Program-made: the position numbers and the translations under genes
The notes under the pieces: model-generated
The model's database searches: none
What the model saw: only the letters and a program-made list of their open reading frames with translations
Told to the model about the DNA's origin: nothing
Virus record (IMG/VR): IMGVR_UViG_3300025874_000006
Span: 1-64,000 of that record
Length of the DNA: 64,000 nucleotides
DNA from: a virus
Reading direction: 5' to 3' (one strand)
Part shown: piece after piece, positions 1-64,000 of the stretch
How the letters are laid out: every line of letters begins with the position of its first letter
Numbering within the stretch: position 1 is the first letter of the stretch

Positions 1-27
1 GAAGTTTTCTTTAACAAATGCAGTCAT
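1..27 (-). CDS. 5' end of a gene cut by the left edge
   Basis: An ATG at 27-25 opens a frame of nine codons (MTAFVKENF) that runs off the window. A GAGAGA purine run upstream can serve as ribosome binding site. A sigma70 promoter and a 26-bp dyad lie just upstream. Too little is visible to name the product. Confidence 0.6.
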
Positions 28-59
28 AATCTATCTCTCTATCAGTCAATTAGGTGTAC

Positions 60-88
60 ATTATCTCACACTTATTTCCAAAACGCAA
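60..88 (-). promoter_or_regulatory. sigma70-type promoter
   Basis: On the minus strand it reads TTGCGT, 17 bp, GATAAT. It points at the gene cut by the left edge. The 26-bp dyad begins exactly 9 bp upstream of the -35 box. Confidence 0.65.
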
Positions 89-97
89 GTAGTAAAC

Positions 98-123
98 GTG
101 ACCAATCAGCGATAGTTGGTCAC
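98..123. promoter_or_regulatory. 26-bp dyad operator-like element, copy 1
   Basis: An inverted repeat GTGACCAA, 10 bp, TTGGTCAC. It overlaps the stop codon of the membrane-protein gene ending at 120 and sits 9 bp upstream of the -35 box. The same 8-10-8 layout and 9-bp spacing recur at 17962, 35772 and 36149. No T-run follows it, so a terminator is less likely than a protein-binding site. Confidence 0.65.
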
Positions 124-545
124 GATGTTACTAGAGTGTCAACTAAATTCATTAGTACCGCAGTGCCTGATATAGAACTTCCTATCATAATTGCTTTGTC
201 ATTCCAACAGTGACCGACATATACCCATGCAGTAGCGGCTGACGCATAACATATCTGTCCGGTGATACCAAACCCTGCGCTCATAGCGAATACTCCAACC
301 ACACCAAGTACAGTCGCTCCCCACTTAACATAACTGTCAATCGTACCCGTAGGTGTTGCAGGCTTTAAGTCTTCGACTTCTAATTGTAGTTCTTCCATCT
401 CTTGCTTGAGACGTTTGCGTTCGACATTAAGTTCCATAGCAAGTCTCCCTGCCTTGGACATCGTACTTCCGGAAAACTCCGATTGAATTTCGGGACTAAG
501 TTGACCCTCGACTCTTGCAACTCGTTCGTCTTCGTTCATAGTCAT
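120..545 (-). CDS. small membrane protein with coiled-coil N-half
   Basis: A 141-aa protein of unknown function. The first 60 residues are charged and helical, with a K/E/L-rich coiled-coil stretch near 40-60. The C-half has about three hydrophobic segments. The stretch SYVKWGATV and the later W-x-DKAIMI resemble the protein at 41730-41987 (WYVKWAATV, WEDRALII), so the two look like paralogues. The start at 545 overlaps the upstream stop as ATGA. It is the last gene of a five-gene minus-strand run. Confidence 0.75.
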   Translation of the reverse strand: MTMNEDERVARVEGQLSPEIQSEFSGSTMSKAGRLAMELNVERKRLKQEMEELQLEVEDLKPATPTGTIDSYVKWGATVLGVVGVFAMSAGFGITGQICYASAATAWVYVGHCWNDKAIMIGSSISGTAVLMNLVDTLVTS

Positions 546-718
546 TGGTCATCCCGAGCAACACTTCCGCTCATATCAATAAAGATTTTGAGTGTTCGAT
601 TATCGTCTTGTAGACTGTACCGCACACTTTCATTTTCACGTAAGTAACGAACGTAGGTACGGCCTTCGCAGTCTATCACTTCAAATCTATTGATGTTATT
701 CATTTCAGTAGTCATCAT
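542..718 (-). CDS. hypothetical protein, 58 aa
   Basis: A small soluble protein not recognised from sequence. The ATG at 718 is chosen because it forms an ATGA overlap with the upstream stop and follows AAGGAGAT. An extended upstream reading would run into the neighbour. It sits within a tightly overlapping run of small genes typical of phage early regions. Confidence 0.7.
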   Translation of the reverse strand: MMTTEMNNINRFEVIDCEGRTYVRYLRENESVRYSLQDDNRTLKIFIDMSGSVARDDQ

Positions 719-1098
719 CTTAGTATCTCCTTCCAATCCTTACGAGTGGTTTCGTTATCAGGTTCCATTAGTTCGACTTTAACATCCCCTCCCGAAGCTT
801 CGGCAGCATCCTGTATTTGTTTCCATATACCGGCAGTATTCATTCTCAGACATTCCTGAGTCTTGTCGCATATGTATCGACTACCACTATGACCAATAAA
901 GATGAAAGAATCCATAGTCTCTTCAACGTCAACGATACCAGAGTTCATACGCCAACTATCACTACCCAGATATCCACCACTCCACCCCGCTAGGACTTTG
1001 TACAACACTTCTTCTGTTCGACCATACCCAGTATTACCACTTTTTTTAATGTCAGTAATTTTAAGAACGACCCAGTTGTCTGGCGTGTAGTCACTCAT
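715..1098 (-). CDS. hypothetical protein, 127 aa
   Basis: Not recognised. Soluble, mixed composition, with a W-rich N-half. The ATG at 1098 is preceded by GGAGAGAACA, a good ribosome binding site, and overlaps the end of the upstream gene by 8 bp. The longer in-frame start at 1128 lacks this support. Confidence 0.72.
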   Translation of the reverse strand: MSDYTPDNWVVLKITDIKKSGNTGYGRTEEVLYKVLAGWSGGYLGSDSWRMNSGIVDVEETMDSFIFIGHSGSRYICDKTQECLRMNTAGIWKQIQDAAEASGGDVKVELMEPDNETTRKDWKEILR

Positions 1099-1315
1099 TG
1101 TTCTCTCCGAACCCACTATCCCATTCACCGAATACTTCTGGTGATTGTTCTGCTGCCTGTTCCATATAGTACTCGCCTGGATAATGTCTAAGACATCGGT
1201 ATGCTTCTTTGCGTACAGCTGATGGTACTCTTGGAGTCTTCTTGGGGTCTAGTAGGTCTACTAGAAACTGACGTGTATTGTTCACCGCCCACCGGCGTTC
1301 GTTCGGCATTGTCAT
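1091..1315 (-). CDS. hypothetical protein, 74 aa
   Basis: A small basic N-half and acidic C-end. Phrases such as RKEAYRCLRHYPGEY recur in phage small proteins of unknown role. The start at 1315 overlaps the preceding stop as ATGA. Confidence 0.72.
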   Translation of the reverse strand: MTMPNERRWAVNNTRQFLVDLLDPKKTPRVPSAVRKEAYRCLRHYPGEYYMEQAAEQSPEVFGEWDSGFGENNE

Positions 1316-1608
1316 CTTCGCATACTCGCTAAATCTTTCATCTGTTGTACATCAATCACAGGGATTGCATTGGACTTGTGCATTGTACCGATACCCTTGA
1401 CTAGGGTGCCGGTGTAGTTTAACTTTTCCTTGATTTGGGTATTGAGAGTACCCGAATCGCAAGATTTGTAAACCGGAGTCTCCCTTCGATAGGGTTCACT
1501 CTGTACTTCCATAGGTTGGAATTTGGGTGCGGGTTTCTTCTTGGTAGACCAAGCGTTGTAACTCTTCTTGCGACCAGTGGTAGTGTGGCGCATGGAACCG
1601 TGCATCAT
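1312..1608 (-). CDS. hypothetical basic protein, 98 aa
   Basis: A lysine- and arginine-rich soluble protein with no recognised domain. It is first in the operon driven by the promoter at 1638-1667. Two adjacent ATG codons (1608 and 1605) are possible starts, with GAGG upstream. Confidence 0.7.
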   Translation of the reverse strand: MMHGSMRHTTTGRKKSYNAWSTKKKPAPKFQPMEVQSEPYRRETPVYKSCDSGTLNTQIKEKLNYTGTLVKGIGTMHKSNAIPVIDVQQMKDLASMRR

Positions 1609-1637
1609 AATAAAACCTCAATATACATTATGTGTAC

Positions 1638-1667
1638 ATTATACGACACATTCTAGGGTGTTGTCAA
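1638..1667 (-). promoter_or_regulatory. sigma70-type promoter
   Basis: Minus strand TTGACA, 18 bp, TATAAT, about 30 bp upstream of the gene starting at 1608. Likely drives the five overlapping genes down to 120. Confidence 0.7.
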
Positions 1668-1769
1668 GTGTACAATCTTCTTGCATTCGTTAAATCTTCG
1701 GATACTGGTGAGTACTCCGAACAGGTCATCGTCTGCCTTCTGGGAGAAACTCAACCAGATGATTAACAT
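1653..1769 (-). CDS. possible 38-aa peptide
   Basis: A short frame starting at ATG 1769 with a hydrophobic N-terminus (MLIIWLSFSQ) and ending at 1653. No convincing ribosome binding site was seen, and its 3' end runs through the -35 box of the next promoter. It fills most of the gap 1609-1789, which otherwise holds only that promoter. Low confidence. Confidence 0.25.
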   Translation of the reverse strand: MLIIWLSFSQKADDDLFGVLTSIRRFNECKKIVHLTTP

Positions 1770-1789
1770 GACCCGTAGTGTCCAGAGTC

Positions 1790-2338
1790 CTACCTCTCTA
1801 GGAACCACTCCGGTACCTCACGGTTAGTCCACTTAGCAAAGGATTTCTTCTCTTCACGGTAGTACTTGCGATAACTCTCAGGTACACTATCTGTCTTACA
1901 GTGGTCAGGCATACACTCAGGCATCTTAGTTTCTTTCAATCGTATGTCGATATTCTTTGGTGAAAACCACAACATACCACCTAACTTATCATAGGTCATA
2001 TGGACACGGCCATAACGTTTGGTGTACTCCTTTGCAGTTGCCTGAAAGTGTTTGTACAACCATCGGTAGTTCTTGTCGTTCTCACGACACCAGATTGCTG
2101 ATGGGTGGTTCTTGTGGGCGACCTTATATAGTATGTTTTCACGAGCTTGTTCGGCGACTAAATAATGGTCTACCATGCGTTTTCCGGACTTGGAAGGTCG
2201 TCTCTCAACAGTGCCGTCAAGAACGCGATGCGCAGTAGAAAGTAACTGGCCGTATTCTGTGACCATCTTAACCACATGTTTGTCACACATCATCTGTGCT
2301 GATATGACTGGATCATCGTGTAATCTAAAAATATTCAT
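1790..2338 (-). CDS. conserved phage protein with CDKHVVKM motif
   Basis: A 182-aa soluble protein. The N-terminus (NIF-x4-DP, then CDKHVVKM and a QLLSTAHRVL helix) is a pattern I associate with a conserved protein of marine T4-like phages, function unknown. Many H, W and C residues could suggest a metal or nucleic-acid site, but this is inference. It is expressed from its own promoter at 2368-2396. Confidence 0.75.
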   Translation of the reverse strand: MNIFRLHDDPVISAQMMCDKHVVKMVTEYGQLLSTAHRVLDGTVERRPSKSGKRMVDHYLVAEQARENILYKVAHKNHPSAIWCRENDKNYRWLYKHFQATAKEYTKRYGRVHMTYDKLGGMLWFSPKNIDIRLKETKMPECMPDHCKTDSVPESYRKYYREEKKSFAKWTNREVPEWFLER

Positions 2339-2367
2339 GTATTATCCCCTCTCGGTAACAGAACTAT

Positions 2368-2396
2368 ATTGTAACAGAAAAATATGGCTTTGTCAA
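2368..2396 (-). promoter_or_regulatory. sigma70-type promoter
   Basis: Minus strand TTGACA, 17 bp, TACAAT. Drives the CDKHVVKM gene. It is back-to-back with the plus-strand late promoter at 2416, so this is a divergent control region. Confidence 0.7.
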
Positions 2397-2415
2397 TGGC
2401 TAACCATAAAAAAAG

Positions 2416-2423
2416 TATAAATA
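2416..2423 (+). promoter_or_regulatory. T4-type late promoter
   Basis: A perfect TATAAATA box on the plus strand, the T4 late consensus. It lies only 5 bp before the ATG at 2429, so the transcript would be leaderless or nearly so, or the promoter belongs to the pair of genes with a different start. Confidence 0.6.
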
Positions 2424-2428
2424 AACCT

Positions 2429-2683
2429 ATGAATACAGAATTATTTGACTTTGGTTTCACCGTAGTAGATGAATCGGAACTCGAAGCTGTCCAACAGTTA
2501 GAATCCGTATCTGATAGTGCAGATGATTACCAGACTCGACTTGAAAACTTGTACAACGCGATTCAACCGTTGTTAACCAACCTGAAGGTGAACCCTGAGA
2601 AAGAGTACATCCTCTGGCCGAATCGACTCGACAAGATAGAACAATTCGAAACACACATACAAAACATCTATAAGGGATCCTAA
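2429..2683 (+). CDS. hypothetical protein, 84 aa
   Basis: An acidic helical protein, not recognised. The ATG at 2429 gives MNTELFDFGF; the longer frame from 2384 would start upstream of the late promoter. It is followed after 3 bp by the next plus-strand gene. With it, it forms an isolated two-gene unit among minus-strand genes. Confidence 0.72.
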   Translation: MNTELFDFGFTVVDESELEAVQQLESVSDSADDYQTRLENLYNAIQPLLTNLKVNPEKEYILWPNRLDKIEQFETHIQNIYKGS

Positions 2684-2686
2684 CCA

Positions 2687-3532
2687 ATGTTTTATAACAG
2701 TAAAGACGAAGTTATCTTAACCGATGGCACCAAACAAGAATTCGTGAGTGGCGAGTATAAAGAAGTATATGCCCGTTTCTTTAATAACGCACTAAAGGTA
2801 ACTACCACTAAATCTGGTAAGTATCTTCGTTATAAAAATGATGAAGTGAATATGGTAGAAGAATCTCTATCACGTGCACCTATGTTCTGTAACGCACTAA
2901 AGACCCGTGGATATAAAAATATCCTATTCGTTGGTCATTTCAATGATGCTCAGACACATTGGATGTTAGACCAGTTCGCTGGTCGTATGATTGACCTTCT
3001 ACCACCAGAACGTTCAGCAATGCAAACCTTTCCGGATATGAACATCGTAGCGCAGTTCATTCCATTGGTAATGAAGACCTTTAAATATGAAGGTGACTTC
3101 ACAATCGTACGTCCACCAGAAAATAAGTATCAGGGTGTCATGCACGAACTCTATATTATTAATGAAATGATGCCACAGACACAAACTTGTTCACAACAGT
3201 ACAAGCACGGTCAAGACGCTTGGACTCTAGAAGGTGAACACGAAAAATTTGATGCAGTAGTCTTCCTAGGTGTTCCTATGACAGACAAACAAGTTGGTTT
3301 CGAAGAGTCTCAAGTACGAGAAATCTTCGCTCCATACTGCACCCCAGAATTTGAAATGGTTGACATTTATTACGGAGCACCGTCTTCGGTTAAATGGTAC
3401 AATGGTGAAAAGAAAGAAAGTGACTCTATGGTCGACACAGCATTCTCGATTCGTTCCCAGTGGGACGAAGATACCGCTAAAGGCCGCCCGGAAGAATCAG
3501 ACATCATGAAAAGAATGATTTCTGTATTCTAA
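2687..3532 (+). CDS. conserved hypothetical protein, 281 aa
   Basis: A soluble globular protein with no domain I can name. The segment ILFVGHFNDAQTHWMLD and later DAVVFLGVPM look like beta-strand/turn cores of a Rossmann-like fold, but this is weak. It ends just before a strong plus-strand terminator. Promoter type suggests late expression. Confidence 0.75.
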   Translation: MFYNSKDEVILTDGTKQEFVSGEYKEVYARFFNNALKVTTTKSGKYLRYKNDEVNMVEESLSRAPMFCNALKTRGYKNILFVGHFNDAQTHWMLDQFAGRMIDLLPPERSAMQTFPDMNIVAQFIPLVMKTFKYEGDFTIVRPPENKYQGVMHELYIINEMMPQTQTCSQQYKHGQDAWTLEGEHEKFDAVVFLGVPMTDKQVGFEESQVREIFAPYCTPEFEMVDIYYGAPSSVKWYNGEKKESDSMVDTAFSIRSQWDEDTAKGRPEESDIMKRMISVF

Positions 3533-3560
3533 GGAACTTACCCGACAGTAAGAATGAAGA

Positions 3561-3586
3561 AGGGACTCGAAAGAGTCCCTTTTTTT
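3561..3586 (+). terminator. intrinsic terminator, probably bidirectional
   Basis: A perfect 8-bp stem AGGGACTC/GAGTCCCT with a GAAA loop and a T-run on the plus strand. It ends the plus-strand pair. The 43-aa minus-strand gene stops at its other flank, so it separates convergent transcription units. Confidence 0.85.
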
Positions 3587-3716
3587 ATATCCAGAATAGT
3601 ACTACGCCAAAGATGAAGCACCAGATTAATACGTTGGGTCTAAAGTCCCATACGGACATGAAGTCATGTGCAGTATCTAATACAAAATCTTTTGTTACTT
3701 TAAGAAGCTTCTCCAT
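3585..3716 (-). CDS. small single-pass membrane protein, 43 aa
   Basis: Starts MEKLLKVTKDF and ends with a hydrophobic segment (WCFIFGVVLFWI) just before the stop. It overlaps the end of the upstream gene by 17 bp and has GGAAATGG-type purines before the ATG. Function unknown; a small inner-membrane protein is likely. Confidence 0.6.
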   Translation of the reverse strand: MEKLLKVTKDFVLDTAHDFMSVWDFRPNVLIWCFIFGVVLFWI

Positions 3717-4356
3717 TTCCATCTTCTAACTCTCCTACCTCTATAGTTGCATTTTCAGGCAGACTTAATTTAATATTAGAATGCCCATGATGAATAACAA
3801 ATTTAACCTTACTGAACTCTCTGAAGAAACCAGACCATATAGGTCTCCAGTTACTTGCCATACGATGCACGTTTAGTGCAGTTCGGTTGGACTCTAAGAA
3901 GTTATCTGTATAACTGTCAATGGTCATATCGAACATAGAGTCGAACCCATACAGATGAACCTCAGTCGCCTTCATAATGCGACACGCATAGTCCACAGCC
4001 ATATGACCGCACGAATAGTTACTCGCTGCTTCGGACAGTTTGTGTCCCGGCAACTGCGCATATGGGGGTACGTATGTGTGGAACCCCTTAATGTTCTGTG
4101 AGTACTTTAAGTAGAACGCTGCGTTGACCTCCATCCATTTGCGAGGTCGTGTACCCAGAATCCAGTCGTACTCATCGAGGTGCACTTTACTTTCACTGAG
4201 CGCTTGCATCATCTTAAAGTCGACCATACAAGACGCGAATACATCTTCCTTGCTTAGTTCGATAGGAGGCATGTTACATACGACAAGTTCTCCCTCTGTA
4301 CCTTTCTTGTATAGGGTAGCATGGTCTCCGTTACCCATTACATTAACACGTCTCAT
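3700..4356 (-). CDS. DUF115/sialyltransferase-like protein
   Basis: A 218-aa protein. It opens with a Rossmann-like VMGNGDHATLY and has a central SCGHMAVDYACRIM followed by VHLYGFDSMF. The last motif resembles the conserved 'YGxD' core of DUF115 and CST-type sialyltransferases. A sugar-transfer or sugar-modifying role fits its neighbours, but the assignment is by pattern only. The 5' end overlaps the lipoprotein gene as ATGA. Confidence 0.55.
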   Translation of the reverse strand: MRRVNVMGNGDHATLYKKGTEGELVVCNMPPIELSKEDVFASCMVDFKMMQALSESKVHLDEYDWILGTRPRKWMEVNAAFYLKYSQNIKGFHTYVPPYAQLPGHKLSEAASNYSCGHMAVDYACRIMKATEVHLYGFDSMFDMTIDSYTDNFLESNRTALNVHRMASNWRPIWSGFFREFSKVKFVIHHGHSNIKLSLPENATIEVGELEDGNGEAS

Positions 4357-4715
4357 TTTGGTTCCTTGTGGTATGTACCGTATATGCAGTGTGCTAGTTC
4401 ATGCCCCCAAGTCAGTGTATGTTCATCATCAACTTTACTTGGAGATACAACATGAATCTCACACCTTATCATTTCTCTGTTTTCTTTTTTCAGGAACCAC
4501 AGAGCTAGTCCTTCGACTCTTTGTCCTTTGGGCTTCTTACCTTCTACCGCCTTATTCAACTCTTCCCTACTATCATATGTATAGACGGTTATCGGGAACT
4601 GAACGCCAGTGTAATCTTGTGTCCCTGATAGTTTTTTATCTGGGGAAGGGTCACATGATACCAAAAACAACACCATGATGGCAAGTGTTATTTTAGATAG
4701 GATACTTTGTAGCAT
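4353..4715 (-). CDS. lipoprotein with HELAH metalloprotease-like motif
   Basis: A 120-aa protein. It has a lipoprotein signal peptide ending in LVSC (Cys about residue 21) and a C-terminal TWGHELAHCIYGTYH that fits the HExxH zinc-binding site of metallopeptidases. No third ligand can be assigned with confidence. Its placement with lysis and surface-modification genes suggests action at the outer membrane or periplasm. The late promoter at 4737 lies 22 bp upstream. Confidence 0.7.
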   Translation of the reverse strand: MLQSILSKITLAIMVLFLVSCDPSPDKKLSGTQDYTGVQFPITVYTYDSREELNKAVEGKKPKGQRVEGLALWFLKKENREMIRCEIHVVSPSKVDDEHTLTWGHELAHCIYGTYHKEPK

Positions 4716-5043
4716 GACCTTCCTCTATTAGTAGATTATTTATACATGTCCACTCGTTGTAGTCGGTCTCGACAAATACCTCTGCGAGTATTCTACCGTA
4801 CTTACCTGTCTTGTGAGTAATTATGCTTACGGTTGTCCCTTCGGGGGCCATCTGGTTAACATACTCTTTCGCTTCTAGACCTTTCTTCTTTTCGTCAAGG
4901 TTTCTAGTACGAGACTCGTATGCATCAATACCGTAAAGACGGAGACGTTGGTTAGCGTAAACAAGACCAAATCCTAGATCAATGTCAACATCGACTGTGT
5001 CTCCGTCCACCCATCTGCGAACTATTGCTTGATAGTTATACAT
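4693..5043 (-). CDS. staphylococcal-nuclease-like thermonuclease
   Basis: A 116-aa single SNase domain. VDGDTVDVDIDLGF, RLRLYGIDAYE and a later GKYGRILAEVF with LIEEGHA match the conserved strands and Asp/Arg/Glu active-site regions of the family. No signal peptide is seen, so it probably acts in the cytoplasm, perhaps on host DNA or RNA. Overlaps the HELAH lipoprotein gene by 23 bp. Confidence 0.85.
   Translation of the reverse strand: MYNYQAIVRRWVDGDTVDVDIDLGFGLVYANQRLRLYGIDAYESRTRNLDEKKKGLEAKEYVNQMAPEGTTVSIITHKTGKYGRILAEVFVETDYNEWTCINNLLIEEGHATKYPI
4737..4744 (-). promoter_or_regulatory. T4-type late promoter
   Basis: TATAAATA on the minus strand inside the thermonuclease gene, 22 bp upstream of the lipoprotein start at 4715. 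Being inside a coding region makes a chance match possible. Confidence 0.45.
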
Positions 5044-5046
5044 ATA

Positions 5047-5529
5047 TTACTTTACTCTGGTGCTGTATGGGGTTTCTCTTGCCTTCTCGACCGCACGTGA
5101 ACCAAACCAGAAAGAGATAATCGCAGCGAATATCGCCTTAGTATCTTCGTCCCATAGGGTATCTAATGCACCTGAAAGGTCTGCTCCACTTGCAAGTGCT
5201 TGTTGCAACAAGTTTACTTCTATCACTGCGAATAGAATAAAGAAACAGTATGTGATTACAGGGCGTACCGACTTCTGTAGTCCGGCAATGAACCCTGTGC
5301 CTTTGTTGATTGAGATATCGTGTTCGATAAGTCGAGCATGTTCATCGTCTGCTGCCTTGGTCTCGAACATCTTCATATCATGGTCGAATCCAGCTGCCCG
5401 TAGTTCAGCCATCTTCTCCATCTTTTTTAATTCAAATTCGTTGTTTCGCTTTGACGCGAAATGATCTGTCACTGCTGGGACAAGGGAACCCCCGAATCCT
5501 AGTAGTGAACCTATTAATCCACTCAACAT
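5047..5529 (-). CDS. 3TM-type holin candidate
   Basis: A 160-aa protein. It has a glycine-rich hydrophobic N-terminus (LSGLIGSLLGFGGSLVP), then a charged coiled-coil middle, then two hydrophobic segments (TYCFFILFAVIEV and KAIFAAIISFWFGS). This matches the layout of the GTA/3TM holin family. It would open the inner membrane for an endolysin such as the one at 13289. Family assignment from pattern only. Confidence 0.6.
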   Translation of the reverse strand: MLSGLIGSLLGFGGSLVPAVTDHFASKRNNEFELKKMEKMAELRAAGFDHDMKMFETKAADDEHARLIEHDISINKGTGFIAGLQKSVRPVITYCFFILFAVIEVNLLQQALASGADLSGALDTLWDEDTKAIFAAIISFWFGSRAVEKARETPYSTRVK

Positions 5530-5546
5530 ATTATATTCTCCAGTAA

Positions 5547-6206
5547 CTAAAAGTTCATCTGTTGTCTAATCACATCATTACCTTTCTTACCTGTATGGTG
5601 TATAATGATAGGATTATCTACAGCTACATTATCTATGTAGTCCAAACGTAACGTATTATATTCGTGAGGGATAGGATATATCTTACTGAGTCTTTCTATG
5701 GGAGTGTGCATATGGTATAGGATGTACTGGTCAGACTCCGTCTGATCTTCCTCACATGAGCGCATCCAAGTCGTTAGGGTATGGTTGCGGTCACTTAGAA
5801 CGACCCCAGAGTTGTACCATTCCCCGTTGTCCGGTCTTCTCTTAGTCCAAGGGCGATCCACTACCATACCTAGTCTACCGCTCTCGAAGTGTTCCCATAT
5901 AGAATCTAGGTCTCCATCTATCTGACAGTCGGTATCTAACCAGCATACACTGAACCCATCATTGGTCGCATTGTATATCGCCCGAGGCTTCTTGAACCAA
6001 CCAGACAGTTTGTTTTCAAAACTAAGGATATAAATTTGTTTACCGAACCTAGGGTGATGCTCGATGAAGTCTATCATATCATCTGTCATACCAAAGTCTG
6101 CGACCTGTAGAATCCCTGTCGAGTGTTCGATGAAGTTCTCTATAAACCACGGCAGCTGCCATTCGGTATTATAGTCACATCCTGTCAAAAAACTTTTCTT
6201 AACCAT
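5547..6206 (-). CDS. glycosyltransferase-like protein (GT-A)
   Basis: A 219-aa protein. WLDTDCQIDGD is a DxD nucleotide-sugar/metal motif in the usual mid-domain position, and WYNSGVVL resembles the acceptor-side NSG motif of GT8-type enzymes. The start MVKKSF at 6206 is taken because the longer frame begins inside the terminator at 6220-6252. Probably adds sugar to phage DNA, capsid or host surface; the target is unknown. Confidence 0.65.
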   Translation of the reverse strand: MVKKSFLTGCDYNTEWQLPWFIENFIEHSTGILQVADFGMTDDMIDFIEHHPRFGKQIYILSFENKLSGWFKKPRAIYNATNDGFSVCWLDTDCQIDGDLDSIWEHFESGRLGMVVDRPWTKRRPDNGEWYNSGVVLSDRNHTLTTWMRSCEEDQTESDQYILYHMHTPIERLSKIYPIPHEYNTLRLDYIDNVAVDNPIIIHHTGKKGNDVIRQQMNF

Positions 6207-6219
6207 TATATTTCCAAAA

Positions 6220-6252
6220 CAAAAAAAAGACGGGAAAGTTTCCAATCCCGTC
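6220..6252 (-). terminator. intrinsic terminator
   Basis: Minus-strand stem GACGGGA/TCCCGTC followed by a run of eight or nine T. It ends the sulfotransferase-like gene and lies 14 bp upstream of the next start. Confidence 0.85.
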
Positions 6253-6279
6253 TTTATCTATCTTAAACTTAACTGAAGA

Positions 6280-6993
6280 TTATAGAGTTGATAGGAACTC
6301 ATCAACTTCTTCTGCTTGGGTTTTAGATATGAATTGTTTCCAAACACCAACACTTTCTAGTAGACCTTGTGACATTCCTTCGCGACATTCGCGGATCTTA
6401 GAATCTTGAACCACAGTGTCGATAACCAAAAGGTCGATATTCCTTTTCGCCTTACCAAAAGTGGCCAGTTCAGGATTGTCCTGACGTGGTAGTAGATGGT
6501 TTACTATAGAAGTGAGCTGACGATGTGGGTCGTTAACTAAATCTTCATAGGAGAGGACTAGACTATAGGTAAATTTCGCAGCATCCTTTTCAAAGGCTTC
6601 TACTGATGAGAACCCTTGAGGACTCGCGATGAATTCTTCCCAAGACATTTCTGGTTGCCAAAGCTGCCAAGTAGAAACAAGTACATCCTTATAGTCTCTA
6701 TTGATCTTTAACATCTGGTTAGTAGCAAGAGAACCCTCTTCTATAGAGATCATTAACCCTTCAACAGACACAGGGTCGTGTGTTGAAGTCCAACCTAACG
6801 ATGTCCATATCAAAGGTTTATATACCTTGTCGTGTGCTAGAACAGAGATTTCTAAATTAGTCTTTGAAGTCTGTAACTGTTGTTCATAACGGAGGTACAT
6901 ACCGTACATGTTTTGTACCATGTCATGACCCGATGTAGCACTACCAACCATAAAATGGTCGTTTAATGTTACAATACTGTATTGCGTTTCCAT
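6280..6993 (-). CDS. sulfotransferase-like protein
   Basis: A 237-aa protein. SYEDLVNDPHRQL and a C-terminal VGVWKQFISKTQAEEVDEF match the YEDL and GDWK-FT features of PAPS-dependent sulfotransferases. The N-terminal P-loop-like region is SATSGHDMVQNMY, a divergent 5'-phosphosulfate motif. It would move sulfate from PAPS to an unknown acceptor. It has its own late promoter (7092) and terminator, so it is a single-gene unit. Confidence 0.6.
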   Translation of the reverse strand: METQYSIVTLNDHFMVGSATSGHDMVQNMYGMYLRYEQQLQTSKTNLEISVLAHDKVYKPLIWTSLGWTSTHDPVSVEGLMISIEEGSLATNQMLKINRDYKDVLVSTWQLWQPEMSWEEFIASPQGFSSVEAFEKDAAKFTYSLVLSYEDLVNDPHRQLTSIVNHLLPRQDNPELATFGKAKRNIDLLVIDTVVQDSKIRECREGMSQGLLESVGVWKQFISKTQAEEVDEFLSTL

Positions 6994-7091
6994 TTTTATT
7001 ATTCCTCATTGGATTCTTTAAAGAGTTTCTTAACCCGCACGTGCGAAATGGAACTCGCTGGACTGGCCAGTCAAATACGGATAAGTGTTAT

Positions 7092-7099
7092 TATTTATA
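7092..7099 (-). promoter_or_regulatory. T4-type late promoter
   Basis: TATAAATA on the minus strand in the 140-bp gap upstream of the sulfotransferase-like gene. Besides this box I saw no gene in 6994-7133. Confidence 0.65.
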
Positions 7100-7133
7100 A
7101 TAATCGAACTCTTCCAAGTCCGTTGGTCGACAT

Positions 7134-7337
7134 TTATTTTTGTTGTTGCCACATAGTCCATAGACCATATAGAATACCAGCGTATGCAGCTAGAGTAATA
7201 ATACCATCAAAGATAATGTAACTTGCACAGAGGGCGACAATAACTACGCCGTCATAAGTTGTGCGTTCGCCTAGTCGTGATTGAACCCACGTCTTTGCAA
7301 GTGTACCATAAAAAGAAAGTTTTTCTAAATTGAACAT
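7134..7337 (-). CDS. small membrane protein, 67 aa
   Basis: Two hydrophobic segments (VVIVALCASYIIFDGII and LAAYAGILYGLW) follow a short amphipathic N-terminus. No family recognised. It follows the radical SAM gene after 1 bp, so it is co-transcribed with it. Confidence 0.72.
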   Translation of the reverse strand: MFNLEKLSFYGTLAKTWVQSRLGERTTYDGVVIVALCASYIIFDGIITLAAYAGILYGLWTMWQQQK

Positions 7338-7338
7338 G

Positions 7339-8328
7339 TTAATCCCTATAATCGTTAAGTGTGAAATTGGTGCCGTGCATCTTCATCAAGTCTCTTTCGT
7401 GATTGGTGTATACCAATACTTCGGGGTCTTCGATTAAGAAATCACAGCTCTTACAAAAGTCTGGATATTCTTCGGTGCGGTGTTGCTCACGTAGAGTCTC
7501 ATACTCTTCACCAAAAAAGATGTCAAGTATGTTATCTTCTGAACAGTGTCCTAGTACAGCTTCTTCGTCACGTCCAAGGACTTGACAACATGGATGTACT
7601 GCGCCTGTCTTCTTCTCAAGTCCTCCCGCACGTATCACTACGTCCGGAGAGAACGGTCGACCACAGGTCTTCTTCTTACCCTCACGTACACCGGACTCCG
7701 ATATGTCTTGAACACCAGACCAGTTGTGCATCTTCCAAATCTCGGTCTTAGTTCCGAGTTCTTCTACCAATGCTTTGTACTTCTCTAGTTCTGTGTCGAG
7801 GTTATCATTGTCGGTGATTAGGTGGTATGTAGATACAACACAGTCCGAACCAGACTCTTCTACGTATGCAACCATCTCTTGGATGTTACGTTTGATTTGA
7901 GCAAAGTGTCCTCCTACTGCATTGTACATCCACTTGCTGTAGTCTTGTTCATCCGCACCGATGAACGAGAATCGATAGAAGTCCAGACCAGCGTCCACGC
8001 AGTCGCGCATGTACTGACCTTCCATCTTAAATCCATTAGAGAAGATGAATGCCTTCGCACCATACTTCTTCACTACCTTGATGTATTCGGGTAGATTCTT
8101 CGCCATTGTGGCTTCACCGGAACCGTCTAGGTTCACAACATTGAGACCATACTGTGCACAGTCCGCAACATACTTCTCGAACTCATCGAGTTTCATGATG
8201 CGGCGGAACCCTTTATGTCGTCCACCCTCACGTAAGTCTTGTGGACACATAGAACATGAGTAGTTACATCCACCCGCGACTTCAATTACTGCGCGGTCAA
8301 TCTGAAATGTTTCTCTAGTCATTTCCAT
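7339..8328 (-). CDS. radical SAM protein with SPASM-like C-terminus
   Basis: A 329-aa protein. The CxxxCxxC cluster motif (CNYSCSMC) is near residue 21 and GSGEAT follows as in the SAM-binding region. The C-terminal part has HPCCQVLG and FCKSCDF, cysteines typical of a SPASM/auxiliary cluster. Such enzymes modify peptides or sugars by radical chemistry; the substrate is unknown. It lies between glycosyltransferase-like and carbamoyltransferase genes, so a role in making an unusual sugar or surface group is a fair inference. Confidence 0.82.
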   Translation of the reverse strand: MEMTRETFQIDRAVIEVAGGCNYSCSMCPQDLREGGRHKGFRRIMKLDEFEKYVADCAQYGLNVVNLDGSGEATMAKNLPEYIKVVKKYGAKAFIFSNGFKMEGQYMRDCVDAGLDFYRFSFIGADEQDYSKWMYNAVGGHFAQIKRNIQEMVAYVEESGSDCVVSTYHLITDNDNLDTELEKYKALVEELGTKTEIWKMHNWSGVQDISESGVREGKKKTCGRPFSPDVVIRAGGLEKKTGAVHPCCQVLGRDEEAVLGHCSEDNILDIFFGEEYETLREQHRTEEYPDFCKSCDFLIEDPEVLVYTNHERDLMKMHGTNFTLNDYRD

Positions 8329-9193
8329 AATAAATCTTCATCCTCTCTTCATATTCTACTGATTTTCTTTTAGTTTGTTGCAACAAGTCTTCGATATGTT
8401 CTATCCACCACCAGACACCTTGGTCTTCTTTTGACAACTCAGGATTTAACCTAAGCGCATTCGGTGTATGGTATTTAGTCACTCCTTCACCGGAGATTAC
8501 CGCGAGAGGTCTAGCGAAGTTCTTTGCAACATAATGCCAGATGCCATCGTAACAGATGACCATGCGAGACGTAGAGATTAATTGCATTGCTTCGGATGCG
8601 GGTGTACGGTAAGAAAGTTCGTGCATATTGAAACCCAGACCTTCGAAATGCGCTATCAACTTGTCCCAGTCCGCATTATCGAAAAGCCGTTTCCATGTAC
8701 GAGGTTTCTCTGCATTCCATGTTGGCCTCCAGAAGACTATACGGTTTGGGTCATAGTCTCTGAAAGCATCTTGTCGGAATATCCAGTCGTTGTCCGGAAT
8801 AACATTGCCAGGTGTATCGTCATATGCACCTGACTCGAAATAGAATCTGGATTTGTCTTTGTGTATTGCAGCTATCCTACGTTCACCGTTTGTTTCCAAA
8901 ACTACATCATCGTCAAACTTCCAGTCTCTATATCTACCATGCGCATTAAAGATATGGTGTATCTCCACACGTTCTTGTTGGTGATAGAAGTTGTGGATGT
9001 AGTTACACCGCTCGATGATAGTCTCAGGGTCTTCGAAATGATGGTAGTAGTCCTCACCGTGTTCCCAGTGAAGCTCTAGATTTATCTTTCGAATATTATG
9101 ATCCGCGGCATACTTGTGGCACGAATTCAACGCCCACATGAAATCACCAACGCCTGGCGTTCCTCGCCAAGTAACTAACTCAGATGGTTTCAT
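8315..9193 (-). CDS. GT-B glycosyltransferase-like protein (GT9-like)
   Basis: A 292-aa protein. TPGVGDFMWALNSCHKY at the N-terminus resembles the GDxL-type loop of GT9/heptosyltransferases. IVFWRPTWNAEKPRTWKRL and CYDGIWHYVAKNFARP match the second Rossmann domain, where a nucleotide-sugar is bound. Probably a glycosyltransferase acting with the neighbours at 5547 and 12448. Overlaps the radical SAM gene by 14 bp. Confidence 0.6.
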   Translation of the reverse strand: MKPSELVTWRGTPGVGDFMWALNSCHKYAADHNIRKINLELHWEHGEDYYHHFEDPETIIERCNYIHNFYHQQERVEIHHIFNAHGRYRDWKFDDDVVLETNGERRIAAIHKDKSRFYFESGAYDDTPGNVIPDNDWIFRQDAFRDYDPNRIVFWRPTWNAEKPRTWKRLFDNADWDKLIAHFEGLGFNMHELSYRTPASEAMQLISTSRMVICYDGIWHYVAKNFARPLAVISGEGVTKYHTPNALRLNPELSKEDQGVWWWIEHIEDLLQQTKRKSVEYEERMKIYYGND

Positions 9194-9540
9194 TTACTAG
9201 TCTTAATACTTTTGACCTGTCTACCAGAACCTGTAGACGTGTACAGACCGAACCACGCAGCACCAGCACCAACCACTACAGAGATGAGACCTGCTTGTGA
9301 TGCATTTGGTTCAGATATCGTCATGAACCATTGAGTGACTTCGATCAACAGGAACAAATACGTACCTATGAATGCTCGTGGGAAAATTCGAAACGCATCG
9401 ATTACATCCGCGAACTGTAACAAGGTACTGAACTTAGTTGGGGTAACTTCTTTCTGTGTTGTATCGAACTCTACTTCAAGTTCAATCTTTTGTTTGAGTG
9501 GTTTTGCTTCTGGGGTGTTTATTGATTGTTCTGAAAACAT
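9190..9540 (-). CDS. membrane protein, 116 aa
   Basis: A charged N-half is followed by two hydrophobic segments (FIGTYLFLLIEVTQWF and LISVVVGAGAAWFGLYTS). No family recognised. The layout of cytoplasmic N-half plus hairpin resembles holin-like or anchoring proteins. ATGA overlap with the downstream gene. Confidence 0.7.
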   Translation of the reverse strand: MFSEQSINTPEAKPLKQKIELEVEFDTTQKEVTPTKFSTLLQFADVIDAFRIFPRAFIGTYLFLLIEVTQWFMTISEPNASQAGLISVVVGAGAAWFGLYTSTGSGRQVKSIKTSK

Positions 9541-9545
9541 GTTAA

Positions 9546-9869
9546 TTAACTAAACCTCTTTTGTATATATTTAAAAAGAGCGTATATGCTCAATCCATAA
9601 AATGCTAACACGCCCATAGGTAGAGCTATGTATGCTAACTCCCAAGGGGTTAAGAATAATACGTGCCATGTAAATTCAGCAATTGCTTCTGCGTCACCTT
9701 TGGGTTCAACTGTGTTGTTAATAGAATCCCATGCTAGTTGGTTTTCTTCTAATAGGGTATCCCATGTTTCTCTAGGAATACACATAAGGTCTGGTGGACA
9801 GATATCTTCTCTATATTCTGTCCCAATAGGATTGCCAAACATATCTAAGTTTGCGGACTCACTCGACAT
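9546..9869 (-). CDS. membrane-anchored protein, 107 aa
   Basis: A mainly polar N-half with two cysteines (DICPPDLMCIP) is followed by one or two hydrophobic segments near 75-98. Not recognised. It overlaps the next gene upstream by 11 bp. Confidence 0.7.
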   Translation of the reverse strand: MSSESANLDMFGNPIGTEYREDICPPDLMCIPRETWDTLLEENQLAWDSINNTVEPKGDAEAIAEFTWHVLFLTPWELAYIALPMGVLAFYGLSIYALFKYIQKRFS

Positions 9870-10032
9870 CTTTCATCACCTTATAATCTTTTGGGTCACC
9901 GTTAATTATATCTTTCGCCTTATGTTCCCATATAGTAGGAAACAGACCATGCACTATACAAACAAATGCGAGTGACCACGCCCTGTACAGATGTTCGAAA
10001 TAGTTCAGTCCTATATCCCGTAGGTGTCCCAT
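9859..10032 (-). CDS. DUF6356-like small membrane protein
   Basis: A 57-aa protein. HLRDIGLNYFEHLYRAW followed by a hydrophobic AFVCIVHGLFPTIW matches the HL-x-GxxYxxH and H-xx-P pattern that I associate with DUF6356. Function unknown. The ATG at 10032 is chosen from its ATGA overlap with the carbamoyltransferase stop. Confidence 0.65.
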   Translation of the reverse strand: MGHLRDIGLNYFEHLYRAWSLAFVCIVHGLFPTIWEHKAKDIINGDPKDYKVMKDVE

Positions 10033-11537
10033 CAGAATACCTTTACACCGTATTTCTGTTCCCATAACTCAGCATCATGTTCGTCATTGACCATAGGTCT
10101 ACCGCGAATGTTGAGAGATGTGTTGAGTAACATCGGAACACCAGTTCTATCATGGTACTCTTCAATAACCTTACGGAAGATAGACTCACAGTCCTTCTTC
10201 ACGATTTGTACCCGTGCAGTCCCATCTACGTGGGTCACAGGTGCGTAGTCATGTAGTGCCTTAGAGGTGAACTGCATATGGTCATTCATAGGGCCACTGA
10301 AGTATTCTTCTGCGTACTCTTCCAGTACAGCAGGAGCAAACGGACGGTACTTCTGTCTACGTTTGATTCCGTTCACTGTATCCTGTACGTCATAACGCAC
10401 ATCTGCAATCAGGGATCTGTTACCTAATGCACGTGGCCCGAACTCTGCCTTACCGTTCGCGATACCACACACCTTGTGACTCAGTAGATGATCTACGATC
10501 TCACTAGGGTTAACCGGACGTTCGATATCGTACCCGCAGTATGGAGACCATACTAGTTTGTCTTTACCTGTTGCCTTTGCCCAAGACCTTGCAGCTGTAC
10601 CCAGACCGGAACCAGCATCCGTAGGTGAACATGCGATATGTACCTCATCGAACAGTTCGAACAGTCGTGAGTTGATTACTACATTTTGTGCACAACCACC
10701 GGAGTAACATAGTTTCTTACCATACTGCCGTGCAGTACCCATGATACCCATGATTGCATAGTCTGCAAAGTCTTGGGTCGCACGTGCGGCAACCTTATCT
10801 TCTACGGATAGAATTCTTTTCTTAAACTCTTTCCGGAACCTTAAACGATCCTGTTCTCTTTCAGACTCTGCACCCCCAATCGCAATACCCATTTCAACTT
10901 CAGGTGCGATATCTTCTAGGTCATTGTACCAACTAATTAACCAGTCAGTAATTGCTTTGGACTCTGGACATGTGTCGTGATAGGCAGACAGTCCCATTAC
11001 CACGTACTCATCTTCGAGAGGCCGTAGACCAAGGAACTTAGTAGTAAGGGTATAGACTAGACCTACCGACTTAGGGTAGTGCCATTCTTTGATTAGTTTG
11101 AAGTCGGAGTCGTAGATGACTGCTGTCTGTAACTCTCCAACTCCATCGATTGATACTAGGACAGTATCTTCCTTCGAGTCCCACGGGCGCGTGTAGAACG
11201 CAGCCGCACAGTGAGATTCGTGATGTTGGTGATGCGCATCATAAGTAGATGCTTCTGGATAAGGGAACTTTTCGAATGATTCTGAAGCTTGAATATGTTC
11301 AACTGACCGTCCAGTTGCTTCAATGCCACCACGCATATCAAACTTGATGACGTGGTCTTCGTAGAAAGACACATGGTCATCATCCCTTATCATGTCCCAT
11401 AATACATCAGGGATATTGGGGTCGTTCTTTTTCTTGGAGTATCGTTCTCCGTGCGTGGCAAAGTCTACAACACCGTCTTCGTTAATAATAGCAAGACCAG
11501 AGTCATGATAAAATTCACTGTATCCAACGTATCTCAT
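10032..11537 (-). CDS. carbamoyltransferase (TobZ/NodU type)
   Basis: A 501-aa protein. The N-terminal part (MRYVGYSEFYHDSGLAI, then HHESHCAAAFYTRPW) is the Kae1-like ATP/carbamoyl-adenylate domain with its His pair. LCYSGGCAQNVVINSR and EFGPRALGNRSLIAD are hallmark family motifs. It transfers a carbamoyl group from carbamoyl phosphate to a hydroxyl on a small molecule, sugar or possibly a modified base. Start 11537 follows AGGTGG. The late promoter at 11566 is 29 bp upstream. Confidence 0.92.
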   Translation of the reverse strand: MRYVGYSEFYHDSGLAIINEDGVVDFATHGERYSKKKNDPNIPDVLWDMIRDDDHVSFYEDHVIKFDMRGGIEATGRSVEHIQASESFEKFPYPEASTYDAHHQHHESHCAAAFYTRPWDSKEDTVLVSIDGVGELQTAVIYDSDFKLIKEWHYPKSVGLVYTLTTKFLGLRPLEDEYVVMGLSAYHDTCPESKAITDWLISWYNDLEDIAPEVEMGIAIGGAESEREQDRLRFRKEFKKRILSVEDKVAARATQDFADYAIMGIMGTARQYGKKLCYSGGCAQNVVINSRLFELFDEVHIACSPTDAGSGLGTAARSWAKATGKDKLVWSPYCGYDIERPVNPSEIVDHLLSHKVCGIANGKAEFGPRALGNRSLIADVRYDVQDTVNGIKRRQKYRPFAPAVLEEYAEEYFSGPMNDHMQFTSKALHDYAPVTHVDGTARVQIVKKDCESIFRKVIEEYHDRTGVPMLLNTSLNIRGRPMVNDEHDAELWEQKYGVKVF

Positions 11538-11565
11538 TATCCACCTGTGTATCAGATTAAATTTA

Positions 11566-11573
11566 TATTTATA
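11566..11573 (-). promoter_or_regulatory. T4-type late promoter
   Basis: TATAAATA on the minus strand, 29 bp upstream of the carbamoyltransferase ATG and directly downstream of the terminator at 11575-11602. Confidence 0.7.
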
Positions 11574-11574
11574 C

Positions 11575-11602
11575 CAAAAAAAAGGGAGTCCTAAGACTCC
11601 CA
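11575..11602 (-). terminator. intrinsic terminator
   Basis: Minus-strand stem GGGAGTC/GACTCCC with a 4-nt loop and about nine T. Ends the unit containing the HAD gene at 11625. Confidence 0.88.
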
Positions 11603-11624
11603 AAACACCACTGAACGAAACAAA

Positions 11625-12200
11625 TCACTGTCCTTTTACATAGTCGTAAATGTCTTTCCAGTTACGCATCAAAGGGAAATCTGATGTATCTTTGTTGTAT
11701 TCGTGTTGCATGACAACTGATTCAAGTCCGACCACAGCACCGGCTATAGCGTTCTCTACTTTATCTTCTACCCACAGACACCCAGTATCTTTATACTCTG
11801 CGAGTGCCTCGTCTTTGTCAGCACCAGTATCTAGGTAAACATATTTCTCAAAGACTGTAGGGCCAAACAGTTCGCACAGGTTCTTAGTACGTAGATGTTG
11901 TGCATACTCATCGTTACTCAAAGAAGTAATTGCATGGAATATATATCCTTCTTCTTCGTGTAACTTCTTAACGTACTTGATTGCATCTCTCAGAGGTGGA
12001 ACCTTACGAATCGTTGCACTCTCGTTGAACATACGACACAACTTACGTCCTTCACTTCTTTCTATTCCGAATATCTCGTTGATTTTGTACTTATCAACAT
12101 CAATCGCTTCATACCCATGACGTTTCATCCAAGCTTGGAATGAATACATCCAATCCAACAACACACCGTCACAGTCTACTAAAATTACTTTATCTTTCAC
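11625..12200 (-). CDS. HAD-superfamily phosphatase-like protein
   Basis: A 191-aa protein. Motif I is VDCDGVLLDW with the two catalytic aspartates near residues 9 and 11. ITSLSND is a plausible motif II and WVEDKVENA a motif IV. Size and cap position fit 5'-nucleotidase-type or sugar-phosphate phosphatases. Substrate unknown. Co-transcribed with the 58-aa gene upstream (ATGA overlap). Confidence 0.75.
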   Translation of the reverse strand: MKDKVILVDCDGVLLDWMYSFQAWMKRHGYEAIDVDKYKINEIFGIERSEGRKLCRMFNESATIRKVPPLRDAIKYVKKLHEEEGYIFHAITSLSNDEYAQHLRTKNLCELFGPTVFEKYVYLDTGADKDEALAEYKDTGCLWVEDKVENAIAGAVVGLESVVMQHEYNKDTSDFPLMRNWKDIYDYVKGQ

Positions 12201-12373
12201 GCAACCCCCTCTTCTCTAACTTTGTTCATTATAACATAAACTTCCTTGGAAGTAAACCCTTCATTTATCAGGGAGATCATTAATTCGCCCCAGTCGGGAT
12301 TCTCTAGTTGATAGATGTAGTGGTTAACTAGGTCGGTGGCCAACTCTATCTTGGTGGCATTTGAATCCTTCAT
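12197..12373 (-). CDS. hypothetical protein, 58 aa
   Basis: A small helical acidic protein, not recognised. The ATG at 12373 is the only start downstream of the promoter at 12401-12429, and the ribosome binding site GAGAGG forms the 3' arm of an inverted repeat. Read-through RNA could fold over this site, while RNA from the local promoter could not. Confidence 0.7.
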   Translation of the reverse strand: MKDSNATKIELATDLVNHYIYQLENPDWGELMISLINEGFTSKEVYVIMNKVREEGVA

Positions 12374-12378
12374 AAAAA

Positions 12379-12429
12379 AACCTCTCACATTTGAAGTATC
12401 ATTATACTACTATATGAGAGGTTTGTCAA
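12379..12429 (-). promoter_or_regulatory. sigma70 promoter threaded through an inverted repeat
   Basis: Minus strand TTGACA (12429-12424), 17 bp, TATAAT (12406-12401). The repeat arms AACCTCTCA (12423-12415) and TGAGAGGTT (12387-12379) bracket the -10 box, and T7 follows the 3' arm. Read-through transcripts can form a terminator-like hairpin. Transcripts starting here lack the 5' arm. Confidence 0.75.
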
Positions 12430-12447
12430 GACTTATTTTGAAAATAT

Positions 12448-13299
12448 TTACGGTGGGCCCATACTTCTTTGCCAAGGGGTCGTCTTGAACCGGCGATCAC
12501 GCCAGTGACGTACCATATCAACCTTCCATTCACCACCCGTGTAGTGACAGAACCTTGCGTTCTCGAAGAACTCATGTTCGGCCGCATAGTGGGGGGAGTC
12601 GTTCCAAGTCGTATCGATAGTCTCTACATCGAAATCATGTTTCATCAACTGCGCAGAGATATAGGGTTGGTCATTCATGATAGACATGTGGAAGTCACCA
12701 GTATAACACCAGTCTTCCCAATTCATGAACTCATTACGTGCACGTAGACGTGCTTCCTTAGTCCAGAGAACAACTCCGGTATTCATTATCATTAGTTTGG
12801 ACTTTCGGTTAGGTGGCATTACAGGGACGATAGGACAGTCATGCAGTTCGAACTTTCGACAGAAGTTCATGTAATTCTCTTCGTTGCTGTCCCAAGAGTT
12901 GTACCCACCCCCATCAGCAGTAACGAAGTCCGACTCTAATACACCGTAGACTTCGGCACCCGATTCCATCACGTCAAAGATATTCTCTTCGGTATTGACC
13001 ACGATGTCTGTGTCTACGAATAGTAGGTTATCGTACTGGTCAAACATAGGGTCTAACCAGACACGTGCGCACTCGTGCAACAGTGAGGTTGAACATCCGT
13101 GACCTTTGGTAGCCACTCGTTCATCCGAGTAGATGTGAGTTGCACCAATCTTCTTTGCGTACTCTTCGAATGATGTGCGGGATATGTCCGCAACATCTTT
13201 GTACAAGGAAGAACGTGTACCGTCCCAACCTTTGATACCACCGCGAGCGTCTACTGCGTCACTCACAATCATATATTGGAATATTACATTATTCGACAT
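12448..13299 (-). CDS. glycosyltransferase-like protein (GT-A)
   Basis: A 283-aa protein. LLFVDTDIVVNT carries the DxD motif, and MIMNTGVVLWTKEA is the usual acceptor-side strand. Family close to GT8/GT34-type proteins by pattern. It overlaps the lysozyme gene by 11 bp. Target unknown; likely works with the other sugar-transfer proteins in 3.7-13.3 kb. Confidence 0.7.
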   Translation of the reverse strand: MSNNVIFQYMIVSDAVDARGGIKGWDGTRSSLYKDVADISRTSFEEYAKKIGATHIYSDERVATKGHGCSTSLLHECARVWLDPMFDQYDNLLFVDTDIVVNTEENIFDVMESGAEVYGVLESDFVTADGGGYNSWDSNEENYMNFCRKFELHDCPIVPVMPPNRKSKLMIMNTGVVLWTKEARLRARNEFMNWEDWCYTGDFHMSIMNDQPYISAQLMKHDFDVETIDTTWNDSPHYAAEHEFFENARFCHYTGGEWKVDMVRHWRDRRFKTTPWQRSMGPP

Positions 13300-13786
13300 T
13301 CTCTAACCTTCTCATTAGTCGTTCAGACCTAAGTCCTACTTGATGGTACCATCGCGAATCGCGTCCCTCAATAGCAGCTGTCTTCCAGTCACCTTCGAGT
13401 ACCGCAGCATACATGTTCTTGAACTTACTTAGTCTTGGTCTACCTAGGTTAAACATCATATTAACCAAGACTTGCTGTACCTCATCTGGGAAACAATCGA
13501 ACCGTTCTCCGTATAGTACACGACATTCGTTGATTGCGATGTCGAGGTCTTGTTGGAATGCCTCGCTAACTCTTTCGGGGGATATTTTCGTTCCGACTTT
13601 AGCGCCGAACTCTCCGTCACTTTCTTTAACGAGGTGTCCAACACCAAACGTTGGGTAGTTGAGGTGGTCGAGGTAAATCTCATAGACGACTCCTTCGTCA
13701 ATCTTGAGTTGGTCATATACTGCTTGTCTATTCATGGTTTGGTTCACTTTAGGTTTACACCATAGTTTACGAATTAGTTCTATCAT
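13289..13786 (-). CDS. T4-type lysozyme (GH24 endolysin)
   Basis: A 165-aa protein. Glu31, Asp40 and Thr46 in IDEGVVYEIYLDHLNYPTF sit at the same spacing as T4 lysozyme Glu11, Asp20 and Thr26. FGVGHLV follows as expected. It cuts peptidoglycan at the end of infection and would need a holin. An extra 17-residue N-terminus (or a start at the internal Met18) distinguishes it from T4 gpe. ATGA overlap with the small membrane gene upstream. Confidence 0.92.
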   Translation of the reverse strand: MIELIRKLWCKPKVNQTMNRQAVYDQLKIDEGVVYEIYLDHLNYPTFGVGHLVKESDGEFGAKVGTKISPERVSEAFQQDLDIAINECRVLYGERFDCFPDEVQQVLVNMMFNLGRPRLSKFKNMYAAVLEGDWKTAAIEGRDSRWYHQVGLRSERLMRRLENVE

Positions 13787-13986
13787 AACTTGATGGCAAG
13801 TACCACCAAGATAGACGCCAACAAAATGTTGGTCGTTAAAATTTCAAGAGCGAGTATAGTATGATACCACACCCACCTAGTCTTGTAAGCATTTTCTACT
13901 GTGATGTCATCGGGGTCTGGCCCTGAACTATCAACAATATTTTTCCCACCTGTAGGCCCTGACTTCAACCAATGTAAAAATTTCAT
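13783..13986 (-). CDS. small membrane protein next to lysozyme, 67 aa
   Basis: A polar N-half (G/D/P-rich) and a single C-terminal hydrophobic segment (LALEILTTNILLASILVVLAI). Directly upstream of and overlapping the lysozyme start, so a lysis-related role (holin or antiholin) is a reasonable inference. No family recognised. Confidence 0.65.
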   Translation of the reverse strand: MKFLHWLKSGPTGGKNIVDSSGPDPDDITVENAYKTRWVWYHTILALEILTTNILLASILVVLAIKL

Positions 13987-13991
13987 ACAAC

Positions 13992-14234
13992 TTAAACCTT
14001 TATAGTATTGTCCTTACCAGAACCTTTTTTGATATTGCTAAGATGGTCTTGCCAATCCCTTCCGGCAAGTCTCATCGTAGACTTAACACCAGATACTATC
14101 TTAGGTGCTGAAGATGCAGGGAAATATCGTACCCATTCAGGGTTATCGACAATCCACTGGTCGTATTCGGAAATCCGGAGAAGCACTTCCGTGACCTCTC
14201 CGGTTTCTTTGTTTTTAAAATCATACTGTGGCAT
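13992..14234 (-). CDS. conserved phage protein starting MPQYDF, 80 aa
   Basis: The N-terminus MPQYDFKNKETGEVTE resembles FmdB-like zinc-ribbon openings but lacks the cysteines. The rest (KIVSGV, WQDHLSNIKKG) matches a small conserved phage protein of unknown role. The longer frame begins with TTG, so the ATG at 14234 is preferred. Confidence 0.7.
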   Translation of the reverse strand: MPQYDFKNKETGEVTEVLLRISEYDQWIVDNPEWVRYFPASSAPKIVSGVKSTMRLAGRDWQDHLSNIKKGSGKDNTIKV

Positions 14235-14310
14235 TATAAGTCCATTCCAAATTATTTTCAATCACTACGACAGAAGTCTCACACACGCTTCTGAAGAGAT
14301 AATCACCTCC

Positions 14311-14481
14311 TTATCGAGAAAGTTGTTGAGTAGACGAATTCAGTATATTGTAATACTGGGCAATGGTTTCCGGTCGATAATTTCGATTACCTTGGGAATA
14401 TATTGCTTGGCGTCTGGTATCATGCACGAACTGTTGTAGTTCGGTAATATTTTGGTTCAACTGCTGTTCTTGACTCGACAT
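14311..14481 (-). CDS. hypothetical Q/N-rich protein, 56 aa
   Basis: Starts MSSQEQQLNQNITELQQF with a very good ribosome binding site (AAGGAGAATCCT before the ATG). Rich in Gln and Asn, probably helical. Function unknown. A second strong AAGGAGGTGATT sequence follows its stop, yet no ATG frame begins there. The rest of the gap to 14234 holds nothing else I can see. Confidence 0.65.
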   Translation of the reverse strand: MSSQEQQLNQNITELQQFVHDTRRQAIYSQGNRNYRPETIAQYYNILNSSTQQLSR

Positions 14482-14517
14482 AGGATTCTCCTTAGAAGTT
14501 AGTTAGTGTCGAAAAGA

Positions 14518-14949
14518 TTACTCGCGTATCAAATTTGGAAATGCCTCCTGTACTATTTTCTTGGTTATGTAACGACATGGTGGTTTCTTTGCCACCATTT
14601 TCAGAACGTACTCAGCATCCTCCGGATGAACGGATTCTAGAAGCTGGACGAATTGATTCTCTCTTTTGAATGATGGTGTTTGGTCACCTTGGCCACCCTT
14701 GATAAACTTACCGAACTGTTTATGTTGTTTGAGTAGAGTGGAAGGGGAAGACTCCGCTTTATTCGGAGTGAAAGGTGGGCGCCCTGCCGGAAGGTTGAAT
14801 TCCAGAGAATCATCGAAGGAACCTCGAAGGATATCCTTGAACGCCCAGTTGTCTTCATATTTTTTCAAAACATCTATCCGACTTTCTCTGGAACTTGCTT
14901 CTTTATATTCCTCGAAAACTTCAAAGACTTCTTTACGAAATGTTATCAT
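14518..14949 (-). CDS. DUF6433-like conserved T4-like phage protein
   Basis: A 143-aa protein. MITFRKEVFEVFEEYKEA at the N-terminus, LPAGRPPFTPN in the middle and LLESVHPEDAEYVLKM at the end match a family widespread in T4-like phages (DUF6433). Function not known. Soluble, no signals. Confidence 0.78.
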   Translation of the reverse strand: MITFRKEVFEVFEEYKEASSRESRIDVLKKYEDNWAFKDILRGSFDDSLEFNLPAGRPPFTPNKAESSPSTLLKQHKQFGKFIKGGQGDQTPSFKRENQFVQLLESVHPEDAEYVLKMVAKKPPCRYITKKIVQEAFPNLIRE

Positions 14950-14951
14950 TA

Positions 14952-15221
14952 CTACACCTTATCAACTTTATGACACATGAAGGATTTATTGGATATGCGG
15001 ATCTCATACTTATCCACACATTTCCAAATAAACATTTTCAAGGTATCATCATATAAAATATTTAATTGTTTACTGCTATTAAGTTCTGACTTCAACATCA
15101 TAATATTAAAGTCTTTTGTTTGTACTACCTTTATATATTCATTAATTAAAAGTGCTGTGCAGCCAATCCAAAGTAAAGAGCACAGCAAGGCAGTTATTGC
15201 CACTGTGTTATACGTTTTCAT
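14952..15221 (-). CDS. signal-anchored small protein, 89 aa
   Basis: A basic start (MKTYNTVAI) and hydrophobic segment (TALLCSLLWIGCTALLI) then a polar domain with two cysteines. Likely anchored in the inner membrane with the domain outside. The ATG at 15221 follows GGGGGAAGTCTA and is preferred to a start 36 bp upstream. Confidence 0.65.
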   Translation of the reverse strand: MKTYNTVAITALLCSLLWIGCTALLINEYIKVVQTKDFNIMMLKSELNSSKQLNILYDDTLKMFIWKCVDKYEIRISNKSFMCHKVDKV

Positions 15222-15276
15222 TAGACTTCCCCCTTGTCTATTTTTATTTATAACCAAGGGGGTGTCTAGGGAGAAA

Positions 15277-15624
15277 TTATCTTAGACTATCCCAGTCCGA
15301 GGGGGTAGTATCATTTAAACGCAAACCAACTTGAGGAGAGTCATCGACATCCCAAGGCGGAGACAAATCTTCTTCGTCCTGTGCCCACACTGGACTTTCA
15401 AGATCAGGAATACAATCCTCTAAAGTTCTGAACAACTTGGCAAACTTAATCTCATATAGACTACGTATTCCAAGAAGCAGATTCGATATTTCGTCTGAAT
15501 GAGTAGAAGACATACCCCTAAAGAATACATCGTCCCCAACATATTCCATAATAGTATCTATGTCAGTGGTCACATTCCAACAGTTCATTATTTCTTGTTC
15601 TAAATCAAATCGGTCTTTTTTCAT
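15277..15624 (-). CDS. hypothetical acidic protein, 115 aa
   Basis: A soluble acidic protein with a W- and P-rich C-terminus. Not recognised. Overlaps the upstream gene as ATGA. Confidence 0.7.
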   Translation of the reverse strand: MKKDRFDLEQEIMNCWNVTTDIDTIMEYVGDDVFFRGMSSTHSDEISNLLLGIRSLYEIKFAKLFRTLEDCIPDLESPVWAQDEEDLSPPWDVDDSPQVGLRLNDTTPSDWDSLR

Positions 15625-15893
15625 TTCTCTGTCTCCAACATAATTACTTCTGAGTAAACTGAAATCTTGGTTATACTCTTATTATTAATTTTGGTTCCTA
15701 GCTCTACATAGGGGCCACCACTGGGGTCTACCATACCTAAATTTAGTAGGTCAACTCCCTCTACACCTTCCCTACCACCATACCTAAAGTGATTTAGGTC
15801 ACCTTCCAGAATGAACCTAGTGGGAGAGTCGGTGGAGACAAACTCGAATCTGTCCCCGTACCGATTTTTATATTCAGAGTTACTTTTATACAT
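15621..15893 (-). CDS. hypothetical protein, 90 aa
   Basis: A soluble protein with predicted beta-strands (NNKSITKISVYSEVIML). Not recognised. Located directly after the DUF932 gene with a 1-bp overlap, so it is co-expressed with it. Confidence 0.7.
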   Translation of the reverse strand: MYKSNSEYKNRYGDRFEFVSTDSPTRFILEGDLNHFRYGGREGVEGVDLLNLGMVDPSGGPYVELGTKINNKSITKISVYSEVIMLETEK

Positions 15894-16849
15894 TATGCTA
15901 CCGCCATTTCAACTGCAAGTTCAGCTGCGCGCTTCTTCTTGACTTGGTTTGCGCCGTACCATGCAGAAGTCATTCGACCATCCGCAGTACGTCCTAATCG
16001 GTGGTCAGTTAGATACGTAACTGAGTTAAACGCCTGCCACCATGAACCACGACCATACTCAGCACCCGGCTGTGTCTCTAACAACTCATATGCCTTCTTG
16101 GCATTTGGTGCGAGGTCGTTGTATACCTTAACTTCTTCTTTCGGTGCCTGTGAAGGGAAAAGTGAGTTGTAGTATTGAATAAGAGTGTCAGCAGTGAACT
16201 GTCGTTTGGACAACAACTGAGCCATCTCTTTGTATTGGTCAAACTTCTCATGAGCAAGACCCATAGTAATCTTAACTTGGTCAGCATCAAACGCACGGCG
16301 ATGGTTAATCTTGGTTGAGTTAACCGAAGTTCCCTTTAGTGCAAGTGACAGACTGTTCATACAAGTTACACGAACCGGAGTGAATCGAACGTCAATTGAC
16401 TTACCATACTCGTGTGGATTAGAGAACAACAAGTATGAATCGACTTGGTCTCCACCAAGGATATCGAACGACTCCTTGATTTTTGCCATCGCGTAGACCA
16501 TCTTACCATCTTTCAGAGAACCCGCAGAACTCATCTCCATGTCACCGGCAGAGCAGTAATCATTGAAGAACTCGAAGGCTTGTTCGTTTTGAACGGGGTT
16601 CCAGTTACCACCGACCTGAGTCAGTACTTTGGAGTCAGTTGAACGGACGAGCGCTTCCATACCCGTAGCCACCTCTTCACCGTTGTGGTGTACGTAAGAT
16701 GGGATTTTATCTACAGTCCAATCGACACCCGCTTTCTGCATCATCTGGACAGGAGTTAGGTCATTGGACACTTCGGTACCAATACCCCAAGGACATCCAC
16801 CAACAACAGCGGAAGTTTCAATTTGCAAAATGTTATTTGATACAGTCAT
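15893..16849 (-). CDS. DUF932 phage/plasmid-like protein
   Basis: A 318-aa protein. GVDWTVDKIPSYVHHNGE near the start, SFDILGGDQVDSYLLFSN in the middle and RVTCMNSLSLAL are signature segments of the DUF932 / TIGR03299 family found in phages and plasmids. The biochemical role is not established. It is the first gene after a strong early-type promoter, so it is probably made early. Confidence 0.85.
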   Translation of the reverse strand: MTVSNNILQIETSAVVGGCPWGIGTEVSNDLTPVQMMQKAGVDWTVDKIPSYVHHNGEEVATGMEALVRSTDSKVLTQVGGNWNPVQNEQAFEFFNDYCSAGDMEMSSAGSLKDGKMVYAMAKIKESFDILGGDQVDSYLLFSNPHEYGKSIDVRFTPVRVTCMNSLSLALKGTSVNSTKINHRRAFDADQVKITMGLAHEKFDQYKEMAQLLSKRQFTADTLIQYYNSLFPSQAPKEEVKVYNDLAPNAKKAYELLETQPGAEYGRGSWWQAFNSVTYLTDHRLGRTADGRMTSAWYGANQVKKKRAAELAVEMAVA

Positions 16850-16878
16850 AATATAGTTTCCTCATTGATTAAGTAGAC

Positions 16879-16907
16879 ATTATACACTTGTTTTCATTAC
16901 TTGTCAA
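16879..16907 (-). promoter_or_regulatory. sigma70-type promoter
   Basis: Minus strand perfect TTGACA, 17 bp, TATAAT, 30 bp upstream of the DUF932 gene. Confidence 0.85.
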
Positions 16908-16932
16908 TACTTATTTCAAAAATAAATGAAAT

Positions 16933-17160
16933 TTATTCGGGGTGTACGTCACCACCACACCAATCCAACACCAACTCGAATGCTTCTATCTGTTTGATGA
17001 TGTACATAACATCCTGTTCAGGGTCTGAGTCAAAGATACCTATACCCTTACCCTGCCTACGTTCTTCCAAGTCGCGTTCGAAACATTCAATCATAAATCG
17101 CATTTCCGTTCGAATTATCTCATCGGTCTGGTCACTATCTAGCTCTATCGTCATAGACAT
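16933..17160 (-). CDS. hypothetical acidic protein, 75 aa
   Basis: An acidic helical protein ending in a WCGGDVHPE tail. Not recognised. Soluble. Confidence 0.65.
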   Translation of the reverse strand: MSMTIELDSDQTDEIIRTEMRFMIECFERDLEERRQGKGIGIFDSDPEQDVMYIIKQIEAFELVLDWCGGDVHPE

Positions 17161-17186
17161 ATTTTATTCTCCATTAGAATATTAAA

Positions 17187-17342
17187 TTAAGAAACATCTT
17201 TCTCGTATATTTCAATATTCTCTTCCGGAACATTGAGGGCAATGAGGTCACGCTTCATTTTTTCGGGGTTATCGACATTCCATACAATGTGTCTCTCCCC
17301 TAAACTGTCAATCCATTCTAGATTCATCACAGTCATGTTCAT
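17187..17342 (-). CDS. hypothetical protein, 51 aa
   Basis: Begins MNMTVMNLEWIDSLG and has a PEKMKRDLIALN helix. The ATG at 17342 overlaps the upstream stop as ATGA. Not recognised, but the coupling and frame make it likely to be real. Confidence 0.6.
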   Translation of the reverse strand: MNMTVMNLEWIDSLGERHIVWNVDNPEKMKRDLIALNVPEENIEIYEKDVS

Positions 17343-17617
17343 GCCGCAAACTCCGACTTAGGTGAGAACCGTGGGTACAATCGGAACCGTCCCTGACTAT
17401 TAATGGATTTCGTGTAGATAGTTGGTTCAGGAAGCCCTCTCTCATCTAACGCATCAAAGAACAACTGTGCATCACAGTCGCACTCTAACCATACGCTCTT
17501 GTCATTGAAGAAAGAATACTCCGAGATCTTGTTCATGAACCCTAGGTTCTCTACAGTGCGTACATCAACCTTCAGGTACGAATGGCTTGGATCAGAAATA
17601 TAAGTGATTGCTTTCAT
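17339..17617 (-). CDS. hypothetical protein, 92 aa
   Basis: A soluble mixed alpha/beta protein, not recognised. It is flanked by start/stop overlaps on both sides, within the operon led by the promoter at 17924. Confidence 0.68.
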   Translation of the reverse strand: MKAITYISDPSHSYLKVDVRTVENLGFMNKISEYSFFNDKSVWLECDCDAQLFFDALDERGLPEPTIYTKSINSQGRFRLYPRFSPKSEFAA

Positions 17618-17889
17618 TACACTGACTCCTTTACTTTCATTTTAGAAGAACTATGGTCGATTATAAGGTCGCGAACACGTTCACGGTCAAGAGAGTCGCC
17701 GTGACCCCAAGACTCGTGACGAGTAGGACTAGAACAGATTTCTACATACTTAACGATAGCACGTTCAACGACTTCAACGTTCAGACCCTCAATTGGGTAT
17801 AGACCGTCATACGCATAGAACGACAGAACATAGTTGCGGAAGTTAGTGAACTCAGGGTTTTTTCTCAAACCGAAGTAATTACTAGACAT
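17617..17889 (-). CDS. hypothetical protein, 90 aa
   Basis: Begins MSSNYFGLRKNPEFTNFRNY; the aromatic-rich N-half is followed by a helical C-half. Not recognised. The ATG at 17889 is preferred to an upstream TTG; AGAGAGA lies before it. It is the first gene of a unit controlled by the dyad-linked promoter. Confidence 0.7.
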   Translation of the reverse strand: MSSNYFGLRKNPEFTNFRNYVLSFYAYDGLYPIEGLNVEVVERAIVKYVEICSSPTRHESWGHGDSLDRERVRDLIIDHSSSKMKVKESV

Positions 17890-17923
17890 AGTCAAATCTC
17901 TCTATTCATTAATTTATGTACCC

Positions 17924-17952
17924 ATTATACTAGTTTTGATAACATGATGCAA
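17924..17952 (-). promoter_or_regulatory. sigma70-type promoter with upstream dyad
   Basis: Minus strand TTGCAT, 17 bp, TATAAT. The dyad copy 2 starts 9 bp upstream of the -35 box, with the same AGTAAAC linker core as at the left end. Confidence 0.78.
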
Positions 17953-17961
17953 GCAGTAAAC

Positions 17962-17987
17962 GTGACCCAAACAAAGAAAATGGTCAC
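17962..17987. promoter_or_regulatory. 26-bp dyad operator-like element, copy 2
   Basis: GTGACCAT, 10 bp, TGGGTCAC on the minus strand, immediately after the stop codon of the gene ending at 17988. Same length and same 9-bp distance to the -35 box as the other copies. Confidence 0.65.
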
Positions 17988-18215
17988 TTAGTCTACTTCT
18001 TCGATGGTGATACGGTACTTCTTACCGTTCATATCTACCACGTCCAGTCTCTTGGTAGTGGATATCATATAACCTTCTCTAGGGTCTAAGTCCATTTTCA
18101 CGTGACCTACTTCGCGGACAACACCCCCACATTCACTGTAACCATCTTCCAACATGGCTGGTCTAATAATTGTGTGTGCGATGTAATCGCAGTATGCCAT
18201 ACCATTCTTATTCAT
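17988..18215 (-). CDS. hypothetical protein, 75 aa
   Basis: A soluble protein with several beta-strand-like stretches. Not recognised. Its start overlaps the stop of the next gene upstream by 1 bp. Confidence 0.68.
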   Translation of the reverse strand: MNKNGMAYCDYIAHTIIRPAMLEDGYSECGGVVREVGHVKMDLDPREGYMISTTKRLDVVDMNGKKYRITIEEVD

Positions 18216-18718
18216 TATGCTACCTCTTTCATTTGGGAGTAATATTTAAGTGATTCTTGATAGTCCATCCAGTCGCCCTTACAGGTCTCTACCTGAGTTG
18301 AATAGTTTGACTGTTCACCGTCAAGGTGTTGTATCCAAGAAGATACCTTTCGTTTGAGAATGCCGTAAGCAGGCATGTACTCGGAATACTCGGTGGAGGA
18401 TTGTGCAACCCACTCACCTTCGGGGGTTCTCTCCATATAGATTGGAGTTTCCCAATGTTCGTGGTGGTTTGATGCATCGAAGTCGATGGCATCGATGAGG
18501 TCTTGGCTGATGATGTACTCGCCATAGTATTCATTGCTTTGGTTGATGAGTGTGGCCAACTCACTCCAGTAGGCATCATCTTGTGCCTCTGCTAGAGTAC
18601 AGTCGAAGAAGTAGGTGTTACCACCCTTCATCTTCCAATGTTGAGGGCACTGGCCCTGACCGTCCCACGCATGGGCACCATAGTTTTCACTACACTGTGT
18701 TTGAACAACAATCTTCAT
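18215..18718 (-). CDS. conserved hypothetical protein, 167 aa
   Basis: Begins MKIVVQTQCSENYGAHAWDG, a pattern seen in conserved phage proteins of unknown role. Rich in W, Y, H and Q. Soluble. Overlaps the small membrane gene as TAATG. Confidence 0.7.
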   Translation of the reverse strand: MKIVVQTQCSENYGAHAWDGQGQCPQHWKMKGGNTYFFDCTLAEAQDDAYWSELATLINQSNEYYGEYIISQDLIDAIDFDASNHHEHWETPIYMERTPEGEWVAQSSTEYSEYMPAYGILKRKVSSWIQHLDGEQSNYSTQVETCKGDWMDYQESLKYYSQMKEVA

Positions 18719-18873
18719 TATACAATCTCCAAGTCAGATAAAGAGTAACCACATAGGGCAAAACCAGATACGCTATAGATAAGTGTCTCGGTAACAGTCA
18801 TAACGTTGGTTTCCAAAGAACCCACAGAAGCCATCACGAAGAAACCACCCAACAAACCTAACATCAATTTCAT
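18718..18873 (-). CDS. small membrane protein, 51 aa
   Basis: Begins MKLMLGLLGGFFVMA with a second weaker hydrophobic segment near the end. The ATG at 18873 is the correct start: an upstream in-frame ATG lies at the -10 box itself. Its 39-bp leader is repeated, inverted, ahead of the plus-strand gene at 19079. Confidence 0.68.
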   Translation of the reverse strand: MKLMLGLLGGFFVMASVGSLETNVMTVTETLIYSVSGFALCGYSLSDLEIV

Positions 18874-18909
18874 AATTTTCTCTCTCAACTCAATTTGTAC
18901 AGACATTAT
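18871..18909 (-). repeat. promoter-leader repeat, minus copy
   Basis: 39 bp from the -10 region to the start codon, identical to 19043-19081 in the opposite orientation. It carries the ribosome binding site GAGAGAG. Confidence 0.85.
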
Positions 18910-18933
18910 ACTTGTTTGTGAAACGAAAGTCAA
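18905..18933 (-). promoter_or_regulatory. sigma70-type promoter
   Basis: Minus strand TTGACT, 17 bp, TATAAT. Drives the small membrane gene and its downstream neighbours. Confidence 0.78.
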
Positions 18934-19018
18934 GGTGTTTGATAGATTATTTGGTTATATAAAGCGGATAACTATGACATATTGATATAAAAACGGGGAT
19001 AATAATGCTATAAATGGC

Positions 19019-19047
19019 TTGTGTTTTCAAAAGAAGTATGAGATAAT
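19019..19047 (+). promoter_or_regulatory. sigma70-like promoter, plus strand
   Basis: TTGTGT, 17 bp, GATAAT, leading straight into the duplicated 39-bp leader. Weaker than its minus-strand counterpart. Confidence 0.55.
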
Positions 19048-19081
19048 GTCTGTACAAATTGAGTTGAGAGAGAAAATTATG
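19043..19081 (+). repeat. promoter-leader repeat, plus copy
   Basis: Identical in 39 bp to 18871-18909 in inverted orientation. Ends in the start codon at 19079. Confidence 0.85.
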
Positions 19082-19222
19082 TATATAGTCCGAAACATGA
19101 TCAATGACCAAAGAGTTAACAACATGACCTTTGAGACAATCACTGCCGCATTGCAGTGGAGAATGAGTATGGGACGCACCTTCATGGGTGAGACTTGGAT
19201 TGACTTTGCGGAGGCAAAATAA
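19079..19222 (+). CDS. hypothetical protein, 47 aa
   Basis: Begins MYIVRNMINDQRVNNM and has a FETITAALQWRMSMG helix. Not recognised. The start at 19079 follows the duplicated leader with its GAGAGAG; the longer frame from 19046 begins at the -10 box and is unlikely. First of three plus-strand genes with overlapping ends. Confidence 0.65.
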   Translation: MYIVRNMINDQRVNNMTFETITAALQWRMSMGRTFMGETWIDFAEAK

Positions 19223-19359
19223 TGAACCACGAAATTGCTGATCTAATGAATGACCTTGTAATGCTAATCGAAGCACAAGAGTGTTACAATGAGACGTACT
19301 ACAACAGTGAGTACAATCGAATCACCAATCGTATTGCTGAGTTAGGAGGTATCAAATGA
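19222..19359 (+). CDS. hypothetical protein, 45 aa
   Basis: Begins MNHEIADLMNDLVMLIEA, acidic and helical. Overlaps the preceding gene as TAATG and the next as ATGA, which supports it as a real gene despite its length. Not recognised. Confidence 0.62.
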   Translation: MNHEIADLMNDLVMLIEAQECYNETYYNSEYNRITNRIAELGGIK

Positions 19360-19670
19360 ATAAAGTTACCGTGATACACCAAGCGTTCGAGAAGACCCCT
19401 GAGATGATTGCTTACGTTAATGTGGGTGACCGTACGGGTGACATCGCCCTTGAGTATGCATACTTTCGCACACAGAACATCCAAGGTTCGTGGAGTCGTG
19501 ACGACATTGAGAACAATCCGGACTACTCAGAAGATGTGACTGTGTTAGTTTCGTTACCTGTTTTCGACGGTCAAACGTATGGATTACGTTCAACGTCTAT
19601 GGGAGACCAGATGTTGTTTAGTGGTAAGACTTACGAGGTCGCGATGTGCGGCTTCAAGGAAGTGTCTTAG
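19356..19670 (+). CDS. hypothetical protein, 104 aa
   Basis: A soluble, mostly beta protein (VTVIHQAFEK, MIAYVNVGDRTG). Not recognised. Preceded by TTAGGAGGT, a strong ribosome binding site. It ends 4 bp inside the convergent GIY-YIG gene. Confidence 0.7.
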   Translation: MNKVTVIHQAFEKTPEMIAYVNVGDRTGDIALEYAYFRTQNIQGSWSRDDIENNPDYSEDVTVLVSLPVFDGQTYGLRSTSMGDQMLFSGKTYEVAMCGFKEVS

Positions 19671-20083
19671 TCTTTAGGTAGATGCTTCGCGTGGATTTTG
19701 CAACCGATGAATGCGTTGTAGAATTCCTCGCGAAGTAGTACGTCATGTTCGAACTGCAACTTTGCTTCGTAGTATGAACATTCCCCTTTGGTGCGGCAGA
19801 GTTTCAGGATCTCTCTCTTGAAACTCTCTGCACCTTTCTCTTCAACTAGGGATTTCACTTGTTCGCTTGAACCAAAGTACTTCTTCCAGTCAGACACTAC
19901 TCGCGTCTTTACCTTACGCTTTCGTGTCTTCGTCACTGGCAGTGTTTTAGGTTTCCAAAAGAATTTCTTACCGATATACTTCTTGCCCGTGTCGAGCTCA
20001 GTAACCATGTAAACGAAACCCTGATAGTCTTCGAGAAAAGACTCATCAGGGTCAAAGGGGGTATTTTCGAATGTCCATTCCAT
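19667..20083 (-). CDS. GIY-YIG-superfamily nuclease-like protein
   Basis: A 138-aa protein. GFVYMVTELDTGKKYIGKK carries the two strand motifs (here VYM and YIG), followed by WKKYFGSS, an Arg in SFKREILKLC, and EA in YYEAKLQFEH for the catalytic Glu. This is a recognisable phage GIY-YIG subtype. It could be a mobile or recombination nuclease. Stands alone downstream of the ribonucleotide reductase block. Confidence 0.75.
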   Translation of the reverse strand: MEWTFENTPFDPDESFLEDYQGFVYMVTELDTGKKYIGKKFFWKPKTLPVTKTRKRKVKTRVVSDWKKYFGSSEQVKSLVEEKGAESFKREILKLCRTKGECSYYEAKLQFEHDVLLREEFYNAFIGCKIHAKHLPKD

Positions 20084-20107
20084 ACACTTACTTATATGGT
20101 GGTTAAC

Positions 20108-20248
20108 TCACTCTTCTTCGTATGTAGGTTCCGCATCCGCATCTGCACTACACATTGGGCAGTGTCGCGGTATCTCATCTTCGTAGGGTACCCTTACTAT
20201 TGATAGAATGTCGCATATAGGACACTCAATCAGATATTCGTTTTCCAT
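20108..20248 (-). CDS. small zinc-ribbon protein, 46 aa
   Basis: Two CPxC knuckles (ECPICD and HCPMCS) spaced by 17-18 residues, with an acidic tail. The ATG at 20248 overlaps the NrdB stop as TAATG, so it is translated with NrdB. Role unknown. Confidence 0.7.
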   Translation of the reverse strand: MENEYLIECPICDILSIVRVPYEDEIPRHCPMCSADADAEPTYEEE

Positions 20249-21222
20249 TAGGCCACCTCTTGTTCCAACTCGTCCCAACCGTAGTCTTCGCCTTCCATAC
20301 CGACCACTGAATATTCGGTCACACGTTTCTCAAAGAAGTTGTCGTGTGATGCTCCGTTCAGTACCCAGTCCAACCACGGTAGTGGGTTATTCTTTTGTTT
20401 GAACAGTGGTTTCATACCCAACTGAAGTAGACGGCGGTCAGCAATGTGACGGATGTAGTCGCGAACTTCTTTCTTGGTTAGGCCCTGTACACTGTTACCT
20501 TTAAACGCAAGTTGGATGAACTTGTCTTCTAGTTTGACAGCGTTCTCTGCCATCTGGTAGATTTTAGACTTTAACTCATCATTAACAATACGTGGATGTT
20601 CATCTGTGAACTCACGGAACAACTTTGCGTTGCCCTGTACGTGAATGGTCTCATCTCGGATAGACCACTCAACAATCGTTGCCATACCCTTCATCTTTCC
20701 AAAACGTTGGAAGTTAAGTAACATGACGAATGATGCGAATACTGACATACCTTCGTTGAACACCGACTGTGCCAACGCAAGGGCAAGACCCATATGACTA
20801 GAGACGTTACCGTCCTTCATAAAGTCAATCTTATCTGCCATCTCAGAGTATTCCAAGAACGCGTGGTAGTCTTCGTCAGGTAGACCTAGAGTGTCATTTA
20901 ACAGGGCGTACGCACGTTGGTGCACCCCTTCACGGTTCGCAAACGATGCTAACATATTGCGGACTTCGTTATTCTTGAACTTCGGTATTAGAAGTTCGTG
21001 GTAGTTCTCTCCTACCTGTACGTCCGACTGTGTGAATAGTCGCAGTACGTGTGTGATGAATAATTTTTCATCTTCTGACAATTTAGTCTTCCAGTCTTGA
21101 ACATCTTCAGAGAGTTCTGCCTCATCTTCAATCCAGTGGATTTCTTCGTGCTTCTTTGTCAGTTCAACCGCCCAAGGGTACATGAACGGTTTGTAAGTTT
21201 CTGAAAGCTTTAGTAACGACAT
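20248..21222 (-). CDS. nrdB: ribonucleotide reductase small subunit NrdB
   Basis: A 324-aa class I beta subunit. The ferritin-like iron ligands are visible in EEIHWIEDEAEL, ANREGVHQRAYALL and SIRDETIHVQGN. It holds the di-iron/tyrosyl radical cofactor that starts ribonucleotide reduction in NrdA, feeding dNTPs to phage replication. It lies 41 bp downstream of nrdA. Confidence 0.93.
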   Translation of the reverse strand: MSLLKLSETYKPFMYPWAVELTKKHEEIHWIEDEAELSEDVQDWKTKLSEDEKLFITHVLRLFTQSDVQVGENYHELLIPKFKNNEVRNMLASFANREGVHQRAYALLNDTLGLPDEDYHAFLEYSEMADKIDFMKDGNVSSHMGLALALAQSVFNEGMSVFASFVMLLNFQRFGKMKGMATIVEWSIRDETIHVQGNAKLFREFTDEHPRIVNDELKSKIYQMAENAVKLEDKFIQLAFKGNSVQGLTKKEVRDYIRHIADRRLLQLGMKPLFKQKNNPLPWLDWVLNGASHDNFFEKRVTEYSVVGMEGEDYGWDELEQEVA

Positions 21223-21263
21223 AATAGACCTTTTATAATAATTTGTATGTAGGCAATCTGCCC

Positions 21264-23264
21264 CTATCCTTCACAAGCTCGACACTCATCTCCATCATTT
21301 CCAACAGCATTTAAACTGATATCTGTCTTCAACTGAATCATAAGGTCTTCATAACCACCAATATATCTACCTTCTATGTAAATCTGTGGAACTGTCTTAA
21401 CATCCTTTCGTCCAGTTACTTCTGCGGCAGTCTTCTTTATCACATCAAGGTCGATGTAATCAAAAACAACTCCCTGCAACTCTAACTCTTCGATTGCCTT
21501 GACACACCACGGGCAGTTAGATTTACCATAGATTATCGTCCGGTTGTCGTCTGCCAATGCAACTCGTTCGACTTTGTCGGATACCGTCTCCGCACGAGAA
21601 CTCGCCTCGGTACGCAAATAGTATAGACCTTTCAATCCGTTCTTCCACGCGCTGAAGTGCACCTTATTGACATATGCCTTAGGTGTGCCCGATGGGAAGA
21701 ATAGATTGACTGACTGACCTTGACAAATAAATGGTTGTCGTTCGGCCGCATGAGTCACCACCCAATTCTGGTCTAGTTCTTGCGCGGTCTTGTATATCGC
21801 CTTCTCCCCTTCGTTGAGGAAGGGTAGGTGTTGCACCGACCCCTTTTTGGTGATAATACTAGTCCACGTAGATTCGTTATCTTGACCCTTCTCTTTGAGG
21901 AGTTGGGTCAGATAAACGTTCTTCACTAGGAACGAACCAGCACGAGTTCTATGCGTATAAGCACATGCCTTCAGTGGTTCGATAGATGGTGATGTAGATA
22001 AAATGACTCCCGACGACGCGTTAGGTGCTATTGCTATTAAATGCGCATTACGCATTTCTGAACCTAAACCGTCTGAGTATTCACCTCGCTCTTTCGCAAG
22101 GAGCCGTGACTCTTCTACAGCTTGTCTATTGATGTTCTCAAAGACAACCTTATTTATCTCTCGGGCTTTATCAGATTCCCAAGCGACAGAGTGCTTTTGT
22201 AAGAGTGAATGGAATCCCATTGCACCCAAACCAATTGATCTTTCACGTTCCGCAGAGTATCTTGCTCTGGAGATGCTGTCCGGTGCGTTCTCAATAAAGT
22301 ACTCAAGAACGTTGTCCAACATGCGAATCAAGTCTCGCACAATGTTGGTATCCTTCCACTCATCGTAGTATTCTAGATTGAGTGAGGAGAGACAACATAC
22401 CGCAGTTCTATCTGGCCCTGTCGGTAAGTGAATTTCATTACATAAGTTTGACCCGTGAATCTTTAGTCCCTTATCCTTCAGAGGTTGGGGGAGCCCTCGA
22501 TTCGCGGCATCAATAAAGTTTAAGTACGGTTCACCCGTACGGAACCGAACCTCAAGGATTCGTTCCCATAACTTACGTGCATCTACAGAATCTTTAACTG
22601 CACCGTCCTTCGGGTCACGTAAGTCGAATTTTTTGTTGTTTATAACCGCAGTCATAAACTCATCGGATATATTTATAGCATTGTGAATGTTCAGAGCTTT
22701 CCGTTGAACATCACCTGTCGGTATACGGATATTTAGGAATTCTATAATGTCTGGATGGCTTATGTCTAGGTATGCTGCATATGACCCCTTACGCGTCTTA
22801 CCCTGACGATAAGCAATCATGTCGGCATCTACAGTGTGTAAGAACGGAATCGGGCCAGGCGCAATGTCAGAGACCGTACGAACGTCCGACCAATGGCCAC
22901 CTACACCACCACCCATAACGGACAACCATCGCAGTTCCGAAGAGTGCTCGATAAGTCCCTCTAGAGTATCTGGTACATAAGTAAGGAAACATGAAATGGG
23001 CAATCCCTTCCCCTTGCCTTCAGCTGAAGGTGCGTTTGACAGTACTGGTGATGCAAACATGAACCATTTCTTGGAAACATATTCGTACAGTCTTCGTGCT
23101 AGGACTTCATCCAGTTGTCCTTTGTACATCGACCATGCGGTTGATGCTCTTGCATATGCGTCTTGTGGCGAATCTTCACCTTCTACCATATAGAAGTCTT
23201 TTAACATACCTACTGCATAATCAGTAAGTAAGTCATCTCTATCATATTTCACTTCGACTGTCAT
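21264..23264 (-). CDS. nrdA: ribonucleotide reductase large subunit NrdA with internal glutaredoxin
   Basis: A 666-aa protein. The catalytic core shows LPISCFLTY, SNLCNEIHLPTG and AVCCLSSLNLE for the redox and radical cysteines, and GLKGLYYLRTEA for the Tyr pair. No N-terminal ATP-cone is evident. From about residue 575 a glutaredoxin domain follows: CPWC at 584-587, TVPQIYI and GGYED. The very end (ECRACEG, Cys661 and Cys664) looks like the normal NrdA redox tail, so the glutaredoxin sits between core and tail. It reduces ribonucleotides to deoxyribonucleotides. Confidence 0.93.
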   Translation of the reverse strand: MTVEVKYDRDDLLTDYAVGMLKDFYMVEGEDSPQDAYARASTAWSMYKGQLDEVLARRLYEYVSKKWFMFASPVLSNAPSAEGKGKGLPISCFLTYVPDTLEGLIEHSSELRWLSVMGGGVGGHWSDVRTVSDIAPGPIPFLHTVDADMIAYRQGKTRKGSYAAYLDISHPDIIEFLNIRIPTGDVQRKALNIHNAINISDEFMTAVINNKKFDLRDPKDGAVKDSVDARKLWERILEVRFRTGEPYLNFIDAANRGLPQPLKDKGLKIHGSNLCNEIHLPTGPDRTAVCCLSSLNLEYYDEWKDTNIVRDLIRMLDNVLEYFIENAPDSISRARYSAERERSIGLGAMGFHSLLQKHSVAWESDKAREINKVVFENINRQAVEESRLLAKERGEYSDGLGSEMRNAHLIAIAPNASSGVILSTSPSIEPLKACAYTHRTRAGSFLVKNVYLTQLLKEKGQDNESTWTSIITKKGSVQHLPFLNEGEKAIYKTAQELDQNWVVTHAAERQPFICQGQSVNLFFPSGTPKAYVNKVHFSAWKNGLKGLYYLRTEASSRAETVSDKVERVALADDNRTIIYGKSNCPWCVKAIEELELQGVVFDYIDLDVIKKTAAEVTGRKDVKTVPQIYIEGRYIGGYEDLMIQLKTDISLNAVGNDGDECRACEG

Positions 23265-23283
23265 TAGTATTCCAAAATTTGGA

Positions 23284-23601
23284 TTATCTTCCGTTTATAG
23301 AGAGATAACCACTTTCAAGTAATTTATAAGGGAACTTACCACGAACCCCTTTATTATATTCTTCATCAGTAACGATGATGTACTCTAACAGAACCTCCCT
23401 GTCTAAGCACCGAGATTTGATATCACTCCAGTACTTATCAATATGTTTGTCCGTACCATCTGACACCACCACCACGAAAATTTCTTTCTCTTCATATGTG
23501 CAATATCGTACATTATACGCAATAAATACCTTTCTGTCAATGTCTGAGAGAACTTTATACAAAAAAGTATTGTCCTTCATATGGTTGGATAGTCCTGACA
23601 T
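23284..23601 (-). CDS. hypothetical protein, 105 aa
   Basis: A soluble alpha/beta protein, not recognised. Start 23601 is preceded by AATAGGTAACC. Lies between nrdA and the promoter unit at 23985. Confidence 0.68.
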   Translation of the reverse strand: MSGLSNHMKDNTFLYKVLSDIDRKVFIAYNVRYCTYEEKEIFVVVVSDGTDKHIDKYWSDIKSRCLDREVLLEYIIVTDEEYNKGVRGKFPYKLLESGYLSINGR

Positions 23602-23607
23602 GGTTAC

Positions 23608-23958
23608 CTATTTGCTGTAGTCATAAAAGGGTTCATCTTCTTCGTACTCATAGTCTTCGATGAGCATCTGTTTACCTGTCTCCCAGAACTTCTTACAACA
23701 CTTCTCTATGTATTCTTCCTGTTTTTCGGAGTCAAAGAGGCCTTCCCACATCAGATGATTATCGAATGGGTTCTCTGGATTTTTTACTAGGAATCTTTCT
23801 TTGGACATTCTGTCAAAAACGGAGTAACCTTGCATAGCAACATAGATTACATTACTCTCACAGAATTGGTGTGGAACGAGTTCTTCGACAACTTCTTCGA
23901 CATCATTCATCTTTTCGAGAATGACTATCGTGTAGTCAGCATGGTGCAGTAATTTCAT
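23608..23958 (-). CDS. hypothetical acidic protein, 116 aa
   Basis: Acidic, with a Glu- and Tyr-rich C-terminus. Not recognised. The ribosome binding site AAGGATT falls in the 3' arm of a short leader repeat AATCCT/AGGATT. Confidence 0.7.
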   Translation of the reverse strand: MKLLHHADYTIVILEKMNDVEEVVEELVPHQFCESNVIYVAMQGYSVFDRMSKERFLVKNPENPFDNHLMWEGLFDSEKQEEYIEKCCKKFWETGKQMLIEDYEYEEDEPFYDYSK

Positions 23959-23984
23959 AACATAATCCTTATCTAAGGTGTAGG

Positions 23985-24013
23985 ATTATATAGTATTTAA
24001 ACTACTTTGTAAA
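23985..24013 (-). promoter_or_regulatory. sigma70-type promoter
   Basis: Minus strand TTTACA, 17 bp, TATAAT, 26 bp upstream of the gene starting at 23958. Likely also feeds nrdA and nrdB. Confidence 0.7.
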
Positions 24014-24021
24014 GGGCTTAA

Positions 24022-24204
24022 TTAAAATTTATCTGGAAATATTCTTTTGAGTACTGCCGCAGCATCTTTGCGTTTCTTCTTGCGGTCATGTTTTTTACGT
24101 ACTATGACAGTCTGGTCTGGATTATCACCGGCACCAGCAACACCTTTGGTAGTATTGGCAATTTCTTCGTCAAACTGTTTCATGAATTCTTCGTATGTTT
24201 TCAT
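24022..24204 (-). CDS. small protein with capsid-targeting-like N-terminus, 60 aa
   Basis: Starts MKTYEEFMKQFDEE, very close to the T4 internal-protein start MKTYQEFIAEA. The rest is basic (KKHDRKKKRKDAAAVLKR), which would suit DNA contact in the head. The FDE could be a cleavage site for the gp21-type protease, although T4 prefers L/I at the first position. ATGA overlap with the gene upstream. Confidence 0.7.
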   Translation of the reverse strand: MKTYEEFMKQFDEEIANTTKGVAGAGDNPDQTVIVRKKHDRKKKRKDAAAVLKRIFPDKF

Positions 24205-24794
24205 TTCATTATCTCGTTGGCAGAGAATAGAACACGTCTGCCTGTTCGTAAGTGGGTTCCTTCGAAAATTGAGATGCCCAAGATGTCATGGGATAGACTG
24301 TCCTCTGCGATGCGGATTTGGTCACCCTTACGTACTAGTTCGTCCGCAGAGTCCGTCATAGAGTCATTACGCATACGATAGACCCCTTGACCAACAGACC
24401 CGTTCTCCAATACGTACCATTGGGAACTCTCCATGAGAACATCCAAGATGTCAATACCTGACGCCTCATGAATCTTCTGGATATTAGAATCGGAAAGGTC
24501 TCCGTGTTCCTTAATCAATGCAAGTGCGGCACCATATCGTGCGACTACCGAAGAACCACCAGGCGCCTTAGCCATAATCTTCTTGAGGTTAAATACTAGA
24601 CGATGGAACGATGTATAGTGGTCACGGTATGCTTCTCGGTCATCCATTTTGTCCATAGAGAAGTCTGGATTTTTCTTACCGTCCTTATCAATGATACCAG
24701 CTTTGAACGCACCTGTATCCTCGAACTTAGTAACGAGTAGTTTTAAAAATCTAATTGTGTAGACTACGTCTGCAGCTGACTTTAGGATGCCCAT
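24201..24794 (-). CDS. conserved hypothetical protein, 197 aa
   Basis: Begins MGILKSAADVVYTIRFLKLL, an amphipathic helix, and is otherwise soluble. The DTGAFKAGIIDKDGK segment recurs in phage structural-region proteins of unknown role. Overlaps both neighbours, so it is in the late-type unit. Confidence 0.7.
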   Translation of the reverse strand: MGILKSAADVVYTIRFLKLLVTKFEDTGAFKAGIIDKDGKKNPDFSMDKMDDREAYRDHYTSFHRLVFNLKKIMAKAPGGSSVVARYGAALALIKEHGDLSDSNIQKIHEASGIDILDVLMESSQWYVLENGSVGQGVYRMRNDSMTDSADELVRKGDQIRIAEDSLSHDILGISIFEGTHLRTGRRVLFSANEIMK

Positions 24795-25150
24795 CTTATT
24801 TCTCTCAATTTCTCTACTACGTATTTATCCATTTCGATACCTGTAATGTCATCATTTTTTATCGCTTGAAGAAAAACAAGGAATGGTTTGATTGTTGGCC
24901 ACTGGTCTAGTGGTACTTTTAACGCTAACATCTCCACCCCCGCCTCATATCCGAACACATTGAATATCACAATTAGGTGGTTTAGGATGAGACGCTCAGC
25001 GAGGTCACCGCTTTGGTGGTACCTATTAATAAGTCTCTTCACATACTTGAATCGTTTGAGGTCGTCAAAAAACTCTTCCCCATCAATATGCGTAGGGTTG
25101 TAATAATGTTTTGCAGCGTACACAATAAGGTTATTTTTGTTCAACTTCAT
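24782..25150 (-). CDS. conserved hypothetical protein, 122 aa
   Basis: MKLNKNNLIVYAAKHYYNP followed by FFDDLKRFKYVKRLINRY is a conserved start in T4-like phage proteins of unknown role. The ATG at 25150 matches this pattern better than that at 25171. Helical, soluble. Overlaps the glycosyltransferase-like gene end. Confidence 0.7.
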   Translation of the reverse strand: MKLNKNNLIVYAAKHYYNPTHIDGEEFFDDLKRFKYVKRLINRYHQSGDLAERLILNHLIVIFNVFGYEAGVEMLALKVPLDQWPTIKPFLVFLQAIKNDDITGIEMDKYVVEKLREIRWAS

Positions 25151-26099
25151 AGTATGGGTCTTTAAACTCATTTAATGTAAAGTCCGGCAGTTCCGGTTCC
25201 ATCTTATTTAGTTCTTTGATAAGAGGTTCCATCCATTCCCAATCCGGCATTTCTTTTCGTGTAACACTATATTCGTTTGAGATGTATATGTAACTGTACT
25301 TAGGATTTTCATTACGTATCTGCATATCTAGTTTGCCTTCGTGGGCAAGCTTCTTTAATAGATGGAACTGTACGATATCTTCCCCGACAACAAGGTTTGG
25401 GTTGTAGTTCATCATAGTAGCAGCTTTACGAGAGAAGAACACTAAACGATTTAGAGTATTGCGTCGGTCACCATGACGTATCGCAAAGTCATGAAGATAT
25501 ACCTTGTTCTCTAACCAGCGCCGAGCATCCTCTTTAGATAATGTCCCCTCACAATATCTGACCAAACTATTAACCCCATCTTCCGTCACTCTGGATTTAT
25601 ATTTACGGACACCCTGTGCGTCTATCGCATGAGAAAACCCTGGCCGATAACTAGGAGGAATAAACATATGTTTCCTAACGACAGTTTGAGAATCTACTTG
25701 TTTTCTAAACAGGTCTAAGAAACCCTCTTGATAATTTTGGACGCATAACTGATTGTACAGACACACAACATCTGGAGGAGTTTCTTGATAGGCAGTGGTT
25801 CGGTAGAGGTTTCTACCATAGGGAGTGATGAGGTCATCTCCGTCGACATGTACCATATACTCGTTGTCACTCTCTAGAAAGAGTTTCAGTACAGAGTTCT
25901 TACCTGTAGCGGGAGTACCATCGGATTCGGTGATATGATATTCAATATCGTTAGACGCACAAAACCCCGCAGCCTCATCAGAGTACCCTTTATTCAAGGT
26001 ATTGATTACGACTACGGTTTCGTTAGATTTTAGAGTTTCAAATTGTCGAGCGAGAGCATTAAGAGACCCGCTCGTCAAGACATAATATTTAAAGGACAT
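25131..26099 (-). CDS. GT2-like glycosyltransferase
   Basis: A 322-aa protein. YMVHVDGDDLITPYGRNLY contains the DxD-like DGDD motif, after a Rossmann-type N-terminus (TVVVINTLNKG). The C-half has NLVVGEDIVQFHLL, a GED acceptor motif. Likely transfers sugar to a virion or surface target. It lies within the structural-looking region rather than the 3.7-13 kb sugar cluster. Confidence 0.72.
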   Translation of the reverse strand: MSFKYYVLTSGSLNALARQFETLKSNETVVVINTLNKGYSDEAAGFCASNDIEYHITESDGTPATGKNSVLKLFLESDNEYMVHVDGDDLITPYGRNLYRTTAYQETPPDVVCLYNQLCVQNYQEGFLDLFRKQVDSQTVVRKHMFIPPSYRPGFSHAIDAQGVRKYKSRVTEDGVNSLVRYCEGTLSKEDARRWLENKVYLHDFAIRHGDRRNTLNRLVFFSRKAATMMNYNPNLVVGEDIVQFHLLKKLAHEGKLDMQIRNENPKYSYIYISNEYSVTRKEMPDWEWMEPLIKELNKMEPELPDFTLNEFKDPYYEVEQK

Positions 26100-26102
26100 G
26101 GG

Positions 26103-26324
26103 TTATCCGTGGTGGATTCCAGCTTCCTTCAGTTTCGCAACCAGTACGGACTTTCTGCGGCGGCGGTCTAATCGTACACCGTTCGCTGCACCTAGTTCAT
26201 CTAGTTCACGTTTAGTCATATCTTCTATCATCTGAAGTGGCGTTACTGCCGGAGACCTAACAACTTCGTTTGGAGGGTCTTGACGGAACAGGTTCATTAC
26301 GTAGTGAAAGATAGTAGACATCAT
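26103..26324 (-). CDS. SAP/HeH-like small protein, 73 aa
   Basis: A hydrophobic-aromatic N-terminus followed by EDMTKRELDELGAANG and RKSVLVAKLKEAG. This matches the helix-extension-helix of SAP/HeH DNA-binding domains. The domain also appears at the end of the 89-aa protein at 46717. Possibly binds DNA in or near the virion. Confidence 0.62.
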   Translation of the reverse strand: MMSTIFHYVMNLFRQDPPNEVVRSPAVTPLQMIEDMTKRELDELGAANGVRLDRRRRKSVLVAKLKEAGIHHG

Positions 26325-26338
26325 AATTTAATCCTCAA

Positions 26339-27082
26339 TCATTTATTTTTTGGTGGAGTCTTATCACCGTTCTTTAGATTGTCAGCGCCACTTCGAGCAG
26401 GAGATTGTTTCATATCCTTACCGCCCGCTTTAAAAGTAACATCGTGACCTTCTTCTTCTTGGTCTTCGATCTTCTTATCAGACTTCTTGTGCATATCAAT
26501 GACTTTCTTATCGTGTTCAGAAGAATGGTCATCATACTTCTCACCATCTGCTGCGATTTTCTTAGGGTCATTTTTTGCTTCAACAATCTCAGTCCACATC
26601 TTTTCAAACGCAGAACGAGTGTCCACACTTTCAATCTTAGAGATCTCTGCTTTCTTATCAGCAGTCTTAGGATTCTTTTTGATATCAGAGTCACCATCAG
26701 CTTCTGGTTCTACTTCTGGTTCTTCTTCATCTTTTTTCTTAGGTGGGAAAGGTTTCTTCTTAGACTTCTCTTCGTCTTCGTCTTCGTCTTCTTCTTTCTC
26801 TTCCTTAACAGCAGGTTTCTTACCACCGTCAATAGCGTCATCAGTCGCCTTACGCTTCTTGTGAAGGTATTCATCCGAAGAATCTACGTCACCATCGTTG
26901 TCGATGTCCTTGTCCTTACGGTCTTTGAACTTCTTATCGTTCTCTGCATCGTTGACAGGGTCGAGTTTCTTCTCTTCAACTTCTTTTTTCTTCTTGTCAG
27001 TACCGCAAGATTCTGCGATTTGTTCCTGCTCGGAGACCTTCATCGACAAGTAAGCCTCCATGATTTTATTAATGTTTGACAT
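26339..27082 (-). CDS. acidic/lysine-rich protein with EF-hand-like loop
   Basis: A 247-aa, very low-complexity protein with alternating acidic and lysine blocks. DIDNDGDVDSSDEYLHKK (about residue 60) fits a calcium-binding EF-hand/dockerin-like loop. The start MSNINKIMEAYLSMKVSE may be a divergent capsid-targeting sequence. Composition is that of a disordered prohead core or scaffold-like protein; no homologue can be named. Confidence 0.68.
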   Translation of the reverse strand: MSNINKIMEAYLSMKVSEQEQIAESCGTDKKKKEVEEKKLDPVNDAENDKKFKDRKDKDIDNDGDVDSSDEYLHKKRKATDDAIDGGKKPAVKEEKEEDEDEDEEKSKKKPFPPKKKDEEEPEVEPEADGDSDIKKNPKTADKKAEISKIESVDTRSAFEKMWTEIVEAKNDPKKIAADGEKYDDHSSEHDKKVIDMHKKSDKKIEDQEEEGHDVTFKAGGKDMKQSPARSGADNLKNGDKTPPKNK

Positions 27083-27103
27083 TATCAGTCTCCGTTAAAT
27101 AAT

Positions 27104-27412
27104 TTATGCGTCAAAGAAAATTTTGACGACTACACCAGCAAAGACGGTTGCGGACAATGTAATAATATATTGCATCACCTTAACTGTTTTACCTTGTTCT
27201 TGAAGAGAATCTTCCATATCATCCATTCGCATGGAGAAACGATTCATTCTCTCGAAATGTTGAGAATTTGCCTTCTCTATATTGATAAGTTTTTCTTCTG
27301 CCCGTGCAAGGTCAATCATTGCATCAGAAAGTTTATCGATCTTATCTTCGATTCTTGCGAGTCTTTGCTCTTCACGTTGCACATGGTCTATTAATGTTGA
27401 GTTATCTGCCAT
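27104..27412 (-). CDS. coiled-coil protein with C-terminal membrane anchor
   Basis: A 102-aa protein. A long coiled coil (residues 10-75, heptads of I/L/M) precedes a single C-terminal hydrophobic segment (YIITLSATVFAGVVVKIFF). This is the layout of XhlA-like holin accessory proteins and of tail-anchored phage proteins. Preceded by a late promoter at 27502. Confidence 0.68.
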   Translation of the reverse strand: MADNSTLIDHVQREEQRLARIEDKIDKLSDAMIDLARAEEKLINIEKANSQHFERMNRFSMRMDDMEDSLQEQGKTVKVMQYIITLSATVFAGVVVKIFFDA

Positions 27413-27501
27413 TTTCGATCATCCCATTAATGTGTATTATATAAGTCTTGTTTGATATAGTTATTATATACTGTTGACTTATTAGTTAGAAGTTACGGGT
27501 G

Positions 27502-27509
27502 TATTTATA
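27502..27509 (-). promoter_or_regulatory. T4-type late promoter
   Basis: TATAAATA on the minus strand, 90 bp upstream of the coiled-coil/anchor gene, in a gap that otherwise holds no gene (27413-27517). Confidence 0.65.
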
Positions 27510-27517
27510 CGAATTAA

Positions 27518-27835
27518 TTACCATGCACGGCACGACCAATAACGCGCCTTCCACTTCGGGCCAGGGTCTGCACAATTGTGCCTCGCCCTGAAACTTTTTC
27601 TACGAGCAGGGTTGTCTTTCTTAATGGTCATATTCGGATCTCCGAATGAAACCTTGACGACATTACCTGACTCGTTCTTGGTATATACGTAGAACTTCTT
27701 AGAACCACCACGTACGGGTTTATTCAGAGTAACAGTATTACCCTGATATTCTGTTTCAGTTAGTTCGAGTTCTTCGTCAAGAGACGCACATGACTCGCAA
27801 CAACCTTCATCTATATACTTTTTAAATTTTTTCAT
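27518..27835 (-). CDS. capsid-targeted-type protein, 105 aa
   Basis: MKKFKKYIDEGCC opens the protein when started at 27835, where the ATG overlaps the upstream stop as ATGA. IDE followed by G fits the L/I-x-E cleavage rule of the T4 prohead protease. The remainder is basic and beta-rich with a Cys- and Arg-rich C-terminus (FRARHNCADPGP). Probably enters the head; function there unknown. Confidence 0.78.
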   Translation of the reverse strand: MKKFKKYIDEGCCESCASLDEELELTETEYQGNTVTLNKPVRGGSKKFYVYTKNESGNVVKVSFGDPNMTIKKDNPARRKSFRARHNCADPGPKWKARYWSCRAW

Positions 27836-28122
27836 CAGTGTTCCTTTATCCAACGTTCGACTTCTGCCTTAGCAGTAGCAACATTCCTATATCCAGTTAC
27901 GGGATATCTCGGAGTGTCTCCACTCTTATCGAAGACAGTGGGCAACACTTTCTGACTGCCATCTTTATTAAATTTCATAGAATCAGCACCAGATAAACGT
28001 ATTTCATACATACCATCAGAAGTAACGTGTTTGAACACTTTCTTTTTACCATCCCAACCGTCAGGAACTTTCTTCCATTTGATCTTGGTAGACTCTTCTA
28101 GATGTGTCTTAAAGGATTTCAT
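27835..28122 (-). CDS. capsid-targeted-type protein, 95 aa
   Basis: MKSFKTHLEES opens the protein, with LEE followed by S as a likely protease site. Then a basic beta-rich domain (YEIRLSGADSMKFNKDG). Not recognised beyond the leader. Directly coupled to the 105-aa gene. Confidence 0.76.
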   Translation of the reverse strand: MKSFKTHLEESTKIKWKKVPDGWDGKKKVFKHVTSDGMYEIRLSGADSMKFNKDGSQKVLPTVFDKSGDTPRYPVTGYRNVATAKAEVERWIKEH

Positions 28123-28135
28123 TTTTGTACTCAGT

Positions 28136-29206
28136 TCAGTAAGAATCTTTCTTTGCTCTCATGCGTTCTTGATGTTTTTCAATCGCTTTACGTCTAGCAA
28201 CTGCTTTCAAGTCTGTCTTGGCAGGCTGGGAAGCCATAGCGACTTTATCACGTCTGTGCTTAGGAGTAGTCTTAATTGCATGTGTAAGACGGCGATAATC
28301 ATCGTCCTTTGCTTCCGACAAGTCTGTAGATTCTTTTATATCGTCCATTAAAGCCTTTACGGTCTTCATGTCCAGACCCATCTTCTTAGCAATCCACTGT
28401 GCAGATTTACCTTGGTCAATATAGCCATGGAACTCTTTCATCCTACCTTCTTCAAGGTCTACAGACTCGTTACGCTTAGACTTCTGAAAAGCATTGTAAT
28501 CTTTACGTCTCTTAGCATCTGCTGCTTTCTCAGCAGGAGTCATCTGTGATACTGGTTTCTTACCTTCCTCAACAGACTCTTTCATCGAACCAAAGCCTGG
28601 GTCGAACCCAGTAATGTCACGAAGGTTGGCAGTTGCCGCAAGACGTAGGTAACGTAACTTAATACCCTTACTCTCGAACTCTGCATAATCGACTTCACCG
28701 TCACTTGACTTCTGTGACAGGTTATATAGAAGACCTTTCTTAACATCAATCTTAACTAAAGGAAAGATGTCACCTGCCATACTGTTGCGAGTAGCATAAC
28801 GGAATACTGTTTGACCAGTCTTAACCTTTGCTTCCTTGCCAACATATGACTTATCACCAGCATCAAGACCGAACAGTACGATACCGTCTACCCTACCGTG
28901 GCCACATACACCAATCACTTTGTAACCTTTCTTGGTTCCGTAAGCAACTACCTTTTCTTCACCCCAGTTACTAGGTGACTTATCTAAGAATTGTTGGTAT
29001 GCTTCGTCAAGTTCAACAGATTCTTTCATAAGATAAGCATCAACACCGCCAGTAGACTTTAGTTTCCATTTCTTAGCCGCTTTCTGTGCCGCATCATATG
29101 AAGTAGGTGCAGTAACTACTACCTTACCTTTCTTAGCATGAACTACAGTGTAGGTCAATTCCTTTGCTTCTACAAGACTTTCTCTTAACTCACTAAACTG
29201 TTTCAC
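28136..29206 (-). CDS. capsid-targeted multi-site protein, 356 aa
   Basis: Begins MKQFSELRESLVEAKE. LVE followed by A, LDE by A, LEE by G and LSE by A occur at roughly residues 13, 68, 258 and 300. Each of the last three is embedded in a similar ES-hydrophobic-x-L-x-E context, so the protein could be cut into several pieces like a polyprotein. The central part (YGTKKGYKVIGVCGHGRVDG) is a globular domain I cannot name. The C-terminus is a basic, helix-rich tail (RRKAIEKHQERMRAKK). Confidence 0.78.
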   Translation of the reverse strand: MKQFSELRESLVEAKELTYTVVHAKKGKVVVTAPTSYDAAQKAAKKWKLKSTGGVDAYLMKESVELDEAYQQFLDKSPSNWGEEKVVAYGTKKGYKVIGVCGHGRVDGIVLFGLDAGDKSYVGKEAKVKTGQTVFRYATRNSMAGDIFPLVKIDVKKGLLYNLSQKSSDGEVDYAEFESKGIKLRYLRLAATANLRDITGFDPGFGSMKESVEEGKKPVSQMTPAEKAADAKRRKDYNAFQKSKRNESVDLEEGRMKEFHGYIDQGKSAQWIAKKMGLDMKTVKALMDDIKESTDLSEAKDDDYRRLTHAIKTTPKHRRDKVAMASQPAKTDLKAVARRKAIEKHQERMRAKKDSY

Positions 29207-29208
29207 GT

Positions 29209-29391
29209 TTAACTTCCTCTTGATGCGCCACGAATCATTTTCGTTGCTGCTCGGTTTGTATTATTTATTTTTAAATTGGGGCCTTGCGTCCCCATTGTAC
29301 TAAATTGGTTGTTTTCAAAACTAGTAGACTGTAACTTTTCCTTCTTGGCTTGTGACATCTTTTTGTTACGTGGTTTCTTAGTCTTGCTCAT
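29209..29391 (-). CDS. small basic protein, 60 aa
   Basis: Lys/Arg/Asn/Ser-rich and probably disordered (MSKTKKPRNKKMSQAKKEK). Lacks the capsid-targeting start of its neighbours. May bind nucleic acid, but nothing specific is visible. Lies between two targeted genes. Confidence 0.6.
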   Translation of the reverse strand: MSKTKKPRNKKMSQAKKEKLQSTSFENNQFSTMGTQGPNLKINNTNRAATKMIRGASRGS

Positions 29392-29400
29392 AACTAATCC

Positions 29401-29673
29401 TTATGCTAAATCTTTGTCGTGGTTAAGACCACCCTTCTTCTTTTTAACTATGAAGGCGTTTACTCGTGCGTGGCCCCATTGTTGTGGTGTCGTGCCTGGA
29501 CGGTGACCCGTCTTCCATGCTGCGACTCCACGGTTATAAACCTTTTTTAGAGTCTCTGGAGATATACCTGACTTCTTTGCCTTAGAAGCGATACCGTCTG
29601 GGCCTTCTTCCAGATCTAATGTATCATACACTGAATAACGACCTTCGTCAAGGTATTTCTTAAAATTAATCAT
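29401..29673 (-). CDS. capsid-targeted DUF5824 protein, 90 aa
   Basis: MINFKKYLDEG at the start, with LDE-G and a second LEE-G about 13 residues later. The body (SPETLKKVYNRGVAAWKTG, RPGTTPQQWGHARVNAFI) matches the DUF5824 phage family. The ATG at 29673 overlaps the upstream stop as ATGA and follows AGGAGA. Function of DUF5824 unknown. Confidence 0.82.
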   Translation of the reverse strand: MINFKKYLDEGRYSVYDTLDLEEGPDGIASKAKKSGISPETLKKVYNRGVAAWKTGHRPGTTPQQWGHARVNAFIVKKKKGGLNHDKDLA

Positions 29674-31376
29674 GGTTTCCAATCTCCTAACATATCGTGA
29701 AGTACTTTATCGTCCATACCCGCATATGTCTTGGCGACCTTCTGTGCATAATACTGTGTACCATGACTCAGTTTACCTTGAGAGCCGTTGCTCTTACGGG
29801 TCAGAAGTTTCTTCAAGGTCATCAACGCATGTTGGTATTGTTTTTTGTTCAGGGTCTTAGACTTTATTTTATCCATGAACCCTTCATTAACACCTACGAT
29901 ATTCTCTTCTGCAACACAATCAGGAACTGTCTTATCACCTTTCTTTTTCATACCGACTTGCTTGTAACCGTCCCAACAATCTTCGTCATACATGTCTTTG
30001 AATGACTTGGTATACTTTGATGGTTTGGTCTTAGCGGCCGCATCGCCAGGTGCTGGTTTGTATGCAGAGGAATCGTCATCTGCTTTCTTACCATGCTTTT
30101 TGAAGTGTGCGTCACGTTTAGCTTTCGTGGACTTTGCAAGGCCTTTGTGATAACGAGCCGGTTGAGTACCTTCTCGGTCTTTTATATCGGGGTCTTGTCC
30201 TTCATACTGGATGACTGGACTAGTTGTCTTAAACCCTTTCTTACGCATTATAGTCTTGTTAACCATTTCGAACTCACCGTTCTTATAGTTTACAACGACA
30301 GGTAAATTTAGGTCTGACTGCATATCTTTCAATACCGCCTCAGCATCCCCATGCTGTTTTACACCTTTGCCCTTGTTCTTTGCAATCTTCTTGAACAACC
30401 GTTGAAGTTCCGTTACCTTAATAGCGGGTTTGTTACGGGTATCATTCATACGGTCTGCGAAGTGTCGCGTAAACTCGATGTCGATATTGAACTTCTTCAA
30501 TAGACGGTCACCGAACTTTTCTAAATCGTTAAGTTGCCCTTGGGTCACATCTTCGGAGATTAACTCCACAGATTCTAACCACTTGCGCATCTTCTTGCCT
30601 TCGTTAGTCTCAACGATGACATAGTTTGCACCTAGGATAGATATGGTAGCAATCTCATCACTTTCTTTGATTACTACCACATCCCCTACCTCGAACAATT
30701 CTCCTTGCACGAACTTCTCTCGTGCTTCGGATACTGTCTCAAGTTCTAGGTGATTACGGAATTCACTGGCTTCCTTTAGTCCCATACCCTTACGCACATC
30801 GTTAAACAACTTGCGTGTGTCTGGATTTGACATGGACTTAGGAACACCTTGCGAGAAAGAAACAAAATCATTATTCGTTGCGTTCTCTCTTTGTTTAGAA
30901 GCAGACATGCCTTCAACACCAGTAGCGTCTGGATCTCTCTTACCGGCAGATACCACCTTGATGTTCTTGAAGTTATAAAAACCATGTCTTGCTTTCTGTC
31001 CGTTGTACTTATTCAACAGGACATCAAATTCTGTAATTCTGTCGTCACCAACAACCATAGTTACTGACTTGTAACCTTGATCATATAGTGCGACCATGGC
31101 GTTGATAGCTGTTTTAACAGACTTATCCACCATGATATTCCGTGCATGTTTCGGAAACATTTTTCTTGTGTGTTTGATTTTATCAGAGTACGATAGCGGA
31201 TTCTTCTTTGCGTCTTGTGATTGTGACACAAATACTTTATAGTCCGTTTTACCGGACTTCTTCGCTAAAGTATCCATTACCTTGCCGTGACCAATCGTAG
31301 GAGGATTCATACGACCAAACGTGAAGTATACTTCGCGTTCTTCTTCGACAAGATATTGACTAAAATTCTTGATCAC
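29670..31376 (-). CDS. capsid-targeted nucleotidylyltransferase-like protein
   Basis: A 568-aa protein. MIKNFSQYLVEEE is the targeting start. GRMNPPTIGH at 21-30 is the HxGH-type nucleotide-binding motif (here TIGH), with SASKQREN as the later SxxxR motif, typical of cytidylyl- and NMN adenylyl-transferases. A second domain (about residues 285-385) contains FTRHFADRMNDTRN and a final TIMRKKGFKTTSP strand, a layout similar to BECR-type RNase folds; this is tentative. Further L/I-x-E sites lie between domains. If packaged, it would enter the host with the DNA. Confidence 0.82.
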   Translation of the reverse strand: MIKNFSQYLVEEEREVYFTFGRMNPPTIGHGKVMDTLAKKSGKTDYKVFVSQSQDAKKNPLSYSDKIKHTRKMFPKHARNIMVDKSVKTAINAMVALYDQGYKSVTMVVGDDRITEFDVLLNKYNGQKARHGFYNFKNIKVVSAGKRDPDATGVEGMSASKQRENATNNDFVSFSQGVPKSMSNPDTRKLFNDVRKGMGLKEASEFRNHLELETVSEAREKFVQGELFEVGDVVVIKESDEIATISILGANYVIVETNEGKKMRKWLESVELISEDVTQGQLNDLEKFGDRLLKKFNIDIEFTRHFADRMNDTRNKPAIKVTELQRLFKKIAKNKGKGVKQHGDAEAVLKDMQSDLNLPVVVNYKNGEFEMVNKTIMRKKGFKTTSPVIQYEGQDPDIKDREGTQPARYHKGLAKSTKAKRDAHFKKHGKKADDDSSAYKPAPGDAAAKTKPSKYTKSFKDMYDEDCWDGYKQVGMKKKGDKTVPDCVAEENIVGVNEGFMDKIKSKTLNKKQYQHALMTLKKLLTRKSNGSQGKLSHGTQYYAQKVAKTYAGMDDKVLHDMLGDWKP

Positions 31377-31741
31377 TTGTTATCGCCTTTAGACCTGTTT
31401 CTTTTGCGTTCGATTTCTTGCTTACGAACAACCTTTACAAGTTTCTTAGCTTGGCGATCTATACGTGCTTGTACCGCAGGTTTTTCGAGTCTCTTCTCTA
31501 TACCCTTCTTACGAGCAACAGACATCTCACCTTTATCCTGACCCTTAGTGATCTTAGAGACCATAGCCTTACGCGCCTGTCGGCGAGCACGCTTCTTTAG
31601 GGTGTCCATAGAGGCGAACTTTCTCTCGGCACGCTTACGTGCCATTGCGATACGAGCTTTATTCTTTTTCATTCGCATCGCCATTTTGCGGCGTTGCTGC
31701 ATATCTAAAACTTCAGATATGAGATCTTTAAATGACAACAT
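31373..31741 (-). CDS. capsid-targeted highly basic protein, 122 aa
   Basis: MLSFKDLISEV starts the protein (ISE-V site). The rest is one long Arg/Lys/Ala/Met helix (e.g. RMKKNKARIAMARKRAERK), strongly positively charged. This fits an internal head protein bound to packaged DNA, like T4 IP proteins in role though not in sequence. ATGA overlap with the nucleotidylyltransferase-like gene. Confidence 0.78.
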   Translation of the reverse strand: MLSFKDLISEVLDMQQRRKMAMRMKKNKARIAMARKRAERKFASMDTLKKRARRQARKAMVSKITKGQDKGEMSVARKKGIEKRLEKPAVQARIDRQAKKLVKVVRKQEIERKRNRSKGDNK

Positions 31742-31774
31742 GTCATATAATCCTTCTGTTGGTTTATCCCATTA

Positions 31775-32995
31775 TTATCTTCGGGCTGAGTCCCAGCCCT
31801 TTAATATATTAGATGAAAAGTTGTTGTATGAAAATTCCATACGGTCAACCAGTTTCACCGCATCACCACCAAGTGTGTCAATTGCTACATAACCTTCTTC
31901 ACCAGTCACTTTGTAACCATCAGAAGTTTTCACGAAAGTATCAATCGATTTAAGTTTGTCTAAACTATTTATAAGTTTTAATTTGACTAAAACTATTAAT
32001 TTTTGCAATTCGAACATTTTAACTAAGTTTGCACGATTTGAAGCAGAAAAGAACTCCATTTCGTCCGCATACTTCTGTCTCCACGTCTCTTTACCACGTT
32101 CAGACTTCTTACTGTCAATCTCTTTTTTGTAGTAAGCTTGTCTATTACTTATCAATCCGTTAACATGCTTTTTTGAGTCGGGCAGTAATGCACCGGCACG
32201 AACGAAAGAGTTGTTGTATGTCTCAATCGACTGTGCGAGTTTAGGATTATTCTCTAATGCACGTAGAGTTGTTGCAGAGGTTTGTTTGAATAACTTACCA
32301 ATTTGAGTGAGAGTCTTATTAATGTCTTTGGTTTCTTTCTCTGACATGGTGGCTTTGGTCACATCTTTCAACATTGCGTCCTGAGACCATACGTTCCTAG
32401 ATTTTTTTAATTTAGAAACGTCCACTCCATAAGAGGCCTTCATCGATTCAAAGTCGCTCCCAGTATAGGTAGTGTGCCATACTATACCAATCTTTGCATC
32501 ACGAACTTCTTTCCCTTGGTCATACGGTACTGCATATGCAATAGTGTTCGGGTGGAACACACTATACTTTTGTCCATCGATAGTCTTAGTAGACACATCA
32601 CCTTTACCGAACAGGAAGTCTCCCTGAATAACACCCTTGATTCCCAACTCAGGAAGATACCGCAGAGCGTCCTTCAACTTAGCGTTCAGGTCTCCCGAAG
32701 TATCATCATCGATGTCGGCATCTGTCTTGTAGACCTTTGGGTTCTTATTGAAGATACCTTTCTTAGCAACAAAGAACTTACCGTCACTTGGATCAGTACC
32801 GCAGAAGACAGCAGGAGCGCCATCCCACTTTACGGACACACTCCCTTTAGAAGTACCAGCCAACATATCTCGCAGACCCCGAAGAGCAAAGATTGCCTCA
32901 CGGGTTCCTTGGACACCACCATAAAGGACTTTGTCCTCAATGTGAGTCATGTGAGTATTTTTACTCTCCGTTATGAAGTCTGCGAAGTTTTCCAT
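31775..32995 (-). CDS. capsid-targeted ligase-like KxDG protein
   Basis: A 406-aa protein. MENFADFITES is the targeting start. VSVKWDGAPAVF carries KxDG at 56-59, the nucleotidyl-lysine motif of DNA/RNA ligases and capping enzymes. GVIQGDFLF (about 121-129) fits motif III with Asp for Glu, and KIGIVWHTTY (168-177) fits motif IIIa. A motif V lysine pair could not be placed with certainty. The C-half is helical. A covalent nucleotidyltransferase acting on RNA or DNA is the best guess. Confidence 0.75.
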   Translation of the reverse strand: MENFADFITESKNTHMTHIEDKVLYGGVQGTREAIFALRGLRDMLAGTSKGSVSVKWDGAPAVFCGTDPSDGKFFVAKKGIFNKNPKVYKTDADIDDDTSGDLNAKLKDALRYLPELGIKGVIQGDFLFGKGDVSTKTIDGQKYSVFHPNTIAYAVPYDQGKEVRDAKIGIVWHTTYTGSDFESMKASYGVDVSKLKKSRNVWSQDAMLKDVTKATMSEKETKDINKTLTQIGKLFKQTSATTLRALENNPKLAQSIETYNNSFVRAGALLPDSKKHVNGLISNRQAYYKKEIDSKKSERGKETWRQKYADEMEFFSASNRANLVKMFELQKLIVLVKLKLINSLDKLKSIDTFVKTSDGYKVTGEEGYVAIDTLGGDAVKLVDRMEFSYNNFSSNILKGWDSARR

Positions 32996-33777
32996 TATAC
33001 GTTGTCTACCAAAATTATATCGAATGTTGCGGATACCTGAGTTGCTTGACCAGCAAGCACATCAATCTGGATGTCATGTTTTTCAGGGATTACTAAAGGT
33101 ACTGGATACGAGATATCCAAACTTTGTCCGCCTGCTGCGTTTAGATTCGCCTTGATTCTAAACACACCACCATTAAGAATTTCTCGGCAGAACAAACGAT
33201 ATGTCATTCGTGAGTTGGTCGATGCTTTGTCAGAACCCAAGTGAATACCTAACAAGTACGCGGTCTTTCCAGCCGGTACTGTGTAGATTGCCATCAATGT
33301 CTGACCAAGTCCAGCAATAATCTTTGCTGCGAGTACTGCACCTAAGTTAATCTCAATATCACTTTGGTTTGTGACGGTAGACATTTTAACACGGAACACA
33401 CGAGAGAATATGAGTGTGCCCGTAGCACCAATCTCAATCGTTTCGCTCTGTAGATTATAGTTCTCATCCAGACCGTCTACTATTACTTCTTCTCCGACTT
33501 CAGTTGCAGATGAAACTGAAACTAAACCGTTAGCTGGATATGGATATGCGATAGACCCATCATTACCGTCCCAGATAGTTCCGGCCGTTACGTCTCCATC
33601 GGTCGCACCAAACTTATTGATATGATTGTATCCTGTAAGAGCACCAGCTGCAAGTGGAATGTTACTTGCCGCACCAGAGGTGTTTAGGATGTTACCGTCT
33701 TTGTCCGCAAGCATCACCACTTCGTGGAGGTCTGCGTTGAATAAATTTTGTTGTCTTACTACACTAAATTGTGCCAT
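32995..33777 (-). CDS. structural-type beta-rich protein, 260 aa
   Basis: Starts MAQFSVVRQQNLFNADLHEV at 33777, after AGGGGAACAATT. Composition is Gly/Ala/Thr/Ile-rich with repeated short beta-strands, typical of virion surface or tail proteins. Not recognised. The longer frame from 33831 would overlap the upstream gene and lacks a ribosome binding site. Confidence 0.7.
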   Translation of the reverse strand: MAQFSVVRQQNLFNADLHEVVMLADKDGNILNTSGAASNIPLAAGALTGYNHINKFGATDGDVTAGTIWDGNDGSIAYPYPANGLVSVSSATEVGEEVIVDGLDENYNLQSETIEIGATGTLIFSRVFRVKMSTVTNQSDIEINLGAVLAAKIIAGLGQTLMAIYTVPAGKTAYLLGIHLGSDKASTNSRMTYRLFCREILNGGVFRIKANLNAAGGQSLDISYPVPLVIPEKHDIQIDVLAGQATQVSATFDIILVDNV

Positions 33778-33787
33778 AATTGTTCCC

Positions 33788-34939
33788 CTATAATAGTTTT
33801 TTACCAGTTGCCGGTTTACTCTTATAATCACACATTATGTGCGATGGATAGATTCCACCCTGTTTGTTTCGTATATTTACCTTAAAGTCGAAGTATCGAT
33901 TACTGAATACAATGTCTATTCGCTTACCGTTGCCTTGTTTACCACCGTATTGTATCTCGACATCTCCAGTGATAGTGGCATACTGCGGGTTCTTAGAGTC
34001 AGACATTTCCCAGAAGTACACCTTACCGCCTTCCATGCCGTGAACCATCCAATAATTAGAACCAATACAAGTCTGTAAGAATTTCTTTAACTTTTGTTTA
34101 TCTAATTTTGCCTTGACGTTAGGGAATTTTTTTCTTCCGTAATTGTTAAATACATCACAGAATATATCATCCTCTATACCGAAGGTATCTAATATAGCCT
34201 TGCCCATAGTAGTCTGTATTGACCCAGACTTTATGTCAGACGGAGTAAATATCTGAACAACACCAGCGTTCATGAAAGTCAAAGTACTTGAGAACTTCAA
34301 TGAAAGGTAACTGAACTTTCCGTTAGCGTGTTTTAATGTAATGTCAGTTAACTTTTTACCGTGTTCTGCGTGATTATATGGAGCAATAATCAACTGGTTA
34401 CCTTGCATTTTAATGGGCCGACTTTGGTTCATACCACCTTCCGCAATAACTTCAGTTACCGGAGATCTCATCTCCTCAGCACATCTAACAAGTACCTTCT
34501 CGACTTCTTTTGAATACGTCTTATTACTTTTTAAACCAGACAGTTGTTCGTTCAATACTTCAACGAAGTCTTTCTCAAACTTAATCCCTTTGTTTACTCT
34601 GGTACCGCCAGCAGGTTGACCACCAAACTCTTCGGTCTTCTCCAATTTACCGAGAGACAGTTCGACTCTGGAACTCTGGCCTTGCATCTTACCACCAACT
34701 ATTACCTTCCGTTGATTGGTAGGTAATAGTTTCAGAGCAAGAATCTTGCCAGCAATGTCTACTGGTTCCCCACTAGAGTACTTCGTGTTGTTGATAACAA
34801 CATACTCAGCAACGAGAATGCCGTCATCCGTGACAAAGTTATTAGACTTACCATCCATCTGAAAAACTTTTTGCACGAGAACTTCGGAACGATATTCTCT
34901 ATTTTCTCTCGTTATCTCATTGTATGATAAATTTGCCAT
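33788..34939 (-). CDS. conserved hypothetical protein, 383 aa
   Basis: A soluble protein. LTDITLKHANGKFSYLSLKF might be the D...xxK part of a PD-(D/E)XK nuclease fold, but no clear acidic partner is seen. YNHAEHGKKL and NNYGRKKFPNVKAK are other conserved-looking parts. Late promoter at 34980. Confidence 0.65.
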   Translation of the reverse strand: MANLSYNEITRENREYRSEVLVQKVFQMDGKSNNFVTDDGILVAEYVVINNTKYSSGEPVDIAGKILALKLLPTNQRKVIVGGKMQGQSSRVELSLGKLEKTEEFGGQPAGGTRVNKGIKFEKDFVEVLNEQLSGLKSNKTYSKEVEKVLVRCAEEMRSPVTEVIAEGGMNQSRPIKMQGNQLIIAPYNHAEHGKKLTDITLKHANGKFSYLSLKFSSTLTFMNAGVVQIFTPSDIKSGSIQTTMGKAILDTFGIEDDIFCDVFNNYGRKKFPNVKAKLDKQKLKKFLQTCIGSNYWMVHGMEGGKVYFWEMSDSKNPQYATITGDVEIQYGGKQGNGKRIDIVFSNRYFDFKVNIRNKQGGIYPSHIMCDYKSKPATGKKLL

Positions 34940-34979
34940 TAACCAGTCCTCTTTACTCTCTATAGAGTATAACAGATAC

Positions 34980-34987
34980 TATTTATA
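34980..34987 (-). promoter_or_regulatory. T4-type late promoter
   Basis: TATAAATA on the minus strand overlapping the stop of the exonuclease gene and 41 bp upstream of the 383-aa gene. It separates an early unit from a late one. Confidence 0.7.
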
Positions 34988-35702
34988 TGTCAAGAACATT
35001 TGCACTATTTTCTTCATTATATTGGGCAATAGTGTCGCGAAGTGGACGTACCCAGTTGTCACGATGTTCAATAAACACTTGAGGTTCGTGATTATCAACG
35101 GAGATAATTGTAACGAGTTGAGTGATGGGCATTCCAGTGCGTTCTTCCCACATGATGGAATATGCAGACTCTTGCATGAAGTAGTTCTTAATCCAGTCAA
35201 GACGTTTGGGTTTCATAGAAGTCTTGTAGTCGATGATAGACAATTTACCATCGAAGACGCCTACGCAATCCACACGGCCGGCAACACCCAGATGGGTAGA
35301 GTACAGTGGTGCTTCTTGAGCATGAACGACAGAAAGACGTTCGTCAAGGATTGGTTTAATCTTTAGGAAGGAATCTATTAGGTCAGGAGTACGTTTGGTC
35401 AACTTCTGTTCACCAGTGTCGATATCCATAGCCATGTACTTGTCATAGTCTGGATCGTTGTTGACATACTGTTCACAGATTTCGTGAACCGCAGTACCAC
35501 GCGTAGATGCGCGATAGGAGACACGGTTCGCTTCTTTCTCACCAACACGAGCACGCCATTTAGCAATGGAGTCGCGAGAGAGAATAGAAAGAACAGTAGT
35601 GATAGAAGGTAAGGTGATACCTTCGGGGGTTTCGTATTGACGACCAGTGTCCGTAGTTACGGCAGTCATCTCAGTCAGTTCCACGGGAACATGTTTAAAC
35701 AT
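34983..35702 (-). CDS. PD-(D/E)XK exonuclease (Cas4/RecB/MGME1-like)
   Basis: A 239-aa protein. TRGTAVHEICEQYV is the helical His region, GVAGRVDCVGVFDGKLSIIDYKTSMK holds the catalytic D...DxK core, and YFMQESAYSIMWEE has the QxxxY motif typical of RecB/Cas4-like exonucleases. Role in DNA resection during recombination is likely. Start 35702 (MFKHVPVEL) follows promoter copy 1. The first codons are duplicated in a truncated copy at 36017. Confidence 0.85.
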   Translation of the reverse strand: MFKHVPVELTEMTAVTTDTGRQYETPEGITLPSITTVLSILSRDSIAKWRARVGEKEANRVSYRASTRGTAVHEICEQYVNNDPDYDKYMAMDIDTGEQKLTKRTPDLIDSFLKIKPILDERLSVVHAQEAPLYSTHLGVAGRVDCVGVFDGKLSIIDYKTSMKPKRLDWIKNYFMQESAYSIMWEERTGMPITQLVTIISVDNHEPQVFIEHRDNWVRPLRDTIAQYNEENSANVLDI

Positions 35703-35733
35703 AATATAATCCAATTCAATTTAATATACCCCT

Positions 35734-35762
35734 ATTATAAAGGATTTGAATGGATTTGTCAA
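35734..35762 (-). promoter_or_regulatory. perfect sigma70 promoter, copy 1
   Basis: Minus strand TTGACA, 17 bp, TATAAT. Drives the exonuclease gene. Sequence identical to copy 2 through the whole promoter. Confidence 0.88.
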
Positions 35763-35771
35763 TAGGTAAAT

Positions 35772-35797
35772 GTGACTAATTTTACTATATTGGTCAA
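35772..35797. promoter_or_regulatory. 26-bp dyad element, degenerate copy
   Basis: TTGACCAA, 10 bp, TTAGTCAC on the minus strand, 9 bp upstream of the -35 box. Two arm positions differ from the perfect copies, so this site may be weakened. Confidence 0.55.
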
Positions 35798-35887
35798 ATA
35801 AGAATCCCCACGAATACGGGGGCTCTTGTAGGGTACTTTATGTCTTGGAGAACCTTAACTTACTGCTCTGGCATTTTTCTCATGCAC

Positions 35888-35911
35888 AAAAAAACCGCCC
35901 AAAAGCGGTTT
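35888..35911 (-). terminator. intrinsic terminator
   Basis: Minus-strand stem AACCGC/GCGGTT followed by T7. It stops transcription coming from the tRNA-Ala side and from promoter copy 2. The stretch 35912-36016 holds no gene that I can see. Confidence 0.85.
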
Positions 35912-36016
35912 CTTCGATGTTACTTGTCGGCTAAGCTTTCTACAGCGTCGTGAGACTGGAGGCCGTCCCAGAACTCTCACCAGATGCCCTAATTATAGGC
36001 TTTGATAGCAGACGAG

Positions 36017-36079
36017 TCAATCACCGCTGAGAATAGCGGCAGTCATTTCAGTCAAAGGTATAGGGTCGTGTGTAAACAT
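36017..36079 (-). pseudogene. truncated exonuclease gene start
   Basis: MFTHDPIPLTEMTA (36079 down) aligns with MFKHVPVELTEMTA of the exonuclease, then a new short tail runs to a stop after 20 codons. It sits behind promoter copy 2 exactly as the intact gene sits behind copy 1. It is either the remnant of a duplicated gene or a short expressed leader. Confidence 0.7.
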
Positions 36080-36110
36080 AATATAATCCAATTCAATTTA
36101 ATATACCCCT

Positions 36111-36139
36111 ATTATAAAGGATTTGAATGGATTTGTCAA
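36111..36139 (-). promoter_or_regulatory. perfect sigma70 promoter, copy 2
   Basis: Minus strand TTGACA, 17 bp, TATAAT. Now drives only the 20-codon remnant and then meets the terminator at 35888, so its RNA would be about 200 nt. Confidence 0.85.
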
Positions 36140-36148
36140 GGGTGATAG

Positions 36149-36174
36149 GTGACCAATTTAGGACTGTTGGTCAC
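36149..36174. promoter_or_regulatory. 26-bp dyad operator-like element, copy 3
   Basis: Perfect arms GTGACCAA and TTGGTCAC with 10 bp between, 9 bp upstream of the -35 box of promoter copy 2. Confidence 0.7.
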
Positions 36175-36180
36175 GTAAGA

Positions 36181-36201
36181 ATCCCCACGAGTACGGGGCT
36201 C
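36181..36201 (-). repeat. CCCC/GGGG hairpin, inverted partner of 36350
   Basis: Minus strand GAGCCCCGTACTCGTGGGGAT. Nearly the same hairpin appears on the plus strand at 36350-36369, so the two form an inverted pair flanking about 150 bp without genes. A version also lies at 35804-35824 in copy 1. Confidence 0.55.
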
Positions 36202-36349
36202 TTTATGGTACTCTTATGGTTTGGTGAACCTTAACTTGCGAGAGGTTTAATTCTCTGCTGCTTGGCATTTTTAACATGCACGTTTTGAGAGATCGCAGTT
36301 ATCAAGTTAGTGCGCAATGTTAGGCGCAATGTTCATCTCTTTTAGTACC

Positions 36350-36369
36350 GAGCCCCGTACAGTGGGGAA
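36350..36369 (+). repeat. CCCC/GGGG hairpin next to tRNA-Ala
   Basis: Plus strand GAGCCCCGTACAGTGGGGAA, 2 bp from the tRNA-Ala 3' end. May serve as a processing or stop signal for the tRNA transcript. In 36202-36349 I see only a direct repeat of GCGCAATGTT. Confidence 0.5.
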
Positions 36370-36371
36370 AT

Positions 36372-36445
36372 TGGTGGAGGAACGGGGAATCGAACCCCGA
36401 TCGACGCCGTGCAAGGGCGCAGTAATCCCGTTATACTATTCCCCC
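36372..36445 (-). tRNA. tRNA-Ala (TGC)
   Basis: Full cloverleaf with a GGGGGAA/TTCCTCC acceptor, GGGGTTCGATTCCCC T-arm, anticodon loop CTTGCAC and encoded CCA. Its 5' end overlaps the 3' end of the HNH gene by 10 bp. Confidence 0.92.
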
Positions 36446-36855
36446 AATAATGCTATTACTTCTTCCTTGTATTTACTATGAAACATTTCATGATGATTTG
36501 GACATAATGGTATAAGGTTATTTATATCATTGTTATGATGGTTCTCATCCATATGATGAACCACCACAATCTTATCAAAACCACATATCCTACATTCTTT
36601 AGGATTATGTCGAAAACATAGAGTTCTATAGTTAGTAGCGTTTTTATTCCAATAGTCTTGTCTATTATTGGCACAACTTCTACTACAGAATTTAGATTCT
36701 GTCACTTTCTTGGTGAGTGCTCTACCGAATACGGTATATGATTCTCCGCACCTAACACAGTCTTTACTATGTTCTTTTTCTTCACCAAATCTTTTATTGT
36801 AAGCAGCTGTTTGTTTTTGTTTATACTCTTCAGTATGATAACGACCATTATTCAT
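36436..36855 (-). CDS. HNH homing-type endonuclease, 139 aa
   Basis: The N-half has paired Cys (CVRCGESY and FCSRSCANN) that probably bind zinc. ECRICGFDKIVVVHHMDEN then NNLIPLCPNHHEMFH is a classic HNH/ββα-metal site. Nicking or cutting specificity unknown. The gene ends inside tRNA-Ala and has a late-type box at 36883. Confidence 0.88.
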   Translation of the reverse strand: MNNGRYHTEEYKQKQTAAYNKRFGEEKEHSKDCVRCGESYTVFGRALTKKVTESKFCSRSCANNRQDYWNKNATNYRTLCFRHNPKECRICGFDKIVVVHHMDENHHNNDINNLIPLCPNHHEMFHSKYKEEVIALLGE

Positions 36856-36882
36856 AATGCTCTCCTTTGTTAATCACACTAA

Positions 36883-36890
36883 TATTTATA
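36883..36890 (-). promoter_or_regulatory. T4-type late promoter
   Basis: TATAAATA on the minus strand, 28 bp upstream of the HNH gene. The HNH gene therefore carries its own late promoter. Confidence 0.68.
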
Positions 36891-36919
36891 ATAAATGCGA
36901 TTTACAAACACTCCTACCT

Positions 36920-37075
36920 CTATACTTTCTTATCTCTATTTATAACCTTCTCTTTCTTAACCGATTCCTCGGTCTTTTTCTTCTTACCAAAGATGTTGTC
37001 CCAGTTATCTCTTCCTTGTTTTGATAACGTCTTAGACTGTATGGCGTCTCCGGTTATATCGTTTCTGCTTACCAT
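36920..37075 (-). CDS. small basic protein with NDITGD / DNWDNIFG motifs, 51 aa
   Basis: Starts MVSRNDITGDAIQSKTLSKQ and continues RDNWDNIFGKKKK. This pattern is shared by many small phage proteins of unknown role. ATG 37075 follows AAAGGTG. It lies just after tRNA-Gly. Confidence 0.7.
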   Translation of the reverse strand: MVSRNDITGDAIQSKTLSKQGRDNWDNIFGKKKKTEESVKKEKVINRDKKV

Positions 37076-37092
37076 TCATACACCTTTAGATT

Positions 37093-37168
37093 TGGAGCGG
37101 GTAGTCGGGTTTGAACCGACCGCCTCAACCTTGGCAAGGTTGCGCTCTACCAAATGAGCTATACCCGC
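37093..37168 (-). tRNA. tRNA-Gly (GCC)
   Basis: Normal cloverleaf with a 7-bp acceptor GCGGGTA/TACCCGC, GTCGGTTCAAACCCGAC T-arm, anticodon loop TTGCCAA and encoded TCCA end. Confidence 0.93.
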
Positions 37169-37173
37169 AATAT

Positions 37174-37243
37174 TGGAGCGGAGTGTAGGAGTTTCACCTA
37201 CCTTCAATGGGGGGCACCCATAGACCCAATAACTGGCCTCCGC
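37174..37243 (-). tRNA. degenerate tRNA-like element, possibly Gly (GCC)
   Basis: GCGGAG/CTCCGC acceptor with TCCA end and a T-stem GTAGG/CCTAC, but the T-loop is TGAAACT in place of TTCxAxx, and the D-arm does not fold normally. The anticodon loop could read GTGCCCC. Only 70 nt long. Either a decayed second tRNA-Gly or a specialised tRNA-like RNA. Confidence 0.45.
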
Positions 37244-37250
37244 AAATTCT

Positions 37251-37466
37251 TTACTCTACAGTCAACTGGTCGGCCCATTTCAATTCCTGAATGATTCTAT
37301 TATACCAATTAGAATCTTCTTCTGAATTGTTCGGATTATCCCTTTCTACAGTCAATTGTTCTATACGCACAGTTATATAGTCTGTTCGTCTAGACGCCTT
37401 ACGTGATATCCTATCTAATAACTTTTTCTTCGAACCTGTCAACACTTCTATATTATTATAATCCAT
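37251..37466 (-). CDS. hypothetical protein, 71 aa
   Basis: MDYNNIEVLTGSKKKLLDRI opens a basic/acidic mixed helical protein. ATG 37466 gives 8-bp spacing to GGGGTG; it overlaps the cytochrome peroxidase gene end by 11 bp, which suggests coupling. Not recognised. Confidence 0.6.
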   Translation of the reverse strand: MDYNNIEVLTGSKKKLLDRISRKASRRTDYITVRIEQLTVERDNPNNSEEDSNWYNRIIQELKWADQLTVE

Positions 37467-38880
37467 TGTCATTACACCCCAAATCTCTACGCGAGTCTTC
37501 ATCATTGTTAGTTACACAATTACCACTTGGTAATTCTTCTGGTACATATCTCATCAAGTCTGAGTCGTATAGACCCTCTTCTAAGAAAGAAATTAAGTTG
37601 TCTGTCTCTTCATCAGTCAGACTGAGAGGAACAAACCGATAATCCAAATCAGTTATCTCTACCTGTGGATGTTCAGGAATACCTGCTACTTTATATCGTA
37701 CAACATCTGCTATAGATGACATAGAACCACCGTGACCGAATACAGTAGTATCTTTAAGATTGTATAGGGGTGGTACCTTAAAGGCAAAATCAGACATCTG
37801 GTCACCAGTAAATCCACCACGACCTTTTCGGTCGGCTTCTTTCACTTCACCAACAGTCTCTTCCCAGATATCCAAGTCATGGAAACCTAGAGTCATAAAC
37901 ACTTCACTCGCCAAAGAACCGACAGGTGAGGATAACGCGGGCCCATTATGACACCCTGCACAATTACCTTTACCGAAGAACACCTTCGCACCTTCGACTT
38001 GTTCTAGGGTCATAGCATTTTCATCACCTCGCAACAACCTCTGGAAGGGTGCGCGGTTTGCAAGTACAGTACGTTCATATGCTGCAATCGCAAGTGCAGC
38101 TGCTTCCAACATGTCGTCTGGTTGAGATGTACCGTATGCCGCTTCAAACATCATCTGATACTTCTCATTAGTGGTAAGGATAGAACCCTCTTCGCCAGGA
38201 TTAAGTCTATGCACTCCTAGTCCAGCAACCGCCTGAGTCTCCAGACCAGAGAAGTTACGTAAGTTAGCTTCCTTCGGAGTACCCTCGGTGAAGTGTCGTT
38301 CAGGATCTATACCAATATTGACAATACCACCAATCACATTACCGAATTGGCCATTCCATAACATAACTTCTTGGTATGCGGTATTCAATATAGTAGGCGA
38401 TGTTAAAGGTTGTACATCAGCAAACTCTTCCATACCTTCCGCGAAATTACGATGGTCAAATCCAATACCACCTTCACCAATACCTTGACGAATACCGGAC
38501 TTAAATCCGTTCTGACCATTATGACAAGATGCACAAGACCATGTGTTGTTCATATCGGTTTCATTGGTCTCGGTCGAAGTCATACCAGTTTCATGGAAAA
38601 GCAACTTGCCGAGTTCCACCTTATCCGAGGTAATAGGATTACTAGGGTCTTGTGGGATGTTTAAGAAGTCATCGCTCTCTGGTAGGATATAACCTTCATA
38701 GGAACCGGTCGGTGAGGTTACACTCAATATATCACGAAGTTCACCAATAGAAACTTCTAGAGCTGTGGGTTGTGGGGGCGGAGTAACCGTTATAGGTTCT
38801 ACCGGAGTAGTCTCAGAACCACCGGAACCACAGGCAGTTAGGAATATAGACGATGACAACAACGCAATTTTACTATTCAT
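37456..38880 (-). CDS. di-haem cytochrome c peroxidase family lipoprotein
   Basis: A 474-aa protein. The lipoprotein signal ends in FLTAC (Cys at 17). Two c-type haem sites are CASCH (116-120) and CAGCH (307-311), with VELGKLLFHETGMTS before the first as in CcpA/MauG-type peroxidases. It would be exported, lipidated and haem-loaded by host systems, then reduce peroxide or oxidise a partner in the periplasm. Found between tRNA-Ser and the tRNA-Gly pair; a cytochrome of this class is very unusual for a phage. ATG 38880 gives a clean signal peptide. Confidence 0.88.
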   Translation of the reverse strand: MNSKIALLSSSIFLTACGSGGSETTPVEPITVTPPPQPTALEVSIGELRDILSVTSPTGSYEGYILPESDDFLNIPQDPSNPITSDKVELGKLLFHETGMTSTETNETDMNNTWSCASCHNGQNGFKSGIRQGIGEGGIGFDHRNFAEGMEEFADVQPLTSPTILNTAYQEVMLWNGQFGNVIGGIVNIGIDPERHFTEGTPKEANLRNFSGLETQAVAGLGVHRLNPGEEGSILTTNEKYQMMFEAAYGTSQPDDMLEAAALAIAAYERTVLANRAPFQRLLRGDENAMTLEQVEGAKVFFGKGNCAGCHNGPALSSPVGSLASEVFMTLGFHDLDIWEETVGEVKEADRKGRGGFTGDQMSDFAFKVPPLYNLKDTTVFGHGGSMSSIADVVRYKVAGIPEHPQVEITDLDYRFVPLSLTDEETDNLISFLEEGLYDSDLMRYVPEELPSGNCVTNNDEDSRRDLGCNDNGL

Positions 38881-38916
38881 AATATAAGAGCCTCTCATAA
38901 CTCTTTTCAATTGTAG

Positions 38917-39007
38917 TGGCGGAGAGGGTGGGATTTGAACCCACGATACGCTATTAACGTATGCCAGTTTTCAAGACTGGTGCATTCAACCGCTCTGCCA
39001 CCTCTCC
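38917..39007 (-). tRNA. tRNA-Ser (TGA)
   Basis: Class II tRNA with a long variable arm, GGAGAGG/CCTCTCC acceptor, anticodon loop CTTGAAA and encoded GCCA. The cytochrome peroxidase gene starts 37 bp downstream. Confidence 0.92.
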
Positions 39008-39018
39008 ATTTACTACGT

Positions 39019-39047
39019 ATGATACACTAATAATTACTGCTTGTCAA
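39019..39047 (-). promoter_or_regulatory. sigma70-type promoter
   Basis: Minus strand TTGACA, 17 bp, TATCAT, just upstream of tRNA-Ser. Could also express the cytochrome peroxidase gene early. Confidence 0.68.
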
Positions 39048-39066
39048 CCCTTTTTATAAAAAAGTT

Positions 39067-39141
39067 TGGCTGGGGTGGGAGGATTCGAACCTCCGATATC
39101 GGGATCAAAACCCGAGGCCTTAACCGCTTGGCGACACCCCA
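39067..39141 (-). tRNA. tRNA-Gln (TTG)
   Basis: Cloverleaf with TGGGGTG/CACCCCA acceptor, GGAGGTTCGAATCCTCC T-arm, anticodon loop TTTTGAT and encoded GCCA. Confidence 0.92.
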
Positions 39142-39212
39142 AACCTGTTTGCTCTACTGGGCACCACTGATTCAGTTATTTTAAAAGGGGAATCAGACCC
39201 TTTATAATTAAG

Positions 39213-39289
39213 TGGTCGGAGATAAAGGATTCGAACCTTTGGCCCCTGCGTCCCAAACGCAGTGCTCTGCCAGACTGAGCTAATCTCCG
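39213..39289 (-). tRNA. tRNA-Pro (TGG)
   Basis: Cloverleaf with CGGAGAT/ATCTCCG acceptor, AAAGGTTCGAATCCTTT T-arm, anticodon loop TTTGGGA and encoded ACCA. Confidence 0.92.
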
Positions 39290-39370
39290 TATATGGAGAG
39301 CAGTTTACCTCTTACTCAGGAGACGGGCGTAACGACCAGCACAAGTTTAGAGTCATTTCGGGACTATAAA

Positions 39371-39448
39371 TTAATCTTCTCGAAAAAAAGCAAAGTAGAT
39401 GACTATGCAAGTCACTATACTTATTATTAAAATATCTATAAAACACAT
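39371..39448 (-). CDS. possible 25-aa membrane peptide
   Basis: MCFIDILIISIVTCIVIYFAFF is almost one hydrophobic helix. AAGGT lies 12 bp before the ATG. Very short; accepted with low confidence. Nothing else seen in 39290-39454. Confidence 0.35.
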   Translation of the reverse strand: MCFIDILIISIVTCIVIYFAFFRED

Positions 39449-39454
39449 ACGTTA

Positions 39455-39847
39455 TTAAAATACCTTATTAATTTGTATTTGGTTGTTGATTATTACTAAT
39501 GTAGTCGCAGTATTCATAATATTAAGAGATGTTTCGCGAGACATTAAGGTTGTATCGCCCCTAAGCGCGGCATATATTAACAGATTCGACAATAGTTTAA
39601 CCCCTACAAGTGTTTGAGGTGAGGGGTTATTTCCATATACAGGATTTCCTTCCTCTAGACACTCGTTAAGGGGCATATCACTGGTACATACATACTTTAA
39701 TGCTTTATAAGTTTGCAGTGTGTCCACTGTTTGCAACGCTAGAAAGTATTTGTATTTGGTCTGTTCCTTTTCTGTCCAATCATTATATCCAGTACCGGAA
39801 CAGCCGGTAAGAAAAACTAATAAAAGTATAGTTAAGATATTTTTCAT
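39455..39847 (-). CDS. lipoprotein, 130 aa
   Basis: MKNILTILLLVFLTGC is a clear lipoprotein signal with Cys at 16. The mature part is helical with two more cysteines (VCTSDMPLNEC) that could form a disulfide. Function unknown; a surface or exclusion role is possible. Stands between tRNA-Pro and tRNA-Asp. Confidence 0.72.
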   Translation of the reverse strand: MKNILTILLLVFLTGCSGTGYNDWTEKEQTKYKYFLALQTVDTLQTYKALKYVCTSDMPLNECLEEGNPVYGNNPSPQTLVGVKLLSNLLIYAALRGDTTLMSRETSLNIMNTATTLVIINNQIQINKVF

Positions 39848-39867
39848 TATTGTACCTACAATATAGT

Positions 39868-39944
39868 TGGCGGACTGGACGGGACTCGAACCCGCGACCT
39901 CAGCAGTGACAGTGCTGTATTCTAACCAACTGAACTACCAGTCC
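39868..39944 (-). tRNA. tRNA-Asp (GTC)
   Basis: Cloverleaf with GGACTGG/CCAGTCC acceptor, GCGGGTTCGAGTCCCGT T-arm, anticodon loop CTGTCAC and encoded GCCA. Its 5' 23 bp are shared with the end of the HNH gene. Confidence 0.93.
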
Positions 39945-40281
39945 TTTTATTAGGGTTTCCCCATGTTTCCGTTTGAGAATGACAATTAGGACATAACAGC
40001 CGCAGATTTTCTATGCGATTGTCTCTATTGTTACCGTTGATGTGGTCAACCTGTAATATTAGAGTCTTTCCGTTGTATTCTCTTCCCACTCCACATTCGG
40101 AGCATGAGTCATATAGTTCGTTGATATATCTCCTGATACCTTCTCTGTAGTTAGAATCTTCTACCAACTTCTTTTTGACTACGTCCTGTCCTTGACATTT
40201 ATTACTACAGTAGATGCCCTTAGATTGACTTGGGTAATACTGAAATTCAGTATCACAATTTTTACAGATACCTTGTGCCAT
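39922..40281 (-). CDS. HNH homing-type endonuclease, 119 aa
   Basis: Zinc-knuckle N-half (ICKNCDTEF, YCSNKCQGQ, SCSECGV) then LQVDHINGNNRDNRIENLRL and LCPNCHSQT, a clear HNH site. The last codons lie inside tRNA-Asp. Late box at 40311. Different from the other HNH protein in length and detail but equal in layout. Confidence 0.9.
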   Translation of the reverse strand: MAQGICKNCDTEFQYYPSQSKGIYCSNKCQGQDVVKKKLVEDSNYREGIRRYINELYDSCSECGVGREYNGKTLILQVDHINGNNRDNRIENLRLLCPNCHSQTETWGNPNKRTGSSVG

Positions 40282-40310
40282 TATACTTCTCTTTATTAGA
40301 ATGATGTATT

Positions 40311-40318
40311 TATTTATA
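40311..40318 (-). promoter_or_regulatory. T4-type late promoter
   Basis: TATAAATA on the minus strand 30 bp upstream of the HNH gene, set within an imperfect palindrome TAGAATG...CATTCTA. Confidence 0.65.
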
Positions 40319-40330
40319 CCATTCTAACTT

Positions 40331-40513
40331 TTAAGAAGCACTACCAGTCCAAATTCTTTTTAAATAAGTGTGGTCGTCTTCAGTCTTTGTCAGAACAAAC
40401 ACATCACCTTCTTTAAAGGGTAAGTTAGACAAATCCAAAGCCTCGTCATCGTGTTCACTCAACAACTCAAATCCGTTAGTATCTATCTTAAATTTATATC
40501 CGAGATATAGCAT
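40331..40513 (-). CDS. hypothetical protein, 60 aa
   Basis: A small soluble beta-rich acidic protein (KEGDVFVLTKTEDD). Not recognised. It starts directly after the Ala/Gly-rich gene. Confidence 0.66.
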   Translation of the reverse strand: MLYLGYKFKIDTNGFELLSEHDDEALDLSNLPFKEGDVFVLTKTEDDHTYLKRIWTGSAS

Positions 40514-41353
40514 TTAGAACCACTTTTTTCCTTTCTTCTTCTTGAAAGGATTTGTAGGTGTAGGAATCTTGTCGACGATAGTCTGTACCGGAGCAACAAC
40601 TTCTTTTACTGGAGCGACGACTGGAGCAACAATCTTATCTACAGTGTCCTTTACTGGTTGCACAACATCTTGCACTGGGGCGATACTGTCTTCTACAACA
40701 TCATATGCGGGGTCAACATCTACAGTGACAGTTCCTTCGGTCTTCACACCAACAATAAACGCGAGGTTTACTGACCCGCCAATCGTAATGGGTTTGCTGT
40801 CCTTGTTCCAATCTGGGACTTGATAACCACCACCGATAGTTCCACCTACCTGTGCACCAACTGATACAGAAGTGTCGTTCACTACAGCAAGACCTAGACT
40901 TTCATTAGTATAGTAAGTGCGGTTACCTACACCAGCCTTCGCTCCTGCGATTGCACCACCCTCAAACCAACAACCATCTGACCCTGCGTTTGCATCAACT
41001 CCTGCCCATGCGTAGAGTTCTGCATATGCATATAACTCTACACCTACTGCATGGTCACCATTCTGGTACTCTGCCTTCAATGCAGCTTCTGCACGGAGTT
41101 TCGCTTCCGCAACTGCTTCGAGATATAAGTTATCGTCTCGATAACCAACACCATATTTCGCAGACGCATTAGCCTCTGCATTCATTAATGCCTCACCTCT
41201 TAGGGTGTTGCCATCTGGATCTGTCCACTGACCACTTGCATTTACATAAATGCCAGCACCTGCTCGGTACTCTCCGTTTAAACTAGTGTCTGTGTTATCA
41301 GTTCCACCTTCTGCACCGGCATTAGCGCCTGCGCCTGCTGTTGTGTCGACCAT
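40514..41353 (-). CDS. Ala/Gly-rich low-complexity protein, 279 aa
   Basis: The N-two-thirds is Ala/Gly/Glu/Tyr-rich with repeated AEA, YAYAELYAWAG and GAxAG stretches. The C-part has Val/Pro-rich repeats (VAPVKEVVAPVQ) and a lysine-rich end. No known domain. Could be a fibrous virion or surface protein. ATG 41353 overlaps the upstream stop as TGATG. Confidence 0.62.
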   Translation of the reverse strand: MVDTTAGAGANAGAEGGTDNTDTSLNGEYRAGAGIYVNASGQWTDPDGNTLRGEALMNAEANASAKYGVGYRDDNLYLEAVAEAKLRAEAALKAEYQNGDHAVGVELYAYAELYAWAGVDANAGSDGCWFEGGAIAGAKAGVGNRTYYTNESLGLAVVNDTSVSVGAQVGGTIGGGYQVPDWNKDSKPITIGGSVNLAFIVGVKTEGTVTVDVDPAYDVVEDSIAPVQDVVQPVKDTVDKIVAPVVAPVKEVVAPVQTIVDKIPTPTNPFKKKKGKKWF

Positions 41354-41733
41354 CAATTATTCTCCAAATCATGTGTGTGTAATGCTAATAAAGCATAATG
41401 TAATACCTTTACAAGGTCTTTTCGGTGATCTGATACATCACCCTTGTTTCCATAACGTGCATTATACTTATCCACATTACCTAGAAAGAAACCCATACCA
41501 TGGCCGCGATCAATAATGACTTCACTGGATTGAATACCAGAAGTGCAATAGTGTGCATTGTAAGTAGAGTCAATGTAACTCTTAAACTCTTCTATAAGTT
41601 TACCTTCGTTAAATTTGTAATCAATGACACCTATGTCACCGGCTTCTCTCATTGATGTACCATTAGTATATTTTTCGAACTCCACCGTCTCATTGGTGTA
41701 AGGTGGAGTGTGTGCGTACATTAACTGACTCAT
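41353..41733 (-). CDS. DUF3310-containing protein, 126 aa
   Basis: The C-half GFFLGNVDKYNARYGNKG followed by HRKDLVKVLHYALLAL is the DUF3310 signature (GN-x-xKY-x-R then DL-K). Often called a nucleotide-kinase-like phage protein, but its activity is unproven. Overlaps its neighbours on both sides. Confidence 0.78.
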   Translation of the reverse strand: MSQLMYAHTPPYTNETVEFEKYTNGTSMREAGDIGVIDYKFNEGKLIEEFKSYIDSTYNAHYCTSGIQSSEVIIDRGHGMGFFLGNVDKYNARYGNKGDVSDHRKDLVKVLHYALLALHTHDLENN

Positions 41734-41987
41734 ATAAATTCCCTCAAAAGTGCTGATCCCAGCATTACCATCATAACTGCGTTAAGTATAATCAGTGCAC
41801 GGTCTTCCCACATCACTGATACCCACGCCCAAAGACCCGTGCCGACTACTCCTACGGCAAGATCGTATAACCTATACTCAGGGCCTGCTTGTCTAAACAT
41901 TACCGATATTATGATACAAACAGTCGCAGCCCATTTCACATACCAGTCAAGATTATCAGGATACCATTTAGTATCAGGTTTACTCAT
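41730..41987 (-). CDS. small membrane protein, 85 aa
   Basis: Three hydrophobic segments. WYVKWAATVCIIISV and WEDRALIILNA resemble segments of the protein at 120-545, so the pair may be paralogues. Role unknown. Confidence 0.68.
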   Translation of the reverse strand: MSKPDTKWYPDNLDWYVKWAATVCIIISVMFRQAGPEYRLYDLAVGVVGTGLWAWVSVMWEDRALIILNAVMMVMLGSALLREFI

Positions 41988-42340
41988 TAGGACTTACTAC
42001 CAATAGTTCTTCTAACGATATCGTTGTGATTGAACTCTGCCCAATACAACTCAAACGCGACTCCGTCTTTGAGACCTTCGAACTGGTGGATCTTGCCTGG
42101 TTTGACTTGGGTGAACTCGCCCGCACGTAGTATGGTTTCGTCAACAAGACCATCTTGGTCATCTTGCCAAACACGCACAATCATCTCACCGGATTCTACG
42201 AAGAACCCGTTCCATTTGTGTTCGTGCAGATGTTCGGAACACTTGAAACCTTTTTTAAACTCGATACGATGAAACTCAAGAACACCGTTCGCGTGAACTA
42301 GTTCTGTCTGTCCCCAGATCTTTCCTGATTTCATTGTCAT
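41987..42340 (-). CDS. cupin-fold protein, 117 aa
   Basis: SEHLHEHKWNGFFVESGEMIV gives the HxH...E cupin motif 1, and KPGKIHQFEGLKDG motif 2. Metal binding is likely. Resembles sugar-binding or isomerase cupins; substrate unknown. Co-transcribed with the membrane protein. Confidence 0.8.
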   Translation of the reverse strand: MTMKSGKIWGQTELVHANGVLEFHRIEFKKGFKCSEHLHEHKWNGFFVESGEMIVRVWQDDQDGLVDETILRAGEFTQVKPGKIHQFEGLKDGVAFELYWAEFNHNDIVRRTIGSKS

Positions 42341-42366
42341 ACTAGTCTCACTGGTTCATAATAATT

Positions 42367-42451
42367 TGGTACGAGTGAGAGGACTTGAACCTCCACTGAT
42401 TTCTCAACAAGAACCTAAATCTTGCGCGTCTACCAATTTCGCCACACTCGC
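42367..42451 (-). tRNA. tRNA-Leu (TAG)
   Basis: Class II tRNA with long variable arm, GCGAGTG/CACTCGT acceptor, anticodon loop TTTAGGT and encoded ACCA. Confidence 0.92.
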
Positions 42452-42455
42452 ATTT

Positions 42456-42530
42456 TGGCTCCAAAGGTTGGGGTCGAACCAACGACCAATTGATTAACAG
42501 TCAACTGCTCTACCACTGAGCTACTTTGGA
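42456..42530 (-). tRNA. tRNA-Asn (GTT)
   Basis: Cloverleaf with TCCAAAG/CTTTGGA acceptor, GTTGGTTCGACCCCAAC T-arm, anticodon loop CTGTTAA and encoded GCCA. Only 4 bp from tRNA-Leu. Confidence 0.93.
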
Positions 42531-42558
42531 ATAATTTCTTCTTTACTACTAAGACGAT

Positions 42559-42594
42559 ATTATACTACAAAACCCTCTATGTGTCAAGAGGGTT
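42559..42594 (-). promoter_or_regulatory. sigma70 promoter inside a terminator hairpin
   Basis: Minus strand TTGACA (42587-42582), 17 bp, TATAAT (42564-42559). The arms AACCCTCT and AGAGGGTT (42594-42587, 42578-42571) form a hairpin followed by TTTTG, and the -35 box lies in its loop. The stop TGA of the upstream gene is also the TGA of TTGACA. It drives tRNA-Asn and tRNA-Leu. Confidence 0.8.
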
Positions 42595-42796
42595 GGTGTT
42601 CTAATATGTCTTGATTTGAAAACCCACGTTTCACTAGTTCATTACGAAATTTAACTTTTACTTTCGGGGTTCTGCACTTATCGAACTCTTCCCACAGAGA
42701 TTCGGTGGAAAGGGATTTTACAAAAAACCGTTGAGTTGTAATCTTTCCGGTCATGCGGTCTTTTACAATAGTATCTTCTTTGTACTTAGTTGGCAT
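42584..42796 (-). CDS. conserved small phage protein, 70 aa
   Basis: MPTKYKEDTIVKDRMTGK and FRNELVKRGFSNQDI match a small protein common in marine T4-like phages, function unknown. Basic and soluble. Its stop is fused to the next promoter. Confidence 0.75.
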   Translation of the reverse strand: MPTKYKEDTIVKDRMTGKITTQRFFVKSLSTESLWEEFDKCRTPKVKVKFRNELVKRGFSNQDILEHQPS

Positions 42797-42838
42797 AATA
42801 TAGTTCCTTATTAAAGGGTTTAAGAGTTGTCGATTTTT

Positions 42839-43084
42839 TTAATCTTCGCTTAGTGATGCGTTGTATGCATCAACTACTTCGTCAGTATGCACAACAGCAC
42901 AGATAGCCTGCACCTCTGCTGACTCGTTGCTGTAGTCTTGACCAGCCGTGATGACGTGTCTGTGGTAGCCTGAAGATAGCTCTACGCCGTCTTCTAAGAC
43001 TTTGGTGCAGGTTCGTACTTGTACTGCTTTGAACTCACCTACGATTTCAATCTTGTCTTCTGATATTACTTTTTCTAAAGCCAT
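42839..43084 (-). CDS. tail-fibre-adjacent protein, 81 aa
   Basis: MALEKVISEDKIEIVGEFKAVQVRT then YHRHVITAGQDYSNE is a pattern often found beside tail-fibre genes of marine phages. Possibly a small tail-associated protein. 45 bp downstream of the fibre gene. Confidence 0.68.
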   Translation of the reverse strand: MALEKVISEDKIEIVGEFKAVQVRTCTKVLEDGVELSSGYHRHVITAGQDYSNESAEVQAICAVVHTDEVVDAYNASLSED

Positions 43085-43129
43085 TGTGTTGCTCCTGTCT
43101 GTGCCTACCGTCCGATAGGCGTATGGTTG

Positions 43130-44890
43130 TTATGCTGTTTGATATGATGCGGTTACATGGACGTATCTTGAGCTGCCTGCTGTCAAGTTTGCAACGACCC
43201 AATTACCGCCCTGTATCATACCCAGAAACTCTAGTTGTGAGGTGCTTCCCTGTACAATTCCGCCTACAGTTTCACAAGCAACATTAAATGTGTTTAAATA
43301 TGTTACAGGAAAAGAAGACCTTTTAGGCCCATTTGCAAAAGGTAAGCCTGTAATAATATGATTAGGAGCGCCCGTTATAGTTGAGGCCTCCAAAGCAAGA
43401 GTGACGGTAACTAAACGTCCAACTTTAGTGTATATACCAGTCATGTCTGTAGCTGTAGCTCCACCGCCTAAAGTAGGAGTCCAAGTACCCTCTTCATAAT
43501 CATCCAGCTTATTAGCAGCACCTGTGCCGCCTAAGTAGACACCGCCTCCTAAATATAAGTTCTTAAAGCCGTTGTTGTCATCGCCCAAAGATATCACGCC
43601 GTCAACTTGGGTTCCGTCTCCGTTTGTCGGTTGTATCTCTTGAGATGCGCCTGTCAGTCCTGCTCCGTTGGTTCTTGGGTCTAAGATAATTGTGGATACA
43701 AGCCCAGCGCGAGATTGAATACTACCTACGGTTGTGCCGTCTTTGCGGAGCAGCATAATGTCGCCATCAGTTGTTCTGCGGTTAAACACGGCAGAAACGT
43801 CTGGTCTACTCGCTGAAATAAAACCTGCACTAGAAAGCTGAATTCCCGTGGTTGTTAGGTCTGCAACAGTCTTACCCACAAGCAAATTACCTGCGCCATT
43901 TAGAGTCATCTTAGGCGTAGTGTTAGCGTTGGCATAGAAGTTTAAGTTGTTACTTGCGCCGCCAGTTGAGCCTATGTCCCAGTAGGACGAAGCGCCAGTG
44001 TTCTCAATGACTCGCAATGCTGAAGGCAGGTTAGTAGATACAGTCTTAGAGTAAGCGTTAAGAGTGGCAGCGTTGGTTGTTCCAGTGCCTGCTACAACTG
44101 AGCCAGTAAGTGAAACACTACCAGTAACGTCTATGCCTGTGTCGTCTGTTCTTATTTTTTCAGACCCATTATGGAAAAGTTTAACGAATCCGTCAGGCTC
44201 AGCAGTTATCATATTCTCATCATCAGCAACATTATTAACTGCAAAGTTTTGTGCTTGTATTTTTAAGTTTCCAGTACCTGCGTCAACAATTCTACTCTGA
44301 GTTCCATCATGATAAATCTGTAGGTCATCACCAGCACCAAACGTAGCCTTGTCATTGTCGCCAAAGTTAATGTCAGCAGAGGTAGTCAAAGGGCCGGTTA
44401 ACGTACCACCCGATACTGGTAAATATCCAGCAAACGAAGGTGGAGTATATGTGAAAACACCTGTCGTGTTATCGTATTCTAAATTTGCAACACCGACCGC
44501 ATTAACCGATACCGAAAGGTCTGTCAGCGATATACCTACTAAGTCAGGAATACCAATTAAAGTTGCACCAGTAAAGTCTACAGTACCGTCTGCTGTAATG
44601 TTAGCGATGTTTAGGTAACCGTCAGTACCATCAGTACCAGCATCCATTACCAGAGAAGCAACATCCAATGGATCATTAGGATTAAATCCTACTTGCGTAG
44701 CATAAGTACCACCAGCTGCTCCGCGACCAATAAAGTTGTCTGCATACACGTCACCTAAGACGAGCATATCAGTCTCTACTTTAAATACTTTTGTACTTGA
44801 CATATTAGGTAATCCACTCTGTTCTGCTAAATTTTCAGGAACGTTCTGTTCTCCAATATTGACGTTAGGTGTCTGGGTATCGTTAGACAT
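43130..44890 (-). CDS. tail fibre / tail spike-like protein, 586 aa
   Basis: A beta-rich, Gly/Thr/Asn-rich protein. ISLTDLSVSVNAVG, LPVSGGTLTGPLTTSADINFGD and ATLNAYSKTV are repetitive fibre-type segments. NKLDDYEEGTWTPTLGG near residue 460 is a motif common in receptor-binding ends of marine phage fibres. It probably recognises the host surface. No chaperone domain is seen. Late promoter 39 bp upstream. Confidence 0.82.
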   Translation of the reverse strand: MSNDTQTPNVNIGEQNVPENLAEQSGLPNMSSTKVFKVETDMLVLGDVYADNFIGRGAAGGTYATQVGFNPNDPLDVASLVMDAGTDGTDGYLNIANITADGTVDFTGATLIGIPDLVGISLTDLSVSVNAVGVANLEYDNTTGVFTYTPPSFAGYLPVSGGTLTGPLTTSADINFGDNDKATFGAGDDLQIYHDGTQSRIVDAGTGNLKIQAQNFAVNNVADDENMITAEPDGFVKLFHNGSEKIRTDDTGIDVTGSVSLTGSVVAGTGTTNAATLNAYSKTVSTNLPSALRVIENTGASSYWDIGSTGGASNNLNFYANANTTPKMTLNGAGNLLVGKTVADLTTTGIQLSSAGFISASRPDVSAVFNRRTTDGDIMLLRKDGTTVGSIQSRAGLVSTIILDPRTNGAGLTGASQEIQPTNGDGTQVDGVISLGDDNNGFKNLYLGGGVYLGGTGAANKLDDYEEGTWTPTLGGGATATDMTGIYTKVGRLVTVTLALEASTITGAPNHIITGLPFANGPKRSSFPVTYLNTFNVACETVGGIVQGSTSQLEFLGMIQGGNWVVANLTAGSSRYVHVTASYQTA

Positions 44891-44928
44891 AATATCATCT
44901 CACTATAAATTTGTAAATGTGTTTGTAC

Positions 44929-44936
44929 TATTTATA
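44929..44936 (-). promoter_or_regulatory. T4-type late promoter
   Basis: TATAAATA on the minus strand, 39 bp upstream of the tail fibre gene, between it and tRNA-Glu. Confidence 0.72.
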
Positions 44937-44959
44937 CAAAAAAAACATTTCATTCAATA

Positions 44960-45035
44960 TGGCGTCCCGTAGGGGAGTCGAACCCCTGTTACCGCCGTGA
45001 AAGGGCGGTGTCCTAGGCCTCTAGACGAACGGGAC
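44960..45035 (-). tRNA. tRNA-Glu (TTC)
   Basis: Cloverleaf with GTCCCGT/ACGGGAC acceptor, AGGGGTTCGACTCCCCT T-arm, anticodon loop CTTTCAC and encoded GCCA. It begins 1 bp after the stop of the 85-aa gene. Confidence 0.93.
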
Positions 45036-45036
45036 A

Positions 45037-45294
45037 TTAATAAATTTTTTCTACTAAGATTGTGACTTCACCGATTTCACTGGAAACCATGATTGCCCAA
45101 TCAAAGACATCAACATGTACTGTGTCATACTGATAGTCTTTAGTGACCTCTTGGACTGCTCTTTCAATTGCACCGTCCGCATCACCATGAACGCATATCA
45201 GTCCACCCATGTGGTCGTATAGTATATATGCGTTATTTACCTCCGAATCTTCTGGAAATAGACCTGTTGGCATAGACTCGTAATCTATCGGCAT
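45037..45294 (-). CDS. hypothetical protein, 85 aa
   Basis: Acidic soluble protein (ICVHGDADGAIERAVQEV). Not recognised. Starts at the stop of the hydrolase gene. Confidence 0.68.
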   Translation of the reverse strand: MPIDYESMPTGLFPEDSEVNNAYILYDHMGGLICVHGDADGAIERAVQEVTKDYQYDTVHVDVFDWAIMVSSEIGEVTILVEKIY

Positions 45295-45818
45295 TAGTAC
45301 TCCTCTTTATAGAAGATATGGTCACCAATCCTACCAATCAATCTCATACTTGAGTGAGAACTCCATTTAGGACTGACATAGTTTGCATGGTAGTGAGTAG
45401 ACCCTTCAGTTAGTCCTCGGTGTTTCTTAGTGAAAATCATGTCTCGTGCTATATCTTGTGCACGTAACCAAGAATATGTCTCTACTGGTTCATCTGCAAG
45501 ACCATCGCAGTACCAACTGAACTGACACATGTTCTTTCTCGGTATGGACATTCCTCGGTCTAATCCCCACTGACTCAGTACGGCTTGTTTAACAACTCCA
45601 CAAATGGTGGACGGGAATCTTCCGTGTTGTACACGGTTAAGAGTAACATCCGCAACTGCATACTGACCGGCGAGACTTTCACTTCTTGCCTCATGATATA
45701 TATTCAATGCAAGACAGTTGATTTCTTCGTTATCGCGCATATTTGGAGTTTCTGCATGGACTAGGCTAATGTAACCTAGAAAACCAAGCATAACAATCCC
45801 TATCGATAAGCGTACCAT
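45294..45818 (-). CDS. SleB/CwlJ-type cell-wall hydrolase, 174 aa
   Basis: N-terminal signal peptide (MVRLSIGIVMLGFLGYISLVHAE). CLALNIYHEARSESLAGQ, VADVTLNRV and CQFSWYCDG are the Hydrolase_2 motifs, with Glu in YHEARSE as the likely catalytic residue. An exported murein hydrolase; may aid lysis together with the T4-type lysozyme, or act at entry. Confidence 0.88.
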   Translation of the reverse strand: MVRLSIGIVMLGFLGYISLVHAETPNMRDNEEINCLALNIYHEARSESLAGQYAVADVTLNRVQHGRFPSTICGVVKQAVLSQWGLDRGMSIPRKNMCQFSWYCDGLADEPVETYSWLRAQDIARDMIFTKKHRGLTEGSTHYHANYVSPKWSSHSSMRLIGRIGDHIFYKEEY

Positions 45819-45844
45819 AAAATTCTCCTAATGAATAAAGAGTT

Positions 45845-45873
45845 ATTATACAGGGTTTATAGAGGAATGTCAA
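45845..45873 (-). promoter_or_regulatory. sigma70-type promoter
   Basis: Minus strand TTGACA, 17 bp, TATAAT, upstream of the hydrolase. The stop TGA of the 41-aa gene overlaps the -35 box. Confidence 0.8.
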
Positions 45874-45995
45874 ACAGTTTTTCGTAAAAGTTTTAGAAGT
45901 TTATCTAATTTCTTTTGTTGTTTGGGGGTGGGACTGTCCCCTACCTTAGATAGTAGGAGAGCATATTCTTTAGCGAGATTTGACTGATAGTTCAT
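45870..45995 (-). CDS. small basic protein, 41 aa
   Basis: MNYQSNLAKEYALLLSKVGD then PKQQKKLDKLLKLLRK, a lysine/leucine-rich helix. The ATG at 45995 follows TGAGGAA, and a promoter lies just upstream. Role unknown. Confidence 0.62.
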   Translation of the reverse strand: MNYQSNLAKEYALLLSKVGDSPTPKQQKKLDKLLKLLRKTV

Positions 45996-46019
45996 TATAG
46001 TTCCTCAAGTTGTTGAGTT

Positions 46020-46048
46020 ATTATACTATAATGAACTATTCTTGTCAA
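46020..46048 (-). promoter_or_regulatory. sigma70-type promoter
   Basis: Minus strand TTGACA, 17 bp, TATAAT, starting 1 bp after the end of the kinase gene. Drives the 41-aa gene. Confidence 0.8.
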
Positions 46049-46738
46049 TCATTTCTTTTTCTTTTCTCCGGCAATCCACTTCTTCGCTTTAGCATTTTCT
46101 ACTGGAGCTTGAGTGAACTTAGTAGCATCACGGTATGCGCGGACTGTCTCTTTCTGGTAGTCCTTACCTTCAGAGTTATCCACAACTAGAAAGTTCTTCT
46201 TACCGAACATCTGTTGGAACTTACCAATATTTTTTTGTACCGCTTTCCAGTACTCAGTAACACCTTTGGCACCTAGTGTACGTGCGCGTTGTGCATCACG
46301 AGAGATTGCAGTATCAAGGTCAGTATTCACGAAAATCATTGCGACATCGTAACCTAGTTTCTTGAGTTCTTTTGCTTGGTCTGCAATCTTACTTGGGTCT
46401 TTACCAGTACCATCGATGACAAGACCTAGACGACCTCTGATGTACATCGATTGTTTGATGTCAGTAAGGCTCTTTGCTTTACCGCGAAGTTCTTGACCCT
46501 TTACGGAGAAGATGTTATCTGGATTCATTTCCATAGATGCTTTCTTCATGGCGTTCTCAAACGCATCATCAGAGTTAACAACTTTATAACCCATAGAAGT
46601 CAGACCTGTCTTACCGACAATGAATGACTTACCAGAGCCTGGGCCGCCAGCGAGAAAGATTGCCTTGAAGATTGCTGGGTCGTTGACACCTTCGTTTAAG
46701 AAGGACTTAAATGATTTTACCACGGTTGTGCTCGCCAT
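46049..46738 (-). CDS. capsid-targeted zeta-toxin-like P-loop kinase
   Basis: A 229-aa protein. VVKSFKSFLNEGVND is the same type of targeting start as at 27.5-33 kb (LNE-G site). IFLAGGPGSGKSFI is a Walker A at 31-38, LVIDGTGKDPSK a Walker B/acceptor region, and SRDAQRARTLGAKGV an Arg-rich lid. Zeta-type and polynucleotide-kinase-like enzymes share this fold. Substrate unknown. Start at 46738 (ATG) or a GTG five codons later. Confidence 0.76.
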   Translation of the reverse strand: MASTTVVKSFKSFLNEGVNDPAIFKAIFLAGGPGSGKSFIVGKTGLTSMGYKVVNSDDAFENAMKKASMEMNPDNIFSVKGQELRGKAKSLTDIKQSMYIRGRLGLVIDGTGKDPSKIADQAKELKKLGYDVAMIFVNTDLDTAISRDAQRARTLGAKGVTEYWKAVQKNIGKFQQMFGKKNFLVVDNSEGKDYQKETVRAYRDATKFTQAPVENAKAKKWIAGEKKKK

Positions 46739-46986
46739 AGTTGGAGGGCAACTTCAACGATTTCCGCTTTACGAGAAGGAAGACGACCTGTTCTGCCTTT
46801 AGATGCGATATAAGTCTTCAGTTCCGCAATTGTCATAGCAAGGAACCTTTCGCGTTGTTCGTCAACGTCCATCTTCGCAGGGCCTGTAATAACAGTTCTA
46901 GTATTTTCGCCTCTCTTACTTAACCATATGCCAACAGCAATAGCAAGGACTAGAAAAAGACCAAGGGTAAATTGAGTATCATTCAT
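46717..46986 (-). CDS. membrane-anchored protein with SAP-like end, 89 aa
   Basis: A single N-terminal hydrophobic segment (FTLGLFLVLAIAVGIWL) then AMTIAELKTYIASKG and LPSRKAEIVEVALQL, a SAP-like helix pair. The ATG at 46986 follows GGAGAACGTT; a GTG start 12 bp upstream is less likely. It may tether DNA or a phage complex to the membrane. Confidence 0.66.
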   Translation of the reverse strand: MNDTQFTLGLFLVLAIAVGIWLSKRGENTRTVITGPAKMDVDEQRERFLAMTIAELKTYIASKGRTGRLPSRKAEIVEVALQLWRAQPW

Positions 46987-47021
46987 AACGTTCTCCACAA
47001 GTTAATGTTAGTTAGTGTGTT

Positions 47022-47029
47022 TATTTATA
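47022..47029 (-). promoter_or_regulatory. T4-type late promoter
   Basis: TATAAATA on the minus strand, overlapping the stop of the SGNH gene and 36 bp upstream of the membrane-anchored gene. It makes that gene and the kinase late genes. Confidence 0.7.
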
Positions 47030-47822
47030 CTTCTTTTTGATTTGACTTTTCAAAAGTTTCAATCAAAAACTCTGCAAAGACCTCTTGGGTACGTTCGCCA
47101 GGATGTCCAAACTCTTTCATGTCTTTTAACTCCCTACAGAGAGTGTAAAGGTCTTTGCCCTTTCCTAGTCCGACTCTACTGTCAACGTCAAGAGATTCTA
47201 TAGAAGAAATTAACCATTTCTTGTAATCCGGTATAGAGTCTATTCTGAACGGTTTCTCCAAAATCTTCTTAGAAGAATCATCAGCAGGCATGTCCGTCAA
47301 TACCGACATAACATTAGACCAGTTTCTTTTATGAAACACACCTTGTATCAGTTTGATTCCAGCTGCATCACAATAAGACTCCATCATCTTCATCTTACTT
47401 AGGGTGTGCATAATATCGGTCTTAGAGTCATAAGCAGTATCAAACCAATCTTTCATCACACGTCTCTTGTCTCTATCCCATATCAATTCAGTGCGTAACT
47501 GAGAGAACTGCGTAGTGTCAGTTTGACGGCCAATCTTCACATCGCGGGCATCGGGCATATACTCTACAACTTCCGAACGTTGCCACGCAGACCACATCAC
47601 AACCATGTGCGTTACTTTGTTAGGGTTTTCATGAAGGTAGTCTGTGATCTCGCGGAATATCTTTTCATTACATGCACCACACACACCACGGTTCTCATAG
47701 TCCAATCCCAGTTTCCTAGCGACTATAGAAGTAAACGTGAATCCCCAATGTGTGGGTGGGTCTTGGTCAAACCCTTCTAGTTCATCACCCCAGACGAAAC
47801 TACAACCGGCAGTTAACAACAT
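47025..47822 (-). CDS. SGNH/GDSL-type hydrolase-like protein, 265 aa
   Basis: LLTAGCSFVWGDEL at the start is a GDSL/SGNH block-I (GxSF) motif, NRGVCGACNEKIF a block-II-like Gly/Asn, and VVMWSAWQRSE the block-III strand. A terminal Asp/His pair may be in GHPGERTQEV, but it is not certain. Possibly an esterase on a polysaccharide or lipid. No signal peptide is seen. Confidence 0.65.
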   Translation of the reverse strand: MLLTAGCSFVWGDELEGFDQDPPTHWGFTFTSIVARKLGLDYENRGVCGACNEKIFREITDYLHENPNKVTHMVVMWSAWQRSEVVEYMPDARDVKIGRQTDTTQFSQLRTELIWDRDKRRVMKDWFDTAYDSKTDIMHTLSKMKMMESYCDAAGIKLIQGVFHKRNWSNVMSVLTDMPADDSSKKILEKPFRIDSIPDYKKWLISSIESLDVDSRVGLGKGKDLYTLCRELKDMKEFGHPGERTQEVFAEFLIETFEKSNQKEV

Positions 47823-48061
47823 TACTTAAACAGTTCCTCGTAAAGTTCATAAACTTCATTAGTTTCTGTTCGAGATTCTTCGAGGTTTCTCTTATGGAAG
47901 ATGTTAGCAATCTTTCGGAAGTGTTTCTTGTCCACACCGTATTTCTCGTTCGTGACATCAACGATGTCTTTCATCAACTCTTTCTCTGCATCAATACGTA
48001 ACATGCTGTCTGACATCTCTCGGATTGCCGCTGCAACCTTTTCTTTATCTGGGCCTATCAT
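47822..48061 (-). CDS. dsbA: DsbA-like late-transcription DNA-binding protein
   Basis: A 79-aa protein. IDAEKELMKDIVDVTNEKYG then VDKKHFRKIANIFHKRN matches T4 DsbA (LIKDIRIRAKDELGVDG, MFNRLLALYHKDN). T4 DsbA binds double-stranded DNA and helps late transcription. Its presence fits the TATAAATA late promoters here. Confidence 0.8.
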   Translation of the reverse strand: MIGPDKEKVAAAIREMSDSMLRIDAEKELMKDIVDVTNEKYGVDKKHFRKIANIFHKRNLEESRTETNEVYELYEELFK

Positions 48062-48333
48062 AATACTATTTTCACTCCACTAGTCGCTTCAGTCCATGCT
48101 GATGAGAAATCATCGTTAGTTTCGGTACATAGTACATACTGTTGAAACGTAATCTCTTCAGGGTTCTCTTTACTTGTCATGCAAACACCACGGGCGAAAC
48201 CAATACCTTGTTCACCATGAATCAACATGCGAGGGTCTTTAATAGTAATTGCACCATTGCTATTGGTATTCTTTAACCGGCCAACATACTCACCACTTAC
48301 TGTAACTACCGTAACTACTTCATTATTTTTCAT
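48058..48333 (-). CDS. conserved phage protein, possibly Sm-like fold, 91 aa
   Basis: VVTVVTVSGEYVGRL and ITIKDPRMLIHGEQGIGFA are recurrent in marine T4-like phage proteins of unknown function. The short beta-strand pattern resembles Sm/Lsm folds (inference). ATGA overlaps on both sides. Confidence 0.66.
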   Translation of the reverse strand: MKNNEVVTVVTVSGEYVGRLKNTNSNGAITIKDPRMLIHGEQGIGFARGVCMTSKENPEEITFQQYVLCTETNDDFSSAWTEATSGVKIVL

Positions 48334-49010
48334 TCTTCACTCTCAATTTCATCAATTAACATATCACGCATTGCTCTCGCTTGCGCATCTTCAGGGTTGT
48401 TCACACTACCATTATTAACAAACTTATACGCTAGTGTAATTCGTTGACATCCCGCGTAAGCAGCGTGCCAACAGTGTAAATCTTCTTCGTGTCCCGCACC
48501 AAAGTAATAGTGTCTACATTGCCAGCCAGGCACATCTTGGATACGAGTAATCTTATCAGTCTTCTTATCATAGTACTCAAAGAAACCATCTCCGGTCTCT
48601 GACCATGTAAATAAGACTTGATACGCGTTCGCATCATAGTTAGTGTGCCATCCGACAAAACCGCCTGGCGGGTAATAGGAGAGTAATGCGGACGTGTGCG
48701 CACCAATCTCCGCAGCGAAGTCATACTTGACCTTCTGCATAAAGTCTCCCCACATTTCCTTATCTTCACGAACCATCTTAGAGATAGGTTGAGCGAAGTA
48801 ACGGTCAGGCGGCCCTACTAACTCAGGATATCTAGACAAACATTCATCAAGATACTCGCGAGAGGTGTAGTACTCTCCCTTGTGGATATCATCATACTCA
48901 TGATATGTCCAATACTTCTCATCGTTATAAGAAGGTTTTGATAACATCTCATCAGAGAAACTGTCGAGCACTCCCAACAGTTCCTTATTACGAATAACAA
49001 CTTCACTCAT
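48330..49010 (-). CDS. 2OG-Fe(II) oxygenase-like protein, 226 aa
   Basis: LLSYYPPGGFVGWHTNYDAN supplies a likely first ligand set (H-x-N/D), and DLHCWHAAYAGCQRITLAYKF the distal His and Arg of the double-stranded beta-helix. It would hydroxylate a protein, sugar or nucleic acid with 2-oxoglutarate. Target unknown. Confidence 0.72.
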   Translation of the reverse strand: MSEVVIRNKELLGVLDSFSDEMLSKPSYNDEKYWTYHEYDDIHKGEYYTSREYLDECLSRYPELVGPPDRYFAQPISKMVREDKEMWGDFMQKVKYDFAAEIGAHTSALLSYYPPGGFVGWHTNYDANAYQVLFTWSETGDGFFEYYDKKTDKITRIQDVPGWQCRHYYFGAGHEEDLHCWHAAYAGCQRITLAYKFVNNGSVNNPEDAQARAMRDMLIDEIESEE

Positions 49011-49012
49011 TA

Positions 49013-49201
49013 CTAAACATCGTCCTCTTCTTCAGCAAATTTCTCATTCGCTCGTTGCAAATCTTCTTCTGTACAAGCACCCATTTCTATCATATAAGTT
49101 ACTGCCGCGCTTATTCCTTCCTGTCTTCCTATCTTCTTTCCCAAGAAATGTGAGGTAAAAAGTAACGCCAACGCAATAAAAGTATGCGCGTATGGATCCA
49201 T
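49013..49201 (-). CDS. small membrane protein, 62 aa
   Basis: N-terminal hydrophobic segment (TFIALALLFTSHFLG) then KKIGRQEGISAAVTYMIEMG and an acidic tail. Signal-anchor layout, common beside the helicase gene in T4-like phages. Function unknown. Confidence 0.68.
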   Translation of the reverse strand: MDPYAHTFIALALLFTSHFLGKKIGRQEGISAAVTYMIEMGACTEEDLQRANEKFAEEEDDV

Positions 49202-49211
49202 AATGGACTCC

Positions 49212-50612
49212 TTATAGTGTGAAGCCTTCGAAGTTCATCTTCTCAGAAGAAATTCGTTGGCCTGAGTTAGAGTTATCAAAAACTGGGCCATGGTCTACTT
49301 CTTTATTTAGTGGAGAATCATTTTGGTCGACATCAAACAAACGCATTTTACTTCGGTCAATACCTACAACGAATCGTTGATTTTGGCCAGGGTCATTATA
49401 TCGGTTCTTTAACTGTTTCACCAATATCTGTCCCTGTGCATTCAGTTCATCATTACTAATCAGGGCAAACATCAAATCTGCCGTGGCGGGAAGACCGAAC
49501 GATTCGGACGTATCCTCAAGACCCACATCATCATTACTATAACCGGAACGGGTAGTCTGGGTTGCAGATACTACCGGAACATCAAACTCAACAGCAAGAC
49601 CACGCAACTCTTCTGCGATAGATTTGATATATGTATAGGAGTTGATAGCACCCCCCATAGACTTCATCCTAGAGGACGAACAGATGTTCAGGTAGTCGAT
49701 AAATATTATATCTGGGGTGAACTTCTTCTTTAGTTTCAACTCGTTCAGGAGCGCACGGAAGTGGTTTGAGTGCGCACTACCTGTCGGATATTCTTTGATA
49801 ATTAGTTTACCCGTGGTCTTATCTGCCACCTTCTTCACTCGGTCTGAGAACATATCCTTACTAAGATGTTCTAACTGGTCAATAGGGACGTTCAGTAAGT
49901 TAGCATCGATTCTTTCTGCGATACGTTCTTCGGACATCTCTAGAGTAATATACAGAACATTCTTATTCTGACTCATCGCAGCTGCCGCAGCGTGACACAT
50001 GAACAACGACTTACCGACACCAGTACCCGCAAGAGCGATATTCAAAGTCTTGTTAGGTAACCCACCTTTGGTGATACGGTTGAAGTAATCCAAGTCCCAA
50101 GGCATTCTCTCCTCGTCCATGTTGTAGAAGTCCCACCGAGAATCTACATTTTCTAGATAGTCGTGACCGATGTTAGTGTCAAAGGACACGGACAGTGCCT
50201 TGGACAATACATCAGGGATTGCATTCTTGGATAGTTCTTGGTGTTTACCATCGATGATAGAGATAGACTCCATCACTGCATTGAATACTGCACGGTCTTG
50301 ACACCACTTCTCAGTGCGTTCTACTAACCATGACAGGTCTTCTTCAGCATACTTGAAGATGTCGGGAAGAATGTCTATTGTGTGACGATAGTGTTCGTCT
50401 GACATTCTATCTTCCGAATCAATCTCAATCTTGAGAGCTTCTTTAGAGGGGAGGTTGTTATACTTGGCGATATACGCAGTGAACTCTTGGAAGATACTTT
50501 TGTAAGTACCTTCGAAGTATTCGGGGGAGAGGAAGGGGGCAACCTTCCTCATGTACGAATCGTTAGTCAGTAGATTCCGTAGAATCGTCTGTTGTAGATT
50601 GATGTCCGTCAT
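49212..50612 (-). CDS. 41: replicative helicase gp41 (DnaB-type)
   Basis: A 466-aa protein. Walker A in NIALAGTGVGKSLFMC, Walker B in PDIIFIDYLNICSS, a glutamine sensor in VPVVSATQTTR, and an arginine finger in VVGIDRSKMRLF are in RecA-core order. The N-domain has the typical helical hairpin. Unwinds DNA 5'-3' at the fork with gp43 and primase. Near uvsX as in T4. Confidence 0.93.
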   Translation of the reverse strand: MTDINLQQTILRNLLTNDSYMRKVAPFLSPEYFEGTYKSIFQEFTAYIAKYNNLPSKEALKIEIDSEDRMSDEHYRHTIDILPDIFKYAEEDLSWLVERTEKWCQDRAVFNAVMESISIIDGKHQELSKNAIPDVLSKALSVSFDTNIGHDYLENVDSRWDFYNMDEERMPWDLDYFNRITKGGLPNKTLNIALAGTGVGKSLFMCHAAAAAMSQNKNVLYITLEMSEERIAERIDANLLNVPIDQLEHLSKDMFSDRVKKVADKTTGKLIIKEYPTGSAHSNHFRALLNELKLKKKFTPDIIFIDYLNICSSSRMKSMGGAINSYTYIKSIAEELRGLAVEFDVPVVSATQTTRSGYSNDDVGLEDTSESFGLPATADLMFALISNDELNAQGQILVKQLKNRYNDPGQNQRFVVGIDRSKMRLFDVDQNDSPLNKEVDHGPVFDNSNSGQRISSEKMNFEGFTL

Positions 50613-50925
50613 TTGAATCCTTTTTCTTTATTGAACCAGTCTCGATGGCTGCTTCTAAAATATCACCTAGTACTTCACCTACAAACCCTTGTAGGTCAAC
50701 ATTGTCTACATTATACACGGTTGGGTCTTCTGTGTCAACAACATCGAAGTCGAAAGTTATATTTTGTTCATCACCATTAATACGAACATTATTATAACGG
50801 ATGGTTACATCATTGTAGGGTGCGCGTAGTAAATCTACGTTCCACCCATCAACGCCCTCCGCAACTACAGGGACTAATTTATAATCTAGATTTTCTGACG
50901 GTTTATCTAAATCTAATTCTTTCAT
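50563..50925 (-). CDS. conserved hypothetical protein, 120 aa
   Basis: An acidic beta-rich protein with a Ser/Thr/Asp-rich tail. It lies between uvsX and the helicase gene, and overlaps helicase by 50 bp. A replication-linked role is possible; not recognised. Confidence 0.7.
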   Translation of the reverse strand: MKELDLDKPSENLDYKLVPVVAEGVDGWNVDLLRAPYNDVTIRYNNVRINGDEQNITFDFDVVDTEDPTVYNVDNVDLQGFVGEVLGDILEAAIETGSIKKKDSNDGHQSTTDDSTESTD

Positions 50926-51971
50926 GCTACGGTTTCCTCAACGAAGGTTTCGGGATTGATATCGCTCTTGTATCCGATCTGATAAGTCTGTTGAAGGAAT
51001 GTAGCGAAATCACTTGTTTCGAAAATAGGTGCCCAGAACTCATTGGACAGAGTATCCTTGGTACGGAACTTCTTATCTTCTGCTTCGGTTCCATGACAAC
51101 GAGAGTACCAACCATTACTTGGTTTGATAACATATCCACCAGCCAATGCAACTTCGAGGAGACCAGAGTTCTTCTCAACACCACCGTCCCAAGAGACTGA
51201 GATTGGAATCTTAGATTGTTCTTTCACGAATCGAGACTTCTCAACCTTGATGACAAAGTCGTAACCAGTAACTTCAGTACCAGTCTTGTTTTGTCTACGA
51301 CCGATAATCCAGATATTGTCGGCAGAGTAATAGATACCAGTACCACCACTAACTACATCTTTTGGAAACAGACCAATCTCTTTATAAGTGTGATTGATTG
51401 CAAGCATCGGAATGTTCTTCATCGCAAGATATGGAGTCGACATACGGAACAGACCTTTCAGTGCCTTCGCACGTGACATGTCCGCAACACCTTTCTCGTT
51501 CAACGCATCGTCTAGTTCTTTCTTAGACGCAAGATTACCGATAGAGTCGATAACGATAATAACCTCATCATCACGAGTCAGGTTCTCTAGTTGGCTGATA
51601 AGGTCAAACTTCAACTCTTCGACATTTGCAATAGGTGTGTGCAATACACGACTAGTGTCAATACCGAATTGTTCAAAGTATGATTGAGGAGAACCGAACT
51701 CGGAATCATAAAACAACATGACCGCATCAGGTTTCGCATTAAGATATGCGCCTGCCATGAGCAATGCGAATGATGTCTTAAAGTGTTTAGATGGCCCTGC
51801 AAGGACAGTAAGTCCTGGCGCAATACCACCATCTACGGAACCAGACAATGCAACATTCACCATCGGAACATCGGTTGGTACCATATCTTTCTCTGTGAAG
51901 AATTTACTCGTTGATAGGGTCGCTGTCTCCTTTATCTTCGAGTTCTTCTTTAGTTTGTCCATTATCGACAT
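50922..51971 (-). CDS. uvsX: UvsX recombinase (RecA-like)
   Basis: A 349-aa protein. Walker A is LAGPSKHFKTSF, Walker B in DEVIIVIDSIGN, and the ssDNA-binding loops around MSTPYLAMKNIPMLAINHTYK follow. The C-terminal half matches T4 UvsX organisation (SVSWDGGVEKNSG). Catalyses strand invasion for recombination-dependent replication. Start 51971 follows GGAGGAAAAA. Confidence 0.93.
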   Translation of the reverse strand: MSIMDKLKKNSKIKETATLSTSKFFTEKDMVPTDVPMVNVALSGSVDGGIAPGLTVLAGPSKHFKTSFALLMAGAYLNAKPDAVMLFYDSEFGSPQSYFEQFGIDTSRVLHTPIANVEELKFDLISQLENLTRDDEVIIVIDSIGNLASKKELDDALNEKGVADMSRAKALKGLFRMSTPYLAMKNIPMLAINHTYKEIGLFPKDVVSGGTGIYYSADNIWIIGRRQNKTGTEVTGYDFVIKVEKSRFVKEQSKIPISVSWDGGVEKNSGLLEVALAGGYVIKPSNGWYSRCHGTEAEDKKFRTKDTLSNEFWAPIFETSDFATFLQQTYQIGYKSDINPETFVEETVA

Positions 51972-52890
51972 TTTTTCCTCCAAAATCTACAAATGTAATG
52001 TTATTAACTTTTTCACGTTCATCAAGGTCATATTGTACACGATAAGCACTATTGATGTCAAGTACTTTATGCAATAAATCGAAACTAGTTGTAGTCCCGT
52101 CAGCAAACTCATGTGTTGAGAAGTCTAAGAATGCTCTCGTGTCTTTTGGAAGACATGCGCCACCGAATCCACGTTTACCATCAAAGCCTGGCACACGGGT
52201 GTGACCCATACCTACTCTATCATCTTTACCTGCTGCTCGGACAATAGTATTATAGTTGCAACCATAAAGGTTGACTAGATCATATAGTTGATTAAAGAAT
52301 GTAATCTTCGTAGATAGGAATGAATTGATTGTGTACTTCACAAACGATGCTTCATACGCAGTCATACGATGATAGTCGTTAGACTCACACGCACCAAAGA
52401 TCTCATACACGTCAATGAGTTCTCGTGCGGCTACTGGCATACCGCCAATGACGTGGAACTTAGCACCAACGAAGTCTGCCTTAGCATTCTTCTCTGTCAA
52501 GAACTCAGGGTTATAAACGAAACGATCGACCTGTTCCCTACTCATAGTAGAGTAAAGACGGTCAATAGATTCGGGGGTGATTGTAGATTTAACTACGACA
52601 AGAGCGTCAGTATAGTTAAGACACTTAATCACTGACTCTTCTACTATAGAAGAATCTACCGAACCATCATCAGCAGATGGTGTAGGTGCACATATAAAGA
52701 AACACTTAGGATGACGGTCTGCTGAGAAATCTGTTAGGTCATCAAGGTCAGTTTCATATTTGGGGTCATAGTAGTTGAAGTCGACAAGCGGATGCATAAA
52801 CGCATACTCGACTGCCTGGCCAACAAATCCATGTCCAACGATTCCTATTCGAAATCGTGTGTTAACATCGTCTGCTGTTGCTCTAGTCAT
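51904..52890 (-). CDS. UDP-glucose/GDP-mannose dehydrogenase family
   Basis: A 328-aa protein. GIVGHGFVGQAVEYAF is the NAD-binding Rossmann motif. FGGACLPKDTRAFL carries the catalytic Cys of the UDP-glucose dehydrogenase family. Shorter than the usual 400+ aa, with the third domain reduced. It would oxidise a UDP-sugar to a uronate. It overlaps uvsX by 68 bp and abuts the epimerase gene, which is an odd insertion into the replication block. Confidence 0.88.
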   Translation of the reverse strand: MTRATADDVNTRFRIGIVGHGFVGQAVEYAFMHPLVDFNYYDPKYETDLDDLTDFSADRHPKCFFICAPTPSADDGSVDSSIVEESVIKCLNYTDALVVVKSTITPESIDRLYSTMSREQVDRFVYNPEFLTEKNAKADFVGAKFHVIGGMPVAARELIDVYEIFGACESNDYHRMTAYEASFVKYTINSFLSTKITFFNQLYDLVNLYGCNYNTIVRAAGKDDRVGMGHTRVPGFDGKRGFGGACLPKDTRAFLDFSTHEFADGTTTSFDLLHKVLDINSAYRVQYDLDEREKVNNITFVDFGGKNVDNGQTKEELEDKGDSDPINE

Positions 52891-53831
52891 TATTTAATCC
52901 CATTATAAGTTTTATACCATTCGTAAAATTTTTCAACGCCCTCTGTAATACTAACCTTCGGTTCATAACCAAGTGCTTGTAGTTTGGAGGTGTTTGACCA
53001 AGTCTCTAGAGTATCAGCAGGGTGTTTAGGAGCAAGATTCTTAATTGCTTCCTTACCTGTGTTCTTCTCAATCTCGGAGATGAAGTCCATCAATCCGACT
53101 TGTTCACCACGACCTATATTGAAAATTTCTCCCGATGGGATATCATTGTTGCCTAGGACAACCTCAATACCATCAAGGATATCTTCCACATACGTAAAGT
53201 CACGTTTCATATCACCGTAATTATACACTGTTATTTCTTTTCCGTCAAGTATATTCTTAGTGAAGTCAAACAATGCCATATCAGGTCTACCCCAAGGCCC
53301 ATATACTGTGAAAAATCGTAGACCTGTAGTGTTCAGTCCAGATGACTGGAACTGACATTCATTTGCCCACTTGGTATAACCATATGCGTTCAACTGTTTA
53401 CCAGACTCTTGACCTTCAGTCCACGGAACCGGAGAACCCGCATACACGCACGAGGTTGATGCATAGACGATACGGGTATCAGGAAGATGTTGCTTACAGA
53501 TATCAATCAAGTTCTGTGTAGCATCTATGTTATTCTGGTGGTACGACTTCTCCTTTCCCATAGAATCCCGAACGCCCGCCATTGCAGCAAGGTGAATAAT
53601 AGTATCGGGTCGGAAGTCTCGCAATAGTGCTTCTAGTTTAATCTCGTCTTTTAGGTCACATCCCCAGATATCTAGATTGAAGTGTTTCATCCGATCTACT
53701 TTAAGCTTAGGTGTGTAAAGGTGGTCGTTGAAGTTGTCAACTCCCTTTACAGTAAGTCCGCGATCCATTAAACGTTTTGCGAGTTGGGAACCGATAAAAC
53801 CTGCGGCTCCTGTTACTAATACTTTATTCAT
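52890..53831 (-). CDS. NAD-dependent sugar epimerase (UDP-glucuronate epimerase-like)
   Basis: A 313-aa extended SDR. VTGAAGFIGSQLAKRL is the GxxGxxG motif, and YGYTKWANE the catalytic YxxxK. Likely interconverts UDP-glucuronate and UDP-galacturonate, supplied by the dehydrogenase next to it. Both would feed the glycosyltransferases elsewhere in the window. Confidence 0.9.
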   Translation of the reverse strand: MNKVLVTGAAGFIGSQLAKRLMDRGLTVKGVDNFNDHLYTPKLKVDRMKHFNLDIWGCDLKDEIKLEALLRDFRPDTIIHLAAMAGVRDSMGKEKSYHQNNIDATQNLIDICKQHLPDTRIVYASTSCVYAGSPVPWTEGQESGKQLNAYGYTKWANECQFQSSGLNTTGLRFFTVYGPWGRPDMALFDFTKNILDGKEITVYNYGDMKRDFTYVEDILDGIEVVLGNNDIPSGEIFNIGRGEQVGLMDFISEIEKNTGKEAIKNLAPKHPADTLETWSNTSKLQALGYEPKVSITEGVEKFYEWYKTYNGIK

Positions 53832-54773
53832 TTAACTATTCCTGTAAATATATTCTAATGCCCTGTCTGCTTCTACAGTCAGGGGTCTGTTCTCATACCA
53901 ACTACCAGTCTCACGGTCAAACTCTCTACACATATCTGCAATCTGAGTTGCAGTGATGGGATATCCTTTCGCATAAGCATTACCCGCAATCGCAAGCATT
54001 ATCTTATACATCCCAGAATACCAACCAGTTTCGTTGATTGTTTGGTACTCGATGCCTAATCGTTTAGGCCAGAAAGGACAGTCGCGGTATGACGACCATC
54101 TGAAGTCGGTATTATTTAGACTGTCCTTACGGTGTTGAATTACCGCCTGTTGCATCTCTACTGGAAGCCTGTCTAGGAAGGTATTACCAGTCTTTTCATG
54201 GTATGGGTGTTTAGCAATCAGTTCAGAGGTGTTTAGAGAACCCCCTTGGTTAGTAATAAAGAAAGACTCAGCATCCGGATACTGTGCGGGGACATAATAC
54301 ATGCGAGCGAGGTCTTTGGTCTGTGGGTCACCCAGTTCACCCAACTCAGTATTCAGTGCATACCAGAATGCTTTGATGCGGTCATTATCAATATGTTCGT
54401 CTAATCGAAATACGATTCTAAACTTGAGATGGTCGTCTCTGCTTGATGCAGTGTTGTACACAACGTAGTCGTACTGCCCAAAGAGTTCGTGCAGCTGTTG
54501 GTTAAGGACTCGTACATTACTAGAGAAATCGTGATCATCAACATCAACGCAACACCAACCACCCCAATAGCGAGTAGATTTATTACTACGCGTAGTATCC
54601 ACTTCGAAAACAGCAGGACTAATAAGAGGACTAGAATTATTTCCACCTTTCTCTCCTTTCTCTCTATACATTTTTAGTAGGACATTTACGAACTTGTCCC
54701 AATCATCAAGAACCATATGGCGATGGGTCTTGTTATCGAACTGATTTTTAAATATAGTTAATTCGTAATTCAT
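53832..54773 (-). CDS. archaeo-eukaryotic-type primase-like protein
   Basis: A 313-aa protein. WCCVDVDDHDF (residues 73-83) gives the hhhDxD motif, SSRDDHLKFRIVFRL the His strand and DPQTKDLARMYYVP a third motif, in AEP order. It is adjacent to gp43 and has its own promoter (54780). T4 itself uses a DnaG-type primase, so this may act as a second priming or repair enzyme. Assignment by motif only. Confidence 0.68.
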   Translation of the reverse strand: MNYELTIFKNQFDNKTHRHMVLDDWDKFVNVLLKMYREKGEKGGNNSSPLISPAVFEVDTTRSNKSTRYWGGWCCVDVDDHDFSSNVRVLNQQLHELFGQYDYVVYNTASSRDDHLKFRIVFRLDEHIDNDRIKAFWYALNTELGELGDPQTKDLARMYYVPAQYPDAESFFITNQGGSLNTSELIAKHPYHEKTGNTFLDRLPVEMQQAVIQHRKDSLNNTDFRWSSYRDCPFWPKRLGIEYQTINETGWYSGMYKIMLAIAGNAYAKGYPITATQIADMCREFDRETGSWYENRPLTVEADRALEYIYRNS

Positions 54774-54779
54774 GTGACC

Positions 54780-54808
54780 ATTATATCATAAAGTTTGGTG
54801 TCTGTCAA
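54780..54808 (-). promoter_or_regulatory. sigma70-type promoter fused to the gp43 stop codon
   Basis: Minus strand TTGACA, 17 bp, TATAAT. The TGA stop of gene 43 is inside the -35 box. Drives the AEP-like gene and the epimerase/dehydrogenase/uvsX run. Confidence 0.85.
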
Positions 54809-57288
54809 CCGAAGAAATCCTCAAGAGAGGCCTGAGGTTCTGCGTCCCATCCCACCGCATCCAAAATAGGAATCAGAGGGTCTAGGAAAGTCTTGTCAAA
54901 CATCAGGTCGTAATCAACATATTTGTGGAGACCAAGTTCCTCCGGCAAGTTGAGAGGATATGACACAACATTCTGACCCAGACGATTAGGCATTTTGAGA
55001 TAGACGAACTTTATCTTCTCGCCCTGTTTGACAGACTCGTATCGTCGATTGATATCATTCTCGACAATCGCATTGTTGTAACACAGGGCACCACGCACAT
55101 GGATGGGAGTTCCCTTCTTGAAGATAGTTTTGCGGTCTTTCCATTTGGCGAGATTAGAAACACCACGAGGGAAGGACACATCTTCGGGAGGAAGAGTCTT
55201 GAAGTGAGACCGGAAGTCACGAATATATCCTTGAGTGTCTATCTCAGTACCTTCTACTATAACACGGAAGATTTCCTTGAACTTATCACGGACAACTTGC
55301 GGAGTCGACGACTTGATTGCCTCGATACCCATCATCTTGAGTTTGGGAGTTTTGTACTGGACACCCTCGTTATTGTGCACGTTGAGAATGTATCGTTTCT
55401 TAGCCATCCAGATACCACGGTCTGCAATCACCTCACGTCCCATCTCCATGCGATTCTCATAGGCACCAGTTGCGTCTGCCATAGTCGCATAAGAGTCTGC
55501 CAGTACTTTCTCGAAGTGGTCTGCGCATATCTTGTCTAGGAACTTGACAGGGTTCTTCGGGGCAAACTTCTCGACCAAATCGCCCATGCGAATATACACG
55601 GAGTCGGTATCGATTGCGACGACATAGTCTTCATCTGTTTTCAGAACATCTTGCATCGCACCATTGACCGCACGTTCTGCCCACTTGATTGCCAACTGAC
55701 CCGCAAGAGTAATAGACTCTGCAACACGCTGATCGAAATATCTAAACCAACGATTGCCTAGGGCCCCATAAAGTGAATTCATGAGAATTTTAATGGCCAT
55801 CTGTTGGTTGTCGAGAGAGGATATCCGGTATTCCAATTCCTTGGACGGATTAATCTGCATCTCCTGTTGGGCCTTCAACATCTCAGTCTTTATTACACGA
55901 CGTTCGGAGTAGTACCGCTTAATCACCGTAGGAATAACACCCTCACGGTCATGGGTGAATCGAATACCAGTGGGAGCAACAGAGAACCCCCGTTGACCGA
56001 TATTGACCGAACCGTCGAGGAACTTATCGACAGACACCCCATTTTGGAAACCGTCCATAACAGTCTCGGGCGACATATTATATTGTACAATGATGTTTGG
56101 ATATAGAGAGTTCAAGTCAAACGACGTGACCCAATCATGAGAACCCACCTGTGGCTCCTTCACATAACCGCCGGGGTATGATGTCTTGGGTTTCTCAACT
56201 TTCTTAGGAACCGCAATCTTCTGCTTGTTCAACAGTCGATAGATGATAGTGTCCCAGATGGCAGTAGTACCCAGAGTGTCGTTGTAGTTCACACCCGCCT
56301 TATAGGCCATAGTGAAAATCAAATCAATGAGGTCGAGTTTGACATCTAGGTTATGTACTAACTCAACGTCCTTCACGTTATAGTCAATAAACTTCTGGTA
56401 ATCCTTCTCGTATAACGTGTGGAGATTTCCATGTTCAGCATACGAGAGTTTACGTTCACCCAACACAACGTGGGAGATATGGTCGAGTCGATATGATTCC
56501 TGTTGTCCTAGAGTATTGTAGGTGAACTTCTTGAAGACTTCCAAGTAGTCGAGTTGTTCGATGCCTTCGAGAATAAACTCTTGGTTCAATTTACCATTGA
56601 TAGTGGTGTTGCGTTCACGGATGAGTCCCCACGGAGACATGCGTTTTGCTAGAGTGTCGTCACCAAACAACTTTACCATTCGGTTATGAAGATAGGGAAT
56701 ATCAAAGAATCGTGTGTTCCATCCGGTAATCACGTTAGGCGCATACTCTTCCATACGACGAACGAACTTGCGTACAAGGTCAATCTCATTGTCGCACTTG
56801 ATGTATAGAATGTCCTCACGTGTGGTTGTGTAGTCACCACAACCCCAGACCCAGTAAGTGCCTGTGTTCTCTCGCATACAGATAGCGGTAATAGGATGTG
56901 CCGCATCTTCGGGGGCAGGGAAACCATCGGCCGAGAAGACCTCAATATCGATGTTAGCGGTCTTGATTAGACTGCGGTCATATTCGATACGATCGGGCCA
57001 CTCTTCCGCAATGAATTGTGCGACATAGTTAGTATTGCCTGCGATTTCGAAGTTAGAGACGTTCTCATAACGTTTGTTGAAATCTTTGGCGTCTGACATG
57101 GATTCGAAGATAACGGGTTGCATCGGAATACCGTCTAGGGTAGTCCAACCTTCCTCGCTTTCTCCGGACATGAATAGTGTGGGCTTGAATGGAATACGAG
57201 ATTTGGTCGCGAGACCGTTTTCGTCATATCCACGGTATAGTAGTTTGTCGCCATATCGGACGACAGATGTATAGAATTTATTAGACAT
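54805..57288 (-). CDS. 43: DNA polymerase gp43 (family B)
   Basis: An 827-aa protein. [11 protein letters not shown] (about 112-122) is exonuclease motif [12 protein letters not shown] is Exo II; and [10 protein letters not shown] fits Exo [18 protein letters not shown] is Pol [17 protein letters not shown] is Pol B and IDTDSVYIR is Pol C. The main replicative and proofreading polymerase. A C-terminal SLEDFFG is a plausible clamp-binding tail. Confidence 0.96.
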
Positions 57289-57315
57289 ATGTCAATTTCC
57301 CAATAGTAAGGACGT

Positions 57316-57350
57316 ATTATAACTGAAAAGGGGGGTCTTGTCAACCCCCC
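57316..57350 (-). promoter_or_regulatory. sigma70 promoter in the loop of a terminator
   Basis: Minus strand TTGACA (57344-57339), 17 bp, TATAAT (57321-57316). The hairpin GGGGGGT/ACCCCCC (57350-57344, 57336-57330) plus TTTT ends the upstream gene and has the -35 box in its loop. Drives gene 43. Confidence 0.85.
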
Positions 57351-57367
57351 TGTTTATAGAACTTAGA

Positions 57368-58399
57368 TCAAACCGTTTCGTCAATCAAATCATCTATTAA
57401 TACGATATCTTCTCTATTCAAATTCAGAGAATCGACAAGACCATTGGTGTCTTTTAAGACCCTTTTTGCAATAAGATACGCGATACTAGCCTTTGCGTTA
57501 CCAGCCAATCTACCTCGAATCACATCCGTTTGTTTAGGGTAAGTAACGGCATAGGTCTTAAATGCATCTATAATTTCTTCGGTATCATACGAGAAATCAC
57601 AATCATCGTTATGTTTGAGAAGATGTGCTAATCCTGTGAGAAAGTATCCTGATAAAACCCCAGTTGGGTAAACCGTTCTGATTATCGCCGAAGCAGTTAT
57701 GAAAGTATCAACGTTTCTTACCCACTCATCTGACATATAACTATGGACATTCGCCTCAGAGAAATAAACATTGCGAACTTCGACAAATCCACCAAACACT
57801 CTACCGCCAGGATTTAACCCCTCAATATCAAGTGCACAGTTCTTGATGAGTTCAAGAAATTCCAAAGCCTTTGGGTCGCCAAAGACAACTTCCGCAGTGA
57901 AAATTTCTTCCGCCTTCATATTTTCGTTATCCGCATTACGAGACTTGAAGTATCGTGCTTCTTGTTTCTGACAATCCCTAAGTGTAGAACTCATTGGGTG
58001 TATAAACTGAGATGACTTCACATGAGTCAATCCGCATAGTCCAGCCATGACGCAACGCCTTAGACCATCCCACACATAACTATTACCACAAGGTCGGATT
58101 GCTACATCAATAACCCCAGCTGAGTACATATCATATCCATTCATCTTCTTTAGTTTATTAACTAACTTTTTAAGACGAAGAATGCGTTGGTAAGTCATAT
58201 CGACATAAAGTTCCCTTAGAGGAACAACACCAACTTCATTGGGGTTATATTTAGCGTTGCTTACCATATTGGCCAATGTCTTTGACTTGAAGTTGTCGAT
58301 TTGCAGGATGGTGTCGATGATTTCCTGAACGGATACAACACCAGTGAGGGTTGAAAGTGCCCCAGACACTTCACTAAATTTAGTACTTTTACTGATCAT
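57368..58399 (-). CDS. ParB/Srx-like (DUF6551-type) protein, 343 aa
   Basis: VVPLRELYVDMTYQRILRLKKL and later YVWDGLRRCVMAGLCGL match the ParB-like nuclease/Srx core (QR then DGxxR). The C-half is helical. It may bind or process DNA or act as a partner of DNA modification. It has its own promoter (58480) and a leader resembling that of hsp20. Confidence 0.76.
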   Translation of the reverse strand: MISKSTKFSEVSGALSTLTGVVSVQEIIDTILQIDNFKSKTLANMVSNAKYNPNEVGVVPLRELYVDMTYQRILRLKKLVNKLKKMNGYDMYSAGVIDVAIRPCGNSYVWDGLRRCVMAGLCGLTHVKSSQFIHPMSSTLRDCQKQEARYFKSRNADNENMKAEEIFTAEVVFGDPKALEFLELIKNCALDIEGLNPGGRVFGGFVEVRNVYFSEANVHSYMSDEWVRNVDTFITASAIIRTVYPTGVLSGYFLTGLAHLLKHNDDCDFSYDTEEIIDAFKTYAVTYPKQTDVIRGRLAGNAKASIAYLIAKRVLKDTNGLVDSLNLNREDIVLIDDLIDETV

Positions 58400-58479
58400 A
58401 ATAATCTCCTAGATTATTTTATTTTTGACATCCGGTATGAATGCCTTACAAATGTATATAAACCTTTATATACCCGTTC

Positions 58480-58508
58480 ATTATACAACAATTTTACCTT
58501 AATGGCAA
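58480..58508 (-). promoter_or_regulatory. sigma70-type promoter
   Basis: Minus strand TTGCCA, 17 bp, TATAAT. About 80 bp upstream of the ParB-like gene; the leader between has the ACATCCGGTA and CTCCTAGATTATTT segments shared with the hsp20 leader. Confidence 0.76.
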
Positions 58509-58513
58509 GCGTT

Positions 58514-59650
58514 CTATCTGATTATATCAATATCATCAGCATTTACATTCCACGTCTCAACTGTTGTGCGTAGTCTGCCTTCGGACTTGAGAGTCTCATA
58601 TCGTTTAGACGCTTTGTTGCGCCACCACTCAATAACATTCTCAACTTCGAATCTGTCAAAGTTTTCTGATGGTTTGATTTCGTCGGTCTTCAAGTTCATG
58701 TAGTCCTTGACTGACTGGGCCTCATGACCATACGTACTATAATACGAACGCTTACGTTCTGTCAATCCTTTCGCATCTACAATTGTCTGACAGAACTTAT
58801 TATATGAATTATCATCCACACCCTTCAGTGACGCTTTGATGATAGATGCCATCTTTGTCTGAGTCTTGAGTTTACGTGACGACGCGTCAGCGGGAACAAG
58901 ATAGTCACCTTCGTTGCGTTGCTTGAACCAATCATTGAGAGACCGGAACTTTTCATCATTGATAAGTGGAGCAAAGTTAGAGTCTGTCAAACCACTATGA
59001 CGTAGGAACGGACGCATACCGTCATACATGGAAGAAGACTTAGTAGACCCATAGAGACTAGTTGTTTCGAAAAGACATATGTTCGCATCATACTTTTTGT
59101 TAAGCGCACGACGAACTTGATGAGAACAACAGATGGCCGCCAATAATTTTCCTCCCAAATAATTGAAACCCGCTGGTTGTACAGGAACGATATTGAATCC
59201 CATAATAGCGGACTTATTGAAACGACGCATCACGTCTGGATTTATGGTGTCGAGAGGTGCACCCAACCACTCATTGCGAGGACGAGAGTTGATGGTAGGA
59301 GAACCGAAACGAATCATACCGAATATCTGTCCGGTGTTCTTCTCCTTGACCATGTAAAGTAGTTGTTTGCCGGGGATTGACGACTCGACTGGAGCGGAAG
59401 TTGTTATCTCCATGTAGGTCATGAACTGGTCTTGTCGACACTCGAAGATAGAGAACTCCATGTCGTTTGGGTGGATGTTGAAATCATCGAAGACATCTGT
59501 CTCAGGGCCCATGCCCGGCAAAGAAGCAGGGAAAGTTTTCATCCTATCCATCTTTATGGAACGTTGGTATTCGTCAATACGATTGAAACTTCCGAAGAAC
59601 TCATCGAAGATGTTTGCAGCATATATTGCATCAGTTTGGTTTAGAATCAT
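58514..59650 (-). CDS. DUF4338/DruA-like protein, 378 aa
   Basis: NYLGGKLLAAICCSHQVRRA and CLFETTSLYGSTKSSSMYDG resemble the conserved centre of DUF4338 proteins such as DruA of Druantia. The N-part (GMIRFGSPTINSRPRN) also fits. The ATG at 59650 lies downstream of the promoter; the upstream ATG overlaps the -10 box. In DruA proteins the biochemical role is unclear. Here it could be a defence against competitors or an anti-host factor. Confidence 0.62.
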   Translation of the reverse strand: MILNQTDAIYAANIFDEFFGSFNRIDEYQRSIKMDRMKTFPASLPGMGPETDVFDDFNIHPNDMEFSIFECRQDQFMTYMEITTSAPVESSIPGKQLLYMVKEKNTGQIFGMIRFGSPTINSRPRNEWLGAPLDTINPDVMRRFNKSAIMGFNIVPVQPAGFNYLGGKLLAAICCSHQVRRALNKKYDANICLFETTSLYGSTKSSSMYDGMRPFLRHSGLTDSNFAPLINDEKFRSLNDWFKQRNEGDYLVPADASSRKLKTQTKMASIIKASLKGVDDNSYNKFCQTIVDAKGLTERKRSYYSTYGHEAQSVKDYMNLKTDEIKPSENFDRFEVENVIEWWRNKASKRYETLKSEGRLRTTVETWNVNADDIDIIR

Positions 59651-59675
59651 AATAAATCTCTCATTCAGTTGACAC

Positions 59676-59704
59676 ATTATACACTAATATAACGCCCCTG
59701 TCAA
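59676..59704 (-). promoter_or_regulatory. sigma70-type promoter fused to a stop codon
   Basis: Minus strand TTGACA, 17 bp, TATAAT. The TGA stop of the glycosyltransferase-like gene (59701) is within the -35 box. Drives the DruA-like gene. Confidence 0.85.
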
Positions 59705-60501
59705 TCAATAACTTTAAAAAACTTGTGTCTAGTCCAAGGTTCATCTTGGTTTTTGTCACTGTATCCGTGATGCTCTTGGGTCACAGACAAACGTTTTGAA
59801 ATCAACTGAGTAGTTGGTGTCGGAATACCAGTCTTGTGTTTATCTCGTTTATTGAAGTAAACTCCAATGTCACGTCCTACGCCTATTGTATCACATTCAT
59901 TCCAAGGATGCAAGGATGTATTGCGAATTCCGTAATAATCTATTTCTGGTAGTTCTAGGTGTTTGGTGGTAAACGTTCTGAAAAGACGTTGGAGAACACA
60001 ATATGGGCCACAGTTGATAGGGAAATCCTTCTGTGTTAACATATAGTGACCCCAGTGCGCGAAACTCTTGTCCATGCAGTACATACCCATGAACAATCCT
60101 ATATTCGCGTAGAGTGTGTTCTCTGCGTACTCAGAGAGTAGTTTGAAGGACTCGTATCGTTCTTCGAGTAACCAAGTGTCATGTTCCATAATCCAGAACT
60201 TCTCGTCAGACTCTCCCTGCTGACGCATAAGTTCCCAGTGAGAACACATGCCCGCTTTCTCTGAAGGCGAGTGGTCGTCTTTGTCTTTACCTGAGTTTAG
60301 GTCTAGAGTCATAAGACTTTTAGACCATGTGTACTTATCCACATGTTCTTGAAAATCGGGAATTTCTGGTGTTATGGCATCGAAGGTTTCGATGGAGTCG
60401 ATGTAGCCATCATCGATGGCACGTTGAAAGGAACGTTGAGAGAGATAGGCATACTCTTCAGACCGTTCATTACCTTTCATAACAATTTGTATTGCTTTCA
60501 T
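59701..60501 (-). CDS. GT25-like glycosyltransferase, 266 aa
   Basis: SPSEKAGMCSHWELMRQ and KFWIMEHDTWLLEE match the GxxGCxxSH and hhEDD regions of GT25-type LPS glycosyltransferases, with HD in place of DD. AHWGHYMLTQKDFPI follows. Target unknown. Ends in the next promoter. Confidence 0.62.
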   Translation of the reverse strand: MKAIQIVMKGNERSEEYAYLSQRSFQRAIDDGYIDSIETFDAITPEIPDFQEHVDKYTWSKSLMTLDLNSGKDKDDHSPSEKAGMCSHWELMRQQGESDEKFWIMEHDTWLLEERYESFKLLSEYAENTLYANIGLFMGMYCMDKSFAHWGHYMLTQKDFPINCGPYCVLQRLFRTFTTKHLELPEIDYYGIRNTSLHPWNECDTIGVGRDIGVYFNKRDKHKTGIPTPTTQLISKRLSVTQEHHGYSDKNQDEPWTRHKFFKVID

Positions 60502-60512
60502 TTTTTACCCAT

Positions 60513-60547
60513 AAAAAAGGAGGAGACACATCGCGTGTACTCCTCCT
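60513..60547 (-). terminator. intrinsic terminator
   Basis: Minus-strand stem AGGAGGAG/CTCCTCCT with an inner ACAC/GTGT extension and T6. It ends the Hsp20/small-peptide unit just before the glycosyltransferase-like gene. Confidence 0.86.
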
Positions 60548-60553
60548 ATTTAT

Positions 60554-60676
60554 TTACATAATAGATGTTATGCAAAGTACTACAGTTACGGTACATACTA
60601 GATTGATACCCATAAAACCTAATCTTTCTAGGTCTTCGGAATCACGTCTAGCCATGTAGGCCTTTATCTGTTGCAT
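60554..60676 (-). CDS. small membrane peptide, 40 aa
   Basis: MQQIKAYMARRDSEDLERLG then a hydrophobic end (INLVCTVTVVLCITSIM). ATG 60676 follows AGGAGACAATTA, inside the end of the hsp20 gene. Stops right before the terminator. Function unknown. Confidence 0.6.
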   Translation of the reverse strand: MQQIKAYMARRDSEDLERLGFMGINLVCTVTVVLCITSIM

Positions 60677-61130
60677 TAATTGTCTCCTCGTTTAATAGTT
60701 GCGAGTCTAATGTTTGAGACCCATTGATTTCAACTTTACGAGGCCGCTGACTTTCAGGTATTATGACTTCCAAATTAATGGCAAGTAGTCCTTGACTGAA
60801 ATCAGCTCCCATTACTTCAACATACTCCGACAGCCTAAATTGCCGCTCGAACTTCTTCGTTGAAATACCCTTGTGGATATATTCTCTTCCTGTATCTTTG
60901 TGCTGCCCTCGAATGGTCAGTGTTCGGTTCTTTACTTCGATTTCTAATTCATCCTCGCTGAAACCAGCGATCGCGAGTTCGATTAGGTATTGATCCTTCC
61001 CCGTCTTTAATATGTTATGCGGGGGGAATATATCACCCGAGCGCCTTGAGATACGGTCTAATTCATCGATCATGGTATCAAAACCGACAAATGCCGAACG
61101 CGGAAATAGTTGTTTTGCTGTTAATGTCAT
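60648..61130 (-). CDS. small heat-shock protein (Hsp20/IbpA-like)
   Basis: A 160-aa protein. LIELAIAGFSEDELEIEVKNRTL and GISTKKFERQFRLSEYVE, then LLAINLEVIIPE, form the alpha-crystallin domain; the end PRKVEI is the I-x-I-like tail region. Prevents aggregation of unfolding proteins, perhaps phage structural proteins. ATG 61130 follows GGAGTTAACAAC. Confidence 0.92.
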   Translation of the reverse strand: MTLTAKQLFPRSAFVGFDTMIDELDRISRRSGDIFPPHNILKTGKDQYLIELAIAGFSEDELEIEVKNRTLTIRGQHKDTGREYIHKGISTKKFERQFRLSEYVEVMGADFSQGLLAINLEVIIPESQRPRKVEINGSQTLDSQLLNEETINATDKGLHG

Positions 61131-61319
61131 GTTGTTAACTCCTAGATTATTTAGCAAGTTTAAAAGGATGCCCGACCATCGGCACATCCGGTACTATATA
61201 TACAAATTATAAGAATGAAAAGTGAAATATTATCACTTTATTTAATTATCTTCGATATCTCTGTAAGATATCCAAGAAACAATCGTCGTGGTCTTCTTAT
61301 AATAAACCACAACGAGTGA
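61131..61319 (-). other. leader and intergenic region of hsp20
   Basis: No gene seen. It contains a possible -10 box TATAAT near 61206, an inverted repeat AAAGTGA/TCACTTT near 61218-61242, and the GGATGTGCC/GGGCATCC hairpin (61164-61189). ACATCCGGTA and CTCCTAGATTATTT here match the leader at 58406-58438. A long stem CGTTGTGGT/ACCACGACG follows the oxygenase gene. Confidence 0.5.
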
Positions 61320-61859
61320 TTAGTAATAGATTGAAGGGTCTGGGTCACCCTCTACACCAAATGAGAATGAAACACGAGACTCTCTTGGGAATACTTGGTG
61401 GTGAGTTCCACGGGGTAAGTATGCGTACATCCCTGGCTCGAAGTCGAAAGGTTCGTTATTGTCGATACCTTCCACCTTTAAACCAACCGTGCTGATAACC
61501 TGAACCAAAAACACATCCATAGAATCTTTGTGCCAAGGGTATGACCCACTTGCCCGGCCGAAACCACTGAACGCAATGTTCGTGATTTTGTTTTCGTGTA
61601 AAGCAAAGACTTCTTGCATCTCTTCATAAATTCTTCGTGCAAAGTCCGGTGCACTACCGCGACTGTGAAAAGAGTTTAGTCCAATACGCATTTTGTCCGA
61701 ATTACGGTCGTAAAGGTCGTTCGGGTGAGAATCCATCATAGTCATAAATTCATTCCAGTTATAAGTCGACCCCATATCAAATGGCAGCCGACCTATAAAT
61801 GGTGTTTTAGTTCGTATGTTTTCTTCTCTATCCTCAAATATTCCATAATTATCTGACAT
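61320..61859 (-). CDS. 2OG-Fe(II) oxygenase / cupin-like protein, 179 aa
   Basis: GSYPWHKDSMDVFLVQV gives the HxD pair and YLPRGTHHQVFP the distal His; RVSFSFG closes the beta-helix. Likely binds iron and 2-oxoglutarate. Substrate unknown. Next to regA in this genome. Confidence 0.74.
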   Translation of the reverse strand: MSDNYGIFEDREENIRTKTPFIGRLPFDMGSTYNWNEFMTMMDSHPNDLYDRNSDKMRIGLNSFHSRGSAPDFARRIYEEMQEVFALHENKITNIAFSGFGRASGSYPWHKDSMDVFLVQVISTVGLKVEGIDNNEPFDFEPGMYAYLPRGTHHQVFPRESRVSFSFGVEGDPDPSIYY

Positions 61860-61864
61860 ACTAC

Positions 61865-62275
61865 TTAGCTATTCCCAATGTTATATTTTGGTTGTAGTGT
61901 CCATTCAGACTTATCTCGAAATGAGATAATTTTAATTTGTCTCATTGGAGCACAATCACGTGCTACTTCTTTATTCACGATTCCCACTAAACCCCAGTCT
62001 GCAAGCAGAGTGGCGATAGTGTTACGTCTTTCCATATCAGACGTTTCTAAGTTTGACTTCTTACCATCCAACAAGAATAGTTCTTTGAAATGGACGATAA
62101 AGTACCTACCCTGTTTATGCAAGATATGGCACGATTGGTATAGAGTATTGTCTCTTCGAGATGCTACACCTATACGAGTTAATGTTTCTCTGACTTTTAG
62201 AAAGTCGTCTGGTTCCGACAGGCTGATTTCCAGCATCATATCAGAGTTCCATTGGACAAGATTATTCTCTTCCAC
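61865..62275 (-). CDS. regA: RegA translational repressor
   Basis: A 136-aa protein. MLEISLSEPDDFLKVRETLTRIG at the start and MERRNTIATLLADWGLVGIV match T4 RegA. RegA binds mRNA near start codons of early genes such as 44, 45 and 62 and blocks translation. Sits directly after gp62 as in T4. Confidence 0.9.
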   Translation of the reverse strand: MEENNLVQWNSDMMLEISLSEPDDFLKVRETLTRIGVASRRDNTLYQSCHILHKQGRYFIVHFKELFLLDGKKSNLETSDMERRNTIATLLADWGLVGIVNKEVARDCAPMRQIKIISFRDKSEWTLQPKYNIGNS

Positions 62276-62660
62276 CTTTTGCTACCTTTAGTTTGATAGT
62301 TTTTATTTGTGATTCCGTTAAGAGCCCTATGACTTGCTTCGCCTTTTGTTCACTGTAACCAAAATATTCCTTGATACATTCCATGTCGGCTCTTTGATCA
62401 GGTTTGTCCCATTTAGAGAATCGTTTCTTTTTCCTTACAATATTTATAAGAAAATCGTATTGCATCTTAGCATCTAAGTGATGTAATCTGTTCATTTCAT
62501 TGGACATGAATACCGTGTCCGGAAAATAAGACAGAGACCTATTAACGACAAACCCACTATAGTACTTGGTATTATCTTGGTCTTGGTCAATGAGATTGAC
62601 TTTAGTATCATTTATACTTTTCAGAAAGTCAAATGGACTTAGTCTACTATTAATATTCAT
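62262..62660 (-). CDS. 62: clamp-loader small subunit gp62
   Basis: A 132-aa protein. SPFDFLKSINDTKVNL, SGFVVNRSLSYFPDTVFMSNEMN and KKKRFSKWDK match the short gp62 of marine T4-like phages (T4 gp62 is 187 aa). Works with gp44 to load the sliding clamp gp45. Start 62660 chosen to give the usual MNINSRLSPFDF opening. Confidence 0.85.
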   Translation of the reverse strand: MNINSRLSPFDFLKSINDTKVNLIDQDQDNTKYYSGFVVNRSLSYFPDTVFMSNEMNRLHHLDAKMQYDFLINIVRKKKRFSKWDKPDQRADMECIKEYFGYSEQKAKQVIGLLTESQIKTIKLKVAKGGRE

Positions 62661-63303
62661 TTTTACACCACCCGCTTTCATAATCACGCCAGTATAGTTT
62701 CTTGATGCGGCGTATCTGCTGCTCGGTCAACACATCACCATACATTTTCAAGGAAGTCTTATTATCCCAAATATCCAACTGGTCGGGAGACAATCCAAGT
62801 CCTGAAGATTCGTTTAAGAATACCATAAGTTGAGAAAGTTCGTCAATATGAACAATCAGATTATAATCATGCGTACTGTTCATATACCAAGATTGAGTAT
62901 AAAAATGATTATTTTTAAATAATCCACCTTCAATCTTATCCAAAACAGTGTCCAACTCTTCATCTAAACTCGGTAGTTCATTCAAACGACCTGATTTAAT
63001 ATACTTCGCTTGGTTGGCCAAAATATATTCACATGCAGATTTAAAACGGTCTACAGGGTCACGTTTAACTGCTATCCGATAACTATTTTTTCTAAAGGGC
63101 ATTTCAAACTGACAACTATGGTTTTTAACGCTATCCATTCTATATTTGCGGCCTACGTACTCATTATGGCCCCGATAGATACGATAAAGTTCTTTGATAG
63201 AAGACATGCCGTTTTTAGGACACAGTCTAATATCAATGTTGTTAGGAAAATATAAAATATTATCAGCAGGAGTCATCTCATAATGACGTATGTGAGTTCC
63301 CAT
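62650..63303 (-). CDS. sulfotransferase-family protein, 217 aa
   Basis: RLCPKNGMSSIKELYR is the 5'-phosphosulfate loop, and IAVKRDPVDRFKSACEYI the 3'-phosphate motif (RDPxxRxxS), both typical of Sulfotransfer_2 proteins. It is inserted between the clamp-loader genes 44 and 62, which are normally adjacent. Acceptor unknown. With the protein at 6280 this makes two sulfotransferase-like genes in the window. Confidence 0.82.
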   Translation of the reverse strand: MGTHIRHYEMTPADNILYFPNNIDIRLCPKNGMSSIKELYRIYRGHNEYVGRKYRMDSVKNHSCQFEMPFRKNSYRIAVKRDPVDRFKSACEYILANQAKYIKSGRLNELPSLDEELDTVLDKIEGGLFKNNHFYTQSWYMNSTHDYNLIVHIDELSQLMVFLNESSGLGLSPDQLDIWDNKTSLKMYGDVLTEQQIRRIKKLYWRDYESGWCKNEY

Positions 63304-64000
63304 TTATTGTTTAATCTCCACGTTCGCCATGACTTCAGTCATACATGCGACAAGATTCAATTCGTGGTCTGCGACAAATGCATTCTTGTACTGGTAATCC
63401 GCGAGGATTAGTACCAGTTGAGGGATACTATTAGGCGCGACATAGTCGTACATCTTATCATAGACACTACGGAAGATTGACGCTGGTTCAACATCGATGT
63501 TGTTTACTACCCACGCTCGCATCTTCTTGAAGTTCTTATCACGGATTGCACCGAACAACTGAGAGTAGGTATCAGAGATATCTGCACTCGCGCTGTTAGG
63601 GACATTGAGTGTACCGGAGACAGAACCTTTCTGGCACTCATTCAGTACGCGCCTCCAATCTGGAGCATGTTTCATGATGATGTTAGCCAATACGTTTTTA
63701 TCGTACTCCACACCTTCTTGTTGCAAGATTCTTTGGAGACGCTGCATGAACCCGCCACATAGCGAGGTCATAGTTTTCTTGTTGAAGTTAAAGGCGTATT
63801 TGGAACACCTTGAATGCAGTGGTTCGATGATGCGGTTCTCGAAGTTACATGTCATAATAAAACGACAGTTGTTAGAGAACTCTTCAATAAACCCACGGAG
63901 AGCGGGTTGCGTTGACTGTGGATTCAGATAGTCTGCCTCATCAAGGATGACAACCTTATAACCACCAGATAATGACACCGATGACGCGAACTGTTTAATC
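63304..64000 (-). CDS. 44: clamp-loader large subunit gp44, 3' part
   Basis: The AAA+ domain is cut by the right edge. GYKVVILDEADYLNPQSTQ is Walker B with DEAD, RFIMTCNFENRIIEPLHSRC is sensor 1 and the SRC arginine finger, and DWRRVLNECQ is sensor 2. The reading frame continues past 63978 (FASSVSLSGG), so no start is present here. Loads gp45 clamp with gp62. Confidence 0.93.
   Translation of the reverse strand, partial: IKQFASSVSLSGGYKVVILDEADYLNPQSTQPALRGFIEEFSNNCRFIMTCNFENRIIEPLHSRCSKYAFNFNKKTMTSLCGGFMQRLQRILQQEGVEYDKNVLANIIMKHAPDWRRVLNECQKGSVSGTLNVPNSASADISDTYSQLFGAIRDKNFKKMRAWVVNNIDVEPASIFRSVYDKMYDYVAPNSIPQLVLILADYQYKNAFVADHELNLVACMTEVMANVEIKQ

Follow-up and report, generated by a model that had tools for sequence, protein, structure and literature searches.

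A lineage of marine T4-like phages carries a di-haem lipoprotein of the CCP/MauG peroxidase superfamily, and this peroxidase is a long-resident gene of the viral lineage under purifying selection. Such a lipoprotein is unreported in annotated phages, where the copy of Phage C48C1 is called a "hypothetical protein". Judged by its ligand residues, the enzyme is neither CcpA nor MauG, and together with its bacterial kin it constitutes, on the sequence features tested, a subfamily apart from CcpA, MauG, and MbnH. The gene lies in a stretch of 64,000 nucleotides (the window, positions 1 to 64,000 of IMG/VR record IMGVR_UViG_3300025874_000006), which comes from a virus record of 151,103 bases carrying UvsX, a DnaB-like helicase, a DNA polymerase, and RNR, and which belongs to a T4-like phage. 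The features of the locus are collected in Table 1.

Table 1. Features of the peroxidase gene, its protein, and its surroundings, in window positions
Feature	Position	Strand	Basis or remark
Di-haem CCP/MauG-superfamily lipoprotein CDS, 474 aa + stop codon	37456..38880 (without stop 37459-38880)	-	ATG at 38880
Lipobox LTAC, residues 14-17, lipidated Cys17 (predicted)	38830..38841	-	sequence motif
N-terminal (peroxidatic) haem site CASCH, residues 116-120	38521..38535	-	sequence motif
C-terminal (electron-transfer) haem site CAGCH, residues 307-311	37948..37962	-	sequence motif
C-terminal tail, Cys455 + Cys469	37474..37518	-	each Cys in 48/50 representatives
Glu136-Gly137; Glu136 at distal-His place of CCPs (MacA H93)	38470..38475	-	E 46, D 4 of 50
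Trp175, invariant, aligned with inter-haem Trp of WDGR motif	38356..38358	-	alignment
His224-Arg225, invariant, beside absent Glu of "xEM" motif	38206..38211	-	alignment
Tyr396-Lys397; Lys397 aligned gap-free with CCP axial Met / MauG Tyr294	37690..37695	-	alignment
Sigma-70-type promoter TTGACA-N17-TATCAT, upstream of tRNA-Ser + peroxidase CDS	39019..39047	-	pattern match
tRNA-Ser(TGA), immediately upstream of peroxidase, same promoter	38917..39007	-	tRNA call
tRNA-Gly(GCC), downstream of peroxidase	37093..37168	-	tRNA call
tRNA-Ala(TGC), conserved downstream boundary of locus	36372..36445	-	tRNA call
tRNA-like remnant, unconfirmed	37174..37245	-	cloverleaf-like fold, six-pair acceptor-like stem
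PD-(D/E)XK exonuclease (phrog_298), downstream with conserved synteny in viral lineage	34983..35714	-	

Membership in the CCP/MauG di-haem peroxidase superfamily is confirmed by the Pfam model CCP_MauG (PF03150), which matches the window protein at an E-value of 1.5e-22 and with 81.3 bits (cut-off 25.6), as well as by the two CxxCH motifs and the two-domain fold. The initial annotation, which had read a di-haem CCP/MauG lipoprotein on a phage from a lipobox and two CxxCH sites, is thereby borne out. The PHROG search gave no match (best E 0.22). All NCBIfam models stayed under their own cut-offs, the best scores being those of the MbnH-type model TIGR04039 (112.2 bits) and of a His-Xaa-Ser MauG-like model (111 bits). 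An AlphaFold2 model (mean pLDDT 80.8, pTM 0.84), for which 50 sequences had been aligned, found in a structure search 6e1c at Z 27.2, MacA at 27.1, other CCPs at 26-27, and MauG at about 24, while the matches to RoxA and TsdA (Z 5-7) were taken as partial fold likeness only. According to the Lol rule, a lipoprotein without Asp at position +2 of its lipid Cys goes to the outer membrane. Since the residue +2 after Cys17 is Gly in 18 and Ser in 37 of the 55 viral proteins, and Asp in none, the window lipoprotein is most likely placed, as far as lipobox and residue +2 can predict, on the periplasmic face of the outer membrane. Its tail is likely closed by a Cys455/Cys469 disulfide.

The active-site places were read from sequence alignments of 50 phage and bacterial representatives. 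As in CcpA, MacA, BccP, and NgCcP, the protein has two CxxCH haems in a two-domain fold, an inter-haem Trp, an active-site Gln, and an FHDG-type His: Trp175 and Gln216, aligned with WDGR and LEEQA, are kept in 50/50 representatives, and His383 of the FHDG-like motif is retained across all 50. In contrast with those enzymes, it carries Lys397 for the axial Met and Glu/Asp136 for the distal His, has no catalytic Glu at the "xEM" place, and adds an insert of ~40 residues (WNG to LETQA), the lipid anchor, and the two-Cys tail. We take Met, Tyr294, His93, and Glu113 to be ligands or catalytic residues of CCP, MauG, and MacA, in agreement with the variant titles among the structure matches. The place of the axial Met or of MauG Tyr294 lies 14 residues past the FHDG-type His, and there the window protein has Lys397, ungapped, which is found in 50/50 representatives and is preceded by Tyr396 in 49/50. 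Tyr313 of the MauG-like query shares its column with the MacA Met, and the alignment of this query to the Y294H MauG chain stops at 294/313. MacA His93, spotted by the H93G chain difference, aligns with Glu136 (46 Glu, 4 Asp), and both the axial Met and the blocking distal His of the classical CcpA are therefore absent. Also absent from the window family is the Glu that follows the Gln by ten residues (MauG Gln103 to Glu113), place 226 being Leu, Met, or Gln in an ungapped alignment that a structure might alter.

MauG (3l4m) has the fold in common with the window enzyme, at Z about 24, and neither of the two has a distal His or an axial Met, but the window enzyme shows Lys at the place of Tyr294, with Tyr396 one residue earlier, lacks Glu113, and scores 83.3 with the MauG model TIGR03791, whose cut-off is 443.85. 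The top structural match, 6e1c, which we take to be MbnH and whose own title names a MauG-like protein of copper homeostasis, is tied with the classical CCPs (27.2 vs. 26.6-27.1), and the MbnH-type model TIGR04039 gives 112.2 bits against a cut-off of 362.85. The initial assignment to a CcpA/MauG type thus stands at the level of the superfamily and falls at the level of a CcpA or MauG identity, given Lys397, Glu/Asp136, and the absent Glu113. A literature search that left most subscription journals outside its coverage returned no Lys-ligated CCP/MauG member; passages of PMC4496055 describe fatty-acid CCPs, and passages of PMC6311187 assign two His ligands to RoxA and a Lys to Lcp, which is unrelated. 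We put forward tentatively, with less than even confidence, that this could be a new marine viral and bacterial subfamily with a rebuilt active site, in which one haem would be His/Lys-ligated, an acidic residue would replace the distal His, and the His-Arg pair would substitute for the Glu in acid-base catalysis, with viruses using it to reset the redox state of the envelope and having passed it to new bacteria. Yeast and plant peroxidases have a distal His/Arg, so the predicted role of the His-Arg pair would be convergent.

That the viral contig was misassembled or contaminated with bacterial DNA has a practically negligible probability, and we found no evidence in favour of this. Chimeric junctions, envisaged in the initial annotation, are very unlikely because both junctions recur in an independent IMG/VR contig (L001), which is 91% identical in DNA over 10 kb across the locus and whose peroxidase CDS differs from that of the window at 12 of 1422 nt, 2 of the differences being nonsynonymous; moreover, dozens of contigs and the circular complete genome OQ984149.1 hold the peroxidase among hallmark phage genes. 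A scan of 2.9 million viral contigs, which keys on exact peptides and so misses distant relatives, yielded 55 viral loci encoding relatives of 50-100% identity. The nearest named relative is Phage C48C1 (OQ984149.1), a circular complete T4-like genome classed in Kyanoviridae, whose CDS0082 is a 65% identical orthologue likewise lying between tRNAs and the exonuclease. It is the only true phage record with a relative among 50,697 annotated phage records. A canonical di-haem peroxidase query against the annotated phage records revealed no further true phage. Among the matches to the window protein, those at ~26% came from two Salmonella contigs and from two "phage" records of 10 kb, and all four were taken as host sequence and not as phage genes. 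We found no report of such a phage gene in the literature, most subscription journals being outside the coverage of the search.

Each of the 55 full-length viral proteins, which represent 40 distinct coding sequences, retains its lipid Cys and the two haem motifs along with Trp175, Gln216, His224, Arg225, His383, Tyr396, and Lys397, and degenerate haem sites, the other finding that could have overturned the initial annotation, are thus rejected. The median dN/dS is 0.10, computed over the 66 pairs, out of 780, that satisfy 0.05<dS<1. Hallmark phage genes on the contigs, conserved synteny, and purifying selection were all found, as is expected of a phage-resident auxiliary gene. Among 61 relatives that bear the exonuclease and extend 3.5 kb or more upstream of it, the peroxidase is present in 29 and absent in 32, and its presence needs 2 changes on the exonuclease tree (66 rows). 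A recent capture is rejected by the deep viral diversification and by composition, the GC of the gene being 0.438 vs. 0.429 (sd 0.020), and its GC3 0.34 vs. 0.41 (sd 0.05), for 19 other window genes.

The bacterial relatives, at 42-57% identity, are uncharacterised lipoproteins named "cytochrome c peroxidase" in Alteromonadaceae and Bacteroidota, which belong to the same subfamily with all its signature residues and, unlike the viral ones, are chromosomal (a few on plasmids) and patchy, occurring in 6 of 196 Alteromonadaceae genomes. The alignments comprised 51 and 50 representatives under ~88% identity, drawn from 88 full-length rows, plus L054, and the trees left out near-identical viral rows together with the incomplete rows L042, L055, and L090. 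In the phylogeny against bacterial lipoproteins that the initial annotation had suggested, now a tree of 39 proteins, the viral proteins fall within Gammaproteobacteria next to Glaciecola sequences (96/89, 97/94), and by this tree the viral peroxidase probably came from Alteromonadaceae-like bacteria in one capture or two. All the viral rows and one bacterial sequence, L058, form a single group, whose weak support (87/52) accommodates one capture as well as two, and a single bacterial origin of the viral CCPs is accordingly weakly supported. Of the host capture proposed initially, the bacterial origin probably holds and the one-off event does not, in view of the 55 loci, the purifying selection, and the conserved place.

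The bacterial copy L058, nested in the viral clade, comes from a "Haliea" MAG of the Halieaceae (CAJXWP010000006.1, 5839-7338) and is placed on a bacterial chromosome because alaS, lysC, and the MTHFR gene flank it, together with a tRNA-Ser(GCT). A tree that forces it to branch apart from the viruses is rejected (p-AU 0.002), and of 120 genomes in its family, no other has the peroxidase gene. The best reading of this one MAG is that it records a transfer from phage to bacterium.

In the tRNA-bearing relatives, the peroxidase stands, with few exceptions, between tRNA-Ser(TGA) and tRNA-Ala(TGC), followed by the same PD-(D/E)XK exonuclease; L049 has a tRNA-Asp after the peroxidase, L040 is without a tRNA-Ser or tRNA-Ala call, and L052-L055 have different neighbours, with tRNAs absent in both of the two that were scanned. 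In 27 of the 29 scanned loci without the peroxidase, tRNAs are absent. The tRNA cluster belongs to the phage itself, and the position in it, initially taken as a hint of capture from a host, says little about the origin of the peroxidase. The decayed tRNA reported beside the gene is plausible in that the element is cloverleaf-like and conserved (100% identical in L001 and 98.9% in L003), but Rfam gives nothing for it, even at E<=1. The cluster holds a second small lipoprotein of 130 aa with lipobox LTGC (39455-39847, minus strand), for which Pfam and PHROG give no match. HNH-endonuclease-like ORFs at 36436-36855 and 39922-40281 (minus strand), the latter recognised only by reading, overlap the ends of tRNA-Ala and tRNA-Asp and are possibly homing endonucleases of the cluster. 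A cupin-domain protein (41987-42340, minus strand) matches a PHROG named cysteine dioxygenase (1.2e-12), and at 38893-39019 (minus strand) a sub-threshold match to the Rfam sX4 sRNA (52.4 bits, gathering 70) overlaps tRNA-Ser and probably arises from tRNA-Ser-like sequence within that family.

Sigma-70-type promoter matches of at least 11/12 were found in 30 of the 34 distinct 260-nt sequences upstream of the viral peroxidases, and where the tRNA-Ser has moved off, the site stands directly before the peroxidase. As a control, the same pattern precedes 69 of 296 other genes of at least 150 aa in those loci, clustering in few families such as the exonuclease (25/30), which, also promoter-bearing, likely acts early. 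The promoter pattern suggests that host RNA polymerase may read the peroxidase early in infection. Sigma-70-type sites recur ahead of tRNA units and the exonuclease in the viral lineage, and a perfect 12/12 site lies just upstream of tRNA-Asn and tRNA-Leu (42587-42559, minus strand).

As to activity, substrate, timing, and benefit, we infer a phage-borne lipid-anchored enzyme that would consume peroxide in the envelope of the infected cell. The gene would be transcribed by host RNA polymerase soon after infection from the sigma-70-type promoter, and the protein would be anchored by the Sec/Lol path in the envelope, most likely at the outer membrane. Its two haems would be attached by the host Ccm machinery; the need for host haem attachment, anticipated in the initial annotation, fits the absence of a cytochrome c assembly gene (PF01578) in 5/5 virus records. 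The N-terminal haem, without the distal His that blocks resting CCPs, would react with H2O2 or an organic hydroperoxide, electrons would be passed by Trp175 and by the C-terminal haem, whose predicted ligands are His and Lys, and phage production would continue under oxidative stress as peroxide is consumed in the periplasm. A peroxiredoxin (Redoxin, 1.9e-28), itself a peroxide-consuming enzyme, lies upstream of the peroxidase in 16 of 56 viral loci, namely L056 (10349-10942) and 15 more; Phage C48C1 carries one, whereas the window's own 151-kb record and most CCP-bearing loci are without it. It backs the peroxide reading only mildly because CCP-less relatives have it while the window record does not. 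An obligatory companionship is rejected, given the 16 of 56 loci and the absence from the window record.

We hold the peroxide-consuming reading at about even confidence because the loss of the axial Met argues for MauG-like chemistry. An axial Met gives CCPs a haem potential suited to electrons from cytochrome c, and Lys in its place would lower this potential and make it more MauG-like, which counts against peroxide consumption, as does the acid-base Glu missing at its usual place. The main rival, rather unlikely in our estimate, is a MauG/MbnH-like oxidase for which peroxide would be a means of oxidising side chains on an envelope protein of the host or the phage, for example a receptor, and not something to be removed. 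The top named models are the MbnH-type and His-Xaa-Ser MauG-like ones, but their scores lie far under the curated cut-offs; the top structure is MauG-like, but tied with the classical CCPs; and the distal His and axial Met are absent as in MauG, but Tyr294 and Glu113 of MauG are replaced. The lipid anchor would also put such an oxidase beside envelope proteins, against which it must be set that neighbour clustering revealed no dedicated partner gene conserved across genera beside the bacterial homologues, which fits a self-contained peroxidase, and that the neighbours of the viral peroxidases are backbone genes with no obvious partner among them.

Phage envelope lipoproteins often serve superinfection exclusion, and the sigma-70-type promoter would suit such a surface lipoprotein, whose envelope position would matter more than redox turnover. 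We consider this improbable, given that the haem sites and pocket residues are invariant in 50 phage and bacterial members, so that the chemistry is kept, and that the bacterial homologues are chromosomal. Very improbable, and already disfavoured, is a neutral hitch-hiker captured along with the tRNA cluster; the variability of the tRNA region and the absence of the peroxidase from about half of the related loci would fit it, but the low dN/dS, the lack of any broken copy among the 55 full-length viral proteins, and the retention of the gene's own promoter even where tRNA-Ser is not adjacent speak against it.

Phages seldom carry c-type haem enzymes that depend on export and on covalent attachment of the haem, and here a whole lineage retains one. 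The unnamed subfamily would, if the Lys in place of the Met/Tyr ligand is confirmed, add a ligand set new to the CCP/MauG superfamily, and the locus offers a worked case of what is probably a gene passage from bacterium to phage and back to bacterium. The peroxidase also makes a redox step of infection at the periplasm and outer membrane testable, and an intact lipid-anchored two-haem enzyme in marine T4-like viruses suggests that they may alter the redox chemistry of the host envelope during infection.
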